NCBI GenBank assembly: GCA_945862245.1 | Contig: CAMAXN010000007.1 | Span: 1 to 64,000, forward strand | DNA length: 64,000 nucleotides | Reading direction: 5' to 3' | Source of the DNA: Prosthecobacter debontii | Lineage (GTDB): Bacteria; Verrucomicrobiota; Verrucomicrobiia; Verrucomicrobiales; Akkermansiaceae | Part shown: positions 1 through 64,000 of the stretch, in pieces | Position numbering within the stretch: position 1 is the stretch's first letter | Layout of the letters: each line of letters begins with the position of its first letter | Position numbers and translations under genes: made by a program | Notes under the pieces: model-generated | Seen by the model: the letters and a program-made list of their open reading frames with translations, nothing else | What the model was told of the DNA's origin: nothing | Databases searched by the model: none

Positions 1-1218
1 TACGGCGGCGAGCTCGCCACCGAGCCTTCCGAGATCATCACCGGACTCATCCATAACAAAAAATCCTCGCAGGCCACCGAGAAGTTCAAAAACTTCGTCA
101 AGCTCATGGACTGGTGCTCACAGGCCACCCGCATGGGTGTCCGCACCAATGCCGACTCCCCTGACCAGGTGAAAACAGCCATCGCATTCGGCGCGGAAGG
201 TATCGGGCTAACCCGCACCGAGCACATGTTCTTCGAAGGCGAGCGCATCGACGCAATGCGTGAGATGATCCTCGCGAGTAACGAAAAGGCCCGCAAAGCA
301 GCCCTCAAGAAACTCCTCCCGCATCAACGCAAGGACTTCTTCGGCATCTTCAAGGCACTCGAAGGCAAGCCGGCCACGATCCGTCTTCTCGATCCACCAC
401 TCCACGAGTTCCTTCCTCACTCCGCGGAACAGCAGAAAGATCTCGCGAAGAAAATGGGCGTCTCCTACGAGGAACTCCATCAGCGCGTCGAGGAACTCAA
501 GGAATCCAACCCGATGCTCGGCCACCGCGGTTGCCGTCTCGCGATTTCCTACCCGGAAATCGCCGAAATGCAGGCGCAGGCGATCTTCGAGGCAGCCGCC
601 CAGTGCGTTGCCAAAGGCATCCCCGTGAAGCCTGAAGTCATGGTTCCACTCGTCGGCTATGCCCGTGAGTTGGAGCTTCAAGTGGAAATCATCCACCGCG
701 TCGCAGCGGAAGTAAAAGAGAAGAAAAACGTGAAGTTTGACTACCTCGTCGGCACCATGATCGAAGTCCCACGCGGTGCCCTCACCGCAGACGAGATCGC
801 GAAGCATGCGGAGTTCTTCTCCTTCGGCACGAACGACCTCACCCAGACTGCTCTCGGCGTCAGCCGTGACGACATGGGCTCGTTCCTGAACAGCTACCAG
901 GAAAACGATATCTATCCGAAGAACCCCTTCGCCTCGCTCGATACCACCGGAGTCGGCCAGCTCATGGAGATCGCCGTCGCGAAAGGCCGCAGCATCAAGC
1001 CCGGCATCAAGCTCGGCATCTGCGGCGAGCACGGTGGTGATCCGGATTCCGTGACCTTCTGCCACAAGCTCGGTCTCGCCTACGTTTCCTGCTCGCCTTA
1101 CCGCGTGCCCGTCGCCCGCCTCGCCGCCGCCCAGGCCGCGATCCTCGATGGCTCCTCGCCAAAAACCGCTGCGAAGAAAGCCGCGAAGAAAAAAGCGAAA
1201 AAGTCTAAGAAGGGCTGA
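1..1218 (+). CDS. ppdK: pyruvate, phosphate dikinase, C-terminal part (5' cut by window edge)
   Basis: The frame is open from base 1, so the gene starts upstream of the window; about 405 C-terminal residues are present. This is the PEP/pyruvate-binding TIM barrel of PPDK, which interconverts pyruvate, ATP and phosphate with PEP, AMP and pyrophosphate in the cytoplasm. Diagnostic motifs are [12 protein letters not shown], the [18 protein letters not shown] stretch and [10 protein letters not shown] with the active-site Cys. An in-frame Met at 106 is internal and not the start. The C-terminus carries an unusual Lys/Ala-rich tail ([18 protein letters not shown]) beyond the usual family end. A possible hairpin terminator follows. 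Identification is secure; only the length of the missing N-terminal part is unknown. Confidence 0.95.
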
Positions 1219-1259
1219 ACCAATTCGGGCGCTCAGACGCCTTAGATAAATATCATAAG

Positions 1260-1296
1260 CCGCCCACCGCCACCGCGCGAGGGGCGGTTATTTATT
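1260..1296 (+). terminator. candidate intrinsic terminator of ppdK
   Basis: The inverted repeat CCGCCC (1260-1265) / GGGCGG (1282-1287) is followed at once by TTATTTATT. It lies about 40 bases after the ppdK stop and before the convergent coaB gene. The loop is long (16 nt) and the T tract is interrupted, so this is plausible rather than certain. Confidence 0.45.
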
Positions 1297-1393
1297 ATCT
1301 ACCGCAAGGAACCGGGCAATCGTTTCATAGTCGAAGTGTATCGACTCCGCGCGTCGTTGTCGGTGCCCTGCGAGGTGACGCGTCTATCATCCA

Positions 1394-2017
1394 TCATTCA
1401 CCCAGGATCGAGACAATACGGATGGCAAGGTCATGTTTGGAGGCTTTGGGGAAAAGCTCGGTGCGATCTGGGAATACCAAGACTGCTTCGTTCTCGTATA
1501 CATCGAAGCCGATATCGGAGCGGGAAACGTCGTTCGCTACAATGAGGTCACAGCCTTTCGCTGCGAGCTTTAGGCGGGCGTTGGCTTCGATGTTTTCGGT
1601 CTCGGCCGCGAAACCAATCAAAAATCCCGTAAACCCCATTTCACCACGTGCCAAACCGAGGATGTCCTTGGTCTTCACCAGCTCAAGGGTGAGGCTCTCA
1701 CCGCTCTTTTTGATCTTCTGCAAAGCAGGACTGGCAGGTGTGTAATCAACCACTGCAGCAGTGAAGATCGCAGCATCCATGCGCGGAAGGTAAGCAGCGA
1801 CGGCACTGTACATCTCCGCCGCTGTTTCCACAGAGATAAAATCGACTCCTGCCGGGACATTGATGGATGTAGGGCCAGAAATCAAAAGTACGCTGTGCCC
1901 CGCATGGATAGCCGCATCTGCAACAGCATATCCCATTTTTCCAGAAGAACGGTTTGTTAGGTACCGGACGGGATCAATAGGTTCGCGAGTCGGACCGGCC
2001 GTTACGAGAATCTTCAC
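1394..2017 (-). CDS. coaB: phosphopantothenate--cysteine ligase (CoaB), stand-alone
   Basis: CoaB couples 4'-phosphopantothenate to cysteine in coenzyme A synthesis. The protein (about 207 aa) starts KILVTAGPTREPIDPVRYLTNRSSGKMG, the nucleotide-binding signature of the CoaB half of Dfp/CoaBC, and contains the AAVVDY and TKDIL motifs. The flavin-dependent CoaC decarboxylase domain that normally precedes it is absent, so the decarboxylase must be encoded elsewhere. A GTG at 2017 is chosen because homology begins exactly there; the ATG at 2080 would add 21 residues that are only the antisense-free read-through of the neighbour's repeat. It lies 10 bases after the Sel1 gene stop and is probably co-transcribed with it. 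Confidence 0.88.
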   Translation of the reverse strand: MKILVTAGPTREPIDPVRYLTNRSSGKMGYAVADAAIHAGHSVLLISGPTSINVPAGVDFISVETAAEMYSAVAAYLPRMDAAIFTAAVVDYTPASPALQKIKKSGESLTLELVKTKDILGLARGEMGFTGFLIGFAAETENIEANARLKLAAKGCDLIVANDVSRSDIGFDVYENEAVLVFPDRTELFPKASKHDLAIRIVSILGE

Positions 2018-2027
2018 TTTACGATGA

Positions 2028-3572
2028 TTATGGCTTATCAGATGGCTTATCAGATGGCTTATCGGCCTTGATCTTCGCAAGTTCCTTTTTCGCTACCTCA
2101 AGCTGCTCCGCAGTAAATTCTTTTTCTATCTGCTTAATTAGAAGTTCACCGTTTTCCTTTTCGCCGCGTTCAACGGCGAGTGTGGCTAGCGCCCAAGCGA
2201 GTTCCAGATTGACCTTCGTGGCGGCACCGCTGGCATGAAATCGAGCAAGCGCCAGAGTTGCATTGGCGTTTCCCTGTTGCGCGGCAAGAGTATAAAGCTG
2301 GCCAGCTTTATCGTAGCTTTTCTCTACACCTGCTCCACGCTCGAAAAGCGTTGCCAAGTTGTTCTGTGCCGCGGCGAAACCACCCTGGGCGGCACGTGTC
2401 AGCCATGACGCCGCAGCGGGCATATCAGCCACACCGAGTTTACCTGAAAGATAGAACAGTCCGAGTTCGTTCTGGGCTTGCAACAGCCCTCCATTCGACG
2501 CGGCGAGAAGATGACCATAACCCTTACCAAGGTCAGGACTCTCATCACTAAGAAGCATCGATGCCAGCATGAGATGGGCTTGCGGGTTTTCCGCCTTAGC
2601 TGCCTTTTCCAGCATCTCGACCCCGCGTTGCTTGTTCTTTTCTGTAGCTTTACCCTCAAGGTGCATAACTGCGGCGCGCAACATGCAATCGGACTGTCCC
2701 GCCTCTGCCCCGAGAGTATATGAGGAAATAGCCAATTCCAAATCTTTCTTCACGCCCTCATAATAGTCGCCGAGTGCCAGATAAGCGGTAAACTCCTTAT
2801 TCTCGATTGCTTTGTAGAGCCATTCTATGCCTCTCTTCTCGTCGCGCTCCACTACATCGTTGTTGAGCAGCCGTGAGCCCACCGCGACCATGGAAATGGC
2901 ATTGCCTTTTTGAGCAGCCTTAACGAAGTAATCATAAGCTAGCTTCGGATTTACAAAAGACGGCTGGCCGAACTGCCCATCGTAGAAGCGGGCTAAAAGG
3001 AAAATCGAAGTTATGTCGCCTGCGTCGGCCGCCTTCTTCCACCAAGAAATTGCCGTTTCTGGGGCAGGTTCGCCAGTGAGCACACCAGTCAGGAAAGCTT
3101 CGCCAAGGATCCGTCCCGCTACTGTGGGGTCGATGACCGCTTGTTTCTCAAGGATCATACGGCCTTCCTCAACGCTATCCTTCAGACCAGATGACATTAA
3201 GATGGAAGCGAGACGGTAAATCGAATCGGAATGATCCAAATCTACTCCCTTGCGGTAGTATTCCATTGCTTTGGCTACGGAAGCTTCGGTACCTTGACCT
3301 GTCTCGTGCGCGAAGCCCATGATGTAAAGCGCGAGCGGATCGCGCTTATCAGCGAGGGGCTTGGCTAGTTCTACCGCCTTCTTATGCTCGCCGGCAGAGA
3401 AAGCTGCTAATGCCTTACCCGCAGGCGTGCTAGCGTCAGAGTCATCGACTTTCTTTATAGCAGGCCCGGAATCAAGCAACACGGAACTATCATCCTTGGT
3501 ATCCAGTGATACAGCGGCCAGAGCTGAAATAACTGAGAGAAGGAAAAGGAAGGATACGATTATCAAGTACAT
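2028..3572 (-). CDS. secreted Sel1-repeat (TPR-like) protein
   Basis: A 514-aa protein made almost entirely of Sel1-like repeats of about 36 residues, recognisable by recurring A-x-x-x-G-x-x-x-A patterns such as GMAYYRKGVDLDHSDS-like, AISWWKKAADAGDITS and AASWLTRAAQGGFAAA. Sel1 repeats form alpha-alpha solenoids that scaffold protein contacts. The start at 3572 gives a good signal peptide (MYLIIVSFLFLLSVISALAA), so export is likely; an upstream Met at 3608 would add 12 residues and spoil the signal. The C-terminus ends in a DKPS tandem repeat. It follows the M14 peptidase gene by about 50 bases and precedes coaB. The partner and specific role are unknown. Confidence 0.85.
   Translation of the reverse strand: MYLIIVSFLFLLSVISALAAVSLDTKDDSSVLLDSGPAIKKVDDSDASTPAGKALAAFSAGEHKKAVELAKPLADKRDPLALYIMGFAHETGQGTEASVAKAMEYYRKGVDLDHSDSIYRLASILMSSGLKDSVEEGRMILEKQAVIDPTVAGRILGEAFLTGVLTGEPAPETAISWWKKAADAGDITSIFLLARFYDGQFGQPSFVNPKLAYDYFVKAAQKGNAISMVAVGSRLLNNDVVERDEKRGIEWLYKAIENKEFTAYLALGDYYEGVKKDLELAISSYTLGAEAGQSDCMLRAAVMHLEGKATEKNKQRGVEMLEKAAKAENPQAHLMLASMLLSDESPDLGKGYGHLLAASNGGLLQAQNELGLFYLSGKLGVADMPAAASWLTRAAQGGFAAAQNNLATLFERGAGVEKSYDKAGQLYTLAAQQGNANATLALARFHASGAATKVNLELAWALATLAVERGEKENGELLIKQIEKEFTAEQLEVAKKELAKIKADKPSDKPSDKP
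2031..2063. repeat. 12-bp tandem repeat at the 3' end of the Sel1 gene
   Basis: Nearly three copies of GATGGCTTATCA lie head to tail. On the minus strand they encode the C-terminal peptide DKPSDKPSDKP of the Sel1-repeat protein. The unit is a multiple of three, so copy number can change without a frameshift. The array ends 14 bases before the coaB GTG start. Confidence 0.85.
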
Positions 3573-3623
3573 GCTAAGGTTTCTTAACCAAGCAATACCG
3601 CAAGACAAGCCTTAAGGTTAACC

Positions 3624-4361
3624 TCAAACACAATCTAAGAGCAGCGCCCGTACTCCGGCGACATGAGCCGCCACCCTTTTTGACAAAGTCGCCTTGCTGG
3701 GAGTCTCAAAGGTGAACGAGAGCGGACAACCGCGTTTCGCCAGCCATATCGCCTCAGGCCACGAATCAGGCTGGTCCGCCTCAGCACGATGGAATATCCA
3801 ACCGGGGCTTCGCAGGGCATGACCGTCAATTTCCGGACCAATCTCGGCCGGAAATTGAGCGGCTACCGCGCCCAGCAAATTGGAAGCGCGATGTGCATCA
3901 TCCTCTCCAAGATTAATTTCATAAAAATAGAATCCGTGCGTTTCCCAATCCTCGTGAAGAGACACAAACAGACTCGGCACTGGCCTACTTAATAACCAAT
4001 GGGTGTGGGCCGCCGTTTCAGGGCATCTTAAAAGAATGTAGTCGCGGTTGAGATCAACGCCATGGCGATTCTCCCGAGTATTCATAGCAAGTCCGCCGGG
4101 ATTCAATGCCGGGCAGATGATGCAATGGCGATTCGCTGGAAATGCTCGCTCTTTCATTAACCTCAGTGCGGCCAGTGGACCTGCAGGTTCATCGCCATGT
4201 ATTCCGGCTGAAAGATAAATGAGAGGTTTCTCTCCTCCCCTTTCCCAGGCAATCATAGGACCGTCCTCCGTTTCATGCAAAATTTCCGGTATGAATCCCT
4301 GCCTCGTTGCGGCACGGGAAAACTCCGGAAGAAATGCCGGCCAGTCGAAATGATCGTCCAT
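3624..4361 (-). CDS. M14-family zinc carboxypeptidase / succinylglutamate desuccinylase-like
   Basis: A 245-aa single-domain zinc hydrolase. The motif GIHGDEPAGP supplies the first His/Glu zinc ligands, SLHEDWE the second His, and SFTFETPS the C-terminal catalytic Glu region; NPGGLAMNTRENRHGVDLNRD is the substrate-binding stretch typical of M14 enzymes including MpaA-like murein peptide amidases. The mature length fits the short M14 subfamily. No signal peptide is seen, so it should act in the cytoplasm, possibly on recycled peptidoglycan peptides (inference). The genes for the Sel1 protein and CoaB follow on the same strand. Confidence 0.82.
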   Translation of the reverse strand: MDDHFDWPAFLPEFSRAATRQGFIPEILHETEDGPMIAWERGGEKPLIYLSAGIHGDEPAGPLAALRLMKERAFPANRHCIICPALNPGGLAMNTRENRHGVDLNRDYILLRCPETAAHTHWLLSRPVPSLFVSLHEDWETHGFYFYEINLGEDDAHRASNLLGAVAAQFPAEIGPEIDGHALRSPGWIFHRAEADQPDSWPEAIWLAKRGCPLSFTFETPSKATLSKRVAAHVAGVRALLLDCV

Positions 4362-4563
4362 TGCTACGAGACTGTCTGAGAGTTCTAAAATTCTCGAGAC
4401 ATTAGCAAATCAAGAATGTCTTGAAGTCCAGATGTACAGAACTCACGCAGATGAAGGAGTCATACGATAACTAAAACTGCCATGTCAATATCTCTGAGCG
4501 CGCACTTCATTCACGATTGGTTGAACCGATGGTAAAACGCATAGCCAAATACATACAATTTTT

Positions 4564-5853
4564 TCAGCGTTTGATCCGTATCGATACGGATTTGCCGTGC
4601 GCGTCAAGCCCCTCCAGTCGCGCGAACTCCTCAACCACACCCACCGCCTTCACGACGGCTGCTTTGTCCATTTTAACAATACTTGTGCGGCGTTGAAACT
4701 GATCCGCGCGGAGTCCGGAATACGAACGCCCTGCCCCGCCCGTAGGAAGAGTGTGACTAGGCCCCGCGAGGAAGTCTCCTACCGCTACAGGCGAATCCGC
4801 ACCGAGATAGATCGCGCCTGCAGTGCGAATTTGCGCGAGAATTTTCTCCTCGTCTTCCACAACTAGCGAAAGGTGTTCAGGCGCAAAATCATTCGTGATG
4901 CGGATGCCCTCCGCGAGCGATTTCACATGCAGTAGGAAGGTGCCCGTCTTTAGCACTTCCTTAATGATTTTCGCTCGGCTCAGCTCCGCAACCTGCTTCG
5001 CGATCTCGGCTTTCACTTTTCCTAATTGCGCTTTTGAGGGTGTCAGGAACCCGACCACACTGTCGCCGCCGTGCTCGGCCTGAGCGAGAAGATCCGCCGC
5101 GATATAGGCGGCTTTCGCGCTCGCGTCGGCAAGGATCAGGATCTCGCTCGGTCCGGGTAGAAGATCGATGGACACCGCGCCGACTAGCTGCCTTTTCGCC
5201 TCGACTACGAAGCGATTCCCTGGGCCGAAAATTCGATCTACCGGGCGTATCGTTTTCGTTCCAAGCGCCATCGCTGCAATCGCCTGCGCGCCACCGATCT
5301 TCACCGCTTCGGTCACACCTGCCTGTTGCAATGCGTAAAGCAACGCGGGGTTCACCTTGCCGTCCGCGCCGCACGGGGTCGCCGCGAAAATTTCCGGGAC
5401 ACCGGCCGCCTGCGCAAAGCCCGCTGTCATCAGTGCGGTAGAAACAAGCGGAGCCTTACCACCGGGCACATAAACACCGACGCGGTCGAAAGGCGTAAAA
5501 CGCTCGCCGACGGTCGCGCCTTCCGCGTTTTTCCCGAACCAATCCTTGCGCATGCTTTTCCGCGCGAAGGAATGGATATTGCGCAGGCTGCGGCGAATCG
5601 CGTTGCGAGTGGCAGTGGAGACGGTAGCTTCTGCCTCAGCGAATTCTTTTTCACTCACGAAAAGTTCCTTCTTGGTGAGCTTCGCGCCGTCAAAACGGTG
5701 CGTCAGCTCGACCAGAGCATCATCGCCCTCGAGTGCAACCGCCGATATAATATCACCGACTAAGTCGCGCACTGAGTTCTCGGGAACCGCCCTGCGCCGC
5801 AACCGTTTCGTGAACGCCTCGTACCCCACATCCCTGTAACTAAGAATTTTCAT
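4564..5853 (-). CDS. hisD: histidinol dehydrogenase
   Basis: HisD performs the last two steps of histidine synthesis, oxidising L-histidinol to histidine with two NAD+. The 429-aa protein has every family block: YVPGGKAPLVSTALMTA, GPGNRFVVEAKRQL, GPSEILILAD, the catalytic APEHLSL, and GDFLAGPSHTLPTGGAGRSYSGL. The ATG at 5853 is chosen over one at 5892 because it matches the family N-terminus and has an AAGG just upstream. No other his genes flank it, so histidine genes are dispersed here. A divergent intergenic region of about 135 bases separates it from the DUF1549 gene. Confidence 0.96.
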   Translation of the reverse strand: MKILSYRDVGYEAFTKRLRRRAVPENSVRDLVGDIISAVALEGDDALVELTHRFDGAKLTKKELFVSEKEFAEAEATVSTATRNAIRRSLRNIHSFARKSMRKDWFGKNAEGATVGERFTPFDRVGVYVPGGKAPLVSTALMTAGFAQAAGVPEIFAATPCGADGKVNPALLYALQQAGVTEAVKIGGAQAIAAMALGTKTIRPVDRIFGPGNRFVVEAKRQLVGAVSIDLLPGPSEILILADASAKAAYIAADLLAQAEHGGDSVVGFLTPSKAQLGKVKAEIAKQVAELSRAKIIKEVLKTGTFLLHVKSLAEGIRITNDFAPEHLSLVVEDEEKILAQIRTAGAIYLGADSPVAVGDFLAGPSHTLPTGGAGRSYSGLRADQFQRRTSIVKMDKAAVVKAVGVVEEFARLEGLDAHGKSVSIRIKR

Positions 5854-5989
5854 ACCTTCGAACTGACACGAAAGATGTACATACTCGCGCAATCCGCCAA
5901 TACCAATGTACCTTGTACACCGAGTTCTTCTTTGCCCTACCCAAATATCGGTGTAATTTATTCCATTAAACCTTCGTTTTCATAAAATA

Positions 5990-8875
5990 ATGTCCTGGAA
6001 ACGTTTTATCGGAGCAGCTTTGGCCAGCGGGGTTTTCTCATCGGCAAGCAATGCCGATGAGATCCGATTCAACCGCGACGTCCGCCCCATTTTCACGAAA
6101 CACTGCACCGCCTGCCATGGCGGCGTGAAAGAAGCCGGCGGCATCTCCTTCGTTTTCCGCGACCGCCTGCTTGTGGATGGCGAATCCGGAAATATCCCCG
6201 TGGTCCCCGGCAAACCCGAGAAATCGGAAATGATCCGCCGCGTGAAAAGCAAGGATCCCGATGAGATCATGCCGCAGCCGAAACACGGCCCGCCTCTTTC
6301 CTCGGCAGAGATAGCCATCCTTGAGAAATGGATCGCCGAAGGTGCGGAATGGGAGGAACACTGGGCCTTCATGCCACCTCTGGAGACTCAGGTGGCCGGA
6401 CTGAAAAACGAATCCTGGCCTTCCTCCACGCTCGACCGCCACGTCCTCTCCAAAATCGAGGGTTCCGGCCTCACGCCCACCCCGGAAGCCGCTCCGAGAG
6501 AATGGCTGCGCCGGGTCTCTTTCGATCTCACCGGCCTACCACCCACGCTCGAAGAACTCGCTGAGGTGGAGTCTGCCTGGAAAACCGACCCCGCCGCCGC
6601 CCGCGCGAGAGCCGTGGACAAGCTCCTCGCCTCACCCGCATACGGCGAACGCTGGGCTGCGGTCTGGCTCGATCTCGCACGTTACGCCGACACCTTCGGT
6701 TTCGAGAAAGACCCCCACCGCGATATCTGGCCGTGGCGAGATTGGATCATCCGCGCGCTCAACGCCGACATGCCCTACGACCAATTCTCCGTCGAGCAAC
6801 TGGCCGGCGACTTGCTCCCCGGCGCCACACCCGACCAGATCCTCGCAACCGCCTTCCACCGCAACACCCAGACCAATTCCGAAGGCGGCACCGACGACGA
6901 GGAATTCCGCGTCGCCGCCGTCATTGACCGCGTTTCCACTGTCTGGACAACATGGCAGGCTACCACTTTCGGCTGCGTCCAATGCCATGACCATCCCTAC
7001 GACCCCATCGCCCATGACGAGTTCTATGAATTCGTCGATTTCTTCAACCAATCCGAGGATAGCGACCTCACCAACGAGTTCCCCAAGCTGAGACTCGCCG
7101 GCGACGAGTTTGTTGCACTCGAACGCGACACCCGCGCCCTGCGCGAACAGCTCAATGCCGACGGCCGGGCTATTTCCGATGCCGCTTGGAAACCGCTCGG
7201 CAACCTTGTCCTCACCCCACAATTCGGAACCCTGACCATCGATAGCACCGGCCTCATCGTCAGCGAGGGAACCCTACGCAGGGGGGTTACCCACAAGGTC
7301 AATGCCAGCGCCGAACCCTTCGATGCGCTGAGAATCTCCATCCATCCCGTCAGCGACGACCCGAAAAACTGGCCGGAAATGGGCGTGATGGTCACCGATT
7401 TCAAAATGGAGAAAATTTCCCCCGACGGCTCCCGACAGCCCATCCCCATCGCCGAGATTTTCGCGGACTATCTGGCCGGCCCCTCGGATCCCATGAGCGC
7501 ATTCGCCGGCCAACCAGACGGGAAAAAATTCGAAGGTTTCTCCGGCCCCGGCGGCAAGGGCGGCGGCGGCGTGGGCTTCGGAGAGTATCCGCGCCTCACC
7601 GGCCCGCGCCAGTTTGTGCTTCTACCCGCGCATCGCGTCGAACTCAGCCCCGAAGACCGCATCGAGATCTCCCTCTCCCAAGGCGCGAACGCCAACGAAA
7701 GCCAAGGCACCTATCTCCACAAGTTCCGCGTCGAAACAGCCTCAGATACTCGCTATCCGTTGCTCCTCAGAGATCCCGCTCGCGCCGCGAAATGGCAAAG
7801 CGTCATCGCCAACATTGAACGGATGGCAACCATGCAGAGCACCGAAGTCCCGGTGATGCGCGACCGCGCTCCGAACGCGCGACGCGACACCCGCGTGTTC
7901 GCCCGCGGTAACCGTCTAACTAAGGAACACAGCGTTAAAGCCGATGTTCCCGAGCTCCTGAAAAAAGGCTATCTAGGCAGAGAAGCCGCGAACCGCCTCG
8001 ACATGGCGCGCTGGCTCGTCAGCGGAGAGAATCCTCTCACCGCCCGCGTGATGGTCAACCGTCTGTGGGGTGAGATGTTCGGAATCGGCATAGTCGAATC
8101 CGCCGAGGACTTCGGCACTTCAGGCATACCGCCATCCAACCTCCCACTCCTCGACCACCTCGCCCTCCGTTTCCAGAATGATCACAAATGGTCTATTAAA
8201 GCTGTCCTCCGTGAGATCGCCCTCTCCTCGACGTATCGCCAAGCCTCTGCCGCATCGCCGGAAATCGTTTCCAAAGACCCCAAGAACCAGCTACTAGCCC
8301 GCGGCCCACGCAACCGCCTCACCGCGGAAATGGTTCGCGACCAAGCTCTTGCCGTCGGCGGGCTGCTATCCAGAAAAATGTTTGGCCCCTCCGTATTCCC
8401 TCAGCAACCGGATGGCATCTGGAACTCGGTTTACAGCGGCGCAGTATGGATAGAATCCCCGGGTGAGGACAAGTTCCGCCGCGCTGTATATACCTACATG
8501 AAGCGCACCAGCGGCTTCCCCGGCCAACTGACTTTCGATGCGCCCAGCCGCGATCTCTGCTCCGCCCGCCGCCTCATATCCAACACACCGCTCCAAGCGC
8601 TCGTCACCATGAACGACCCCGCACACATCGAGGCCGCCGTGGCGCTTGCCGCCCGCATGACCGCCCATTCCGGGGAAATCCACGCACAGATCACCCACGC
8701 CTTCCTCACCTGCACCCAGCGCATCCCCGATGAGTTGACCATCTCCGATCTCGAAAGCCTTTTCCAAGACCTCTCGCGCGAAACCTACGTTAAGGACGCT
8801 AAGCTCGGCCCGAACCCTGCACTCACTCTCACCGCCAACACGATCCTCAACCTCGACGCCTCGCTGACCAAATGA
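5990..8875 (+). CDS. planctomycete-type cytochrome c / DUF1549-DUF1553 protein
   Basis: A 961-aa exported protein of the PSCyt1-PSCyt2(DUF1549)-PSD1(DUF1553) architecture characteristic of Planctomycetota and Verrucomicrobiota. After a signal peptide (residues 1 to about 22) comes a cytochrome-c-like segment with CTACHGG. DUF1549 follows, with the second haem-like motif CVQCHDHPYDP and the strongly conserved NTQTNSEGGTDDEEFRVAAVIDR block. DUF1553 in the C-terminal third contains NRLWGEMFGIGIVESAEDFG and the RLTAEMVRDQAL motif. The function of the family is not established; co-occurrence with sulfatases and glycosidases suggests a role in polysaccharide use. It overlaps the DUF1501 gene by ATGA, implying translational coupling. 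Confidence 0.93.
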   Translation: MSWKRFIGAALASGVFSSASNADEIRFNRDVRPIFTKHCTACHGGVKEAGGISFVFRDRLLVDGESGNIPVVPGKPEKSEMIRRVKSKDPDEIMPQPKHGPPLSSAEIAILEKWIAEGAEWEEHWAFMPPLETQVAGLKNESWPSSTLDRHVLSKIEGSGLTPTPEAAPREWLRRVSFDLTGLPPTLEELAEVESAWKTDPAAARARAVDKLLASPAYGERWAAVWLDLARYADTFGFEKDPHRDIWPWRDWIIRALNADMPYDQFSVEQLAGDLLPGATPDQILATAFHRNTQTNSEGGTDDEEFRVAAVIDRVSTVWTTWQATTFGCVQCHDHPYDPIAHDEFYEFVDFFNQSEDSDLTNEFPKLRLAGDEFVALERDTRALREQLNADGRAISDAAWKPLGNLVLTPQFGTLTIDSTGLIVSEGTLRRGVTHKVNASAEPFDALRISIHPVSDDPKNWPEMGVMVTDFKMEKISPDGSRQPIPIAEIFADYLAGPSDPMSAFAGQPDGKKFEGFSGPGGKGGGGVGFGEYPRLTGPRQFVLLPAHRVELSPEDRIEISLSQGANANESQGTYLHKFRVETASDTRYPLLLRDPARAAKWQSVIANIERMATMQSTEVPVMRDRAPNARRDTRVFARGNRLTKEHSVKADVPELLKKGYLGREAANRLDMARWLVSGENPLTARVMVNRLWGEMFGIGIVESAEDFGTSGIPPSNLPLLDHLALRFQNDHKWSIKAVLREIALSSTYRQASAASPEIVSKDPKNQLLARGPRNRLTAEMVRDQALAVGGLLSRKMFGPSVFPQQPDGIWNSVYSGAVWIESPGEDKFRRAVYTYMKRTSGFPGQLTFDAPSRDLCSARRLISNTPLQALVTMNDPAHIEAAVALAARMTAHSGEIHAQITHAFLTCTQRIPDELTISDLESLFQDLSRETYVKDAKLGPNPALTLTANTILNLDASLTK

Positions 8876-10359
8876 AAGACCTCGAACAGCGCCTCCGCAT
8901 CGGTGAGCTATCGCATCTCACACGCCGCCATTTTCTCTCAAAATGCACTACCGGGATGGGAGCGATGTGGCTATCCTCTCTCGGCGATAATGCCTTTGGC
9001 GCGGGTGCCAAGCTAGTGAAAGATGCCGCCCGCCCCTTCGCACCGGACGCCCCTCATCTCCCGGGAAAAGCCAAGCGCGTGATCTACCTCCACATGGCGG
9101 GCGCACCCTCGCAGCATGAGCTTTTCGACTACAAGCCGGAACTCAAGAAACTCGACGGCCAAGATTGCCCCAAGGAATTCCTCGAAGGCAAGCAGTTCGC
9201 CTTCATCCAGGGAGTACCGAAAATGCTCGGCCCACAATTTAAGTTCAAACAGCATGGCCAAAGCGGAGCCTGGATTTCCGACCGCCTTCCCCATCTGGCT
9301 ACGGTCGCCGACGAGCTGTGTTTCATCAAATCCATGCACACCGACCAGTTTAACCACGGTCCAGCGCAGCTCCTCGTCCACACTGGGACATCCATCCCTG
9401 GCGGCCCCTCCATCGGCTCATGGGCCACCTACGGCTTAGGCACAGATAACCAGAACCTCCCAGGTTTCATCGTCCTCACCTCCGGCGGCAAAAATCCGGA
9501 CGCTGGCAAATCTGTCTGGGGTTCCGGATACCTCCCTTCCGTTTACCAAGGCGTCCAATGCCGTTCTCAGGGTGAGCCCGTTCTTTACCTCAAAAATCCC
9601 GATGGTGTCTCGCGCGACATGCGCCGCCGCTCCCTAGACACCCTCGATCGCATTAACCGCCGCATCGCGGAGGAAACCGGAGACCCCGAGACCGTCACCA
9701 GAATCGCCCAATACGAAATGGCCTTCCGGATGCAGATGAGTGCCACCGATGCCTTCGATCTCAAACAAGAGGACGGTGCCACACATGCCATGTATGGCAC
9801 CGAACCGGGCAAGGAATCTTTCGCGAATAACTGCCTCCTCGCCCGCCGCCTAGCCGAGCGAGGCGTCCGCTACATCCAGCTCTTTGACTGGGGCTGGGAC
9901 TCGCATGGCGCGGGTGCAAACGAAGCACTTAACGCAGGTTTTATTGATCGTTGCAAAGCCATCGACAAACCCATAACCGCACTTATCAACGACCTCAAAC
10001 GCCGCGGTATGCTGGAGGACACCCTCATCGTCTGGGGAGGAGAATTCGGTCGCACCCCTATGCGAGAAAACCGCGGCGGAGTCGAAATGGCACTCATCGG
10101 CCGCGACCACAACCCCGGAGCCTTCACCGTCTGGATGGCCGGTGGCGGCGTGAAAGCGGGAACCTCCTACGGCGAGACCGACCCCATCGGTTACGAGGCG
10201 ATCAAGGACAAGGTTTCTGTCCACGACCTCCACGCTACCATGCTCCACCTCCTCGGATTTGACCATGAAAAGCTCACCTATCCATTCCAAGGCGTGAACC
10301 AGCGCCTTTCCAACATCACGAAGACCGGTACAAAAGTCGTTAAAGGTGCGGTCGCCTAA
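8872..10359 (+). CDS. DUF1501 family protein, Tat-exported
   Basis: A 495-aa member of DUF1501, distantly related to alkaline phosphatase/sulfatase folds. Residues 17 to 45 hold a twin-arginine type leader (TRRHFLSKCTTGMGAMWLSSL), consistent with export folded. Conserved DUF1501 blocks include HMAGAPSQHELFDYKPEL, the DQFNHGPAQLLVHTGT region, LFDWGWDSHG and VWGGEFGRTPM. The start codon overlaps the stop of the DUF1549/1553 gene by four bases (ATGA). These two families are almost always paired, so they probably act together in the periplasm; the reaction is unknown. Confidence 0.93.
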   Translation: MKDLEQRLRIGELSHLTRRHFLSKCTTGMGAMWLSSLGDNAFGAGAKLVKDAARPFAPDAPHLPGKAKRVIYLHMAGAPSQHELFDYKPELKKLDGQDCPKEFLEGKQFAFIQGVPKMLGPQFKFKQHGQSGAWISDRLPHLATVADELCFIKSMHTDQFNHGPAQLLVHTGTSIPGGPSIGSWATYGLGTDNQNLPGFIVLTSGGKNPDAGKSVWGSGYLPSVYQGVQCRSQGEPVLYLKNPDGVSRDMRRRSLDTLDRINRRIAEETGDPETVTRIAQYEMAFRMQMSATDAFDLKQEDGATHAMYGTEPGKESFANNCLLARRLAERGVRYIQLFDWGWDSHGAGANEALNAGFIDRCKAIDKPITALINDLKRRGMLEDTLIVWGGEFGRTPMRENRGGVEMALIGRDHNPGAFTVWMAGGGVKAGTSYGETDPIGYEAIKDKVSVHDLHATMLHLLGFDHEKLTYPFQGVNQRLSNITKTGTKVVKGAVA

Positions 10360-10610
10360 ACTCAGGAAATAGTTTTCCGCCATGTCTAGAGAATCCGCTG
10401 AAGAGGCGGTTTGTGGAGAACTGCCCGGCATCTCAAAGCTTGCTCAGCGTCTCGGCGGTTACCGCTAAGATAGCCGCTGCACCGCGAATCCTATCCAAAC
10501 CGCGCCCCACAATCCTACCGATGACTTCCCGCAGCGCCTTGCGGTGTCACGGACGGTGTGGAGGCACTCGGTAAATAGAGCAAAAGAGAATTAACCCATG
10601 ACTCAAGAAT

Positions 10611-11528
10611 TTATCGGGGACTGCGATTCCATTGCATTAGGACGTTCGCTACAACAATCAGCGATCCTCCAACCAACAGTGAAATCGTCATCGACTCGTT
10701 CTTGTAGTTGCCACCCATAACTCCGGCTAGGATACCCGGTAGGAACATCGCGAATCCCGCCGTGAAAATCGGCTCGGTGGTGTAGATCAATCCGGCCTCC
10801 GTCGCTGGCACCTGCGGCTGATACGAATTCATCAAACCATAGGCTCCCACCGAACAGAACAGCGCAAGCGCCAGCACTATACCAAAAGAAGACCACGAAG
10901 CACCAGCCAGAATCAATTGCGAAGGCGCCGAAGCCAGCGCGAAGCTAACCAGTAGGAAAATCAACGCGATGAAAGCGCTCATCGTGAATGTCACTGCAAG
11001 CCCGCGGTTTCCAGAATACCTTGGGTTCTCCAGAGTGAGTATTTGGAAAGTGAAAATGAAAGCTGCCGCCAGCGTCGCGACCTCGCCTTTTCCCATCTGT
11101 AAATCACCCGGCCTAACCCCAGAAAGTATCACCCCTCCGATCAGTACCATCAACGAGGCAAGTGTCGTTTTCCACCCCGGTAAACAACGTGTTTTTATGC
11201 AGGCAACAAGCGGCAGGAACACACAGTAAGCCTGAGTTAGAAACGCCGAGGTCGATGCCTTCGTGTGACCCAAGCCCCACGCCTGCAACGCCATACCTAA
11301 TCCGCCCCAGACCGCAAGCCACGCGCCTTGCGTCAGTTCTTTCCGAGTAAGTTGAGCACGCACCACGAAAGGCAAAATTATCAACGCCGCCAACCCGAAC
11401 CGCGCCACCTGCAGCCACACCGCTAGGAATACACCGGACGCCTCAGGTAGCCGCGCCATTTGCTCACCATCCAGCGCCTTGATCAGCGGAAAACTCAAAC
11501 CCCAAAGGGCGCAGGCGAGGATCAACAT
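10611..11528 (-). CDS. EamA/DMT-family transporter
   Basis: A 305-aa integral membrane protein with about ten hydrophobic segments in two similar halves, the pattern of EamA drug/metabolite exporters. It begins MLILACALWGLSFPLIKAL, the usual first helix with its WG-FP motif, and has the second-half signature LYTTEPIFTAGFAMFLPGI-like (here IYTTEPIFTAGFAMFLPG). The ATG at 11528 was chosen because homology starts there; a GTG at 11540 is an alternative. The substrate cannot be told from sequence. It is transcribed divergently from the SNF2 helicase gene with about 105 bases between starts. Confidence 0.88.
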   Translation of the reverse strand: MLILACALWGLSFPLIKALDGEQMARLPEASGVFLAVWLQVARFGLAALIILPFVVRAQLTRKELTQGAWLAVWGGLGMALQAWGLGHTKASTSAFLTQAYCVFLPLVACIKTRCLPGWKTTLASLMVLIGGVILSGVRPGDLQMGKGEVATLAAAFIFTFQILTLENPRYSGNRGLAVTFTMSAFIALIFLLVSFALASAPSQLILAGASWSSFGIVLALALFCSVGAYGLMNSYQPQVPATEAGLIYTTEPIFTAGFAMFLPGILAGVMGGNYKNESMTISLLVGGSLIVVANVLMQWNRSPR

Positions 11529-11634
11529 TAGCGCTGACACGCTATGGAAGTTGCGCCTTTGATGACAAAACAGAAAGCGCAAAGAATCCAGACTTTCACT
11601 TCCCCCTAGCGTCTCCTTCCGCTTCGATTGCCTT

Positions 11635-14598
<2,964 letters not shown>

Positions 14599-14651
14599 AA
14601 GACGCTTTATTCATTGATTCATCGACTCCGTAACTCTCTAGTTATCTAAAA

Positions 14652-15017
14652 ATGAAGCCACCACCTATTATTATAGACTTTAAGGAATTCATCCTTAAGG
14701 GCAATGCTATCAGCCTCGCAGTCGGCGTCATCATCGGAACGTCGTTCGGAAAGTTAGTCACCGCTTTCTCGGATGGAATCATCAACCCTCTTCTTAACCT
14801 GATTGGGGGAAACCCAGACATTGCTCTGAAACTATGGGTATTCGACGTCGGCATGGTCATCAACGCACTGATCTCGCTGGTCATCACCGGAGCAATTCTT
14901 TTTTTTATCTTCGTAAAGCCGATGAATCGCCTGCAGAAAAAAGATGTCGACGCACCGACCCGTTCCGCCGAGGAAACCCTCCTCACTGAGATACGCGATC
15001 TACTTGCAAAACGCTAA
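14652..15017 (+). CDS. mscL: large-conductance mechanosensitive channel MscL
   Basis: A 121-aa inner-membrane channel that opens under high membrane tension to release solutes after hypo-osmotic shock. The N-terminal amphipathic helix (FKEFILKGNAISLAVGVIIGTSFGKLVTAFSDGIINPLL) is the MscL signature; a second transmembrane helix lies around residues 68-94 (VGMVINALISLVITGAILFFIFVKPMNRL), and a charged C-terminal helix ends EETLLTEIRDLLAKR. The length is slightly shorter than E. coli MscL because the periplasmic loop is short. It stands between the SNF2 helicase and the Lrp regulator and looks monocistronic. Confidence 0.95.
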   Translation: MKPPPIIIDFKEFILKGNAISLAVGVIIGTSFGKLVTAFSDGIINPLLNLIGGNPDIALKLWVFDVGMVINALISLVITGAILFFIFVKPMNRLQKKDVDAPTRSAEETLLTEIRDLLAKR

Positions 15018-15085
15018 ATTTACCCATTTTCATAAGCTAAACCAGACGTCGAGAGCATATCCATTCACACTTTTATTTCTTCCCG

Positions 15086-15113
15086 TTGACCAATGCTCCG
15101 GCAACCCTAGTCT
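15086..15113 (+). promoter_or_regulatory. candidate sigma70-type promoter of the Lrp/AsnC gene
   Basis: TTGACC (15086-15091) is followed after 16 bases by TAGTCT (15108-15113), about 26 bases before the ATG of the regulator. The -35 box is good, the -10 box is weak. Assigned by eye only. Confidence 0.35.
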
Positions 15114-15139
15114 AGTATTCACTTTTTCAAACTCCATTT

Positions 15140-15616
15140 ATGAAACTCCTCAGCATCCTTCGCCGCAAAGCCCGCGCCACCTACCAGGAACTCGCGGATA
15201 TGACCGATACCACCGAAGCGGACGTCGCCGGAAAAATCTCCGCGTGGGAAAAAGACCGCACCATCCTCGGCTACCATGCGGTGACAAATCCCGAAATTAT
15301 TGGCGATACCTCAGTCTCCGCCTTCATCGAGGTTCGTGTTACCCCCGAGCGCGGTGGTGGCTTCGACCGACTCGCCGTGCGTATCGCCCGCTTCGACCAT
15401 GTCGTCTCCTGCTACCTCGCCAGCGGCGGATACGATCTCATGGTCGTCGTCGAGGGCGCAGATTTGCGCGAGGTCGCCCGCTTTGTTTCCGAGAAACTCT
15501 CCTCTCTAGAAGGAGTCATCTCCACCGCCACCCACTTTCGCCTCAAGACCTACAAGGAAAACGGTTTTCTTTTCGAGTGCGAACCGGAGAGCGACCGACT
15601 TGTTGTATCACCGTAA
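15140..15616 (+). CDS. Lrp/AsnC-family transcriptional regulator
   Basis: A 158-aa DNA-binding protein. An N-terminal winged helix-turn-helix (LSILRRKARATYQELADMTDTTEADVAGKISAWEKDRTILGYHAVTNPE) is followed by a RAM effector-binding domain (SAFIEVRVTPERGGGFDRLAVRIARFDHVVSCYLASGGYDLMVVVEG). Family members form octamers that sense amino acids and usually control transport or biosynthesis genes. The effector is not evident. It lies just upstream of the ars operon, but the ars genes have their own ArsR and promoter region, so the two are probably independent. Confidence 0.9.
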   Translation: MKLLSILRRKARATYQELADMTDTTEADVAGKISAWEKDRTILGYHAVTNPEIIGDTSVSAFIEVRVTPERGGGFDRLAVRIARFDHVVSCYLASGGYDLMVVVEGADLREVARFVSEKLSSLEGVISTATHFRLKTYKENGFLFECEPESDRLVVSP

Positions 15617-15672
15617 GGCAGCCTATCCTTGCGCTTCTACCTGATTTATCACTACATAAAACAAGCCTTTAC

Positions 15673-15697
15673 ATAACGATTTATCTCGTCACGTTAT
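15673..15697. promoter_or_regulatory. candidate ArsR operator
   Basis: A perfect 6-bp inverted repeat, ATAACG (15673-15678) and CGTTAT (15692-15697), separated by 13 bases, ends 9 bases before the arsR start. Imperfect dyads of this kind overlapping the promoter are usual for ArsR/SmtB autoregulators; that this is the operator is inference. Confidence 0.45.
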
Positions 15698-15705
15698 TTG
15701 CCGTT

Positions 15706-16068
15706 ATGAGACTGTCGGCCTCTTCCTTCTTCCGCGCCCTCGCCGATGAGACACGCTGGCGCATTGTCCGCCTTGTGATGAATCGAGCTTTATGTGTCTG
15801 CGAGCTAGCCGACATCCTAGGAATGCCCCAATCCTCCGTTTCCAGCCACGTGCAGATCATTCGCAAGGCCGGGCTACTAGAGAGCGAGCGCTGCGGGAAA
15901 TGGACGTATTTCCGCATCCATCGCAAGCACCTCCCCCTTCTCACTCACTTTATCGAAACACTCCCCAGCGACCCCAACCACAAGACCGATCTAAAAAATG
16001 CCAAAGCCCGCCTCAAGGATCGCGAAAGCAGCTGCTGCCCGGGCCCGATCAAACTCGCCACACCATGA
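15706..16068 (+). CDS. arsR: ArsR-family arsenite-responsive repressor
   Basis: A 120-aa winged-helix repressor of the ArsR/SmtB family. It contains ADETRWRIVRLVMNRALCVCELADILGMPQSSVSSHVQIIRKAGLL-type helix-turn-helix sequence, with the As(III)-binding CVC motif (ALCVCELAD) at the start of the recognition region as in classical ArsR. A further CC pair lies near the C-terminus (ESSCCPGP). Arsenite binding should release the protein from the promoter. The ATG at 15706 gives the normal ArsR N-terminus, although the frame is open further upstream. Its stop overlaps the start of the DUF6428 gene (ATGA), so the two are translationally coupled. Confidence 0.93.
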   Translation: MRLSASSFFRALADETRWRIVRLVMNRALCVCELADILGMPQSSVSSHVQIIRKAGLLESERCGKWTYFRIHRKHLPLLTHFIETLPSDPNHKTDLKNAKARLKDRESSCCPGPIKLATP

Positions 16069-16544
16069 AACTCTCCGAACTGAAATCCCTCCTCGCCGAA
16101 AATGCCGACCGCCATTTCCGCATCCGCCTGCCGGAGGGCGATGCAATTCCCCTTTCCTTCCACGTCACCGAGATCGGCCACGTCCGAAAGACCTTCCTCG
16201 ATTGCGGCGGGACGCGGCGCGAAACCGCGACCTGCCAGCTCCAGATCTGGGTGGGCGAAGATTACGACCACCGCATTGAAACTGGGAAAATGGCAGGTAT
16301 CCTCGATAAAAGCGAAGCCGTTCTGCCCGATGACAGCTTGCCGGTGGAGATCGAATACGAGGATCGTGTGATTTCCCAATACACGATCATAGGCCACGAG
16401 ATCACCGGCGACGCCGTCATCCTCGCCCTCGCCCACAAACACACCGAATGCCTCGCTCCGGAACTTTGCGGACTGCCCTCCATCAACCGCCTCCCCGCCC
16501 TCGGCGGGAAATCATCCTGCTGCGCGCCGGGTCAAACCTGCTGA
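16065..16544 (+). CDS. DUF6428 family protein in arsenic operon
   Basis: A 159-aa soluble protein matching DUF6428, a family repeatedly found beside arsR and arsC. Recognisable blocks are FHVTEIGHVRKTFLDCGGTRRET, QIWVGEDYDHRIETGKM, LPVEIEYEDRVISQY and HTECLAPELCG. It ends with a Cys-rich tail (SSCCAPGQTC). The function is not established; Cys residues and position suggest arsenic binding or handling (inference). It overlaps arsR by four bases and is followed after 4 bases by the aquaporin gene, so it belongs to the same transcript. Confidence 0.85.
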   Translation: MKLSELKSLLAENADRHFRIRLPEGDAIPLSFHVTEIGHVRKTFLDCGGTRRETATCQLQIWVGEDYDHRIETGKMAGILDKSEAVLPDDSLPVEIEYEDRVISQYTIIGHEITGDAVILALAHKHTECLAPELCGLPSINRLPALGGKSSCCAPGQTC

Positions 16545-16548
16545 AATA

Positions 16549-17205
16549 ATGAAGCATCGTTTCTTCGCAGAATTCCTCGGCACTTTCATCATGATTTTTG
16601 CAGGGACGGGAGCAATGATTGTGAATGAGATTTCAGGAGGAATCGTGACCCATGTTGGCGTCGCGCTGACCTTCGGACTCGTTGTCGCAGCGATGATCTA
16701 TACTTTCGGGGATGTGAGCGGCGCGCATCTCAATCCAGCGGTTTCGATCAGCTTCGCCGTCGCTGGACGATTTCCATTCGCAGATCTTCCGGCATATATC
16801 GCCGCCCAACTTCTCGGTGCACTGGCGGCCAGCGGCACACTCAAATTGCTTTTCCCTACCTCACAATCGCTGGGTATGACTCTCCCATCGGGATCCAATT
16901 CTCAGAGCTTTTTGCTGGAGGTCATTCTAACTGCCATCTTAATGCTGACAATTCTCAACGTCTCCCACGGAGCGAGGGAAAAAGGAATTACCGCAGCGAT
17001 TGCCATCGGTTCCGTTGTGGGACTCGAAGCGATGTTCGCTGGCCCGATCTGCGGTGCCTCCATGAATCCTGCTCGCTCGTTGGGGCCTGCATTGGTGAGT
17101 GGAAACTTCCAACACATCTGGCTCTACGTATTTTCCACGATCCTCGGCGCACTCATTGCTATCCCACTCTTCAAAATCACTCGCAAATCAGAAACGAATT
17201 CATGA
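16549..17205 (+). CDS. MIP-family aquaporin (AqpS-like), arsenic operon
   Basis: A 218-aa channel with six transmembrane segments and both NPA boxes: [10 protein letters not shown] in the first half and [10 protein letters not shown] in the second. In ars operons lacking ArsB or Acr3, an aquaglyceroporin of this kind (AqpS of Sinorhizobium) lets arsenite made by ArsC leave the cell down its gradient. No ArsB, Acr3 or ArsA is present in the window, so this channel is the only candidate arsenite exit. Start at 16549 follows the DUF6428 stop by four bases, and its stop overlaps arsC by ATGA. Confidence 0.92.
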
Positions 17206-17639
17206 AACCTCCCGCCATCCTAATCCTATGCACCGGCAACTCCTGCCGCTCCCATCTCGCCGAAGCCATCCTGCGAAAAGCCCTCGGCGAAAACTTCCGG
17301 GTCGAAAGCGCTGGTTCGAATCCCGCCGGATACGTCCATCCGCTAGCCATCCGCGCGCTCGAGGAAATCGGCATCGAAACCACCGGCCACCACTCGAAAC
17401 ACATGAACATCTTTCTCGATGACCAAGTAGAAACCGTCATCACCGTCTGCGGCAACGCCGACCAAGCCTGCCCGATGTTCCCCGGCCAGATGAACCGCCA
17501 CCACTGGCCCTTCGATGATCCAGCTCATGCCACCGGCACCGAGGAAGAGCAGTTCGCCGTCTTCCAGCGGGTGAGGGATGAGATTCTGAAAGTCTTCGGA
17601 GCTTACGCGGCGGGGAGGCTGGATGGTCGGAAGGGATGA
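17202..17639 (+). CDS. arsC: arsenate reductase, thioredoxin-coupled LMW-PTPase type
   Basis: A 145-aa enzyme reducing arsenate to arsenite. The phosphatase-like P-loop LCTGNSCRS provides the first catalytic Cys, and [10 protein letters not shown] supplies the Cys pair spaced six residues apart that forms the disulfide relay of the pI258-type, thioredoxin-dependent enzymes. [17 protein letters not shown] is the acid/base Asp loop. Its start overlaps the aquaporin stop, completing a four-gene operon arsR-DUF6428-aquaporin-arsC. It is followed by a palindromic repeat element rather than a simple terminator. Confidence 0.95.
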
Positions 17640-17652
17640 ATGACCTTGGACT

Positions 17653-17778
17653 GCTACAGCCTGCTGTAGCTTTCGGCCATGCAGCCTTGCTGCGAGCCGG
17701 ACGGCATTGGCATGTAGTTCGCCCAATCCACGCCGCTGACAGCAGGCTGTCTCGCGGAAAGCGGCAGCAGGCTGCCGC
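17653..17778. repeat. REPIN-like palindromic element between arsC and alaS
   Basis: Four hairpins are arranged symmetrically. GCTACAG-CCTG-CTGTAGC (17653-17670) and a smaller GCAG-CCTT-CTGC-type hairpin (about 17681-17693) form the left half. GACAG-CAGG-CTGTC (17738-17751) and GCGGCAG-CAGG-CTGCCGC (17761-17778) form the right half. Loops read CCTG/CCTT on the left and the complement CAGG on the right, so the halves are inverted copies. The same two-hairpins-per-end plan is seen in the transposase element inside alaS. It carries no gene and fills the arsC-alaS convergent gap, where it may also act as a terminator. Confidence 0.75.
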
Positions 17779-17790
17779 AGTCCATGGAGG

Positions 17791-20700
17791 CTACGCCTCG
17801 ATTTTCGCCATCATCGTCGCCTTGATTTCTTCCAGCTTCCCACGATCCGGTGCTGCGCCCCGTGCCTGATCGGGCTTGCCGCCGCCTTTGCCGCCAGCGA
17901 GGGCAGCTAGGTCGCGGAGGAGGTCGCCAGCTTTGAGGCCAGAGGCCAAGGCATCCGCGCCACAGTGGACGGCGAGGTGGAGTTTCTCTCCGTCATCGAC
18001 GATGAGCAGCGCCGGGCCGGGGAAATTCTTTTTCTTGAGACCGTTCTGGAGTTCTTGCAGCAGAGAGGCGTCGGACTCGAAGGAAACGACGATCGGTTTT
18101 CCCAATGCAATAAGCTCGGCGAGAGATTCGTCGGCGAGCGCGGCGGCCTGGGCGGATTGGATTTTCTTGATCCGTTTCTCGGCCTCGATGGCGGCTTCCT
18201 TGGTTTCCTCCAGCGTGCGCATACCGTGGGCGAAAGTGGCGTTGAGTTCGGCGATGTCCGCGCGTTCAACGAGCATCGCGCCCATGATGTGGGGGAATTC
18301 ATTGACGCTGAGCGGCTCTCCACCGAGTTCGGAAAGCTTCACGTTGGCGGCTTTTAGTTTCTCAGTGGCGGCCTTGAGATCCACATCCCAGCGCTCGACG
18401 TTCTCGCGAATGAGATTCCATGCAGCATCACCGCAAGCCGCCTCGATGCGGCGCACGCCGGATGCGATCGCTCCCTCCGACTTGATCTTGAAAAGTCCGA
18501 TCTCTGAGGTGTTGCGGACGTGGGTGCCGCCGCAAAGCTCCATGGAAGGGCCTTCAAGCTGGTTCGCCTGCCCGCCGATCTGGACGACGCGGACGGTGTC
18601 GCCATATTTGTCGCCGAAGAACTGCATGATGTCGGTGCGGTGCTTGATGTCGGCGTGTTTCACTTCTGTCCATGAAACGGTGAGACCCTGCTTGATCGCT
18701 CCATTCACCATCTCCTCCATCTCGGCCACCTGTTCGGACGTTACGGCAGCGCTGTTGAAGTCGAAGCGCAGTCGATTCTCATCCACCGCGGAACCCTGCT
18801 GCGCGGCGTCCTTGGAAACAACCTCGTGCAGCGCCCAGTGGAGAAGATGCGTGGCGGTGTGGTGGGCTTCGATGGGGCGGCGGCGTTGTGTGTCGAGACG
18901 CAGGACAACTTTGTCTCCGATTGAGATTTGAGATTTAAAATTTGAAATTTGAGATATCACCAGGGCGCGGGCTTTGCCGATTTGTTGGACGCCGGTGACG
19001 GGGATGTCGTTGAGCGTTCCTGTGTCTCCTGCTTGGCCGCCCATCTCGGCGTAGAAAACGGTCTTGTCGGTAATTACGAAGAGTGCGTCTTCCTGCGGAT
19101 GGATTTCCAGGATCATGGCTTCGCATTCGTCGTTATCAAAACCTAGGAATTCGGTGACGGCTTCCGTGAAAATATCGAGGGCACGGACGATGTTAGATTT
19201 TTGGGCGGCGCGTGAGCGTTCTTGTTGCTGCTCCATGAGTTTCTCGAAGCGGGGCATATCTACTTCCAATCCCAACTCGGATGCGAGGAGTTCTGTGAGG
19301 TCAATGGGGAAGCCGAAGGTGTCGTAAAGTTCAAAGGCGATCTCGCCAGAGATCGGGGAGCACACGCGCCCCCGCGTGTCGCAGGAGACGCCCTCGTCTC
19401 CTGCCGGCTCCGAACCAAGGACAAACTCCTGACACCATGTCCACGCGTAGTCCGGAGAGTTTTCCACAAGTTTCTCCGCCACTGTGTTGCCGAGAATATA
19501 TTTATATTTCTCAACCAGATCGGATTCACTACGGATTAAACGATCAAACCACTCCTTTTCCCAAAGATGCTTAATATTCTCATTGTTTAGATCAATCCGA
19601 CGATGCTTGAGGATTTTATGGGATGAGACGGATTTAATCGGCTGGAGAATTTCCGTGAGGCTAAAAAACACGGGATTGGAATCCGCATCGTAGGATTTCA
19701 CCTGAGGCTCGATGAGTAGATGAACGTGATCCGGCATGACGCAGGCGGCGTAGAGATGAATCTGGCCGAGCTTGCGGGCGTGGAGGATTGAATCGAGAAC
19801 GATGCTGCGCTCGGCATCGCTGAGGATGTCGCGATCTAGCGTGGTAAATGTGACCATGTATTTGCCCCATGGGCGCTCAAAATGGGGGAGGCTGCGGCGT
19901 GAATAGGTGGGTTCGGAGGCTTTTTGTGAATTAGGGCCGGCATGAGGCGAGGGCGCCTCATGCGACACGCGAGGGCGCGTGTGCTCCCCGACCGCTTCTT
20001 CGAAGCGTTTCAATCCCCGATCCAGCGTCTGGTTAAAACTTGATTCTTCGTTCGCCAGCGTTTGTTCGATCACATCCTGCCGATTCTTCAGCTCCGGGAA
20101 AACTCCACCCATTTCCGCGACCAGCGTTTCTACCAGCGCGCCGAAAAACGGCTTTTCTCCAGAGAAACCAAGCTGCCTTCCGTATCGAACAGCCCGACGC
20201 AAGATCCGGCGCAGCACGTAGTTCCTGCCGTTATTCCCCGGCATAATCCCATCCGCGATGGAGAAAGATAGAGTCCGCAGGTGATCCGCGATTACGCGGA
20301 AAGCGATGGCGGTTTTCATTTCCTCCGAGAAGGCGGAGCGGTCGGCACCTAGCTCGGGGTAGATGTCGGTGTAGGTTTTTTCGCTGAGTTCCTCCAGTTT
20401 ACTGAAGAGCGGCGTGAAAACATCGGTGGCGTAGTTCGAGGGCTTTTTCGAGAAATCGGAGAAGCCCTTAGTGCCCTGAATAATCGAGCAGGCGCGTTCG
20501 AAGCCCATGCCGGTATCGACGTGTTTGGCGGGCAACTCGCGGAAGCTGCCATCAGCCTCGGCGTTATATTGGATGAAGACGAGGTTCCAGATCTCGATGC
20601 AGAGGTCGGAGTCGTTATTGACGAGGTTGCGGCCGGTGACGGGATTCCCCTCGGGGGTGAGATCGACGTGGAGCTCGGAGCATGGACCACAGGGGCCAGT

Positions 20701-21231
20701 TTCTCCCATCATCCAGAAATTGTCTTTCACGTTGCCATGGACAATCTGAATTTCCGGATCACAACCCGCCGCGCGGAAAAGCTCCGCCCAGATGTCGTAG
20801 GCTTCTTGGTCGAAATTTCCGGGATCGCCCTCCTTGGGCGCATAGACCGAGGCGTAGAGTCGGTGCGCGGGCAGCCCCCAGCGCCCGACGACGAGCTCCC
20901 ACGCCCACGAGATTGCCTCTTTCTTGAAATAGTTCCCGAACGACCAGTTCCCCAGCATCTCGAACATGGTGTGGTGGTAGGTGTCGTAGCCGACATCCTC
21001 CAGGTCGTTGTGCTTGCCGCCCGCGCGGATGCATTTCTGGGTGTCTGCCGCGCGCGGCGGATCGTAAGGGGCTTTCTCGACTCCGAGGAAATACGGCACG
21101 AAGGGGTTCATCCCCGCGTTCGTAAAAAGCAGGCCCGGTGACTGCGGCAGCAGCGAGGCGGAGGGGACGATGGTGTGCTCTTTTTCACGGAAGAAATCGA
21201 GGAAGCTCTGGCGAATCTCGGAAGCAGTCAT
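17791..21231 (-). CDS. alaS: alanyl-tRNA synthetase with in-frame transposase insertion
   Basis: AlaRS charges tRNA-Ala and clears mischarged Ser/Gly. The frame encodes 1146 residues, about 212 more than it would without the insert. Residues 1-414 are the class II catalytic and tRNA-binding part (MTASEIRQSFLDFFREKEH, FTNAGMNPFVPYFLG, KCIRAGGKHNDLEDVG). Residues 415-626 are a foreign Y1 transposase segment. Residues 627 onward resume exactly with ISGEIAFELYDTFGFPIDLTE. The editing domain keeps its zinc ligands (HTATH at 791-795, CGGTH at 900-904) and the C-Ala domain is complete. A heptamer repeat adds a peptide near residue 760. No frameshift or stop is present, so the gene may still be functional; whether the fusion is tolerated, or removed in any way, is unknown. 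Confidence 0.9.
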   Translation of the reverse strand: MTASEIRQSFLDFFREKEHTIVPSASLLPQSPGLLFTNAGMNPFVPYFLGVEKAPYDPPRAADTQKCIRAGGKHNDLEDVGYDTYHHTMFEMLGNWSFGNYFKKEAISWAWELVVGRWGLPAHRLYASVYAPKEGDPGNFDQEAYDIWAELFRAAGCDPEIQIVHGNVKDNFWMMGETGPCGPCSELHVDLTPEGNPVTGRNLVNNDSDLCIEIWNLVFIQYNAEADGSFRELPAKHVDTGMGFERACSIIQGTKGFSDFSKKPSNYATDVFTPLFSKLEELSEKTYTDIYPELGADRSAFSEEMKTAIAFRVIADHLRTLSFSIADGIMPGNNGRNYVLRRILRRAVRYGRQLGFSGEKPFFGALVETLVAEMGGVFPELKNRQDVIEQTLANEESSFNQTLDRGLKRFEEAVGEHTRPRVSHEAPSPHAGPNSQKASEPTYSRRSLPHFERPWGKYMVTFTTLDRDILSDAERSIVLDSILHARKLGQIHLYAACVMPDHVHLLIEPQVKSYDADSNPVFFSLTEILQPIKSVSSHKILKHRRIDLNNENIKHLWEKEWFDRLIRSESDLVEKYKYILGNTVAEKLVENSPDYAWTWCQEFVLGSEPAGDEGVSCDTRGRVCSPISGEIAFELYDTFGFPIDLTELLASELGLEVDMPRFEKLMEQQQERSRAAQKSNIVRALDIFTEAVTEFLGFDNDECEAMILEIHPQEDALFVITDKTVFYAEMGGQAGDTGTLNDIPVTGVQQIGKARALVISQISNFKSQISIGDKVVLRLDTQRRRPIEAHHTATHLLHWALHEVVSKDAAQQGSAVDENRLRFDFNSAAVTSEQVAEMEEMVNGAIKQGLTVSWTEVKHADIKHRTDIMQFFGDKYGDTVRVVQIGGQANQLEGPSMELCGGTHVRNTSEIGLFKIKSEGAIASGVRRIEAACGDAAWNLIRENVERWDVDLKAATEKLKAANVKLSELGGEPLSVNEFPHIMGAMLVERADIAELNATFAHGMRTLEETKEAAIEAEKRIKKIQSAQAAALADESLAELIALGKPIVVSFESDASLLQELQNGLKKKNFPGPALLIVDDGEKLHLAVHCGADALASGLKAGDLLRDLAALAGGKGGGKPDQARGAAPDRGKLEEIKATMMAKIEA
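18921..18955. repeat. heptamer repeat inside alaS
   Basis: Five consecutive 7-bp units of the TTGAGAT type (TTGAGAT, TTGAGAT, TTAAAAT, TTGAAAT, TTGAGAT). On the coding strand they are translated as the peptide ISQISNFKSQIS in the linker just before the editing-domain DTQRR motif. AT-rich composition contrasts sharply with the GC-rich gene. Confidence 0.8.
19355..19403 (+). repeat. left terminal inverted repeat and hairpin pair of the RAYT element
   Basis: The outer 29 bp (19355-19383) match the complement of 19961-19989 at 28 of 29 positions by eye. It contains an outer hairpin CACGCG-CCCC-CGCGTG and, directly inside it, CAGGAGACG-CCCT-CGTCTCCTG (19382-19403), followed by CCGGC. Confidence 0.88.
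19940..19989 (-). repeat. right terminal inverted repeat and hairpin pair of the RAYT element
   Basis: The outer repeat (19961-19989) contains CACGCG-AGGG-CGCGTG. The inner hairpin has a perfect 10-bp stem, GCATGAGGCG-AGGG-CGCCTCATGC (19940-19963), preceded by GCCGG. The inner stem differs from that of the left end, but loop and position are conserved as the complement, which is the REP-pair arrangement. Confidence 0.88.
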
Positions 21232-21265
21232 GGGCGGGGCGGGAAATTGGACAAAGCAAAGGAAA

Positions 21266-21286
21266 CTTTAAACACTAAATTTTAAA
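21266..21286. repeat. heptamer repeat between alaS and glyS
   Basis: Three 7-bp units, CTTTAAA, CACTAAA and TTTTAAA, lie in the divergent intergenic region about 35 bases upstream of alaS. They resemble the other 7-bp-periodic AT-rich repeats in the window. Confidence 0.55.
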
Positions 21287-21449
21287 CTCCAAGGAAGAGT
21301 TTACTGCAAAGGCTGGGCATAAGCTGCGGCGGATTCATATTCTATTACGAAATTGCTGGGTTCGCCGCAGCGATCCCACCCCTTCTTTCTCTTGCCGCTG
21401 CTCAGCTGTTGTGTTTTCCTCCACGTCCCCAGCAGCGGGACATAATCAT

Positions 21450-22820
21450 ATGGCGAACAAGGATGTTACGGACCCAGTGCGGATGGAGAAAATCGTCTCC
21501 CTGTGCAAACGCAGAGGCTTTATTTTTCAGGCGGGTGAGCTTTACGGAGGCCTCAACGGCTGCTGGGACTACGGCCCGCTTGGCACAGAACTTAAGCGTA
21601 ATCTCAAGGACTTCTGGTGGCGCAAAACCGTCCAGGAACGCGACGATGTGCTCGGCATGGACGGTGCAATTTTGACCATGGAGCAAGTCCTGAAGTCCTC
21701 CGGTCACATCGGCGGATTCAGCGATCCGATGGTCGATTGCAAGACCTGCAAAGGTCGCTTCCGTGCCGACAATCTAGAGACCTACGAATGCAAGGAGAAA
21801 CCTAGCGTTTGCCCAGGTGCCTCGCCAAAATGCCAACTCACCGAGCCGCGCGAATTCAACCTCATGCTCCAGACGAACTTTGGAGCCACCGGAGATCAGG
21901 TCGCCTACCTCCGCCCCGAGACCGCGCAATCGATTTTCTGCCAATACAAGAATATCCTCGATTCGAACCGCGTGAAGCTGCCTTTCGGTATTGCCCAGAT
22001 AGGAAAGTCTTTTCGCAACGAGATCAACCCGCGCAACTACACCTTTCGCTCCCGCGAGTTTGAGCAAATGGAAATCGAGTATTTCTGTCACCCGGAAGAC
22101 GGCATGCGACTCACCGACGAGTGGCTGGAAACACGCCTCTGCTTCTATGAAGAAATAGGTATTCCACGTACCAAGCTTCACATTCTTGATGTCCCGGATG
22201 CTGACCGCGCATTCTACTCGAAGAAAACCTACGACATAGAATACGAGTTCCCCTTCGGTATACAGGAATTGGAGGGCGTCGCCTACCGCACGGATTACGA
22301 CCTCGGCGTCCACGCCAAGGGCTCCGGCCGTCCATTGGAATACTTCGACGAGGAAACCAAGGAACGTTTCCTCCCGCACGTCGTCGAGCCGTCCGCCGGC
22401 TGCGACCGCACCGTGCTCGCGCTGATCTGCGAGGCTTTCGATGAAGAGGAACTCGGCACCGACGGCAAGAGCGACATGCGCACCGTCATGCGTTTCATGC
22501 CCTCAATGGCACCCATCAAGGCCGCCATTTTTCCCCTGCTGAAAAAAAACGAAGAGCAAGTCCGCATCGCCCATGAGATACAAAGAAACCTTCAGCAGTG
22601 GATGAACGTCTATTACGACGATAGCGGTGCAGTTGGGCGCCGCTATCGCCGCCAGGACGAGGTCGGTACACCTTTCTGCATCACAATTGATTTCGAGACA
22701 CTTGGCGAGGAAGACCCAGCTCTCAAGGGCACAGTCACGGTTCGCCACCGCGATTCAATGGAGCAAATACGCCTACCCGCAAATGAGCTTCTGCCGTGGC
22801 TTTTAGGTCGTATTCGGTAA
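21450..22820 (+). CDS. glyS: glycyl-tRNA synthetase, dimeric (alpha2) type
   Basis: A 456-aa class II synthetase charging tRNA-Gly. The N-terminus (KIVSLCKRRGFIFQAGELYGGLNGCWDYGPLGTELKRNLKDFWW) is diagnostic for the single-chain glycyl enzyme, and motif 2 (SFRNEINPRNYTFRSREFEQMEIEYF) and motif 3 (EPSAGCDRTVLALICEAFDEE) are intact. An insertion with four Cys (CKTCKGRF ... CKEKPSVCPGASPKC) suggests a zinc-binding lobe. ATG 21450 is chosen over an upstream Met at 21411 because the family N-terminus begins there. It diverges from alaS and heads a rightward run with ferredoxin and DciA-like genes. Confidence 0.95.
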   Translation: MANKDVTDPVRMEKIVSLCKRRGFIFQAGELYGGLNGCWDYGPLGTELKRNLKDFWWRKTVQERDDVLGMDGAILTMEQVLKSSGHIGGFSDPMVDCKTCKGRFRADNLETYECKEKPSVCPGASPKCQLTEPREFNLMLQTNFGATGDQVAYLRPETAQSIFCQYKNILDSNRVKLPFGIAQIGKSFRNEINPRNYTFRSREFEQMEIEYFCHPEDGMRLTDEWLETRLCFYEEIGIPRTKLHILDVPDADRAFYSKKTYDIEYEFPFGIQELEGVAYRTDYDLGVHAKGSGRPLEYFDEETKERFLPHVVEPSAGCDRTVLALICEAFDEEELGTDGKSDMRTVMRFMPSMAPIKAAIFPLLKKNEEQVRIAHEIQRNLQQWMNVYYDDSGAVGRRYRRQDEVGTPFCITIDFETLGEEDPALKGTVTVRHRDSMEQIRLPANELLPWLLGRIR

Positions 22821-22880
22821 ATTGAAGTTGCAAGATACCCCTTCCAAGTGCATCCAACGGGCAGTTAACTTCCTGACAAC

Positions 22881-23117
22881 ATGGCCGATAAAGAAGATAA
22901 GAACGAAGAGAACGTAGGCGGTAAATTCTACGTGGACAGCCAATGTATAGATTGCGATCTCTGCCGCGAGACTGCGCCAAGTAACTTCACGCGTGAGGAC
23001 GACGAGGGATACTCATTCGTATTCAAGCAACCGGAGAACGACGAGGAACACGCCCAATGCCTTGAAGCGATGGAGGGCTGCCCAGTCGAAGCCATCGGCG
23101 ATGATGGAGACAAGTAA
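22881..23117 (+). CDS. single-cluster [4Fe-4S] ferredoxin
   Basis: A 78-aa acidic ferredoxin. One cluster is bound by CIDCDLCRETAP (three Cys) and EGCPVEAIG (fourth Cys), the fused remnant of the second site being degenerate as in short Thermotoga-type ferredoxins. It should shuttle one electron in the cytoplasm; the partner is not clear from context. It sits 60 bases after glyS and only 5 bases before the DciA-like gene, so it is probably in their transcript. Confidence 0.9.
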   Translation: MADKEDKNEENVGGKFYVDSQCIDCDLCRETAPSNFTREDDEGYSFVFKQPENDEEHAQCLEAMEGCPVEAIGDDGDK

Positions 23118-23122
23118 CAGCC

Positions 23123-23509
23123 ATGGCCGCGCCACGGAAAACTAAACCGAATCGGCGCGAGGTCATCCACGAGGAATTAGTCTCCGATTGGCTGGGCTGC
23201 GAAAAACCACTAAATTTTCACAAGAACATCTCAACGGCGGGTGATTGGATCGATGAGATTCTCCGTAAACAGTTTTTTGCCGACAGCCTCGACGAGGAAG
23301 AGGTGAAGGCTGCATGGAAAGAAATTGCCGGGGAATTCATCGGAGCAAATACCGAACCAGTTTCAGCGAAAGAGGGAAACCTCATCTTGCGTGTCACACA
23401 ACCCGCCATGCGCTTCCACCTCGAACAAATGAAGCCGGAGCTACTTCAAAGAATCCGTGAACGCTTCGGTGAGGACAAAATTAAATCTGTTAGGTTTTCG
23501 TTGGGATAA
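23123..23509 (+). CDS. DUF721 / DciA-like protein
   Basis: A 128-aa protein with a basic N-terminus and a DUF721 domain (WKEIAGEFIGANTEPVSAKEGNLILRVTQPAMRFHLEQMKPELLQRIRERFGEDKIKSVRF). DciA, the best-studied DUF721 protein, is the ancestral loader/operator of the replicative helicase DnaB in bacteria lacking DnaC/DnaI. That role is likely here but rests on the domain alone. The gene begins 5 bases after the ferredoxin stop. Confidence 0.8.
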   Translation: MAAPRKTKPNRREVIHEELVSDWLGCEKPLNFHKNISTAGDWIDEILRKQFFADSLDEEEVKAAWKEIAGEFIGANTEPVSAKEGNLILRVTQPAMRFHLEQMKPELLQRIRERFGEDKIKSVRFSLG

Positions 23510-23558
23510 ATTTCTAGGTGTCTTGCCGCCAACCCACAGAGTTGGCATTCAGACGCGG

Positions 23559-23587
23559 TTGATTATACAATATAGGGTTTATATTTT
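23559..23587 (+). promoter_or_regulatory. candidate promoter of the HAD-Nudix/folB pair
   Basis: TTGATT (23559-23564), 17-base AT-rich spacer, TATTTT (23582-23587). The predicted start site is within a few bases of the ATG at 23596, so the transcript could be leaderless. Upstream, CCAAC/GTTGG (23529-23545) forms a small hairpin after the DciA-like gene. Confidence 0.35.
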
Positions 23588-23595
23588 CACAATAT

Positions 23596-24633
23596 ATGTT
23601 CAAAAATCTGATATTCGATTGGTCCGGAACTTTAGTTGACGACATGGGACCAGTGATCGAGGCAACCAACGCCGTCTTGGGAAAATACGGAATCGCACCC
23701 TATAATCGTGAGGGTTTCCGGCGTAACTTTCGGCTGCCTTATCGTGAGTTCTACGCGGAGCTCCTACCCAACGTATCCTTGGAGGAACTGGAGACACATT
23801 TCCGACCTGCCTTCGATGAATCGACTAGTCCTGTGACAATTCTGCCCCACGCCCGTGAAAAATTAGAATGGGCGAGATCGCATGGCCTGCGCATGTTTAT
23901 ACTCACCTCCATGGATGCCACCGCGTTCTCGAGGCAGCTAGACGAGTTCGGCATGCGGCACTATTTCGAGAAAACCTATGCCGGTGTTCTCGACAAACGC
24001 GACCTCATTCACCGCATTATTGAGACTCACTCGCTGGATAAGGAAGAGACTGCGTTGATTGGCGATATGACGCATGATATCGAGACCGCAAAGCATGGAG
24101 GGATCGTTTCCATCGCTGTGCTCACCGGCTACCACCATGCGGAGTTACTCGCGACGGTCAGGCCAGATATCACCGTACCAGATCTCGGGGTGCTAATCAA
24201 AATGTTCGAAAAGCGAAAAGCTGAGCGTCCCATCGCAACCGTCGGTGCTTTAATTCACGACGGGCAAGGCAAAGTGCTAATGATCCGCACCCACAAGTGG
24301 AGTAACCTATGGGGCATTCCCGGAGGCAAAATTGAGCGTGGCGAGAGCTGTGAAAATGCCCTGATACGCGAGATCTGCGAGGAAACTGGTTTGGAGATTT
24401 CCGACATCCGCTTCGCAATGGTTCAGGAATCCATCTTCTCAACTTCATTCATCCGGCCTGAGCATTTCATCCTACTCAACTACATAGCCAAGGCCGAATC
24501 ATACGAAGTCACCCTGAACGAGGAAGCCGAGGAATTCCAGTGGGTAACTATAGAAGAAGCATTTTCCTTGGAATTGAACACGGCAACGATCCAACTTCTC
24601 AATCGCGTAATCAAAGACAAGCTATTGCTATGA
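23596..24633 (+). CDS. HAD phosphatase-Nudix hydrolase fusion
   Basis: A 345-aa two-domain protein. Residues 1 to about 205 form a HAD hydrolase with the nucleophile loop FDWSGTLVDD, motif II LTSMD and motif IV IGDMTHDIE. The second Asp of the usual DxD is Ser. Residues about 212-340 form a Nudix domain with a complete Nudix box (GKIERGESCENALIREICEETGL, residues 244-266). The stop overlaps the start of folB by ATGA. Nudix enzymes remove pyrophosphate from dihydroneopterin triphosphate and a phosphatase must then remove the last phosphate before FolB acts, so this fusion could do both steps. That assignment is inferred from context only; other substrates such as ADP-ribose are possible. Confidence 0.85.
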   Translation: MFKNLIFDWSGTLVDDMGPVIEATNAVLGKYGIAPYNREGFRRNFRLPYREFYAELLPNVSLEELETHFRPAFDESTSPVTILPHAREKLEWARSHGLRMFILTSMDATAFSRQLDEFGMRHYFEKTYAGVLDKRDLIHRIIETHSLDKEETALIGDMTHDIETAKHGGIVSIAVLTGYHHAELLATVRPDITVPDLGVLIKMFEKRKAERPIATVGALIHDGQGKVLMIRTHKWSNLWGIPGGKIERGESCENALIREICEETGLEISDIRFAMVQESIFSTSFIRPEHFILLNYIAKAESYEVTLNEEAEEFQWVTIEEAFSLELNTATIQLLNRVIKDKLLL

Positions 24634-24989
24634 ATACAGGAGATGAAATCGAGATCCGTCGCCTCGCCGTGAAAACGCACATCGGTGTTCCGGATGAAGA
24701 GCGCGCAACTCAACAGACACTTTGGCTTACCATTCGGATGCAACCTTCGCAGGGCTTCTTCGGGCTTCGCGACGATGTTAGAAATACGGTGGATTACTAC
24801 GATGTATCCAAGAAATTAATGGTAGTGGCCATGGAAAAGCCGAGACAACTCATCGAAACCCTCGCCACTGAAATTGCGGAATTTTTACTGACGGAATATC
24901 CCCTCCTCTCTGTGGATGTAGAAGTGGAGAAGCGAATACTCACAAACGCCGATTCAGTTTCTGTGAGGGTCCAGCGCGGCAGAAAATAA
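24630..24989 (+). CDS. folB: dihydroneopterin aldolase
   Basis: A 119-aa tunnelling-fold enzyme converting 7,8-dihydroneopterin to 6-hydroxymethyl-dihydropterin and glycolaldehyde in folate synthesis. Recognised by IRRLAVKTHIGVPDEERATQQTLWLTIRM, TVDYYDVSKKLM and the C-terminal VDVEVEKRILTNADSVSVRV. ATG 24630 overlaps the HAD-Nudix stop (ATGA) and gives the normal family length; the frame is open further upstream but only inside the neighbour. Other fol genes are not in the window. Confidence 0.9.
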   Translation: MNTGDEIEIRRLAVKTHIGVPDEERATQQTLWLTIRMQPSQGFFGLRDDVRNTVDYYDVSKKLMVVAMEKPRQLIETLATEIAEFLLTEYPLLSVDVEVEKRILTNADSVSVRVQRGRK

Positions 24990-25025
24990 GCGGAGGAGGT
25001 TCCTGCTTGTTTGATATGGTGAACT

Positions 25026-26015
25026 CTATGCCGGAATAAGATCTCTCACCGCGTCCCTCTCCTCGAGCAACTCGTTAATCGTGGCATCAATCTTGCACTG
25101 GGAAAATTCGCTGACTGGCACACGCTGCACCACTTCCCATGAGCCATCCGCCTTCGTCCGGATGGGCATTGAGGCCATGATACCTTTCGCGATTCCGTAG
25201 GAGCCGTCCGAGCAGATTGCGACAGAGTACCAATCGCCATCAGGAGTTGGGGTGATAAGGCTTTTAACAGTATCCATCGCGGCATTCGCTGCAGACGCAG
25301 CGGAGGAGGCACCACGTGCAGTGATGATCGCCGCGCCGCGTTGCTGAACCGTTTTGATGAACTCGCCCTCCAACCACGCTGTATCAGCGATAAAATCAGT
25401 GACGGGCTTACCCTTGATCCTTGCATTGGTGAAATCGGGATACTGTGTAGCTGAGTGGTTGCCCCAGATACAGAGGTTCGTCACGTCAGAACAATGTACA
25501 CCGGCCTTCGCCGCAAGCTGGCTCTTGGCGCGATTCTCATCTAGACGGGTCATTGCAAAAAAACGGTCGTTAGGAATACCTTCTGCGTTGTTCATCGCGA
25601 TCAAGGCATTGGTATTGCATGGATTTCCGACAACCAACACGCGAATATCCTTGGCCGCTGAGCGGGCTATGGCTTGCCCTTGTCCCGTAAAAATCTTTCC
25701 GTTGATACCGAGCAGATCCGCACGCTCCATACCCGCCTTACGTGGCACCGAACCGATCAACAGCGCCCAGTTCGCACCCTTGAAACCTTCGTCTAGATCT
25801 GTCGTCGCGATCACCTCATGCAGCAGCGGGAACGCGCAGTCATCCAGTTCCATCACTACGCCTTTTAGAGCAGGAAGACCCGGCTCAATCTCGATCAAGC
25901 GGAGTTTTACGGGTTGGTCCTCGCCGAAGACGAAGCCAGAAGCGATGCGGAAAAGTATGGCGTAGCCGATCTGGCCGGCCGCTCCCGTGATAGATACGGT
26001 AATAGCTGTTTTCAT
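25026..26015 (-). CDS. mdh: malate dehydrogenase
   Basis: A 329-aa NAD-dependent enzyme interconverting malate and oxaloacetate in the TCA cycle. The Rossmann motif is [12 protein letters not shown], the nucleotide/substrate loops include [15 protein letters not shown] and [12 protein letters not shown], the catalytic Asp/Arg are in TRLDENRA, and the catalytic His is in [11 protein letters not shown]. The length and these motifs place it in the cytosolic-type MDH group 2. It converges with folB. Its upstream region holds an 18-bp direct repeat. Confidence 0.96.
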
Positions 26016-26056
26016 GATATTGATATGATGTACATGTTAATTTATAAACACTTTCT

Positions 26057-26097
26057 CTGGCGAGTGTAAATTGATTTCGCTGGCGAGTGTAAATTGA
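26057..26097. repeat. 18-bp direct repeat upstream of mdh
   Basis: CTGGCGAGTGTAAATTGA occurs perfectly at 26057-26074 and again at 26080-26097, a 23-bp period. It lies about 40 bases upstream of the mdh ATG and just after the stop of the adenylate-kinase-like gene. It could be a pair of regulator sites for mdh or a simple duplication. Confidence 0.85.
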
Positions 26098-26099
26098 AT

Positions 26100-27308
26100 T
26101 CAGCCCCTTCTGATCTTTGAGCCACTGAAGAAAATCGTAATGCGATAAACTAGCTTTAGTCGGGTGCTAATTGCGCCAGTCTTAAGATCAAATTTCTCAG
26201 GTATCTCAAGACGGTGTATGTCCACCATAGCCTGAAAACCTCGCTCCGAGAAGATGTCGATGAGTATGGCGACTGCTAAATTGTCGTGAAAAAGCGTGTC
26301 CTCAGAATTGATCGTTGCCCGCCCAGTGACTGCGTAACGCTTAATGACCGGCATCATTTTTTCTTGGATGAAACCAACCACAGTTCGAAGCAGATCGGGA
26401 TGCTGAACTTGATATCCGTCGAGACGATTCACAAGTTCCTGCCGCGCCTGAAGTATGATCTCATCCGCGAGCGGCATGTGCCGCAAGGTGTCGTAGGTTC
26501 GGGGATCGAGTTCCAGCGAGCTCTGATAATCTAGCTCTCGTATGATATTCTGCCGTACTTCCTCGATGGGGGCTTGGGCATTGATGAAGTGATAGTGGAA
26601 AATCTGCTTCAGAGAAACGAGTGCATCGTAGGTTTTCTCCTTAAATGTGCGATAGCGGTTGCGGGCAAGCTCGAGATCGAAGTCCGTCGCCCTCTCCTCC
26701 TCTAATTCCCCAACTCCGGTTTGCCGCACATCGGCGTTATGAACCAGCGTTTCCCTGCCCCGCTTGAGCTGGCGGGCGATGCTCTCCGCTTCATCCACAA
26801 AAAGCACCATGATGTGAAAAACCGGCTGGCGGTAATGATGCGCCTCCGGACTATCGGAAAAACGCCTGCGCAACATGACCATGCGATCGTAGAGCATTTT
26901 TAGGCACTCCACCTGCACGTTGGTGCGTGGAAAACCGTCCAACACCGCACTGTCGCGGAACTCGGGCTTCAGTAATTTATCGAAGAGTAACCTTAACACC
27001 TCTTCATCACCAACCATACCTCCATCGGCCTTGATTTTTTTGGCCTCAGGAGAATCAAGAAGCTGGCTCATGACGATGGGCTCCGCTGTGATTCCACGGA
27101 CTTTACGGATATAATCTGTATTGGTACCTTTACCCGAACCGGGTGCCCCACCGAGTAAGATCAATTCCTTGGGAAAACGCAGGTTCTCGATGCCGAGCGA
27201 ATCCTCCAACTCCTGCCAGATGCGGTTGAAAATGAGATGCGCATCCTTGATCTCAAGGTCGACGCGTGGTGCATGGGAAGATTTCTGGCTCACAGATAAG
27301 GAAAGCAA
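26100..27308 (-). CDS. adenylate-kinase-like nucleoside monophosphate kinase with long C-terminal extension
   Basis: A 402-aa protein, roughly twice the size of ordinary adenylate kinase. The P-loop LLGGAPGSGKGTNTDYIR, the NMP-binding part and the signature VLDGFPRTNVQVE are present near residues 50-140. The last 200 or so residues, from about 220 on, do not match a kinase lid or other domain I recognise. It should bind ATP and a nucleotide monophosphate, but whether it is the housekeeping Adk is doubtful. It lies immediately upstream of mdh on the same strand, separated by the direct repeat. Confidence 0.8.
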   Translation of the reverse strand: MLSLSVSQKSSHAPRVDLEIKDAHLIFNRIWQELEDSLGIENLRFPKELILLGGAPGSGKGTNTDYIRKVRGITAEPIVMSQLLDSPEAKKIKADGGMVGDEEVLRLLFDKLLKPEFRDSAVLDGFPRTNVQVECLKMLYDRMVMLRRRFSDSPEAHHYRQPVFHIMVLFVDEAESIARQLKRGRETLVHNADVRQTGVGELEEERATDFDLELARNRYRTFKEKTYDALVSLKQIFHYHFINAQAPIEEVRQNIIRELDYQSSLELDPRTYDTLRHMPLADEIILQARQELVNRLDGYQVQHPDLLRTVVGFIQEKMMPVIKRYAVTGRATINSEDTLFHDNLAVAILIDIFSERGFQAMVDIHRLEIPEKFDLKTGAISTRLKLVYRITIFFSGSKIRRG

Positions 27309-27450
27309 AGGGCAGCTGTCCAGATACGTCCAGACAAGTCGAAAATTTTAAAATGCCAGATAATAAGATAAAAAAATGTCTAACCACGGTTGAAAAAGAT
27401 GAACAATGTTTCGGCCTTGGAAAAGTATCTGGTTTTTCTACCATTTGGCT

Positions 27451-28134
27451 ATGCCCGATCCAAGCATCCAATTCTACAACGCTGCCGTGGATGCTATTCA
27501 GGCTGGTCGCCTCGAAGAAGCACTCGCATCGGCAGAAAGCTCCCTTATTTAAAACTCTAAGGATGCCGAAACATGGCAGCTTTATGTGATCATCCTAAAC
27601 GCGCTGGGTCGCGCTGAGGACGCGCAGAAAGCGCTGTGTAATCTCCGTGAACTCGCACTCGACAAGGCGGATGATTTCCTTATCCAAGCTGCGAAAGCCG
27701 CTTCCGACGGAGACCTTTCAGCTGCGGTGGCAAACTATGAATCGGCTCTGGAAACAGGTAGCGATAGGCCGGAGATTTATGCCGGATACGCCCTCACCTT
27801 GATGCAGTTTGAACGGTCAGACGATGCCCTTGCCGCTGCAAGGATAGCGGTTTCCCTCGCCCCGGATGACGCCCGCGCGAATTACGCGCTCGGGCACATC
27901 CTCCGCATCCTTAATGAAGATGATGAGGCGCTCTCTGCTCTGACAAAAGCCGTTATCGCTGAACCCGACCTGATGCTCGCAATGTACGAGCAGGGAATGC
28001 TGTTGTCCGAAAGAAATCGCCACGAAGAGGCCTTAGTAAATTTCACAAGGTTTCTCAAAGCCAACCCAGGTGATCCCAGCGCGGTCCAAGCCATCGAGAG
28101 TATCCATCAAAAAATGCGTATCAAGACCCGTTGA
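27451..28134 (+). pseudogene. TPR protein gene interrupted by an in-frame TAA
   Basis: From ATG 27451 the frame reads MPDPSIQFYNAAVDAIQAG, a TPR-like helix pair, then meets TAA at 27550-27552 and continues in the same frame as NSKDAETWQLYVIILNALGR to a stop at 28134. Without the TAA the product is 227 codons of TPR helices (for example YAGYALTLMQFERSDDALAAARIAVSLAPDDARANYALG). The match of helix periodicity across the TAA argues that a sense codon mutated. A shorter product could restart at GTG 27586. So this is a recent pseudogene, a read-through case or a sequence error. Confidence 0.75.
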
Positions 28135-28138
28135 AGAT

Positions 28139-29527
28139 TTAGGGGACGTCCGTGCGGAACGGCGAAGCAGGTAGACCATCTTTATTAAAAAGATTTACGT
28201 CCGGTACGTTTTCCCAACCATATCGGACAGCTTGCGGATCGGTCACGCCCTCGGCGGACACAACGACCTTGTCTCCCTTAATTTCCGCCTTCGCTAGAAC
28301 GAACTTTCCGTCAGTTCCTGCGATAGTGAAGCCTTTTAGGTCGCCGTCCTTCGCCACTAAGCCGCCGCCGAGATGGCTGAAGCTGATCCATGCCTTGTCG
28401 CCTTTAGCTTTCATTTCTTGGTAGAGCGGCCCAGAATACTCAAGCTTCTCACCGTACGCCAAGGCACGAGCAGCCAGCGACAGGCGGTGGCCGACGGGTT
28501 CCTTCTGCTTGGGATGGATGTCTCTCGCATCGCCGTAATCAGTAATCACCGCCATCCCGGTGTTCTTAGATTTCGCTAGTGTGAGGAACTGCGCCTCGCG
28601 GATCTCCGGCGGCTGGCCTTGAAACGGTGCAATCTGGACGTAAAGAAAAGTAAAATCACCCAGTTTCCATTTCGCGCGCCAGTCGGCGATCATGGCGGGG
28701 AAGAGAGTTTGATATTGCTTGGAATTGCCGGCGTTCGATTCGCCCTGATACCAGATCACGCCTTTCATACCGTAAGGCACGATGGGTGCAATCATAGCGT
28801 TGTAAAGCGCGCTCGGAAAATGCGGCCCGGGTCCATTTTCCGGTGGTTTCTCAAAGGCTGCTTTCAATTGCTCGGCGTAGTCTTTCAGCTCAGGCTGTCC
28901 TTCGAACCCCTCAGCGCTCGTCCATGCCTGTGCCGGTGTGCCGCCCCATGAAGTGCTGATTATGCCAACCGGTACGCCTAGCTTTGAGTGAAGATCGCGA
29001 GCGAAATAGTAAGCCACCGCCGAGAAATTTCCCACCGTCTCTGGCGAGCATTCCTGCCAACTTCCCTCGATTTGATCCAAGGCCTGCAGCGAGGTCACCT
29101 TCTTAGCCGTGATCATTCGGATCTGCGGGAACTTCGCCTTGGGTTTCTCCACTTCGGGCTGGAAGGATTGGTTGAGTGTCCACTCCATGTTTGATTGCCC
29201 AGAAGCCACCCAAACCTCGCCGACCATTAGGTTGTTCACCGTGACCTCGTTGTCGCCGGAGATTTTCATCGTGAACGGGCCGCCCGCTTTGAGGGGTTTT
29301 AGCTCCACCTTCCACTTACCGCCCTGCGCGATAGCACTGACCGTTTGCCCAGCGATCTTAACAATTACCTTCTCGCCTTCGTTGGCAGTGCCCCAAACCT
29401 GCACATTCTGCTCGCGCTGGAGCACGGCTCCGTCAGAAAAAAGGACGTTGGGTTTCACCTCAGCGTGAAGGTGACCGCAGATCAAGGTGGCTCCAAAGAG
29501 CACATATTGGGTTGTTATTAATTTCAT
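28139..29527 (-). CDS. sialate O-acetylesterase (SGNH type), secreted
   Basis: A 462-aa exported esterase. A signal peptide (KLITTQYVLFGATLICGHLHA) precedes an N-terminal beta domain (LFSDGAVLQREQNVQVWGTANEGEKV). The catalytic domain has GEVWVASGQSNMEW with the nucleophilic Ser, WGGTPAQAWT, IWYQGESNAG, and DARDIHPKQKEPVGHRL with the Asp-His pair. These enzymes remove O-acetyl groups from sialic acid or acetylated plant or algal polysaccharides; in PVC bacteria the latter is likely. It converges with the TPR gene, the two stops being 4 bases apart. Confidence 0.92.
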   Translation of the reverse strand: MKLITTQYVLFGATLICGHLHAEVKPNVLFSDGAVLQREQNVQVWGTANEGEKVIVKIAGQTVSAIAQGGKWKVELKPLKAGGPFTMKISGDNEVTVNNLMVGEVWVASGQSNMEWTLNQSFQPEVEKPKAKFPQIRMITAKKVTSLQALDQIEGSWQECSPETVGNFSAVAYYFARDLHSKLGVPVGIISTSWGGTPAQAWTSAEGFEGQPELKDYAEQLKAAFEKPPENGPGPHFPSALYNAMIAPIVPYGMKGVIWYQGESNAGNSKQYQTLFPAMIADWRAKWKLGDFTFLYVQIAPFQGQPPEIREAQFLTLAKSKNTGMAVITDYGDARDIHPKQKEPVGHRLSLAARALAYGEKLEYSGPLYQEMKAKGDKAWISFSHLGGGLVAKDGDLKGFTIAGTDGKFVLAKAEIKGDKVVVSAEGVTDPQAVRYGWENVPDVNLFNKDGLPASPFRTDVP

Positions 29528-29622
29528 GATGTTTCCTTTACGTGGAGATAGTATTTTTTTTTACAGAGAAAGACCGTATATAATTTCAAATCTCAGCAAA
29601 GCGTAATTTCCGTGTTAAACTT

Positions 29623-30249
29623 ATGGACAACATGAAATCGATATATCTCTCCGACATCGAAGCCATGGAAAAGTTCGCTCGCGCCCGCTTTGTGAATTCC
29701 CTTCCGGGGCCGAAGCCGATCTGCCTTGTCGGCAGTATCGATGCGGAGGGGCGCGTGAACCTCGCGCCGTTTTCGAGCGTCACACACCTCGGCTCGAACC
29801 CGGCGCTTATAGGCATTGTCTCGCGACCGGACCTCGTTGAGAGGCATACGCTTTCAAACATTCTCGCCACCCAATCTTACACCATCAACCACATTCACAG
29901 CGGCATCTTAGATGCAGCGCATCATTGCTCCGCCCGTTACCCTCGTGACATCTCCGAGTTCGCCGCCGCCGGACTTACGCCGCACTATGAGGGAAATGTG
30001 GCCGCGCCCTTTGTAGCGGAGTCTCGTATGCGTTTCGCATTGGAATTGGAGGAAACGGTTCCCATCGCATCGAACGGAACGATCCTGATCGTTGGGAAAT
30101 TAATTCTCGCGCAATTGCCGGAGAATCATTTCGGAGCCGACGGAGCCATTGATCTCACCGCGCTGGGTTCACTCGCATCCACTGCGCTTGATACCTATTT
30201 TGAACTCAGTCCTCCCATGCGGCTGCCTTACGCAAAGCCGCGCCTCTGA
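29623..30249 (+). CDS. flavin reductase-like FMN-binding protein
   Basis: A 208-aa protein of the flavin reductase/DIM6-NTAB family. The split-barrel FMN-binding motif is FVNSLPGPKPICLVGSIDAEGRVNLAPFSSVTHLGSNPALIGIVSRPD, and CSARYPRDISEFAAAGLTP follows as in this family. It probably binds FMN and may supply reduced flavin to a monooxygenase or act on a quinone or aromatic substrate; no partner gene is adjacent. The start could also be the Met at 29632. Confidence 0.85.
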   Translation: MDNMKSIYLSDIEAMEKFARARFVNSLPGPKPICLVGSIDAEGRVNLAPFSSVTHLGSNPALIGIVSRPDLVERHTLSNILATQSYTINHIHSGILDAAHHCSARYPRDISEFAAAGLTPHYEGNVAAPFVAESRMRFALELEETVPIASNGTILIVGKLILAQLPENHFGADGAIDLTALGSLASTALDTYFELSPPMRLPYAKPRL

Positions 30250-30526
30250 AAATTAATTGATATTTTTTTAAGGTGAACCTGAAGGGTTTGATCTTGTACG
30301 ATTCCTAGTCGTGACAACGCCACGAAAAAAAGACACCTCATTATTAAGTCTGGTTTTTGCGTCTTTCCCTCAGTAACTGCGCCGAGCCCACCGGCTCTAA
30401 CAATCAAGCCATTGCCACAAACACATCAAAGGCCAATGATCGCTTCGCTGTAAGGTCGCCGGAAACTATTCCCTGCGGCTTTTCATTTTGGTTGGATGGA
30501 ATGTCAGTATAGTCTCAAATAACAGT

Positions 30527-32584
30527 ATGCGTTACCTACTCGCCCTGCTCAGTACTGCCACGTTTCTCCATGCGGAAAAGCCAAAGTCTGTATCAACCTT
30601 GATCCCTGAGGTTACTGCAGTAGCTCCGGGCAAGCCTTTCACCCTCGCACTCAAGCTGGAGCATCCGGAAAACTGGCACAGCTACTACTTGAACTCCGGT
30701 GGAGTCGAGCTATCACCTTCCATCGAGTGGAAGCTGCCGCCTGGTGCCACGGCTGGCGATATCCAATGGCCAGTTCCCGATGTGAAAGAAGGATTCAACG
30801 GAAAAAGTTTCATTTACAATGGATCGACCGTCTTTCTCATTGAGATCACAGTACCCAGCTCGCTATCTGCGGGCGATACCTTGACCCTCAGCACCCACGC
30901 GAAGTGGCAGATCTGCGAGGATTCATGCATCGATGAGGAAGCCAAATTCACAATCAATCTTCCTGTGGCTATGACGGCAGTGATTGATCCTAATCATATA
31001 GACCTTTTCAAGGCGGCACGAAACCGTATTCCGCCCACCCATCCCTCACCCGATGCGATCAGTGCCGGATCGATAAGAGATCGTCCTCAGGAGATTCAAA
31101 TCCAAATCCCAAAAATGGAAAATCCGCCAACGGATTTTATTCCAAACCAGCCCTATCTGGAAGCTCTTTCCAATGGCGGAAAAGCGGAGATCAACGATAA
31201 AGGCATTCTACTCACCCTGAAGCGCAAGCTGATCGACCAGCTATTTGATACCGCAATACCCCAAGGAAACACAGTTTCGGGAATGATCGTCGGAACTCAA
31301 TCCTTCACGATTCCTGAAACGAGAATTTCCTCCCCACGCGCTCAGGCGGTATCGTTTTTGCAATTTCTCCCTATTCTCGGCGGAATGTTCATTGGCGGTC
31401 TGATCCTCAATCTTATGCCCTGCGTTTTCCCGGTAATCGGCTTGAAGATCATGGGCTTTGTGCAGCAAGCTGGTGAAAACCGACGCTCAATCGCACTCCA
31501 TGGCATGACGTTTACACTCGGTGTCATCGCCTCCTTTGCAGCGCTCAGCGGAATCCTTTTCGCACTCCGCGCCACTGCCCTAAGAAATGGCTCGGAGCTA
31601 AAAGGCTGGGGCTACCAACTCCAAGAGCCTTGGGTGGTCGTAATCCTGCTGCTGCTAATCTTCATCCTTGGGCTTAACATGTTCGGGCTCTTCGAAATCG
31701 GAACCTCGGCCACCTCGGTCGGCGGTAAACTGCAAAGCAAAACTGGTCACTCGGGTTCCTTTTTTTCAGGCGTGCTCGCCACCGTCGTTGCCACGCCCTG
31801 CTCCGCGCCGTTTCTAGGAGTCGCGATCGGAGCTGCGATGGCGCTGCCAGCCCAACAATTTTTTCCCGCCTTCGGAGCCATGGCGATGGGTCTTGCAACG
31901 CCCTACCTCGTGCTCTCCTTGTTCCCGCATCTGGTGGGAAGACTCCCCCGCCCCGGCGCGTGGATGGAGTCGTTTAAGCAAGCCATGTCCTTCCTTCTTT
32001 TCGCCACCACAGGATACCTGCTTTGGGTCTATTCCGGCCTCATCGGACAGGAAAACCTGCTCGCCCCCCTGTTAGGGCTCAGCCTCATCGCGACAGCTGC
32101 TTGGATCTACGGCCGCTGGAACCTTCCCCATAAGTCAGGAAAAGTTCGTGCCGCCGCCCTCGCTGCCACCATTCTTTTCGCGATTTCTGGGACCGTTATG
32201 GCACTGCCCAAGAAAGCAGAAAATCTCTGGGTGCCTTGGTCCGAGGAAACCGTCGAGGAACTCCTTTCCGATAATATCCCCGTGTATATTGACTTCACCG
32301 CACAGTGGTGTCTCACCTGCCAGGTTAACAAAAAAATTGCCTACACCGATGAGGTGATCGCCTTGGCTAAGGAAAAAGGCATCGTATTCATGAAAGCTGA
32401 CAAAACCCGTCCGAACCCCGCCGTGGAGAAAAAGCTCCAAGAACTCGACCGCTCCGCCATCCCAGTCAATGTCTTAATGAGCCCTGGCGAGGAACCCATT
32501 ATTACACCGGAAACCCTCACGCCGAGTTATCTAAAGGAACTTTTCGGAAAGTTGCCCGACCTCGCTCCAGACAAGGATGAATAA
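30527..32584 (+). CDS. dsbD: thiol:disulfide interchange protein DsbD
   Basis: A 685-aa membrane protein moving reducing power from cytoplasmic thioredoxin to periplasmic thiols. After a signal peptide (MRYLLALLSTATFLHA) the alpha domain contains HAKWQICEDSCIDEEA with a CxxxxC pair. The transmembrane beta domain of about eight helices holds the redox Cys in NLMPCVFPVIGLKIM and VVATPCSAPFLG. The C-terminal gamma domain is thioredoxin-like with CLTC in FTAQWCLTCQVNKK. ATG 30527 gives the signal peptide; an upstream Met at 30488 lacks one. The three-domain order and length match DsbD well. It could serve cytochrome c maturation for the haem proteins encoded nearby. Confidence 0.93.
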   Translation: MRYLLALLSTATFLHAEKPKSVSTLIPEVTAVAPGKPFTLALKLEHPENWHSYYLNSGGVELSPSIEWKLPPGATAGDIQWPVPDVKEGFNGKSFIYNGSTVFLIEITVPSSLSAGDTLTLSTHAKWQICEDSCIDEEAKFTINLPVAMTAVIDPNHIDLFKAARNRIPPTHPSPDAISAGSIRDRPQEIQIQIPKMENPPTDFIPNQPYLEALSNGGKAEINDKGILLTLKRKLIDQLFDTAIPQGNTVSGMIVGTQSFTIPETRISSPRAQAVSFLQFLPILGGMFIGGLILNLMPCVFPVIGLKIMGFVQQAGENRRSIALHGMTFTLGVIASFAALSGILFALRATALRNGSELKGWGYQLQEPWVVVILLLLIFILGLNMFGLFEIGTSATSVGGKLQSKTGHSGSFFSGVLATVVATPCSAPFLGVAIGAAMALPAQQFFPAFGAMAMGLATPYLVLSLFPHLVGRLPRPGAWMESFKQAMSFLLFATTGYLLWVYSGLIGQENLLAPLLGLSLIATAAWIYGRWNLPHKSGKVRAAALAATILFAISGTVMALPKKAENLWVPWSEETVEELLSDNIPVYIDFTAQWCLTCQVNKKIAYTDEVIALAKEKGIVFMKADKTRPNPAVEKKLQELDRSAIPVNVLMSPGEEPIITPETLTPSYLKELFGKLPDLAPDKDE

Positions 32585-32598
32585 AATCGCAATCGCAT

Positions 32599-33210
32599 CT
32601 ACTCCCCACCCTTCAGCTTCTCGAAGAAACCGCAGATCAGGCTAATGCGCTCGCCGGGGGAGATGGTTTCCAGAAGTCTCTGGCGCAGATCCGGTTCGTG
32701 AACGAATTGCTGGGCGACGAGATCAGCCATGAGTCCGGGTTCTTCGGCCTGATCGAGAAGGGTGGCAACCCCCGCACGCACTTCCTCTGGCAGGTGGGCA
32801 ACGCCGTCCTCGACGGTGCCGCGCAAGGTTACCATGGCTGCCTCCCCTTTCCTACCATCCATTTGTTTAGAAGGCACTGGCTCAATGAGGGCGCAGGGAA
32901 AGGGACTGTCATCCAGCCACTCGTTGAAGCGGACGCGTATGACCCCGTGTAGGAGAAGCTCGGAAGTGCCATCCTCCCGCTCGCGTGAAGCGCGAATCAA
33001 TCCAGCGGTCCCAACAGGAGAAATCGTCTCTTTCTCCCCATCGTCACAAACGCGACCAACGGCGAAAATACAGTCCCCAGCGAGCGCCTCGGCAAGCATC
33101 AGGCGGTAGCGTTCTTCGAAAATAAAAAGCGGCAAACCACCTTGTGGAAAAAGGGTGCAATCGGGAAGGAGCATCACTCCGCACTTCTGGGGAAGGTTTA
33201 GACCTTTCAT
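32599..33210 (-). CDS. LON-domain substrate-binding protein
   Basis: A 203-aa protein resembling the N-terminal domain of Lon protease without AAA or protease parts. Recognised by LPQKCGVMLLPDCTLFPQGGLPLFIFEERYRLMLAEALAGDCIFAVGRV and the GTAGLIRASREREDGTSELLLHGVIRVRF strand. Such stand-alone LON proteins are common and their role, presumably binding unfolded protein, is not established. The ATG at 33210 fits the family start. It converges with dsbD and diverges from the phosphodiester glycosidase gene. Confidence 0.87.
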   Translation of the reverse strand: MKGLNLPQKCGVMLLPDCTLFPQGGLPLFIFEERYRLMLAEALAGDCIFAVGRVCDDGEKETISPVGTAGLIRASREREDGTSELLLHGVIRVRFNEWLDDSPFPCALIEPVPSKQMDGRKGEAAMVTLRGTVEDGVAHLPEEVRAGVATLLDQAEEPGLMADLVAQQFVHEPDLRQRLLETISPGERISLICGFFEKLKGGE

Positions 33211-33327
33211 CGTTTTTAATCTCGCACCACATTCTGTAACACGCAACCGCGAAGCTCACACTTCCGGTCATAACTCCGATCCCCGCACCCTTGCCAAAAG
33301 TGCCAACGAGGGATAACCTGCAAATTG

Positions 33328-34155
33328 ATGCGATTTCTGCCCATCGCCCTCCTGACCATACTGTCGTGCGCCTGCCGCCCGGCGATCCCCTTGGATACTG
33401 ACCGCAAAATCAACCTGCGTCTGCCCGCCGTTTCCGTACCGCAGCCCACCGCACACACACCTTTCCAATCACTGCCTGCCCGCCCACCTTTGTTTTTTGT
33501 GAAAATGATCGGCGCAATCACCTTCAAGGGTGTGGCTTTCGATGCACGCAGCCACCGCCTTGCCGTGATCGACCAGTCACTTGGCCCCGGCTCGGCGTTT
33601 GGTTACGCTCGCGATGTATCCGATAAGCATGCCGCGCTGGCCGTGATGAACGCAGGATTCTTCACTCCAGAGGGTAACCCTCTTGGCTTGGTCGTATCGA
33701 ACGGTCAACGCTCTGGCGCATGGAACTCCGCCTCCTCGCTCGGTTCCGGCATCTTCTGGGAAAACACTTCCGGCCAACTTTCCATCAAACGCCGTTCCTC
33801 CCATTCCGCATTCTCCGGTGCACGCGAACTCGTTCAAGCCGGCCCACTCCTAGTGGAAAACAACGGTCCCGTCAGTGGCCTCGATGCAGAAAAATCCGCG
33901 GTCCGTTCCATTCTCCTGACCGATGGCGGTACGCTCTGGTGGATCGGCATAACATCATCCTGCTCCCTCGCTAGACTCGCTGAAACGCTAGCCTTACAGT
34001 CACCCACCCCATGGACGATACGTCACGCGCTCAACCTCGACGGTGGGCGCTCCACCGATCTTTTTGTTTCAGCGAACATCGTGGGTGGACCTTTTGAGCG
34101 GCGCTCGGTCTTCAACCGCCCCGTCCGCAATTTCCTGATCCTGAGTGCGAGATGA
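33328..34155 (+). CDS. phosphodiester glycosidase (NAGPA) family lipoprotein
   Basis: A 275-aa protein with a lipoprotein-type leader (MRFLPIALLTILSCAC). The body matches the NAGPA domain (DUF2233): ALAVMNAGFFTPEGNPLGLVVSNGQ, SAVRSILLTDGGTLWWIGI and the C-terminal signature HALNLDGGRSTDLF. Family members act on phosphodiester-linked sugars, for example the GlcNAc-1-P-6-Man linkage, or on exopolysaccharide. The substrate here is unknown. The ATG at 33328 is preferred over a TTG one codon upstream. Confidence 0.87.
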   Translation: MRFLPIALLTILSCACRPAIPLDTDRKINLRLPAVSVPQPTAHTPFQSLPARPPLFFVKMIGAITFKGVAFDARSHRLAVIDQSLGPGSAFGYARDVSDKHAALAVMNAGFFTPEGNPLGLVVSNGQRSGAWNSASSLGSGIFWENTSGQLSIKRRSSHSAFSGARELVQAGPLLVENNGPVSGLDAEKSAVRSILLTDGGTLWWIGITSSCSLARLAETLALQSPTPWTIRHALNLDGGRSTDLFVSANIVGGPFERRSVFNRPVRNFLILSAR

Positions 34156-34268
34156 GTGTGAGATGGTTGGTGTCAAATTCGTCATGAAACGTGTTTTGGA
34201 AGAAATATTACAAATCTATTTGTGATTCATCAATATCTCTCGTTTATGATAAAATACTTACTATCTGG

Positions 34269-34571
34269 ATGCTCATATCCATGCTGTTTGTATCCTGCGG
34301 ATCCGTGAACGCAGTAAAAAGCGGCACTGCTAATGCCACCGAAGGCATTAGTAAATTTTCTCTCGCTGATCTCCGCCCTGCTAAGATTGATTTAGTCGAG
34401 GTTCGCGAAAAAGACCTCAAGGAAATGCCCCTCGGTAAAGACCGCGCCCTCGCATACGAGTGCAAGAAATACTTCTGGTCGTTCATCCCTCTAAATTTCA
34501 AGGAACCTGATCTACCTAGGATCGAGGAAGGCAAATTCGACGGCAGCCTTCTGCCACCCAAACCTCTCTGA
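34269..34571 (+). CDS. small putative lipoprotein, unknown
   Basis: A 100-aa product when started at ATG 34269, giving a short leader MLISMLFVSCGS with a plausible lipobox Cys. A GTG at 34191 would extend it by 26 residues. The remainder (DLRPAKIDLVEVREKDLKEMPLGKDRALAYECKKYFWSFIPLNFKEPDLP) is charged, has no domain I recognise, and ends in LPPKPL. It follows the phosphodiester glycosidase by about 110 bases. Confidence 0.5.
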   Translation: MLISMLFVSCGSVNAVKSGTANATEGISKFSLADLRPAKIDLVEVREKDLKEMPLGKDRALAYECKKYFWSFIPLNFKEPDLPRIEEGKFDGSLLPPKPL

Positions 34572-34660
34572 GTTCCGGCTAACCTCGGAAGACTTTTCCC
34601 TCACCCACTTTAGTAGTACTCGCCTACATTCTAAGTCTATTTTGCTCTAAATGCTTGGCT

Positions 34661-35050
34661 TTAAAAACCGATCAGCGTCAGCAACTCCTGATCGCTGAAA
34701 CGATCCAGATAATTGGCAGCGGCGACAATCATCTCTTCTTCGGCGACAGCCTCGATCTCAACCCAATGGTCGGTATCATCGCTTACATCTGTAATGGACG
34801 GTGCGGTAATGCCTCGATTATCGGTTGGGTTTAGGGATACGAAAGCGGCGAGCACAGTACAGGCAACGGCAGCAACCCACGGCGAAAAACCGAGCAATTT
34901 CGGCCACCAAGGATCAGACTCGGGAAGTAGCCTCACGGCGCGTAGAACATCGTCAGCGAAACGGCCGTCTGCCTTGCGAAGCTCTGCCTTTCCAAGCAGT
35001 TCCCAAGTAGTATCCTTATTGTCCCAGTCATCCTGTTCGCTCATCTTCAT
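34661..35050 (-). CDS. small single-pass membrane protein, anti-sigma-like layout, unknown
   Basis: A 129-aa protein with an acidic N-terminus (MKMSEQDDWDNKDTTWELLGKAELRKADGRFADDVLRAVRLLP), one transmembrane segment (LGFSPWVAAVACTVLAAFVSL) and an acidic C-terminal region. Verrucomicrobial genes of this shape often follow an ECF sigma gene, but the upstream neighbour is queE and no sigma factor is in the window, so the role stays open. Confidence 0.6.
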   Translation of the reverse strand: MKMSEQDDWDNKDTTWELLGKAELRKADGRFADDVLRAVRLLPESDPWWPKLLGFSPWVAAVACTVLAAFVSLNPTDNRGITAPSITDVSDDTDHWVEIEAVAEEEMIVAAANYLDRFSDQELLTLIGF

Positions 35051-35163
35051 TATTCTACATTTATTGAAACACCCGTTCTATCAGAAAGTTTCGCAGAAAT
35101 CTGCTTAACTGCCCCAATCCATCGGTAAGCGATGGATTCGCAGACGCAAACACCCTCTTACTT

Positions 35164-35181
35164 ATAATTTGAAATTTCAAA
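35164..35181. repeat. heptamer repeat over the queE stop codon
   Basis: Two to three 7-bp units (ATAATTT, GAAATTT, CAAACCC-like) overlap the last codons and TGA stop of queE on the minus strand. Short and therefore less certain than the copies in alaS and nuoN. Confidence 0.45.
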
Positions 35182-35929
35182 CCCCGCGCCGGTCACCCCA
35201 GAGCCTGAGATGCAAGCGATCGGAGAAACGGAACCCCAGATCCCGGCAACGGCCAGCCAGCCAGTCGGCTTTTCTATCCAATACCTCCACCGTCCGCCCC
35301 TCGGGCATCAGGATCACCCGGCTTCCCCGAATCCCCGTTCCATTCATCAATTCGCTGATCTCTGAGATGTCACGCTCATCTCTCACCACGAATTTGAACC
35401 AAGCTTTACTCGTCACAGCTAGCCCGCAGAGAACAGTCGGCTTCAACCGTAAATCCTCGCCCATCCCGCTGTTCGCGAGCTTTGGGGAAACGTTGATTTG
35501 TCCGATCGCACTGATAAATTCCGCACCTGGTAGGATCGTGCCATTCGTCTCGATTTCAAAGAACCATTCCTCCAAATCCTCTCGTAAAGCGGCCATGAGT
35601 TGCACCAGATCTGCCTCCTGCAAAAGCGGCTCCCCCCCCGTAAGCACCACCCTTCGGCAACCGAAGCCCCTCACGATGCCCGCGACCTCGCTGGGAGTCA
35701 TCGAGATAATTACATCCTCCTTACTGTGCTTTGCATAGCCAGGGTCGCTATCCTTTTCATGCTTCCACGACGTGCCCTTAAAATTCCAAGTGTGATCCGT
35801 ATCGCACCAGACGCAATGCAGATTGCAAAGTGACAGCCTTACAAACACTGCAGGCGCTCCCATACTCACACCCTCACCTTGGAGTGTGTGAAAAATCTCC
35901 GCTCCGTCCCCCAGCCGCGCCAACTTCAT
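35177..35929 (-). CDS. queE: 7-carboxy-7-deazaguanine synthase
   Basis: A 250-aa radical SAM enzyme that contracts 6-carboxy-tetrahydropterin to 7-carboxy-7-deazaguanine for queuosine or archaeosine-type bases. The cluster motif is LCNLHCVWCDTDHTW (CxxxCxxC), the SAM-binding GGEP motif is VVLTGGEPLLQ, and IETNGT follows. The N-terminus EIFHTLQGEGVSMGAPAVFVRLSLCNL is typical. No queC, queD or queF is nearby. It diverges from the 5-oxoprolinase genes; a heptamer repeat covers its stop and another lies in the divergent region. Confidence 0.93.
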   Translation of the reverse strand: MKLARLGDGAEIFHTLQGEGVSMGAPAVFVRLSLCNLHCVWCDTDHTWNFKGTSWKHEKDSDPGYAKHSKEDVIISMTPSEVAGIVRGFGCRRVVLTGGEPLLQEADLVQLMAALREDLEEWFFEIETNGTILPGAEFISAIGQINVSPKLANSGMGEDLRLKPTVLCGLAVTSKAWFKFVVRDERDISEISELMNGTGIRGSRVILMPEGRTVEVLDRKADWLAGRCRDLGFRFSDRLHLRLWGDRRGV

Positions 35930-35959
35930 ACGGAGTATTATGTTCTCTCTTCGCTGGGG

Positions 35960-35987
35960 TTGAAAGTTTAGAGTTTAATGTTTCTCG
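35960..35987. repeat. heptamer repeat upstream of pxpBC
   Basis: Four 7-bp units (TTGAAAG, TTTAGAG, TTTAATG, TTTCTCG) lie between the divergent queE and pxpBC genes, 22 bases before the pxpBC ATG. The first three units fit the TTnAAAn pattern of the other copies. Confidence 0.6.
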
Positions 35988-36009
35988 GCGATCCTGGCAT
36001 CATACACGT

Positions 36010-37611
36010 ATGGGTTTGCACGCGCTCGGAGACACAGCCTGGCTTTTTTACGCAGGAGGATCCTCTTCTGAAAAAAAACTAGAACTCGTTCTCCACCTGC
36101 GCCAATTACTCGAGCGACACATGATCCGCGAGATCATCGATATCGTTTCCTCCTTCGACACCATTGCCGTGTATTTCGATCCCGCAGACGGACAGAAGGT
36201 ACTCGACCACCTGACTTCCCTACACATCGAAAACTTTGTTGATAAGCGACCCTTACCAAAGCGCACCATAATCATCCCCGTGGTATACGGCGGCGCTGAC
36301 CTCGAGGCACTGGCAAAAGCCAAAAAACTGAGCGTGGCCGAGATTATCAAGCTCCACGGCAAAGCTGAATTCACCGTGGCCACAATCGGATTTTCGCCAG
36401 GCTTCCCTTACCTCCAAGGACTACCCGAGCAACTTTATCAGCCGCGCCACTCCAGCCCGAAACAGGTGGCGGCCGGATCAGTCGCAATTGCCGGCAACCA
36501 AGCCGGCATCTACCCCTTCGCTTCCCAAGGCGGATGGCATGTGATAGGCCGCTCGGATACGAAACTTTTTAATCCCGATCGCGAGCATCCGGCTCTCCTC
36601 CAACCCGGTGACAAGGTGCGCTTTGTGGAAACGGAAAGCATCGGGAGGTCCGAACACGAAACCCGAATGCCCGAGACTCTCACTGATGACATTCTTGTCA
36701 TCGAGCCGGGGGCTCTGAGTTCCATCCAAGATCACGGCAGATGGGGCCGGCAACACCTCGGTATCTCGCCCGGCGGAGCCGCCGACCTTGTGCTTGCCTC
36801 CATCGCCAATCGCCTTGTCGGCAATCTGGATAAAGCCGCCGTAATCGAATGTACGATGGCCGGCGCGGTGCTACAATTCAACGTAGATGCTCGAGTATGC
36901 TGGGTCGGCTGGGCAGACGCATCCTCAGGAAAACCATATGAGATCAAGGCCGGCGAACGGATTGACCTCCGCAAACGCATGTGCCATCTCCGCGGCTATA
37001 TCGCCGTGGCGGGTGGTGTTGATGTGCCGCAGGTGCTCGGCAGCCGCGCCACCGACCTGCGAGCGATTCTCGGAGGTCATCAAGGCCGCACACTGCAAGC
37101 GGGAGATGTCTTGCCCATCGGCAACGAAAAAACCGCTCCCGTTTCCAAAAAATGGCATGTCACCTGGCCTCACCCCGAAGGCTGCATGATCGAACTGCGC
37201 TATCTCCGAGGCATGCAGGCAGATTGGTTCAGCCAAAAATCTTTACGCTTATTTACGGAAAACTTCTATACTGTTAGCGCGTCCTGCGATCGAACCGGCA
37301 CGCCCCTCAAGGGTGCCAAGCTCGAACTCAAGGAACCCCGCGAAATGATTTCGCAACCAGTCGTCTTCGGATCCGTGCAAGTCCCCCCGGACGGCCAGCC
37401 CATCGTCCTGATGAGCGAGCGCCAAACCATTGGCGGCTACCCTCAGATCGGCCACGTGATATCCGCTGACATTCCCAAACTTGCCCGCGCCTGGCCCGGA
37501 ACCAAGGTGCATTTCCGCGAAGTCGATCTCAACGAAGCCCGCGATGCATGGAACGAACTCCAGTGCGACCTTGGCATTCTCAACACCGGCCTGATGATGA
37601 AACTCACCTGA
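36010..37611 (+). CDS. 5-oxoprolinase subunits B and C, fused
   Basis: A 533-aa fusion of PxpB (KipI, allophanate hydrolase subunit 1 fold, residues about 1-215) and PxpC (KipA, subunit 2 fold, residues about 220-533). PxpB is shown by GDTAWLFYAGG and the FTVATIGFSPGFPYLQGLPEQLYQPR block; PxpC by VIEPGALSSIQDHGRWGRQHLGISPGGAADLVLASIANRLVGN, GGVDVPQVLGSRATDL and QTIGGYPQIGHVISAD. With PxpA they hydrolyse 5-oxoproline to glutamate using ATP. The ATG at 36010 starts the PxpB homology. Its TGA overlaps the pxpA ATG by one base. Confidence 0.92.
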   Translation: MGLHALGDTAWLFYAGGSSSEKKLELVLHLRQLLERHMIREIIDIVSSFDTIAVYFDPADGQKVLDHLTSLHIENFVDKRPLPKRTIIIPVVYGGADLEALAKAKKLSVAEIIKLHGKAEFTVATIGFSPGFPYLQGLPEQLYQPRHSSPKQVAAGSVAIAGNQAGIYPFASQGGWHVIGRSDTKLFNPDREHPALLQPGDKVRFVETESIGRSEHETRMPETLTDDILVIEPGALSSIQDHGRWGRQHLGISPGGAADLVLASIANRLVGNLDKAAVIECTMAGAVLQFNVDARVCWVGWADASSGKPYEIKAGERIDLRKRMCHLRGYIAVAGGVDVPQVLGSRATDLRAILGGHQGRTLQAGDVLPIGNEKTAPVSKKWHVTWPHPEGCMIELRYLRGMQADWFSQKSLRLFTENFYTVSASCDRTGTPLKGAKLELKEPREMISQPVVFGSVQVPPDGQPIVLMSERQTIGGYPQIGHVISADIPKLARAWPGTKVHFREVDLNEARDAWNELQCDLGILNTGLMMKLT

Positions 37612-38339
37612 TGGAAACCATCGACCTCAACGCAGATCTTGGCGAAGGCGGCGCGCAAGACACGGCACTGATGGCGTTTGCTAGTTCAGTAAACATCGCC
37701 TGCGGCGGATATGCCGGTGATGATGAAAGCATCCAGCGTGCAGTGGAACTAGCCTTGCAGACACAGACCGCCATCGGCGCACATCCCGGCTACGAAGACC
37801 CACAAAATTTCGGTAGAAAGCCGATGAGTCTTGCCAATAGTGAAATCCGTAGTCTCATGCTGCGACAACTCGAAAGGTTCTTACAAATCCATCCGCAGCT
37901 TCACCACGTAAAGCCGCACGGGGCTCTCTACAACCAGTCAAATCAGAACCAGGCTATGGCGGAAGCCCTCGTCGCCGCAATCGCTGAGTTACAACCTCAT
38001 ACTCTTCTCTACTGCCCTCCCCTAGGCGCACTCGCCACGGCAGCTACTCAGTGCAATCTCTCTATTTGTGGAGAAGGTTACATAGATCGCCGCTATGGTA
38101 ATGATGGTAGCCTTTGTCCGCGCACAGATGAGCGGGCGTTGATCGAGGATGTCAATGAAGCGGTAGCACAGGCTTTAAAAATCGCTATCGAACGGTCTGT
38201 CACAACCCTCAACGGCGTCACCATCCCTTTGAAAGCCAAAACCCTTTGTGTCCACGGCGATGGTTACGATGCCGCAATACTGATGAAACTTACCCACTCC
38301 TCTCTTAAAGAGGCAGGCATTAAGATCATGGCTCCTTGA
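37611..38339 (+). CDS. pxpA: 5-oxoprolinase subunit A (LamB/YcsF family)
   Basis: A 242-aa LamB/YcsF protein beginning METIDLNADLGEGGAQD, with SSVNIACGGYAGDDESIQRAVELA, IGAHPGYEDPQNFGR, HVKPHGALYNQ and CVHGDGYDAAILM. It is the partner of PxpB-PxpC in ATP-dependent cleavage of 5-oxoproline, a damage product of glutamine and glutamate. The start overlaps the pxpBC stop (TGATG), so translation is coupled. Confidence 0.93.
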   Translation: METIDLNADLGEGGAQDTALMAFASSVNIACGGYAGDDESIQRAVELALQTQTAIGAHPGYEDPQNFGRKPMSLANSEIRSLMLRQLERFLQIHPQLHHVKPHGALYNQSNQNQAMAEALVAAIAELQPHTLLYCPPLGALATAATQCNLSICGEGYIDRRYGNDGSLCPRTDERALIEDVNEAVAQALKIAIERSVTTLNGVTIPLKAKTLCVHGDGYDAAILMKLTHSSLKEAGIKIMAP

Positions 38340-38386
38340 TCTTCTAACACTTTTTCATCGTTTGGAGGTGATTTGTAATTAAATTA

Positions 38387-39085
38387 TCAATCTGACATAC
38401 CTACGCCTGTTACCCAGCACGCTCCATCAATAAAGCGGAATTGGATGTTTATACCGCAAAGCAATGCGCCGTAGATCTTGCCATCGCCCTTCGGCGAGGT
38501 GGCGGGGCGGGGATCAAGCGAGAGAGACTCGGTGATGACTCGCTGTGAGCGCTCCGGCAGTTTTTCAAAATCCTCCTTTACAGCCTCTGCGACGATGACC
38601 TCCAGCATTGTGATCGGCTCGTAAGCATAGCCAGAAATCGCATCCGGAAAAGCTTCCGCGTAGGGAAGGTAGGGCTTTATATCATACACAGGTGTGCCAT
38701 CGACGAGATCGACGCCGGAAAAGTGCAGGACGGGTGGCTCCATGCCGTCCTCTGTGTCCGATGCAATGCGATCCAGTTTCACTAGCGAAAGCCCGAGCCC
38801 GTTTGGACGGAAGGTCGATCGACTGGAGAAAACCCCCACCCTTTCGTTGCCACCAAGCCGTGGTGGCCTGACCGTGGGATGCCAGTTGCCTTGCTCTGTC
38901 TTGTGAAAACCGAAGATCAACCAAACATAGGAAAATCCATCCAGCCCGCGCACCGCCTCTGGAGAACGGTATTTAGGTAGGAGTTCCAGCGTTCCCCATG
39001 CGGAAGGACAGAGCCCGGGCTGACGAGGGACAGCGAATTTCTCCCCGAAACATGTTTGTAGAAACCCTATCGGCTCGATCTCCAT
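38387..39085 (-). CDS. trmO: tRNA-N6-threonylcarbamoyladenosine methyltransferase TrmO
   Basis: A 232-aa SAM-dependent enzyme methylating t6A37 in tRNA-Thr. The class VIII methyltransferase beta-barrel motifs are EPIGFLQTCFGEKFAVPRQPGL, AVRGLDGFSYVWLIFGFH, RPPRLGGNERVGVFSSRSTFRPNGLGLSLVKL and GVDLVDGTPVYDIKPYLPYAE. The C-terminal extension RVITESLSLDPRPA is as in E. coli TsaA/YaeB. It converges with pxpA. Confidence 0.92.
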   Translation of the reverse strand: MEIEPIGFLQTCFGEKFAVPRQPGLCPSAWGTLELLPKYRSPEAVRGLDGFSYVWLIFGFHKTEQGNWHPTVRPPRLGGNERVGVFSSRSTFRPNGLGLSLVKLDRIASDTEDGMEPPVLHFSGVDLVDGTPVYDIKPYLPYAEAFPDAISGYAYEPITMLEVIVAEAVKEDFEKLPERSQRVITESLSLDPRPATSPKGDGKIYGALLCGINIQFRFIDGACWVTGVGMSD

Positions 39086-39149
39086 GGCGTTGCTTTGAAA
39101 CGAAAAATTACCCTCGATCCGAACGGAGTGGAGGGATCTCTGTTGAAAG

Positions 39150-41489
39150 TCACTTAGTCTTGAAATGGATGCTGCTACGCTTGACGGCGCCTTCCTTGCG
39201 GGTGGACCACGTCATCGAGTCGAAATCGCTGCAGGCTTCGATAAGTTTCCGCATCTGCTCCTTGCCCGAGTTAAAATCCTGAAGTGCGCTTTCCTCAGGG
39301 AAGATTGCGGCGGAGTTCTTTTCAACGATGTCAAGCATATCACCGGCGTATTCGGTCATGGCGTTGAAGTTGATCCGCAATACAGCGCCCTCGCCCGCTT
39401 TCCCGCCGGCCTTAGCCTTGGCTATGAGATCGGTTGCCTGTGTCTTAGAGGTGGAGGCGGCGAACCAATCGTCGCTGACGGTGACGGAAGGCAGGAAGTC
39501 GTCCTGAAAGAATGGGAAGGAAAAGAACCAGGTAGTCATGTCGTCCTTTTCTGAGCTGATCGGCTTCTGCATAAGCATCTTTTCACCGGACATTTCGCTG
39601 ATCTTGGCGAGCAGCGAGGTGGTGTGCGTGTTCATCTTTTTCCAAGATTCCTTGATCTTGGCGCGATCCTTGACGGGAACGAGCAGGGTCATGCGGGGAG
39701 CTTTCCCTTCCGCCACCAGTTTCTCGGGAATGCCGGAGATCGCGGGCATATTACCCTTCAGATCCATCACAAAGGCCATTTCCTGTTCGAGCCCATCGGA
39801 CATACTCGTGCTCATCGCCTCGTAAAGGCCTATCATGTCCTCGCTGAACTGTGTGTCGAACATCTTTGTGTATTGCCTCATCTCCTCCATCTCGGGAGCC
39901 TCAATCTCCAACTCGGCGAACTTCATCGTGGCGGCATATATTGTCTCGACAATTGCTTCAAGGTATTCGCCCATTTTTTCGTCGTATGCGGCGTTGCTGG
40001 GAATGTTGAGAAAAATCATATTATCCGCGCTGTCGCCGAGGTGGGAGAGGGTCGTTTTCGCATCCCAATCCATCGCGCCGTTGTCGTATCCACCGAAGCT
40101 CTCGATCATCAGTCCCTCCTCGGTGTAAGCGACCATGCCAATATCCTTTGATCCGCCAAGAGCGAAGAGATCCTTCTCGCGGTCGGCGATAATCTGGAGC
40201 ATTCCTTCAAGATCGCGCGTCTCGCCCAGGCCGCCGCCGCTGGCGATTCCATCCCTCATGCCGAGCGCGTAAGCAGAGATACCAGTCGCAGCCTTGATCA
40301 CTGGACCCCACATTTCCTGCTCACCGTAAATTAGTGTGAGAAGTTTCTTGTCAGCGTAAGCGTCCGCAAAATTCAGCGATTCGGTGCCGACCAGCGACTC
40401 TTTCGCATCGGTGACGAGCTTGAGGGACTCCTCAGAACCGCCGATCATCATCACCACGTATTCGCCCATAGTACCGGTGACCACGATCAGGTTTTTCTTA
40501 CCCAAAGCAGTAAACACCTTGTCCATATTTTCTGCGCCGATCTGTTCGTCCATGGATTCCCTTTCGGCTTCCATTATCTCAACCATTTTTTCACCCAAGA
40601 GCTTGTATCCAACAAATTTCGATCCGCCCGACTCGAATTCAACGGGCACGGCCATATCGCCGGCCATATCAAAAATGCCCATGCTACCATTGACGAGTTG
40701 GGCAGCTTGCTCAAGTTCCCCTTCCTTCGCTCTGAAGGAAATGTATATGGGCGGCATCTCGGCTTTCTCTAACAGAGCGATACCGGATTCGGAATCCTCG
40801 AGGATGTTTTTAATCAATCCCGTCTCCATTGCCTCAGACAATATCGAAGAAAAATCGTCCATGTTGCCGGATTTGGCGTAACCCTGCACAGCCTTGCCAA
40901 AGGCCATCGCCTGTAAGTAGCTCATGCGGCGGTTCGTGGTGAGGAGTTGTCCGATTTGCTCGCCGGTCGTTTTGCCCATGGCGATGGTGATTTCGCTTCC
41001 AAAAAGCGTCCATGCATTCGTAGCTTCGCCCATTTCTTCATCCAGCAGCGCATCCTCGTCCGCCAGGTCATCCTCGCCCTGCTCGGCCTCCAACTGTTCG
41101 AAGTCCTCCTCGTCGAAACCCTCCAATTCCATCTCTTCATCGGGCTCGGGAAAGCCGCCCATCAACGCAGCTTTGCTCATTTCCTCAAAGAACCCGTAAA
41201 GACTGAGCGCTTTGAGTTGCTCGGCCGCCTGCTGGGTATTGTAGACGGACATGACTAGTTCGGTGTCCGCCGGAAGATGCTTCACAAAGCCGAGCTTAGC
41301 CGCACGCTCCTCGATGCTGAGACTGGGAGCCGGCTTGGGCACTACTCCTTGATTGCTCTTTTCAACCGCAGTCTTGGCAACGCTTTCCCCGCTTTTAGGA
41401 GCCTTGGTTGCCTGTGGTTTCTCTTTGCAGGAAACAACTCCGAGAACGAGCGCTAATCCTAAAGGCCAAATACTGAATATTCTCTTCAT
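39150..41489 (-). CDS. large acidic lipoprotein, unknown function
   Basis: A 779-aa protein with a good lipoprotein leader (MKRIFSIWPLGLALVLGVVSCKEKP), so it should be membrane-anchored and extracytoplasmic. A Lys/Ala-rich linker follows, then KLGFVKHLPADTELVMSVYNTQQAAEQL and a very acidic stretch around residues 125-165 (EEMELEGFDEEDFEQLEAEQ). The body looks like repeated alpha/beta units with strands around LPADTELVM, PPIYISFRAK, NLIVVTGTMGEYVVMM, EMAFVMDLKGN and GAVLRINFNAM. I recognise no family. ATG 41489 is chosen for the leader; the frame extends to 41612 without one. Met-rich and low in Cys. Confidence 0.7.
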   Translation of the reverse strand: MKRIFSIWPLGLALVLGVVSCKEKPQATKAPKSGESVAKTAVEKSNQGVVPKPAPSLSIEERAAKLGFVKHLPADTELVMSVYNTQQAAEQLKALSLYGFFEEMSKAALMGGFPEPDEEMELEGFDEEDFEQLEAEQGEDDLADEDALLDEEMGEATNAWTLFGSEITIAMGKTTGEQIGQLLTTNRRMSYLQAMAFGKAVQGYAKSGNMDDFSSILSEAMETGLIKNILEDSESGIALLEKAEMPPIYISFRAKEGELEQAAQLVNGSMGIFDMAGDMAVPVEFESGGSKFVGYKLLGEKMVEIMEAERESMDEQIGAENMDKVFTALGKKNLIVVTGTMGEYVVMMIGGSEESLKLVTDAKESLVGTESLNFADAYADKKLLTLIYGEQEMWGPVIKAATGISAYALGMRDGIASGGGLGETRDLEGMLQIIADREKDLFALGGSKDIGMVAYTEEGLMIESFGGYDNGAMDWDAKTTLSHLGDSADNMIFLNIPSNAAYDEKMGEYLEAIVETIYAATMKFAELEIEAPEMEEMRQYTKMFDTQFSEDMIGLYEAMSTSMSDGLEQEMAFVMDLKGNMPAISGIPEKLVAEGKAPRMTLLVPVKDRAKIKESWKKMNTHTTSLLAKISEMSGEKMLMQKPISSEKDDMTTWFFSFPFFQDDFLPSVTVSDDWFAASTSKTQATDLIAKAKAGGKAGEGAVLRINFNAMTEYAGDMLDIVEKNSAAIFPEESALQDFNSGKEQMRKLIEACSDFDSMTWSTRKEGAVKRSSIHFKTK

Positions 41490-41610
41490 GCCGCGAGTAA
41501 ATGCTAAATATCCCCAGAAACAAAATAAGATTGTTGAAAAATATGATATATACATCATGCGCAGAATGTTGCGGTTTGACGTTTGTAAATCACGATCTAT
41601 GCAGTGAGGC

Positions 41611-42249
41611 ATGGATCTTTCCGATTTCCGAAAAGAATACTCCGCCCGCGGTCTACGCCGAGAGGATATGACAAACGACCCGACGGAGGTCTTCGAAAAA
41701 TGGTTTCAACAGGCAACGGAATTTCACGTACACGAACCGAACGCGATGACGCTGGCCACAGTTTCGCCCGAAGGCCTGCCCTCGCAGCGCACCGTCCTGC
41801 TGAAAGCCTTCGACCACACAGGCTTCACATTTTTCACGAACTACCAATCGCACAAGGCAACCCACATCGCCGCCAACTCCGCTGTTTGCCTGCTTTTCCC
41901 GTGGGTGACGCTGGAGCGGCAAGTAATTATCAAAGGTCATGCTGAAAAAATCTCTGCTGCGGAATCGCTCAGCTACTTCAAGACCCGCCCTCGCGATTCG
42001 CAGATCGGGGCATGGGTCTCCAACCAATCCGAAGTGATCACCTCGCGCGAAATTCTTCTTATGAAACTCGAGGAAATCAAAAACCGCTTCAAGGATGGCG
42101 AGATCCCGCTGCCCTCTTTCTGGGGTGGATTACGGGTCGTTCCGTCAAGCATCGAGTTCTGGCAAGGCGGCCCCGCCCGCATCCACGACCGCTTTCTCTA
42201 CACCCGCCAACCCGACGGCTCATGGGTCATCGACCGCCTCGCCCCATGA
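41611..42249 (+). CDS. pdxH: pyridoxamine 5'-phosphate oxidase
   Basis: A 212-aa FMN enzyme oxidising pyridoxine or pyridoxamine phosphate to pyridoxal phosphate. Family blocks are AMTLATVSPEGLPSQRTVLLKAFDHTGFTFFTNYQSHKATHI, LERQVIIKGHAEKISAAES, RPRDSQIGAWVSNQSEVI and the C-terminal PSFWGGLRVVPSSIEFWQGGPARIHDRF with W-x-L-P. Length is typical. A small lipoprotein gene follows directly. Confidence 0.95.
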   Translation: MDLSDFRKEYSARGLRREDMTNDPTEVFEKWFQQATEFHVHEPNAMTLATVSPEGLPSQRTVLLKAFDHTGFTFFTNYQSHKATHIAANSAVCLLFPWVTLERQVIIKGHAEKISAAESLSYFKTRPRDSQIGAWVSNQSEVITSREILLMKLEEIKNRFKDGEIPLPSFWGGLRVVPSSIEFWQGGPARIHDRFLYTRQPDGSWVIDRLAP

Positions 42250-42250
42250 T

Positions 42251-42664
42251 ATGAAATTTCTCCCTTTCACGACCCTGGCACTTTGCATGTTCCTCGCCGC
42301 CTGCGCGGATAAACCAGACGCATTGCCCGTAGAAAAGGAAGAGGATGAGTCCAAGCCAATGCTAGTGGGGCGTATCGCTTCGATCCCTGCGAATCGAGAA
42401 TTCGTTCTGATACAATTCTACGGAACATGGACAGTAGAGAACGGCTCCATCCTAATCACCCAAGGTCCCGATGGCCGTGCCGCAAACCTTATCGCAACTG
42501 GCGAGAGGCTAGGGCAATACGCGGCGGCAGACCTTCGAACGGGCGTACTTGAGATCGGCGACGGGGTTTACACCATTACCAAATCCACCGCCCAGAATAA
42601 TGAATTAACCGGTTCTACCGAAGCGAAAAAAATTAAAGGCCCCGACGTGGGAAAGTCCGATTGA
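42251..42664 (+). CDS. small lipoprotein, unknown
   Basis: A 137-aa protein with leader MKFLPFTTLALCMFLAACAD, a clear lipobox (LAAC). The mature part has a strand-rich core (MLVGRIASIPANREFVLIQFYGTWTVENGSILITQGPDGRAANLIATGERLGQYAAADLRTG) resembling small beta-barrel or SH3-like proteins. Its start is one base after the pdxH stop, suggesting co-transcription. No function is assigned. Confidence 0.75.
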   Translation: MKFLPFTTLALCMFLAACADKPDALPVEKEEDESKPMLVGRIASIPANREFVLIQFYGTWTVENGSILITQGPDGRAANLIATGERLGQYAAADLRTGVLEIGDGVYTITKSTAQNNELTGSTEAKKIKGPDVGKSD

Positions 42665-42675
42665 CGGCCGGAAGC

Positions 42676-43293
42676 TCAGTGCGTGCGGTCTAGAAGCGGC
42701 ATCGGCACGGTGATCACTTGCATGCCTGCCGCCAGCGCGGCCATCACACCCGGAGGCGCATCCTCGATCACAAGACATCTTTCCGGCGCGACACCGAGTA
42801 GTTCTGCGGCTTTGAGGAAAATATCGGGGCTGGGCTTACCGTTGGAAACATCTTCTGCGGTCACGACCTCATCGAACCAATCGGAGCAATTCAGAAGTTT
42901 AAGAGTTTTTTCGACAACATAGCGGGACCCCCCAGAGGCTACCGCCAAAGGCATTTTTCCGCATAGGCTTTTCGCGAAATCCGCCACCTCGTCGATGAGC
43001 TCAACGAGATGGAGTTTGCGGAGGAATGCATCGCGTTTCGCTAGGGCGATCGCTTCGGGATCGAGCTTCAGTCCGTATTCGCTGTTGATGTCCACCACAA
43101 TGTCCCGAGTGGGCCTGCCGCCCATCGCAAAGAAAACGTCCTCCTTGAAAATTCCGCCTGCGCCGTAGGATCCCAGAGCCTCGCACCAAGCGTCGAAGTG
43201 CGCGGGCATGGAGTCCACCAATGTCCCGTCGCAGTCGAAAATGACAGCATCAAAACCTTCTTTCGGAAAATCAATCGCACCTACACTTGCCAT
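42676..43293 (-). CDS. HAD-superfamily sugar-phosphate phosphatase / beta-phosphoglucomutase-like
   Basis: A 205-aa HAD hydrolase with intact motif I FDCDGTLVDSMPAH, motif II ASGGS, motif III Lys (GKPSPD) and motif IV IEDAPPGVMAA. The helical cap (HFDAWCEALGSYGAGG) is of the beta-phosphoglucomutase/YqaB type. Fructose-1-phosphate or similar sugar phosphates are likely substrates but cannot be fixed from sequence. It lies downstream of the ligase gene on the same strand, with an 82-base gap. Confidence 0.88.
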   Translation of the reverse strand: MASVGAIDFPKEGFDAVIFDCDGTLVDSMPAHFDAWCEALGSYGAGGIFKEDVFFAMGGRPTRDIVVDINSEYGLKLDPEAIALAKRDAFLRKLHLVELIDEVADFAKSLCGKMPLAVASGGSRYVVEKTLKLLNCSDWFDEVVTAEDVSNGKPSPDIFLKAAELLGVAPERCLVIEDAPPGVMAALAAGMQVITVPMPLLDRTH

Positions 43294-43375
43294 GGCGGAG
43301 CAGCTGGTATCGGCATCCCATCAGCAATGCAAGAGCCTAGAGAAGGAAATTGCAAAAAACAATGACCGTAGCGAG

Positions 43376-46072
43376 TCAGTGTTTCAGCAGATTTCCCGCC
43401 GTTTGGAGGGTATCTATGTCCTCCAGGGTTTTGTCGCGGCGGATCGCCTTGATTCGGGGGAAACGCAGCGCGAGGCCAGAGTCGTGGCGGGGCGAACGGC
43501 GGATTGAGTCGAAGGCGATTTCCAACACTATGTTCGGCTCCACGCGGTGCTTGCGCCTTTCCTTTTCGAGAGTGTGCTTGCGGAAATGATCGGTGAGTTC
43601 CTCGATTTCCGCATCCGTGAGACCAGAATAGGCTTTACCCAAAACTCTCAGCTCGCCACTCACCTCGTCGCGCACCGAGAAGGTGTAATCGGACAGCAAT
43701 TCCGCCCGTCGACCGTGCCCTTGCTCCGCGTAGGTCACCACGCAATCGAGAGTCGGCATCACGCCCTTGAGCTTGACCCACGACTTGCCACGCTTGCCTG
43801 GTGAATAAAAACTCTCGAGATCTTTGGCAATGAGCCCTTCGTGGCCTTGTTGCAGGGCAAACTTGAAATGCGCCTCCACCTCACCGGCATCGTCCGCACG
43901 CAAGACCTTGATGCATTCAAAAATACCTTTCAAAGGAATTCTCTCCAACCGCTCGCGCCGTTTCCGCAAAGAAAAATCCAGCAAGCTCTCGCCATCGACC
44001 CATAGCAGATCAAACGCAATAAATCTAAGAGGCACGGAAGCAGCGCCATCCGATGAATCCATAAAAAAGTCGCCCTCCACCTTCCGCCGACCAAGGCGCT
44101 TCTGAAGATCGGCAAAACCCAGTTTCCTTCCCTCCGCGTAAGCGATCACCTCGCCGTCCAAGACGAAATCCCCCGCTATGGCTGCCGCCGCCGAGATCAG
44201 CTCCGGGAATTCCTTGTCGAGCGGACGGAGATCCCGTGAAAATAGACCGACTTCCCTGCCCACTTTATGGAGCTGCGCCCGGATCCCATCGTATTTCGGC
44301 TCCAGCCAGAACGGCGGTGATAACGGTAGATCTGCGAACCTCGGCCTGTTGTCCGACTCGTCACGTTCTAGCGGCACGGCCAGCATGCAGCGGATCGGCA
44401 CAAACGGCGTAAAGGCTGCTTCGGAGAGCCTACCTTGCTTCGCCAAAACTGCTGTACGCCCAAGGTTTCCAGTGAGCATATTTGCCTGCCTAAATTCTGA
44501 ATCATCCACTTGAAACAATTTACCAACCGCCTCTTCCACCAATCCTTCCTTCAGTCCAATACGGAGATCACCTGTCAGTAGCCTGACTACCGATTCTGCC
44601 TCACAAGGATGTAATTCAAACAACTGCTTCGATAAAATTTCTACTTTGTGGAGTGATTCATTTGTATTTAGTAAATTTACAAAAAATATATATAAATTAC
44701 TTAATTTTAATGGCTTAGGTGAAAGATTGATTTCCTGCAAAAGAATTCTAGCTGTCCTTACGATATCATTCTGAGAGGCAGAAATTTCCTGGTAACGCTC
44801 TAGCCTGACTCCAGGTATTGATATGAGCGCTCGTTTGATAGTGGCAGTGCCAACATTCAGGCATCGCCTCCCCGCCCGCCTCGGCAGAGCCTCGCCGGTA
44901 AGCCATCGGGTGGAAGTCTCGAGATCGTCCCCGTCGAGCCCCCTCAGATAGCCTACCAAATAATCGATCTTGGCGATACGGCTGCTCGTTTCGCCGATTA
45001 GCCGACAAACATCTGAGAAATCGGCAAGTTGGCAAGTGGGACGGCTGTGGCGAGGCGTCGTGGCGCCAAGCGTAGAGGAGTGCGATTTTCCGAGCGAGAG
45101 CTCTAGCTGATCTCCACCCATCGCACACCAGGCATCGATCCCCTTCGCGCGCAGCTCAGCGGCAAATTCCTTGGCAAAACCGTGCACCGTGAGAACACGT
45201 TTAGGCCTTACTCTTGTTACACACTCATGTAGCCCGGCATGATCCGCGTGGTCAGACATGGGTATTACCTCATCGACGCGATAGCGGTAGAGCGAACCGG
45301 GCTGTAACGCCCAGCCGGTGAGCATAGCCGTACGTTTGTTTTTGAGGCCGCGCAGCAGCCTAGCGGAAACAGCATTGGGAGGTGCTACCACCACATGGCC
45401 TTCCATAGCGAAACCTTCAAACACGCGGGGTTCCGGCAACCATATCCCAGCTGCCCGACAGACCTCCGTCATTTCCGCCACCTTGGGATGGGATAGCGCG
45501 GGAATGCCATTCTCCGCCAATAATGCTATAGCCTCCTGCGCCTTTCCCAAAGAGTATCCGAAAAGAACCGGCGTCTCCCCATCAGCTAAAGCATCATTCA
45601 CGAATCGCAACACCGCAGCATCCACTTCCATGGCGCTTGGGAAAACGAGTTGCGGCAATCCGAAAGTCGTCTCCATAATGAGCGTGTCAGCCTGGATGAA
45701 ATTTACCGGTTCGGTGGTACGCCCTCGCCGCGCCTTGAAATCACCAGTGTAAAGAAGAGTGGCTCCGTCCTTTTTACGCGTTATATGCAGCATCGCTGAA
45801 CCCGCGATATGACCTGCCGGGAGAATTCGCAGTCGGAAGCCTAGACGATCGATCATCTGCCCGAAGTCCGCCCCCTCGAGACGCGACTCTGCCATATTGA
45901 AACGCGAACGCAGAAGCTTCGCCGTCAGCGTGGAGCAAAGTGCTTGGCCGTGCCTCGCAAAATGATCAGCATGAGCGTGTGACACGAAAGCAGATTCCTT
46001 AGCATCCCAAGGATCTAGCCAGAAATCCAATTCTGGGATGTGGATTCCACGATTAAATGCTACTTCGATCAC
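43376..46072 (-). CDS. fused MBL-fold DNA exonuclease and ATP-dependent DNA ligase
   Basis: An 898-aa fusion. Residues 1 to about 335 are the metallo-beta-lactamase nuclease known as ligase-associated DNA exonuclease (HAHADHF, LYTGDFKARRGRT, METTFGLP, DHADHAGLHE, VLTVHG). The rest is an ATP-dependent ligase: a helical N-terminal domain, then motif I LEPKYDGIRAQ with adenylated Lys 593, DGEVIA, FDLLWVDGESLL, EGLIAKDLES and WVKLK. In many bacteria these are separate genes with Lhr helicase and a phosphoesterase; those two are not seen here. The complex is thought to repair DNA. Around 44640-44710 the DNA turns strongly AT-rich in the ligase's helical part. Confidence 0.93.
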   Translation of the reverse strand: MIEVAFNRGIHIPELDFWLDPWDAKESAFVSHAHADHFARHGQALCSTLTAKLLRSRFNMAESRLEGADFGQMIDRLGFRLRILPAGHIAGSAMLHITRKKDGATLLYTGDFKARRGRTTEPVNFIQADTLIMETTFGLPQLVFPSAMEVDAAVLRFVNDALADGETPVLFGYSLGKAQEAIALLAENGIPALSHPKVAEMTEVCRAAGIWLPEPRVFEGFAMEGHVVVAPPNAVSARLLRGLKNKRTAMLTGWALQPGSLYRYRVDEVIPMSDHADHAGLHECVTRVRPKRVLTVHGFAKEFAAELRAKGIDAWCAMGGDQLELSLGKSHSSTLGATTPRHSRPTCQLADFSDVCRLIGETSSRIAKIDYLVGYLRGLDGDDLETSTRWLTGEALPRRAGRRCLNVGTATIKRALISIPGVRLERYQEISASQNDIVRTARILLQEINLSPKPLKLSNLYIFFVNLLNTNESLHKVEILSKQLFELHPCEAESVVRLLTGDLRIGLKEGLVEEAVGKLFQVDDSEFRQANMLTGNLGRTAVLAKQGRLSEAAFTPFVPIRCMLAVPLERDESDNRPRFADLPLSPPFWLEPKYDGIRAQLHKVGREVGLFSRDLRPLDKEFPELISAAAAIAGDFVLDGEVIAYAEGRKLGFADLQKRLGRRKVEGDFFMDSSDGAASVPLRFIAFDLLWVDGESLLDFSLRKRRERLERIPLKGIFECIKVLRADDAGEVEAHFKFALQQGHEGLIAKDLESFYSPGKRGKSWVKLKGVMPTLDCVVTYAEQGHGRRAELLSDYTFSVRDEVSGELRVLGKAYSGLTDAEIEELTDHFRKHTLEKERRKHRVEPNIVLEIAFDSIRRSPRHDSGLALRFPRIKAIRRDKTLEDIDTLQTAGNLLKH

Positions 46073-46195
46073 AAGCTCATTTTAACAGCGTGTATAGGTT
46101 CCGCAATTCCTTACACTGAACGGTTTTCTAACAGTAAGCCTTACGTGTTTCAAAATACCCAAGCACCTTAACGTAGCATTTCCTAACTTCGTTTT

Positions 46196-46291
46196 TCAAG
46201 GATCTTTGGGCGACTTTGGCTTAAGGTACTCGATAATCCAGCCGGCGACTGCCACTGCGATCACTTCGGCGGCAGTCAGGTTCTTGGCGAA
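46196..46291 (-). pseudogene. possible gene remnant (31 codons)
   Basis: Between two stop codons and a TGA the minus strand reads FAKNLTAAEVIAVAVAGWI, then IEYLKPKSPKDP, a composition typical of a real C-terminus with one short hydrophobic helix. Only a GTG at 46264 could start it, leaving 22 residues. It may be the tail of a decayed gene in the 259-base gap between the ligase and cobalamin adenosyltransferase genes. Confidence 0.25.
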
Positions 46292-46331
46292 CTACTACAG
46301 GCTTAGATTCTCGCAGATCGGGCGGAGAAAT

Positions 46332-46856
46332 TCAATATCTCCGCGCGAATATCCATAGAGCATCGGAGAATCGGTTAAGGAAAAGCCGTATATTGAGCGA
46401 CACCTCACCGCCGCTTTTGTGGAGTAGGAGCAGATGTCGCTCCGCGCGGCGGCAAACCGTGCGAGCGTAGTCGAGATGCGCCCGCGCCAACGACCCCTCT
46501 GCACCAGGCACCGCCCAATGCGTGAAGCGCACACCTTTCGCTTCTGCCTCTTTGGCGGTTTCCGTTAGCCAATCAAGATCTGCCTCGGTCAGCGCCGCAA
46601 AACCTTTTTCGTGGTATCTTCCGATATCCTCAGGCAAACAAGCAAGCTCCCCCATCAAACCGAAAAGAAGATTTTGCATACGGTCGATCATCACTCCGTG
46701 TCGCCCTTCGGCATCGGCCGCACGCGCGAGACCCAGCGCCGCGTTCAATTCATCAATCGCCCCCAGTGCCGCGATACGCGTTGATGTTTTCGAGATCCGC
46801 TTACCGAACATCAAGTCGGTCTCCCCATCGTCACCGCGTTTTGTGATAATGCTCAT
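46332..46856 (-). CDS. ATP:cob(I)alamin adenosyltransferase, PduO type
   Basis: A 174-aa enzyme making adenosylcobalamin. PduO-type motifs are TKRGDDGETDLMFGKRISKTSTRIAALGAIDELNAALGLARA, VPGAEGSLARAHLDYARTVCRRAERHL and LNRFSDALWIFARR. No cobalamin riboswitch could be recognised upstream and no B12-dependent enzyme is in the window. Confidence 0.92.
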   Translation of the reverse strand: MSIITKRGDDGETDLMFGKRISKTSTRIAALGAIDELNAALGLARAADAEGRHGVMIDRMQNLLFGLMGELACLPEDIGRYHEKGFAALTEADLDWLTETAKEAEAKGVRFTHWAVPGAEGSLARAHLDYARTVCRRAERHLLLLHKSGGEVSLNIRLFLNRFSDALWIFARRY

Positions 46857-47053
46857 CCAATGACACTAGACTTTTCTCAGTGAATTCAAAAGGGGAATAT
46901 TGAAACATGGGAGTGGATGAGCCCTTAATGCGCAAACCCTGTAACTATCCATGCTAATTATGGCTTATCCGAATTCTCCAAAAGCCGGCATATTCCTTCC
47001 CCCCATTAGGTAATCTTGCCACTTGGCATCCAACCCGCTTCTATCACATCTTC

Positions 47054-48892
47054 ATGTTAAAGAAATGCACAATTTTCCAAGCCTTACAGGCATGGGTAGA
47101 TGAGGCAGTTGCCCTTTTTCAGCCGGACAATGTTGAATGGAGCGACGGCTCCCAAGAGGAATGGAATCGCCTCACGCAACTTCTCTGCGACAACGGCACC
47201 TTGACCCGTCTTAACCCTGAGAAACGTCCCAATTCTTTTCTCGCGCGCTCAACCCCTACCGATGTTGCCCGCGTAGAAGAGCAGACTTTTATTTGCACGA
47301 AACGCCCCGATGAGGCGGGGCCAACAAACAATTGGGCTGATCCCAAGGAAATGCGTAGTCTGCTGATGAATAAGTTCGCCGGCTCGATGAAAGGCCGTAC
47401 GATGTATATCATTCCTTTCTGCATGGGTCCGCTGGATTCCCCGCTGGCAAAGATCGGCGTGCAAATAACCGACAGCGCTTACGTGGTAGTCAACATGCGT
47501 ATCATGGCGCACATGGGTGCATCCATCCTCAAACGCCTTGAGGATGAGGTCTCCGAAGCCGTTCCAAAAGCTCGCGAAGGCCATGGCCGATTTATAAAAT
47601 GCATACACACAGTCGGAGCTCCTCTCGCCTCTGGCCAAGCCGATGTCCCGTGGCCGTGCAATGACGACAAATACATCTGCCACTTTGTAGACACGCGCGA
47701 GATCATGTCTTTTGGCTCTGGCTACGGCGGCAACGCCCTACTGGGCAAAAAGTGCCTAGCCTTGCGCATCGCATCGAATATTGCACGCGAGCACTGCTGG
47801 ATGGCGGAGCATATGCTCATACTTGGGATACACGCTCCGAACGGATCGAAAACTTACGTCACCGCCGCCTTCCCCTCAGCCTGCGGGAAAACCAACCTCG
47901 CCATGCTTGAGCCACCGAAGCCCTACGCGGATGCCGGTTGGAAAACATCCATCGTCGGCGATGACATCGCTTGGATCTGGCCGCATGAGGATGGAAAACT
48001 CCACGCCATCAACCCGGAAACCGGTTTCTTCGGAGTCGCCCCCGGCACGAACTGGGAAAGCAACCGCATCGCCATGGAATCCATGTCGGCCAATTCCATT
48101 TTTACCAACGTCGCTCTCACCGATGACGGCGATGTCTGGTGGGAAGGACTCACGAAGGAACCGCCCGCCCACCTGATCGACTGGACCGGCAAAGATTGGA
48201 CTCCCGACTGCGGCCGCCCCTCCTCGCACGCGAACTCCCGTTTCACCGCCCCCGCCCACCAGTGCCCGACCATCGACACCGAGTGGCAGAATCCTGACGG
48301 CGTACCGATCGACGGCATCATCTTCGGCGGACGCCGTGCGACAACCATGCCGCTCGTTTATCAGGCGTTCAACTGGAGCCACGGCGTCTATGTAGGCGCG
48401 ACAATGGGCTCGGAAATGACCGCCGCCGCCGCCGGGACGATCGGCAAGGTGCGCCGCGACCCGATGGCCATGCTGCCTTTTTGCGGCTACAACATGGGAG
48501 CGTATTTCGGGCATTGGCTGGAGATGCAACGATACCTCACGAACCTGCCGCGTTTTTTCCATGTGAATTGGTTCCGCAAGACTCCCGAAGGGAAATTCAT
48601 TTGGCCCGGCTTCAGCGAAAATATGCGCGTACTAGAATGGATCGTGAACCGCTGCAAGGGGGCTGCCGCGGGGCATGAGACCCGCATCGGCTGGACTCCG
48701 GACTTCGCCGATTTCAATACCAACGGACTCAACGACTTCACGGAGGCGGATTTCGAGGCGGTCATGAAATTCGACCGTGCCGAATGGCGTGCCGAACTTG
48801 TCTCGCAGGGCGAACTCTTCATCGACCTCTACGACCATCTACCCAAGGAACTCATCTTCCAACGTGAACTCCTCGCGGCAAGGTTGGTATAA
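47054..48892 (+). CDS. pckG: phosphoenolpyruvate carboxykinase (GTP)
   Basis: A 612-aa enzyme converting oxaloacetate and GTP to PEP and CO2, the entry step of gluconeogenesis. The GTP-type kinase loop is [15 protein letters not shown] with the reactive Cys; [39 protein letters not shown] and [31 protein letters not shown] are family blocks. Together with PPDK and malate dehydrogenase in this window it covers the PEP-pyruvate-oxaloacetate node. It appears monocistronic. Confidence 0.96.
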
Positions 48893-48895
48893 AAA

Positions 48896-48942
48896 CTTCC
48901 GTCGATCCAATCAGGAAGTGACAGTGGGATTTACGCAAATCC
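48896..48942 (+). terminator. hairpins after pckG
   Basis: ACTTCC (48896-48901) pairs with GGAAGT, and GGATTT-ACGC-AAATCC (48927-48942) forms a tight hairpin. No T tract follows, so termination is uncertain. Confidence 0.25.
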
Positions 48943-48990
48943 ACATCTGCACTTGTCCGGTGTAGTGATCAGATACAATGTTCATTAATT

Positions 48991-50712
48991 ATGCGTGAAA
49001 CGACTTTCCGATGGGTGATGCGCGGCGAGCCCTTTTTACCGAACGGGCGCGCGGTGGATGAGGATTTCCCTGAGATCCTCCTCCACCTCGTGCGCCAGCG
49101 GTGCATCCCGGAGGGCGAGGCGCTGGAGGCCTTCCTGCGCCCGCAGCTCAAGGATCTGAGCGATCCTTTCCTGATGCCCGACATGCGCGCCGCCGTCACA
49201 CGCATCCTTCAGGCGGCGGATCGGAAGGAGAGTGTCTGCATCTTCGGCGACTACGATGTGGACGGGATTTCCTCGATCACGCTGATGACGAAAATCCTCC
49301 GCGCCTACGGGCTGAAGCCTCGGGCGTTCGTGCCGCGCCGGGGTGCCGAAGGCTACGGACTTAGCTTCGCGGCGATCGGGCGTTGCCTCGCGGAAGGACC
49401 TAAACCCGACCTGCTGATCTCAGTGGATTGCGGAACAGTGTCGACCGCTGAGGTCGCGCACCTACGGGAAAACGGGATCGATGTGATTATCGCGGATCAT
49501 CACGAGCCGAACCCTGTGAGTAGGCCGGATTGCACCGCGATCGTGAACCCGAAATGCGGCCAAGATTTTACCTACCTCTGCGCAGCCGGTGTGGTGTGGA
49601 AAATTGGCCACGCCCTCATGAAGGAGAGACCCGTTGATCTCGATCTCAAGGGACTGCTCGATCTCGTGGCGGTGGCTACCATTTCCGACATCGTGCCGCT
49701 GGTGGAGGAAAACCGCCTACTCGTGCACCACGGGCTCAAAGCACTACCCGGAACACTTAACCCGGGTCTGCGCGCTCTGCAAAAAATCACAGGAGTGAAC
49801 GGCAACCCGACGGCGGGCGATATCAGCTTCCGGATTGGGCCGCGCATCAACGCCGCTGGGCGGATGGATTTTTCCGAGGACGCACTCGCCTTGCTGAATG
49901 CCGATTGCGACCGAACCGCCGGTGAACTCGCTCAGAAACTCGACGCCTACAACCGCAGGCGGCAGGATATCGAGATGCTCATCCGTAAGGAGGCGGCGGC
50001 CGAGCTTTCCGCCGGATTCGACTTGGAAAAAGATCCGGTGATCGTGCTAGGTTCGCGGGATTGGCATCACGGCGTGGTCGGCATCGTTGCCTCGCGTTTG
50101 ATGCGGCAATACTACAAGCCTACCTTCGTGATCGCGATCGATGAAAACGGCATCGGCAAGGGCTCGGGTCGCTCGATCCCCGGGATATCTCTCGTCGAGG
50201 CGATCCGCGCCTGCTCCGGCGACATACTCGCGGGCGGCGGTCACGCGATGGCGGCCGGCCTTTCGATCAGGGAGGAGAACATGGCGGCTTTCAGGAATAA
50301 CTTTGCGGCTTACGTTTTAGAAAACAGCAGCAAGGAAGAACGCCTCCCGAGGCTGGTGTATGACGCGGAGATCAGCTTCGCGCAGCTTTCTCTCGGTTTC
50401 CTTGCCAGCTACGAACTCCTCCAACCCTTCGGAAACGGCAACCCACAACCGGTGTTCGTAGCCCGCAACGTGGATCTTAGCCGCCCGCCCCTCCAAATGA
50501 AGAACAAGCACTTGCGCCTCATGCTTCGCCAGGGTCATCACGAGCAGGACGCCGTCTTCTTCGGCGGCGGCGAGCACGAACTCCCAAAATCGCCATGGGA
50601 CATCGCGTTCACCATCGACCGTAACACCTTCAAGGGCAAAACCACTCTCCAGATCATTATCCAGGAAATCCGCGCAGCGGACGATGCCTTCCACTTGGAA
50701 GCATCGATCTAG
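48991..50712 (+). CDS. recJ: single-stranded-DNA-specific exonuclease RecJ
   Basis: A 573-aa DHH-family 5'-3' exonuclease used in RecF-pathway recombination and mismatch repair. Motif I CIFGDYDVDGISS, the DHH motif IIADHHEPN, SVDCGTVS and the DHHA1 motif GGGHAMAAGLS are intact, and the C-terminal OB fold (LLQPFGNGNPQPVFV) is complete. The start at 48991 gives normal length. recF is also in the window, 9 kb away. Confidence 0.95.
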   Translation: MRETTFRWVMRGEPFLPNGRAVDEDFPEILLHLVRQRCIPEGEALEAFLRPQLKDLSDPFLMPDMRAAVTRILQAADRKESVCIFGDYDVDGISSITLMTKILRAYGLKPRAFVPRRGAEGYGLSFAAIGRCLAEGPKPDLLISVDCGTVSTAEVAHLRENGIDVIIADHHEPNPVSRPDCTAIVNPKCGQDFTYLCAAGVVWKIGHALMKERPVDLDLKGLLDLVAVATISDIVPLVEENRLLVHHGLKALPGTLNPGLRALQKITGVNGNPTAGDISFRIGPRINAAGRMDFSEDALALLNADCDRTAGELAQKLDAYNRRRQDIEMLIRKEAAAELSAGFDLEKDPVIVLGSRDWHHGVVGIVASRLMRQYYKPTFVIAIDENGIGKGSGRSIPGISLVEAIRACSGDILAGGGHAMAAGLSIREENMAAFRNNFAAYVLENSSKEERLPRLVYDAEISFAQLSLGFLASYELLQPFGNGNPQPVFVARNVDLSRPPLQMKNKHLRLMLRQGHHEQDAVFFGGGEHELPKSPWDIAFTIDRNTFKGKTTLQIIIQEIRAADDAFHLEASI

Positions 50713-50738
50713 CCCAAGGTTGCGGAATAACCCGCTCA

Positions 50739-51595
50739 CTAACGGTTATTGCCCAGATAAGGAGGCCTGTCAAAGGCTTCTGTTAGACGAGGATCCTGCT
50801 TTGCGGCGAGCTCTCCCATCAACTGGCCGCGTAGTTTACTGAGAGTTTCCGTATGAGCAGGGTCCGCAGCAACGTTGCGGATCTGGTGCGGGTCATCGGC
50901 TAGGATGTAGAGTTCCTCCTCCGGACGTTTTTCCCATGCCTCCTTGAGCACGGTTTTGATGCCTTCCTTGAAACGGTTTTGAATTAACCAAGTTTTGGTG
51001 GGTGAAGCATCGATGTCCGCAAAAGCGGCGTGGGTATTTTGAAACTTCTTTTCATCGGGCATATCGTCGCCATTCGCCGCCTTGGGATCGCTCATCGGCC
51101 GGCGGTCAGGCTTGAAATTTTTAACATAAAGGAAGTCCGCAGTGCGCGGACTGGATAAGGCATTAAATCCTCGCGCACGACCTCGTAGTCGGGAAGGAAA
51201 GGCGGAAGTTTACCTTTTAGTGAATCCGGATCGAGTCCCCACAGTGCCTTGCCCGATCCATTCACCCAGGTGCGGTGGGTATTGGTCGAGTTGAAAGAAT
51301 ATAAGAACGACTGCCCATCTTCGCGGTCGGCGAGGAATCCTTGGAAATTTGTCCTGACATCCTTCAGCACCGCATCGCGCGCTTCGGAATCTCTGGTAGG
51401 CACCTCGGAAAAGCTGTTAATGCGTTGGCCTGCGGGCGAATAGGAGGACGATGTTGAACTTTTTCGGTGGCTGTGACCCAAGGGCAACAGATCAGCGCGG
51501 TTAGATTCGATCGTTCTCCACAACGTTTGTATCCTCACATAGTCATGACCGAAGTAATTGTATATCTTTCGTCCTGTCAACAAGCAGCGTGTCAC
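50739..51595 (-). pseudogene. sulfatase pseudogene
   Basis: Two pieces on the minus strand resemble parts of one PVC sulfatase. The upstream piece (51092-51595) has LLTGRKIYNYFGHDYVR, NTHRTWVNGSGKALWGLDPDSLKGKLPPFLPDYEVVREDL. The downstream piece (50739-51095) has WEKRPEEELYILADDPHQIRNVAADPAHTETLSKLRGQL, the usual sulfatase C-terminus. The catalytic CxPSR region is not found and the part between the pieces is much too short, so deletions and at least one frameshift have destroyed the gene. Confidence 0.82.
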
Positions 51596-51742
51596 CTGTT
51601 AGAATCTGCACGATAGGCATGTAGCCTAGGTAAACGGCGGCAAGAGCGCGAATGACATTGACCAAGATCGAATTGCGACCAAACCACCAACCTTCCTAAT
51701 TATGTTTGAAACATCTCCGTCCCTAATCCCGTTTCCATCTAT

Positions 51743-53158
51743 ATGACTAAGTTCAAGCTACTGCTTCCACTTTCCCTGCTCCTAACGAATCCTAACCTAC
51801 GCGCCCAAGACGGCCAGCAACTTTACGGACTCTACTGCGCCGCTTGCCACGCATCCGACGGAAAAGGAGCAACAGGTGGTGCGTTCCCGCCCCTCGCAGG
51901 CAGCGAATGGGTGCACGGTGATCCCAAACGATCCGTCGCCATTATCCTCAAAGGTCTCCAAGGCCCCATCGAGGTAGGCGGCAAAGCCTACAACCTCGCA
52001 ATGCCCCCCCAAGGCGATGCCCTCGGCGATGACCAAATCGTGGCGATCCTTAATTTTGTTCACAAATCTTGGGGCAACAAAGGCGAGGCCGTAAAGCGTG
52101 ACCTCGTCAGAATCGCCCGGACCGAGTTCGCGTCCCGCACCACACTATGGACTGCGCCCGAACTGTTGAAACTTTTCCCTCTAGAAAAACAGCCCACTGC
52201 ACTAGCGAACCTCACTTCAAGCGTTTACAAAGGTCAGTGGATCTACATGCCGCATTTTGAAAAGATCCAGTCCGAGAATGTCGAAGAAGAACATAGCGGC
52301 ATTCTCAACACAGCGCTGGCAGCGCTAAAGGAAGACTTTGGGATCGTCTGGCAAGGGGATTTTATCGCTCCCGCTAATGGTGAATACGACTTCATGCTCG
52401 ATGCCGACGATGGTGCAAAACTTATACTCAACGGCAAAAACGTAGCCGAGGTGAAGGGAATCGGCCCGTTGGGTGACAAGAATCGCTCCTCGCAGGGGAA
52501 AGCCGCTCTCAAGGCGGGAGCCAACCCGGTTCGCATTGAATATTTTCAAGGCAAGGGGGATCAGGGAATTTCTCTGGGTTGGAAACCGGCTGGTGCAAAG
52601 CAGTGGCAATGGCTTTCCTCAAACCCCCCGAAATCCGCACCCGGTAGCCCTTCGCTTATTCTCACACCGATGGATGGCAAGACCGCAATCTACCGTAATT
52701 TCATCGAAGGCAGCTCGCCGCGCGGCATCAGCTTTGGCTTTCCCGTCGGAGTGAACTTGGTCTATTCCGCAGATAACCTCGCACCGGAACTTTTATGGGC
52801 GGGCACCTTCATCGACGCCGGCCGCCACTGGACAGACAGGGGCCAGGGCTTTCAGCCGCCCCTCGCGGAAGAGGTGGTCAAACTCACCAACCAACGATTC
52901 CTACCGCCAACTGCGCGCTTCAAAGGTTACAGCCTTGATGCGAAAGGCAATCCCACCTTCCACATCGAGCTCGACAGACAGCTCCTAAGCGATGGCTTTG
53001 CCCCAGGCACGACTGGTACGCTTGTCCGGACTATAAAACTTTCCGGCGGAACATCCGTCCTGGAAATACCCCTCGGAGACAATCCCCTAGTCACTCCGAA
53101 AAAATCGATAAGCCTCGCTCCTGGAAAATCCGTTACCGTAATCTACAAACTCTTCTAA
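51743..53158 (+). CDS. secreted cytochrome c - PA14 domain protein
   Basis: A 471-aa exported protein. A signal peptide (KFKLLLPLSLLLTNPNLRAQ) leads into a class I cytochrome c domain with CAACH (LYCAACHASDGKGATGGAFPPLAG) and the axial Met in AMPPQG. Residues about 140-295 are a PA14 carbohydrate-binding-like domain (WQGDFIAPANGEYDFMLDADDGAKLILNGKNV, VRIEYFQGKGDQGISLGW). The C-terminal 150 residues are unassigned beta structure. It is followed 76 bases later by a sorbosone-dehydrogenase-like propeller and could be its electron acceptor (inference). Confidence 0.88.
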   Translation: MTKFKLLLPLSLLLTNPNLRAQDGQQLYGLYCAACHASDGKGATGGAFPPLAGSEWVHGDPKRSVAIILKGLQGPIEVGGKAYNLAMPPQGDALGDDQIVAILNFVHKSWGNKGEAVKRDLVRIARTEFASRTTLWTAPELLKLFPLEKQPTALANLTSSVYKGQWIYMPHFEKIQSENVEEEHSGILNTALAALKEDFGIVWQGDFIAPANGEYDFMLDADDGAKLILNGKNVAEVKGIGPLGDKNRSSQGKAALKAGANPVRIEYFQGKGDQGISLGWKPAGAKQWQWLSSNPPKSAPGSPSLILTPMDGKTAIYRNFIEGSSPRGISFGFPVGVNLVYSADNLAPELLWAGTFIDAGRHWTDRGQGFQPPLAEEVVKLTNQRFLPPTARFKGYSLDAKGNPTFHIELDRQLLSDGFAPGTTGTLVRTIKLSGGTSVLEIPLGDNPLVTPKKSISLAPGKSVTVIYKLF

Positions 53159-53234
53159 CATGATTGAGTGGAGGTAACAAATCATTAACTGCCGCAAATT
53201 TCAATCTTCCTTATCACCCATATCCAATTTTCCT

Positions 53235-54674
53235 ATGCGCCCTATCCTTTTCCTAGCCACCCTTTGCACCGCCACACTAGCACAGCAAAAACAATCCGAC
53301 TTTTACACCATCGAGTCCATTCCCCTGCCTCCGGGTGAGGTAATGGAGATCGGCTCCATCGCCCTGATGCCGGCCAATAAGGTCGCTGTCACCACCCGTC
53401 GCGGCGATCTCTGGATCTGCGAGGGCGCATACGAGGATGATCTCTCGAAGGTGAAATGGATACGCTTCTCTCACGGTCTCCATGAACCACTCGGAATGTA
53501 TTGGAAGGACGGCTCGCTGTATCTCACCCAGCGTCCGGAACTCACCCGAATACAAGACGCCGATGGCGATGACCGCGCCGATGTCTTCGAAACCATCAGT
53601 TCCGACTGGGGCATCAGCGGCGACTACCACGAATACGCTTTCGGAACCCCCCCCGATAGAAACGGCGACGTCTGGGTAACGCTCTGTCTTACCGGCTCGT
53701 TCGACGCCAACGCACCTTGGCGCGGTTGGACTGTACGCATTACACCGGACGGAAAAATGATCCCTACATGCTCTGGTATACGCTCTCCCGGCGGCATCGG
53801 CTTTAACGCAGAGGGTGATGCTTTTTACACAGACAACCAAGGTACATGGAACGGGTCCTCATCACTGAAGTGGCTAAAGCCCGGTTCCTTCCAAGGTAAC
53901 CCCACCGGCAACAAATACCATACGCTCGCCAACCTTCCAGCCCCTCCCGAGCCTCAGGACGGTTCGCGCGTCCTCGCGGAGCACCTGAAACATCCCAACT
54001 ACATCCCGCCCGCCATCGTCCTTCCACATGGCAGGGTCGGACAATCCCCCACCGCCATCGAACCCGACCGCGGCAGCGGAAAGTTCGGTCCGTGGGCCGG
54101 TCAGGTTTACATCGGAGAGCAAACCCACTCCCAGGTGCAGCGTGCCTTCCTCGAAAAGGTCAACGGCATTTACCAAGGCGCAGTCTTCCATTTCCTCGAG
54201 GGCTTCCAGTGCGGAATTATCCCCTCCAAGCTCGATGACCGCGGCGTGATGTTCGTCGGCGGCTCGAACCGCGGCTGGGCCTCGCGTGGCAACCAGCCCT
54301 TCAACTTCGAACGTGTGAAATGGACTGGCAAAACCCCTTTCGAGATCCTCACCATGAGTGCCCGGCCCGACGGTTTCAATCTCACTTTCACCGAGCCAGT
54401 TGATCCCGCCGCCGCCATCAACCCTGCCTCCTACGCGATGCAGGCATGGACTTACATCCTGCAAAAAGGCTACGGCTCACCCGAGGTCGATCAGTCCACA
54501 CCCGTCGTGAAATCCGCCACGGTCGCCCCCGACGGCATGTCCGTCCGCCTAGTCATCGAAGGTCTCGTACGCGGACACGTCCATCACCTAATGGCTGCCG
54601 GCCTGAAATCCGCCTCCGGCCTAACCCTCTGGCATCCCGAGGCGTTCTACACCCTGAACGAGATTCCGAAATGA
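53235..54674 (+). CDS. secreted sorbosone/glucose dehydrogenase-like beta-propeller (DUF7133 type)
   Basis: A 479-aa exported protein (signal MRPILFLATLCTATLAQ). The propeller matches PVC proteins annotated as DUF7133 or membrane-bound dehydrogenases: LHEPLGMYWKDGSLYLTQRPELTRIQDADGDDRADVFETISSDWGISGDYHEYAFG, SGIRSPGGIGFNAEGDAFYTDNQG, LPHGRVGQSPTAIEPDRGSGKFGPWAGQVYIGEQTHSQVQR. A C-terminal beta domain of about 110 residues follows. Related enzymes use PQQ to oxidise sugars; cofactor and substrate here are not proven. The preceding gene encodes a cytochrome c on the same strand. Confidence 0.85.
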   Translation: MRPILFLATLCTATLAQQKQSDFYTIESIPLPPGEVMEIGSIALMPANKVAVTTRRGDLWICEGAYEDDLSKVKWIRFSHGLHEPLGMYWKDGSLYLTQRPELTRIQDADGDDRADVFETISSDWGISGDYHEYAFGTPPDRNGDVWVTLCLTGSFDANAPWRGWTVRITPDGKMIPTCSGIRSPGGIGFNAEGDAFYTDNQGTWNGSSSLKWLKPGSFQGNPTGNKYHTLANLPAPPEPQDGSRVLAEHLKHPNYIPPAIVLPHGRVGQSPTAIEPDRGSGKFGPWAGQVYIGEQTHSQVQRAFLEKVNGIYQGAVFHFLEGFQCGIIPSKLDDRGVMFVGGSNRGWASRGNQPFNFERVKWTGKTPFEILTMSARPDGFNLTFTEPVDPAAAINPASYAMQAWTYILQKGYGSPEVDQSTPVVKSATVAPDGMSVRLVIEGLVRGHVHHLMAAGLKSASGLTLWHPEAFYTLNEIPK

Positions 54675-54886
54675 TGTAGTGCATCCCACGGGATAGGGTC
54701 TTCAGCCCGCCCCGGTGCCCATGTCCATCCTTCCGCCCCCGAACCGCCGGGACATGTCTAGGTACTGCGTTCCGATTATTTTGGCCTTTAGCCTCAAAAT
54801 CCCCTATTTTGCCCTTTCCGCATTGACGCAAGTTCGCTGTATTCGCCCTGCCGCAACGGAACCATCGCCACCTACCCTCTTTCCCC

Positions 54887-56323
54887 ATGCTCCTTCTTCT
54901 CGTAGTCCTGCCTATTCTCGCATTCATCGCGATCCTTCTCGGTACCCCCGCTCGCCTCACGGCCATCGCGACCTCTACCCTGAATCTCATCCTCGGCCTC
55001 GGCTCGGTGTTCTGTTGGAAAGAAGAGGTGTGGAATTTCTCCCTGCCCGTGCTGACAAAACCTGCGCTCAATCTCAGCTTCGGATACCTCGATGGCATGA
55101 GCTTGGTGATGGTCATGCTTTCGGTCATTGTTACCCTCGCCGCTGTGCTCTCCGGAAAAGCGCCGGATGGCCGCGACAAACTCTACTACGGATCCTCTCT
55201 GTTGATCGCAGCGGGAGCCATCGGTGCCTTCGCTTCAACTGACCTATTCTTTTTTTACGCCTTCCATGAACTGGCGCTGATCCCCACTTTTCTGATGATT
55301 GGCATCCTCGGTCGCGGTGACCGTCGCGTGATTGCTTGGAAGATCACAATCTATCTCGGCCTCGGATCGCTAGTGCTGCTGGCAGGTCTAGTGTGGCTCG
55401 CCTCGCTAGCTGGCACCTTCGATATGCGGGAAATCAAAAACATCGCCGGCACTATCGATCCCGCTGCGCAAAAAGGCATCGCCGCGCTGTTGCTGGTCGG
55501 CTTCGGCACGCTCGTCTCTTTGTTCCCCTTCCACTCATGGGCCGCGCCAGCTTACGCCAGCGCACCAGCCCCAACCGCGATGCTACATGCCGGGGTGCTG
55601 AAAAAATTCGGCCTCTACGGTTTGCTCCGCGTCGCCGTGCCTCTCGTGCCGGAAGGCCTGCAAGCATGGCTCACGCCGCTACTTGTCCTACTGTTAGGAA
55701 ATATACTCTGGGTCGGCTTCGTCACCCTTTCCCAGAAACGCCTCGACACCCTACTCGGAAGTTCCTCGGTGATGCACATGGGCTATATCTTCCTAGCCAT
55801 CGCCGCGCTGATCGCCGTGCCTGATAACACCCTCGCTTTGCCTGCCGCTGTTGTTCTGATGTTTGCTCATGGCGTTTCCATCGCGCTGCTCTTCTGTCTC
55901 GCGGATCGTATCGAGCGCAGCACCGGCTCGCTGGATCTTTCCGACATGGGTGGTCTCGCGAAATCTGCGCCAAGCATGGCGTTCCTATTCGGCATCGCCG
56001 CAATGGCCTCCATCGGCTTGCCAGGCCTTGCAAACTTCTCTGGCGAGGTGCTCGTCTTCCTCTCCGCCTTCCAAAACTACGTCCCTACCAACGGTCTCGG
56101 CCCGGTACAAATCGCATGCATTCTTGCGATCTGGGGCGTGGTGATCTCCGCCGTCTACATGCTCCGCGCCTACCGGAAAATCTTTCAAGGACCCGCCGTG
56201 AAATCCACTGAGAATACCATCGATCTCACCCTAGCCGACCACATTCCAGCCGTCCTGCTCATCACTGCCCTCCTTGCAGTCGGCCTCTATCCCAACCTCA
56301 TACTTCAACTTCTCCGTCAGTAG
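54887..56323 (+). CDS. nuoM: NADH-quinone oxidoreductase subunit M
   Basis: A 478-aa antiporter-like complex I subunit with about 14 transmembrane helices. The core motif FFFYAFHELALIPTFLMIGILG, SLFPFHSWAAPAYASAPAPTAMLHAGVLKKFGLYGLLR and SSSVMHMGYIFLAIAAL are characteristic of NuoM. It is followed by nuoN with a 37-base gap holding a heptamer repeat. No nuoL or other nuo gene precedes it; upstream is the propeller gene and a 212-base gap that contains a CATGTCC/GGACATG inverted repeat (54720-54756) and nothing else I can name. Confidence 0.94.
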   Translation: MLLLLVVLPILAFIAILLGTPARLTAIATSTLNLILGLGSVFCWKEEVWNFSLPVLTKPALNLSFGYLDGMSLVMVMLSVIVTLAAVLSGKAPDGRDKLYYGSSLLIAAGAIGAFASTDLFFFYAFHELALIPTFLMIGILGRGDRRVIAWKITIYLGLGSLVLLAGLVWLASLAGTFDMREIKNIAGTIDPAAQKGIAALLLVGFGTLVSLFPFHSWAAPAYASAPAPTAMLHAGVLKKFGLYGLLRVAVPLVPEGLQAWLTPLLVLLLGNILWVGFVTLSQKRLDTLLGSSSVMHMGYIFLAIAALIAVPDNTLALPAAVVLMFAHGVSIALLFCLADRIERSTGSLDLSDMGGLAKSAPSMAFLFGIAAMASIGLPGLANFSGEVLVFLSAFQNYVPTNGLGPVQIACILAIWGVVISAVYMLRAYRKIFQGPAVKSTENTIDLTLADHIPAVLLITALLAVGLYPNLILQLLRQ

Positions 56324-56331
56324 AGTCTTTC

Positions 56332-56359
56332 TTGAGAGTTGAAATTTGAATTTTAATTT
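56332..56359. repeat. heptamer repeat between nuoM and nuoN
   Basis: Four 7-bp units (TTGAGAG, TTGAAAT, TTGAATT, TTAATTT) end one base before the nuoN ATG. They occupy the place of the Shine-Dalgarno sequence, so nuoN has no recognisable ribosome-binding site. The consensus TTGAAAT matches the copy in alaS. Confidence 0.75.
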
Positions 56360-56360
56360 T

Positions 56361-57833
56361 ATGCCCGCTTATTACCTGGAAGCCCTCACTGTTACGCTCG
56401 GCCTCGTCATCCTTTTAGCCGAAGCCTTAGTCCCCTCGAAGCAAAAAGCTTGGATCGGCTTTGCCGGTGCTATCGGTCTCACAGTAATCCTAGTACTAAC
56501 ATTTTTTGCCATTGGCCCGAATGCGAAACCCGACGCCGTCTGGGCGGGATGGAAGCTCTGGAACTTCTACCAGTTCGATTACCTCGCGCGCTTCTACAAG
56601 ATATTCGCCCTGCTCGCCACGATCCTAGTGCTATTGATGGCCATCGATTACCGCAAAATCCTCTCCCGCTACACAGCGGAACCTGACTCGGAAAACGGCA
56701 CCGGCGAGTTCTACTGCCTGCCCGTCTTCGCCTGCGCCGGAATGATGTGGATGGCCTCCGCGAAGGATCTCGCGGGTGCCTTCGTCGCCCTAGAATTGGT
56801 TACAATCACCTTTTACATCCTCGTCGCCTACATGCGCCGCAATGTCGGTTCCCTCGAAGCGGGTGCAAAATTCCTGATCCTCGGCGCGCTGAGCACCGGT
56901 TTCCTCGTCTACGGCATCGCCTGGGTCTACGGCTCTACCGGCACAATGCGCCTTGATGAAATCCAATCCTCAATCTCCAACCTTCAATCTCCAATCCCCC
57001 TTCTCTTCGGTATCGCCCTCGTTCTCGTCGCACTCGGCTTCAAAGTCGGCGCGTTCCCGATGCAGATGTGGATTCCTGATGTCTATCAGGGCTCACCCAC
57101 CCCAACAACAGCCTTTCTCTCCGTCGGTTCGAAAGCGGCAGGTTTTATCCTGCTGATTCGCTTCCTCACTCCTTTTCTTGCTGAAAATTCCCCCGTCCGC
57201 GGCCAAGTGCTGACCATCCTGCTCATCCTCGCCGGAGCGACCATGCTTTACGGAAATCTGGCTGCTATACCACAGACAAACCTCAAGCGCCTGCTCGCCT
57301 ACTCCTCTATCGCGCACGCCGGATTCCTCATCCTCGCACTCGCCGCATGGGCGCCGAGCTCAGCTACATCCATCTCCTCCGTAGAGGCCGTTTCCTTCTA
57401 CCTCGCCACGTACCTGCTTATGACGATGGGCGTATTCTTTGTCCTCGCGCAGATCCGCATCCACCGCGATGGCGAGGCGATCACGGATTTAAACGGCCTC
57501 GGGAAAAGTAATCCACTTCTGGCGCTGGCGATGACCGTGCTGCTCGCCGCGCTCGCAGGTGTCCCACTCACCGCCGGTTTTATTGGGAAATTCTTCGTCT
57601 TCCAGCTTGCCGTCGGAGCGCACCTGTGGGTGGGACTCACCATCGCCGTGATCGCCGCCACTGCCGGTTTCTACTACTACTTCAAAACAATACGCGCCAT
57701 GTGGTGGGTTGAGGCCAACGACACCTCTGCCATCGCCCTCCCCACGATCTCGAAAATCTCTATTGCCACCCTCACCGCACTCACACTTCTTTTCGGCGTC
57801 TATCCTGCCCCCATCCTCGCGCTGCTGAAGTGA
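56361..57833 (+). CDS. nuoN: NADH-quinone oxidoreductase subunit N
   Basis: A 490-aa proton-pumping complex I subunit. FYCLPVFACAGMMWMASAKDLAGAFVALELVTITFYILVAYMRRN, LGFKVGAFPMQMWIPDVYQGSPTPTTAFLSVGSKAAGF and LAYSSIAHAGFLIL are NuoN hallmarks. ATG 56361 matches the family start; a TTG at 56346 lies inside the heptamer repeat. A second heptamer array encodes residues about 201-212 (IQSSISNLQSPI) in the loop before transmembrane helix seven or so, a place that is variable among homologues. Confidence 0.94.
   Translation: MPAYYLEALTVTLGLVILLAEALVPSKQKAWIGFAGAIGLTVILVLTFFAIGPNAKPDAVWAGWKLWNFYQFDYLARFYKIFALLATILVLLMAIDYRKILSRYTAEPDSENGTGEFYCLPVFACAGMMWMASAKDLAGAFVALELVTITFYILVAYMRRNVGSLEAGAKFLILGALSTGFLVYGIAWVYGSTGTMRLDEIQSSISNLQSPIPLLFGIALVLVALGFKVGAFPMQMWIPDVYQGSPTPTTAFLSVGSKAAGFILLIRFLTPFLAENSPVRGQVLTILLILAGATMLYGNLAAIPQTNLKRLLAYSSIAHAGFLILALAAWAPSSATSISSVEAVSFYLATYLLMTMGVFFVLAQIRIHRDGEAITDLNGLGKSNPLLALAMTVLLAALAGVPLTAGFIGKFFVFQLAVGAHLWVGLTIAVIAATAGFYYYFKTIRAMWWVEANDTSAIALPTISKISIATLTALTLLFGVYPAPILALLK
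56961..56995. repeat. heptamer repeat inside nuoN
   Basis: Five 7-bp units with consensus CTCCAAT (ATCCAAT, CCTCAAT, CTCCAAC, CTTCAAT, CTCCAAT). Translated as IQSSISNLQSPI in an extramembrane loop. 35 bases is not a multiple of three, so flanking bases must have adjusted when it arose. Confidence 0.8.
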
Positions 57834-57911
57834 GGGACGCGGCAAGAAATATTTCATTTCTAATAATCCCAAGCTATATCTCGGTTGGTGAAAGGGAATA
57901 TCGTTTGGAAA

Positions 57912-59153
57912 GTGAAATACAGCTTCGCCCTGTGTATCGCAGCGTTCATTGCTGCGATCCCGCTTCACGCCGCGCCGTTCCGTCTACTGGCCATCGGTGA
58001 CTCGCTCACGGAAGAATACCGTTTCGAGACACCCTTCTCCGCACCAGACAGCAATCCGTCTGTCGCCAACGCCAAGAACTGGGTCGAGTTACTCCACGCT
58101 CACCGCCCGCTTGACTTCACGATGGGCAGCTACGCTACCTCGATCCTCAACTACCTCGATTACCGAAACGCCGGCTACGAATACAACTACGGTGTCCCCA
58201 GCTTCAAGGCTGAGCGCTGGGATCAGCTATTGCTATCCAATTCATTCAACCCACTCGACATCAACACAAAGTCGGAGCTCAGGAGCGATCTTTCCTCCGT
58301 GAACGCCGTCCTCATTTTCCTCGGCGGAAACGACCTTAGCCTCAGCAATACCGACGCCCAGCACGATGTGATCCGGCAGTCGATAGTGCGCATACGCTCC
58401 TTTGTACGCGCGAACGCCCCAGAGGGCTTACCCATCATCATTGCGACAGTGCCGGACATCGGTGCAACCCCGGATGAGAAACTTTCCGATCCCATCATGG
58501 CCGCAGCCGCCCGGCAAAGGGTGGCCACACTCAACGCAAACATCATCGCATTGGATGCCCTTCCGGACACCCACATCGCGCGTATCGACACCCTTACCGA
58601 CCGGCTCTACGACCAGCAACCGTTTCACATCAACGGCACGCTTTTTACTTACCAACCCAACTCGCAGAATCCGCCGCTGCATCTCTTTTGCAAGGACGGA
58701 TTCCACCCTGGCAGCGCCACACATGCACTAATCGCCAACGAGATACTGAAAGCTATCAACGGCTTCGCCGCAAATCCCATCGCGCTTTTAACGAACCGGG
58801 AAATCCTCGCTGATATCCTCGGACAAAACCCGGAACAGCCGCTCATCGACTACCTCGGCGGCGTAAGCGACGATGGCGATAATCTGCCTGGTCTTATCGA
58901 ATACCTGCTGGGCACTGACCCAGCCAAACCTGACTCCGGTCTCACCTTCTCCGCCAACGGCACCGCCTCCTACACCCCCTCCGCCGCCGCCCTGCGCTTC
59001 GCCGATCTTTCCGTACTTCAATCCACAACCCTCAAAAACGACTGGATCCCTGTCCCTTTGCAAAACATTCAACTCCTCCCCAATGGCACCGTGAATCTCA
59101 TTCCCTCCGCCCCGAAACTCTTCTATAAATTCGCCGCGACCCCAAAGCCATAG
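57912..59153 (+). CDS. secreted SGNH/GDSL hydrolase
   Basis: A 413-aa exported lipase/esterase-like protein. The leader is KYSFALCIAAFIAAIPLHA; block I is LLAIGDSLTEEY with the catalytic Ser, block III is IFLGGNDLSL, and block V is CKDGFHPGSATHAL with Asp and His. The last 100 residues form a C-terminal region (DGDNLPGLIEYLLGTDPAKPDSGLTF) seen in many verrucomicrobial secreted proteins. GTG 57912 starts the leader; GTG 57888 and TTG 57885 are alternatives. The substrate, an acyl or acetyl ester, is unknown. Confidence 0.82.
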   Translation: MKYSFALCIAAFIAAIPLHAAPFRLLAIGDSLTEEYRFETPFSAPDSNPSVANAKNWVELLHAHRPLDFTMGSYATSILNYLDYRNAGYEYNYGVPSFKAERWDQLLLSNSFNPLDINTKSELRSDLSSVNAVLIFLGGNDLSLSNTDAQHDVIRQSIVRIRSFVRANAPEGLPIIIATVPDIGATPDEKLSDPIMAAAARQRVATLNANIIALDALPDTHIARIDTLTDRLYDQQPFHINGTLFTYQPNSQNPPLHLFCKDGFHPGSATHALIANEILKAINGFAANPIALLTNREILADILGQNPEQPLIDYLGGVSDDGDNLPGLIEYLLGTDPAKPDSGLTFSANGTASYTPSAAALRFADLSVLQSTTLKNDWIPVPLQNIQLLPNGTVNLIPSAPKLFYKFAATPKP

Positions 59154-59155
59154 TG

Positions 59156-59419
59156 ATGCACGAAGAACTCCACACTCTCCTCCAACAGCGCCTCGCCGTA
59201 ATCGCCGATCACCCTTTCCGCGACCGTGACCCCGCCGCCCACCTCGCCGCATTGCAGGAAGTTTCAGAAGTCATTCAAGCCTACGTAGCCTCCCACCACC
59301 ACGAGTTCGATGCCAAACTCCGCCACTACCTGTCCCAATCCTCATACCAGAAAGCCCTCGAGCACCTGCAGCAAATGATATTAAGCGCCCAGACCTCTTC
59401 CTTGGGATTTAAAGTTTAG
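59156..59419 (+). CDS. small helical protein upstream of recF, unknown
   Basis: An 87-aa, mostly helical, His- and Gln-rich protein (MHEELHTLLQQRLAVIADHPFRDRDPAAHLAALQEVSEVIQAYVASHHHEFDAKLRHYLSQSSYQKALEHLQQMIL). It starts two bases after the SGNH hydrolase stop (a GTG one codon upstream is also possible) and its stop lies in a heptamer repeat 11 bases before recF, so it is probably translated with recF. I recognise no family. Confidence 0.7.
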   Translation: MHEELHTLLQQRLAVIADHPFRDRDPAAHLAALQEVSEVIQAYVASHHHEFDAKLRHYLSQSSYQKALEHLQQMILSAQTSSLGFKV

Positions 59420-59432
59420 AGTTTAAAGTTTT
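59405..59432. repeat. heptamer repeat spanning the junction with recF
   Basis: Four 7-bp units (GGATTTA, AAGTTTA, GAGTTTA, AAGTTTT) cover the stop codon of the 87-aa gene and run into the TTG start of recF. It supplies the whole intergenic spacer. Confidence 0.75.
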
Positions 59433-60495
59433 GCTCAATCACCTCCGCCTCCAGAACTTCCGCTGCTTCAGCTCCCTTGAGCTCGACGCACCGGAGCAGG
59501 GCGTTATTCTCATCGGCGACAACGCCCGCGGCAAAACCTCAATCCTAGAGGCCATTTGCGTTCTTGTCCGTCTACAGTCGCCACGTTGCAACGGTTTTCA
59601 CACCCTCACGAAGCTCTCAACTCCGGGCTTTGGCATCGCCGGCGATCCCTGGGGACAAGAGCGGAAAATCAAGAACACCAACGGCGGCTTGTACTTCTTT
59701 GCGGATAGCGAACCGCGCGCGTCCCGCACCGCTTACCTGACGGATGGCGGCCTCATTGTCTGGATCGGCAATGAGGATCTGGCGCTCGTACGCGGCTCCG
59801 GTGAGGCTCGGCGGCAGTTCCTTGATTTCCTCGGCACCCAGCTTGATCCCGCCTACCGCAGCGCTTTCACCCGCTATAAGCGCGCCCTCCGTGCCAAAAA
59901 TCTACTACTCAAAGAACCACGCCTCCGTTTGCCCGAACTCATCGCCTACGAGGACATCCTCATTGAGCACGGCACCTTCCTCACACAAAGCCGCGCCCGC
60001 CTCGTCGCCGATCTTTCGCCCCTTGTCGCGGCTACCCAGAGGGACATCTCCGGGAAAGACGAAGCCATCACCCTAACTTACCTACCCGCCTCCGGACCCT
60101 GCATGAAGGACTCAATCCTCCAAGCTCGCCAGCGCGAAACCGCCACCCGCCAGTCCGTAGTCGGTCCCCACCGCGACGACGTCTCTATCCGCCTCCACGG
60201 CATGACTGCATCGGACTACGCTAGCGAGGGGCAACAGCGCACCATCGCCCTCGCGCTAAAGCTTGCCCAAGGCGATCTCCTGCAAGCCCGCCGTGGTAAT
60301 ACCCCCATCTACCTGCTCGACGACATCTTCGGCGAGCTCGACCCATCCCGCCGCAATGCTCTCCTCCGCCACCTCCCCCCCCTCGCTCAAAAATTCATCA
60401 CCACCACTCACCTTGGCTGGCGTGACTCCTCCAAGGAAACCAACCTGCTACCGGTCCTACGTGTAGTGGCGAACGCCGTGGAAAAAGTTCCCTGA
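59431..60495 (+). CDS. recF: DNA replication and repair protein RecF
   Basis: A 354-aa SMC-like ATPase that loads RecA at gaps. The N-terminus LNHLRLQNFRCFSSLELDAPEQGVILIGDNARGKTSILEAICVL contains the Walker A (GDNARGKTS), the signature motif is YASEGQQRTIALALKLAQ, and Walker B is PIYLLDDIFGELDPSRR. The start is TTG at 59431, required by the conserved N-terminus, and sits at the end of a heptamer repeat. dnaA, dnaN and gyrB are not adjacent. The 284-base gap downstream shows no gene; it has a 10-bp AATTCGAATT palindrome at 60695. Confidence 0.92.
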   Translation: MLNHLRLQNFRCFSSLELDAPEQGVILIGDNARGKTSILEAICVLVRLQSPRCNGFHTLTKLSTPGFGIAGDPWGQERKIKNTNGGLYFFADSEPRASRTAYLTDGGLIVWIGNEDLALVRGSGEARRQFLDFLGTQLDPAYRSAFTRYKRALRAKNLLLKEPRLRLPELIAYEDILIEHGTFLTQSRARLVADLSPLVAATQRDISGKDEAITLTYLPASGPCMKDSILQARQRETATRQSVVGPHRDDVSIRLHGMTASDYASEGQQRTIALALKLAQGDLLQARRGNTPIYLLDDIFGELDPSRRNALLRHLPPLAQKFITTTHLGWRDSSKETNLLPVLRVVANAVEKVP

Positions 60496-60779
60496 ATATT
60501 GATCTCAGCCCTGCGGCGCGATCCATGTGTTGAAAATATGAAAATGTTGTATTCATGCTGAGCTCTGATCTGAACTAAGCAGGTAGAGCGATCATCAGCA
60601 ACTTGGCCGATGCATCAGGTTAAGCCAACCCACAAGGCGTTCGGGGGACGGCTCATGAACCACCGCTTCATGAATAACACGCACGCTTCATACCAATTCG
60701 AATTAATCTTAAGCTGTCTAATGTGCTGATATGGTGAAATCACGCTTTCCTTTTCTAACCTAAATTATATATTGTAAGT

Positions 60780-61499
60780 ATGAAATCACAAAAAATTGCA
60801 ATGCTCTGCATCGCATTTTCTCTGTATTTTTTTGCAGATGCGAAGGCCGAAAGAAAATCGCTCCTAGATTCAGAACCGGGCGTCATTTACCTAGCGCAAA
60901 CCCTCAAGGTGCCTATCAAACTTATGGTAATCAAGGAAGCTAGCGTCTTCTCGGACAAGGAAGGCAAAATCCGTCTAGGATATCTGAAAGCAGATCAGAC
61001 GGTGGAACTAGAGGGAATGACCGAAAAAGCCTATCGGGTGCGCGGGCAAAGCCGTACAAATAATGGAATCGTCGGCTGGGTGGGACCTCACGCCTTCAGC
61101 CACCCACAGGAGGATTTCGTAGCCAAACTTAAACAGCTCTACGAACGCCAGATCATGGTTAACAAGATCATCGAGGAGCAAGGAATCGCTATCGGCATGA
61201 CCCTAGATGAGGTGAACAAATCACGCGGTAAGCCCACAAAAACCTCAGTTCGTCGCACTATTAAGGGCGAGGCAGGAAGCTGGGAATACATCGATTACGA
61301 TGAAGTGAAACACTACATCACAAGAGTTGATCCAGTCTCCGGACAAGCATTCCGGCAACTTTCCCACGTCACTCGAGAGGAAACGGGAAAAACGCTAGTG
61401 GAGTTCAAGGACGGGTTGGTTACCGCGTTGCAGGAAGATGAAGACAACGGCCCGGGCAACATCCGGATTATCATCCCACCGCTGGTGTTTGGTTGGTGA
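60780..61499 (+). CDS. exported SH3-like protein, unknown
   Basis: A 239-aa protein with a signal peptide (KIAMLCIAFSLYFFADAKA). Residues about 45-105 look like a bacterial SH3 domain (LMVIKEASVFSDKEGKIRLGYLKADQTVELEGMTEKAYRVRG, then GIVGWVGPHAF). A helical linker (EDFVAKLKQLYERQIMVNKIIEEQGIAIGMTLDEVNKSRGKPTKTS) resembles the SmpA/OmlA-type 'IGMTxDEVxxxxGxP' motif. It may be an envelope protein sensing or binding cell wall (inference). It converges with the AsmA-like gene, stops 5 bases apart. Confidence 0.72.
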   Translation: MKSQKIAMLCIAFSLYFFADAKAERKSLLDSEPGVIYLAQTLKVPIKLMVIKEASVFSDKEGKIRLGYLKADQTVELEGMTEKAYRVRGQSRTNNGIVGWVGPHAFSHPQEDFVAKLKQLYERQIMVNKIIEEQGIAIGMTLDEVNKSRGKPTKTSVRRTIKGEAGSWEYIDYDEVKHYITRVDPVSGQAFRQLSHVTREETGKTLVEFKDGLVTALQEDEDNGPGNIRIIIPPLVFGW

Positions 61500-61504
61500 A
61501 ACAC

Positions 61505-63148
61505 TTAGCGTGCGCTGTATTTATAAATATCCTCGGATTGCTTGAGGGTGAGATCTTGAATATCACCCTCAAGCGGCACCCTCATCAGGATGCGACCCGC
61601 CAGATCCCTGAGTGGATAGATCTCGGAGAGCTTGGCTGCTTTAGCGAAAGTTTCCTTGGGAAAGCTGACCTCAAACTCTCCTTCATAACGCATACTGCGC
61701 AAAAAATCCTGAGCTCCAAGCACCTCATCTTTCCTGTTCTTTAGAGTGACTGCCAGCTTATCAAAAAGGATTTCGTCACCCGTGTTGACGGATCCTTGCC
61801 GATTTGCTTCATCAACCTGCCTGCCACCACTTTCCAAGTCCATCCCCAGTCTTTCATCCAATTCGTAATCATTGAGTATAATATCATGATAATCCAAACT
61901 AGCAGAGGCTGGCGACTCCGTAGACTCTTCGTTGGTCGCCGGGCGCGCAGTCATACTGCCTTGCATACTCACTAGGTTGTCCGCCTTAAGTTTCGCACCT
62001 GTGATTTCGAGCCTACCCGCAAGGATTTTCATGTGGAAGCCGCCTTCGCGGAAGTCTAAGCGTTTGTAGTTATTGTATGGATCAACCATACTGATCGCGC
62101 GAAGTAAATGAATGCGATCACGAACCGTAATGTAGTCCTCTCCCTCAAGTACCAAATTCCCTTCGAAGCTAATCCCATCGCTCTCGGCGCTCGAGTTGGT
62201 CAAACCAGACACATCCAACTCACCAGAGATTCGCCCATCCACGAAATTGCGGAGAGCAATAGGGACAAGGGAGGAAATATTAATATTACGCAACATCAGC
62301 TTACCGCTGACTTCTGGCTCCATGCCCGCCTTTACCTTCACCCCCAGTAGCGTTACAGTACCAGTGTTTGTTTTGAAATTGGCCTTCTCAATGACTAGGC
62401 CTTTCCTTCCGAATTGGACAACGATTTCCTCAATGTTCAGTCGACTAAAGAAGTTCTGGGAAAAGGTACCTCCCCTGAACCTCAGCTTCCAACCCTCAGG
62501 TAGTCTTTTTGCTGTCATTTGGCTGCCAATAATTGCGCCGCGTGTGCCTTCCGTGAAGCCCCACATCATAGACATATCTTTCACGACGATCTGTTCCAAC
62601 TTCAGTTTACCGGTATCCTGAAAATACACGTTAGCCATGGATTCAGCTGCCTCATGCGACTCCGCACCAGCGTGCAAGCTCATGCTCACTTTTGAAATTG
62701 TGACAGTACCGGGATCCCACTCTTTCTGGAAATCGCAAAAAAGGCCGCGTTTGCAAATCATATTGCGAATATCCAACTCTGAGAAAAAACTCCCTGCCTT
62801 GCCTGTCATGGCGAGACGACTGATCATGAGTTGCCCGCGATGGCTAGTGAGACCAGTCATTAGATACTCATCTGCATTGAGCCTCTGAATGAATGAGGTT
62901 CTCAAATCTGCAATGAACGATTCCGAATTGGGTTGTTTCGTCAGGAAGATGATAAATCCGACCGCGAGAAGGACCAGAAACACAAAAATGCGCGCCGCTA
63001 TCCTCAGTAAATGGAATGTAAATGTCCCATTAGCGCTTTCGCCGGAAACAGTATACCTCAACTGGAACCAAAATCCCTGCTTGGAAATCCATTCGTTCAG
63101 GCGCTGGTGGAAGTTTTCGAATTGATCCGGCTCTGTTTGTGTATTCAT
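61505..63148 (-). CDS. AsmA-like membrane protein
   Basis: A 547-aa protein with an N-terminal cytoplasmic part, one transmembrane helix (FVFLVLLAVGFIIFL) and a long beta-rich periplasmic region resembling AsmA/YhdP-type proteins (LEITGAKLKADNLVSMQGSM, VSGKLMLRNINISSLVPIALRNFVDGRISGELDVSGL). Large proteins of this kind are proposed to move phospholipid between membranes; this shorter one is only weakly similar. ATG 63148 avoids overlap with the divergent scpA. Confidence 0.65.
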   Translation of the reverse strand: MNTQTEPDQFENFHQRLNEWISKQGFWFQLRYTVSGESANGTFTFHLLRIAARIFVFLVLLAVGFIIFLTKQPNSESFIADLRTSFIQRLNADEYLMTGLTSHRGQLMISRLAMTGKAGSFFSELDIRNMICKRGLFCDFQKEWDPGTVTISKVSMSLHAGAESHEAAESMANVYFQDTGKLKLEQIVVKDMSMMWGFTEGTRGAIIGSQMTAKRLPEGWKLRFRGGTFSQNFFSRLNIEEIVVQFGRKGLVIEKANFKTNTGTVTLLGVKVKAGMEPEVSGKLMLRNINISSLVPIALRNFVDGRISGELDVSGLTNSSAESDGISFEGNLVLEGEDYITVRDRIHLLRAISMVDPYNNYKRLDFREGGFHMKILAGRLEITGAKLKADNLVSMQGSMTARPATNEESTESPASASLDYHDIILNDYELDERLGMDLESGGRQVDEANRQGSVNTGDEILFDKLAVTLKNRKDEVLGAQDFLRSMRYEGEFEVSFPKETFAKAAKLSEIYPLRDLAGRILMRVPLEGDIQDLTLKQSEDIYKYSAR

Positions 63149-63214
63149 GCTACGCCCACATGAAGCCTCATCGGCTCCTAGCTTGCTAGTAGAAACTTCG
63201 CCAACCACGACATC

Positions 63215-63982
63215 TTGGAAACCACCGAATATAAAGTCCACCTCGAGATCTTCGAGGGCCCGCTCGACCTACTCCTTTATCTCATCAAGAAGGACGAAAT
63301 CGATATTCACTCGATTTCCATAGAGCGGATTACCAAGCAATACCTAAATTACATCAACACCTTCAAGCTCCTCAACATCGACCTCGCCTCCGAGTTCATC
63401 GTGATGGCCGCGAACCTGATGTATCTCAAATCTCGCACGCTACTGCCGCGTACCGAGCAGCCGCCGGAAGTTGACACTGAGGAGGACGATCCACGCTGGG
63501 AGCTGATCCGCCAGCTCATCGAGTATAAAAAATTCAAGGACGCCGCAGGTTTTCTCTCACTCCGGGAGTTGGAGCAGCAGGGCCGCTTCGCCCACCAGCC
63601 AGATCCCGGCAGCAAACCACCCGAGGAACCCGTCACCTTAGCAGAGGTGTCGATTTTCGACCTTATCCGCGCTTTTCAAAATGTCCTCAAGCGCTTCGAG
63701 GAGTCCCACGACTTCGGCGATATTGTTGATGACCGCTACACTGTCTCCGATAAGATCGAGTTCCTCCTCTCCCATTTCACACCCGGTCAAGCACTCACCT
63801 TCGATGTCCTTTTCCAATCCGCATCAACCAAGGCCGAGGTGATAGTAACCTTCCTCGCCGTGCTCGAACTTATGAAACTCAACCAGTTTGTCGTCCGCCA
63901 GGATCACCTTCTCGGCACCATCACTGTAGAGCGCCGCACGGCGATGGATATGGGCCATGAAGAAAGCGAAGACTACAATTGA
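63215..63982 (+). CDS. scpA: segregation and condensation protein A
   Basis: A 255-aa kleisin that bridges the Smc dimer and, with ScpB, compacts the chromosome. The N-terminus YKVHLEIFEGPLDLLLYLIKKDEIDIHSISIERITKQYLNYI and MAANLMYLKSRTLLP are diagnostic, and the C-terminal winged helix VIVTFLAVLELMKLNQFVVRQ is present. The start is TTG at 63215; no ATG fits the conserved N-terminus. scpB may follow beyond the window. Confidence 0.94.
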   Translation: METTEYKVHLEIFEGPLDLLLYLIKKDEIDIHSISIERITKQYLNYINTFKLLNIDLASEFIVMAANLMYLKSRTLLPRTEQPPEVDTEEDDPRWELIRQLIEYKKFKDAAGFLSLRELEQQGRFAHQPDPGSKPPEEPVTLAEVSIFDLIRAFQNVLKRFEESHDFGDIVDDRYTVSDKIEFLLSHFTPGQALTFDVLFQSASTKAEVIVTFLAVLELMKLNQFVVRQDHLLGTITVERRTAMDMGHEESEDYN

Positions 63983-64000
63983 TGCCATTTCAGATCTTTC

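Follow-up and report, generated by a model that had tools for sequence, protein, structure and literature searches.

What occupies the gap between the convergent stop codons of arsC and alaS in this genome of Prosthecobacter debontii, and how did it get there? In the stretch of DNA analysed here (the window, 64,000 nucleotides), an arsC-like gene (17202-17639, + strand, from the ORF list) faces alaS (17791-21231, - strand, from the ORF list and a TIGR00344 match of 755 bits). We think it very likely (about 92%) that the element between them is a non-autonomous REPIN of about 144-150 bp, inserted by a RAYT of a Verrucomicrobiota/Planctomycetota clade. The direct support comes from its repetition, its covarying structure, its association with this RAYT clade, insertion polymorphism and the lack of a target duplication.

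Structure and borders of the element

The element is a 144-bp inverted pair (17644-17787) that fills the gap to within 4 bp of the arsC stop codon and 3 bp of the alaS stop codon, in agreement with a preliminary description that had placed a non-coding two-hairpin element next to the 3' end of alaS. Its 44-nt arms (17644-17687 and 17744-17787) are 80% complementary. The preliminary description had given an inverted pair of about 126 bp at 17653-17778; the inverted pair stands, but these borders leave out the outer tips. The whole REPIN, as delimited by the inverted arms, the other genomic copies and 73 full copies, consists of two inverted, non-identical halves with two hairpins each and a variable centre, i.e., two inverted REPs and a spacer able to form a hairpin. 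Its ends carry the conserved outer tips CCTTGGACTGC and GCAGTCCATGG.

The left half is read on the + strand. According to position frequencies it begins with the terminal tetranucleotide CCTT (17644-17647; CCTT, ACAT, CTTT or CCAT in the family). The left outer REP tip GGACTGC-TACAGCCTGCTGTA-GCTTTC follows (17648-17674), identified by an exact pattern match and by compensatory stem changes; it comprises a 5' foot GGACT, a 7-bp stem and a 3' foot TTTC, and its hairpin is GCTACAG-CCTG-CTGTAGC (17653-17670). The left inner hairpin, of half type A (17681-17695, + strand, helix 2; TGCAG..CTGCG, ATGCAGCC..GCTGCGAG), reads GCAG(C)-CTT-(G)CTGC at about 17682-17694. In alignment A1 the spacer (17696-17737) is made of a conserved half-A tail CCGGACGGCATTGGCA, a variable centre and a conserved half-B tail. 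The right half lies on the - strand, with the inner hairpin GACAG-CAGG-CTGTC of half type B (17738-17752, helix 3), the outer REP tip GGACTGC-GGCAGCCTGCTGCC-GCTTTC (17757-17783; exact pattern match, helix 4), which includes the hairpin GCGGCAG-CAGG-CTGCCGC (17761-17778), and the terminal tetranucleotide CCAT (17784-17787, from the 73 full copies). A hairpin search recovered the loops previously described for the left and right hairpins. Across the 73 distinct full elements there is a sharp conservation border 4 nt outside GGACTGC, with background frequencies beyond position -4.

The predicted folds were stronger than those of every shuffled sequence, with z-scores of -5.3 for DNA and of -6.2 and -6.5 for RNA of either strand. 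When 20 copies were aligned, 97% of the cells in the four hairpins were paired, against 8-66% in slid controls, and 42 cells were changed on both sides, against a shuffled mean of 14.7. Compensatory changes occurred in all four stems, with both sides changed at seven pairs. The left inner hairpin (helix 2) had 99% of cells paired and two pairs changed on both sides; the right inner hairpin (helix 3) had 92% paired. The pattern used to search for tips leaves two stem positions free, and these were paired in 161 of 172 tips (82 expected), in the variants TA/TA, GG/CC, TG/CA, GT/AC and GC/GC. The stem itself is therefore under selection.

REP recognition has mostly been studied on GTAG-footed elements of Proteobacteria. 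The tetranucleotide GT[AG]G, which in canonical REPs stands 0-2 nt 5' of the hairpin, was not found at this position in the family between arsC and alaS, whose 5' foot reads GGACT or GAAA depending on the strand. We considered a GTAGG just outside CCTTGG in three copies of this genome and rejected it, as it is not conserved across the 73 copies. We thus class the family among REPIN-type elements, set apart from GTAG REPs by its atypical feet.

Dispersal and insertion

In the genome assembly of the window (2.57 Mb, 83 contigs, 95% complete), whole elements or halves lie at 15 places on 11 contigs; one of these is a tandem dimer. The tip pattern matched ten times, against zero for a reversed control. 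Full copies mostly combine two different halves, type A (inner hairpin ATGCAGCC..GCTGCGAG) and type B (GAGACAGCCTGCTGTC), in either orientation around a variable centre. Tip pairs less than 300 bp apart were mostly convergent and inverted (78 of 92 were '+-', against three '-+', seven '++' and four '--'). The copies of this genome have a mean identity of 82%, i.e., about 18% differences. Most occupy the space between ORFs, often 2-5 bp from a stop codon, with a small number running into uncurated ORFs. In at least five, one border falls no more than 5 bp from a stop codon. The 14 copies outside the window's gap adjoin unrelated genes. The family is thus dispersed, repeated and mostly extragenic, as REPINs are. 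GTAG REPs show the same preference for the vicinity of stop codons, and some supply the stop codon themselves (Di Nocera et al., PMC3733652). Uniqueness in the genome and absence from relatives had been named in advance as grounds for abandoning the REPIN interpretation; with 15 places in the genome and the tip carried by 15 of 59 relatives, neither applies.

The site between arsC and alaS is not conserved in relatives. In two members of the genus (G031 and G007) the gap is compact and lacks the element; two others (G005, L219; G008, L220) have other inserts, different toxin-antitoxin-like gene pairs according to gene calls made by eye. Occupied and unoccupied sites therefore differ between species, and the convergent arsC-alaS gap has apparently taken up inserts more than once. 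The sister species G008 shares the flanks of a copy of this genome at four further sites, with an element present there, hence part of the family was inherited; L008 and L250, an orthologous pair, have 97% identity. The flanks of the elements show no target-site duplication above chance (five 5-mers observed, 5.3 expected). This is expected for HUH single-strand transposition, unlike that of most DDE elements.

A short palindrome, CCTACTAAGG or CTACTAAG..CTTAGTAG, recurs beside a T run next to REPINs or in an empty gap (right flank of L003, left flank of L135, L228 and L237), and may be a terminator or a further small repeat. The window does not contain the small hairpin CTACTAAG..CTTAGTAG that is seen in the empty arsC-alaS gaps.

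Association with a clade of RAYTs

In several relatives the tip directly adjoins a short Y1/HUH-family ORF. RAYT genes are bracketed by REPs of this sequence in G020, G022, G052, G056, Akkermansiaceae M30B22, Prosthecobacter VE4 and two Planctomycetota. The copy count and the search for a RAYT with the same flanks, both proposed in the preliminary description, thus gave 15 places in this genome and such RAYTs in relatives. The proteins have an N-terminal WPHAPPH motif, HYH (NHYH) and YVHQN, each of them invariant or almost invariant, and the HYH, Tyr and Asn residues are invariant. They match the solved E. coli TnpAREP (PDB 4er8) with E = 4e-5, and Y1_Tnp weakly; against the NCBIfam model REP_Tyr_transpos (NF047646, cut-off 80 bits) they score 78.4-80.4 bits, with one of the three tested above the cut-off. 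They thus belong to the Y1/HUH fold family, with the HUH motif and the catalytic Tyr.

We inspected all RAYTs scoring at least 80 bits for hairpins preceded by GA[C/G]TG and followed by CT/TT after the stem. Nearly all were flanked by such hairpins on either side, in most cases in the form of whole REPINs. The RAYTs whose stem is AGCNNGCTG form one clade (100/100 support), in which the label of two members (L080 and L081) is based on degenerate tips. The feet GA[C/G]TG...CTTT also flank sister-clade RAYTs, among them the one encoded on contig C1 of this genome, but on different stems; in a comparison of 25 RAYTs, stem type tracked the clade. In a freshly collected set of 16 members of the clade, 12 had the tip within 450 bp and the remaining four have no exact tip nearby; none of the 13 sister-clade RAYTs inspected earlier had it. 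In 190 genomes of the order, at least two tips were found in 15 of the 21 with a clade RAYT and in 10 of the 169 without (Fisher p = 2e-11, a value that overstates independence given the kinship among genomes). A RAYT of this 'WPHAPPH...NHYH...YVHQN' clade is almost certainly the mover of the REPIN between arsC and alaS.

We propose the following chemistry and recognition code. Each inverted end carries one outer and one inner hairpin. The clade RAYT would recognise these ends as single-stranded hairpins, reading the feet (C)CTTGGACTG 5' of the stem and CTTTC 3' of it, cut there, copy the REPIN into the gap between arsC and alaS and insert it without target duplication. Selection would then leave copies in intergenic space, mostly at the 3' ends of genes.

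Alternative explanations

The element might instead be a structured RNA, a bidirectional terminator or an mRNA-stabilising element kept for an RNA function of the arsC-alaS pair. It lies between convergent genes, its RNA folds strongly on either strand and its stems show compensatory changes, all of which this explanation would accommodate. Yet we found no stem followed by a T run at 17400-18000, hence no signature of an intrinsic terminator, and no Rfam family above threshold (best score 22.9 bits, cut-off 137). Members of the genus have a compact gap or a different insert at this site, and the other 14 copies lie beside unrelated genes. We therefore regard an RNA function as very unlikely to be what maintains the element, and the earlier suggestion of a double-strand terminator between arsC and alaS was not borne out. 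A secondary effect of the REPIN on transcript ends is possible, by analogy with what is reported for REPs generally. A MITE mobilised by a DDE transposase would also be short, non-coding and dispersed with terminal inverted repeats. However, the ends are hairpins, the linked transposase is a Y1/HUH RAYT and not a DDE enzyme, and 5-mer duplications are no more frequent than expected (5 vs 5.3), so that we give this possibility hardly any credence.

If the element is a REPIN, as we favour, its mover could still be a resident RAYT and not a missing one, either the sister-clade RAYT of contig C1 (130338-130844) or the RAYT inside alaS. The former is intact, its REPIN has the same feet GA[C/G]TG...CTTT, and that REPIN has no dispersed exact copies of its own. 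Nevertheless, the REPs on either side of it have another stem (GGCGAT..TTCGCC), and stem type tracks clade across the 25 RAYTs; we rejected it as mobiliser on the basis of this stem. The RAYT inside alaS was discarded because its 61-nt ends are unrelated in sequence to the element between arsC and alaS. Mobilisation by a resident RAYT is thus unlikely. The RAYTs flanked by the same sequence in relatives favour instead a RAYT of another subtype, as had been anticipated.

An apparently orphaned REPIN population

We did not find the cognate RAYT in the 95% complete assembly of this genome. The best match was the RAYT of contig C1, which is 47% identical and has other flanks. Contigs often break at repeats and, given this and the completeness of the assembly, the cognate RAYT may be missing from it or lost. 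The copies of this genome look orphaned; their modest number and mean identity of 82% make current mobility doubtful. In contrast, G052 has the RAYT together with 20 identical tips. Most simply, the copies of this genome would be an ageing REPIN population whose RAYT was lost or left unassembled. This genome may thus offer a picture of a REPIN population without its RAYT in the assembly, with old, diverged copies, some of which a sister species has also inherited.

The C1 locus (G000:C1:130158-131005, L085) is a second REPIN-RAYT unit, in which two REPINs of stem GGCGAT..TTCGCC flank an intact sister-clade RAYT. The exact tip of this unit has no other occurrence in the genome.

Comparison with known systems

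By its architecture, dispersal and linkage with a RAYT, the element is a REPIN as defined by Bertels and Rainey (2011, PMC3116915). Like the REPINs or BIMEs of Pseudomonas and E. coli, the family has two inverted REPs with a spacer, intergenic dispersal, halves that can pair into a single hairpin and a link to a specific RAYT; its halves are of two subtypes, as in the Y/Z2 BIMEs of E. coli (PMC3116915). It differs from them in lacking the GTAG/GTGG foot, in having two hairpins per half, in its length (144-180 bp, not about 70-110 bp), in its copy number (about 15, not hundreds) and in its hosts, Verrucomicrobiota and Planctomycetota. Atypical feet have a precedent, since RAYTs of subclass 2.6 and class 3 have atypical flanking structures without GTAG (Quentin et al. 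2018, PMC6006769). As in those groups, the RAYTs studied here are flanked by hairpins that recur in the genome without GTAG, and their Y motif YVH[QN]N[AP] resembles the YIH[QN]NP of subclass 2.6. Unlike them, they have HYH instead of H[LIV]H, the N-terminal WPHAPPH, and the feet GA[C/G]TG and CTTT. Long inverted ends with recurring copies of the ends are shared with TIRYTs (PMC3733652), whereas the clade RAYTs are commonly bracketed by two complete REPINs and not by one half per end.

A search of the open literature returned no description of this Verrucomicrobiota/Planctomycetota REPIN family or of its feet. We consider it somewhat better than an even bet that these elements form a REPIN-RAYT superfamily of the two phyla, in which a two-part code, constant feet (GA[C/G]TG before and CTTT after the stem) common to all its RAYTs and a clade-specific stem, would replace the GTAG guide, with a whole REPIN on each side of the RAYT and apparent movement between phyla in addition to vertical descent. 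The uniform non-GTAG feet and clade-specific stems of this large set of RAYTs make the putative code testable by swapping stems and feet. Planctomycetota RAYTs (L108 and L154) are mixed in one clade with Verrucomicrobiota RAYTs (L135 and L057). This phylogenetic pattern suggests transfer between phyla, and bears on the claim that RAYTs are inherited solely vertically.

The TIRYT plan (PMC3733652) fits better the RAYT inside alaS. The only alaS found in the genome carries this insertion in frame and free of stop codons (window positions 19348-19996). Its two-hairpin ends of 61 nt are 89% complementary; as noted in the preliminary description, they share the two-hairpin plan of the element between arsC and alaS, with hairpins of other sequence. 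Since the alaS frame is open over 1146 aa, an alanyl-tRNA synthetase with an internal transposase may be made.
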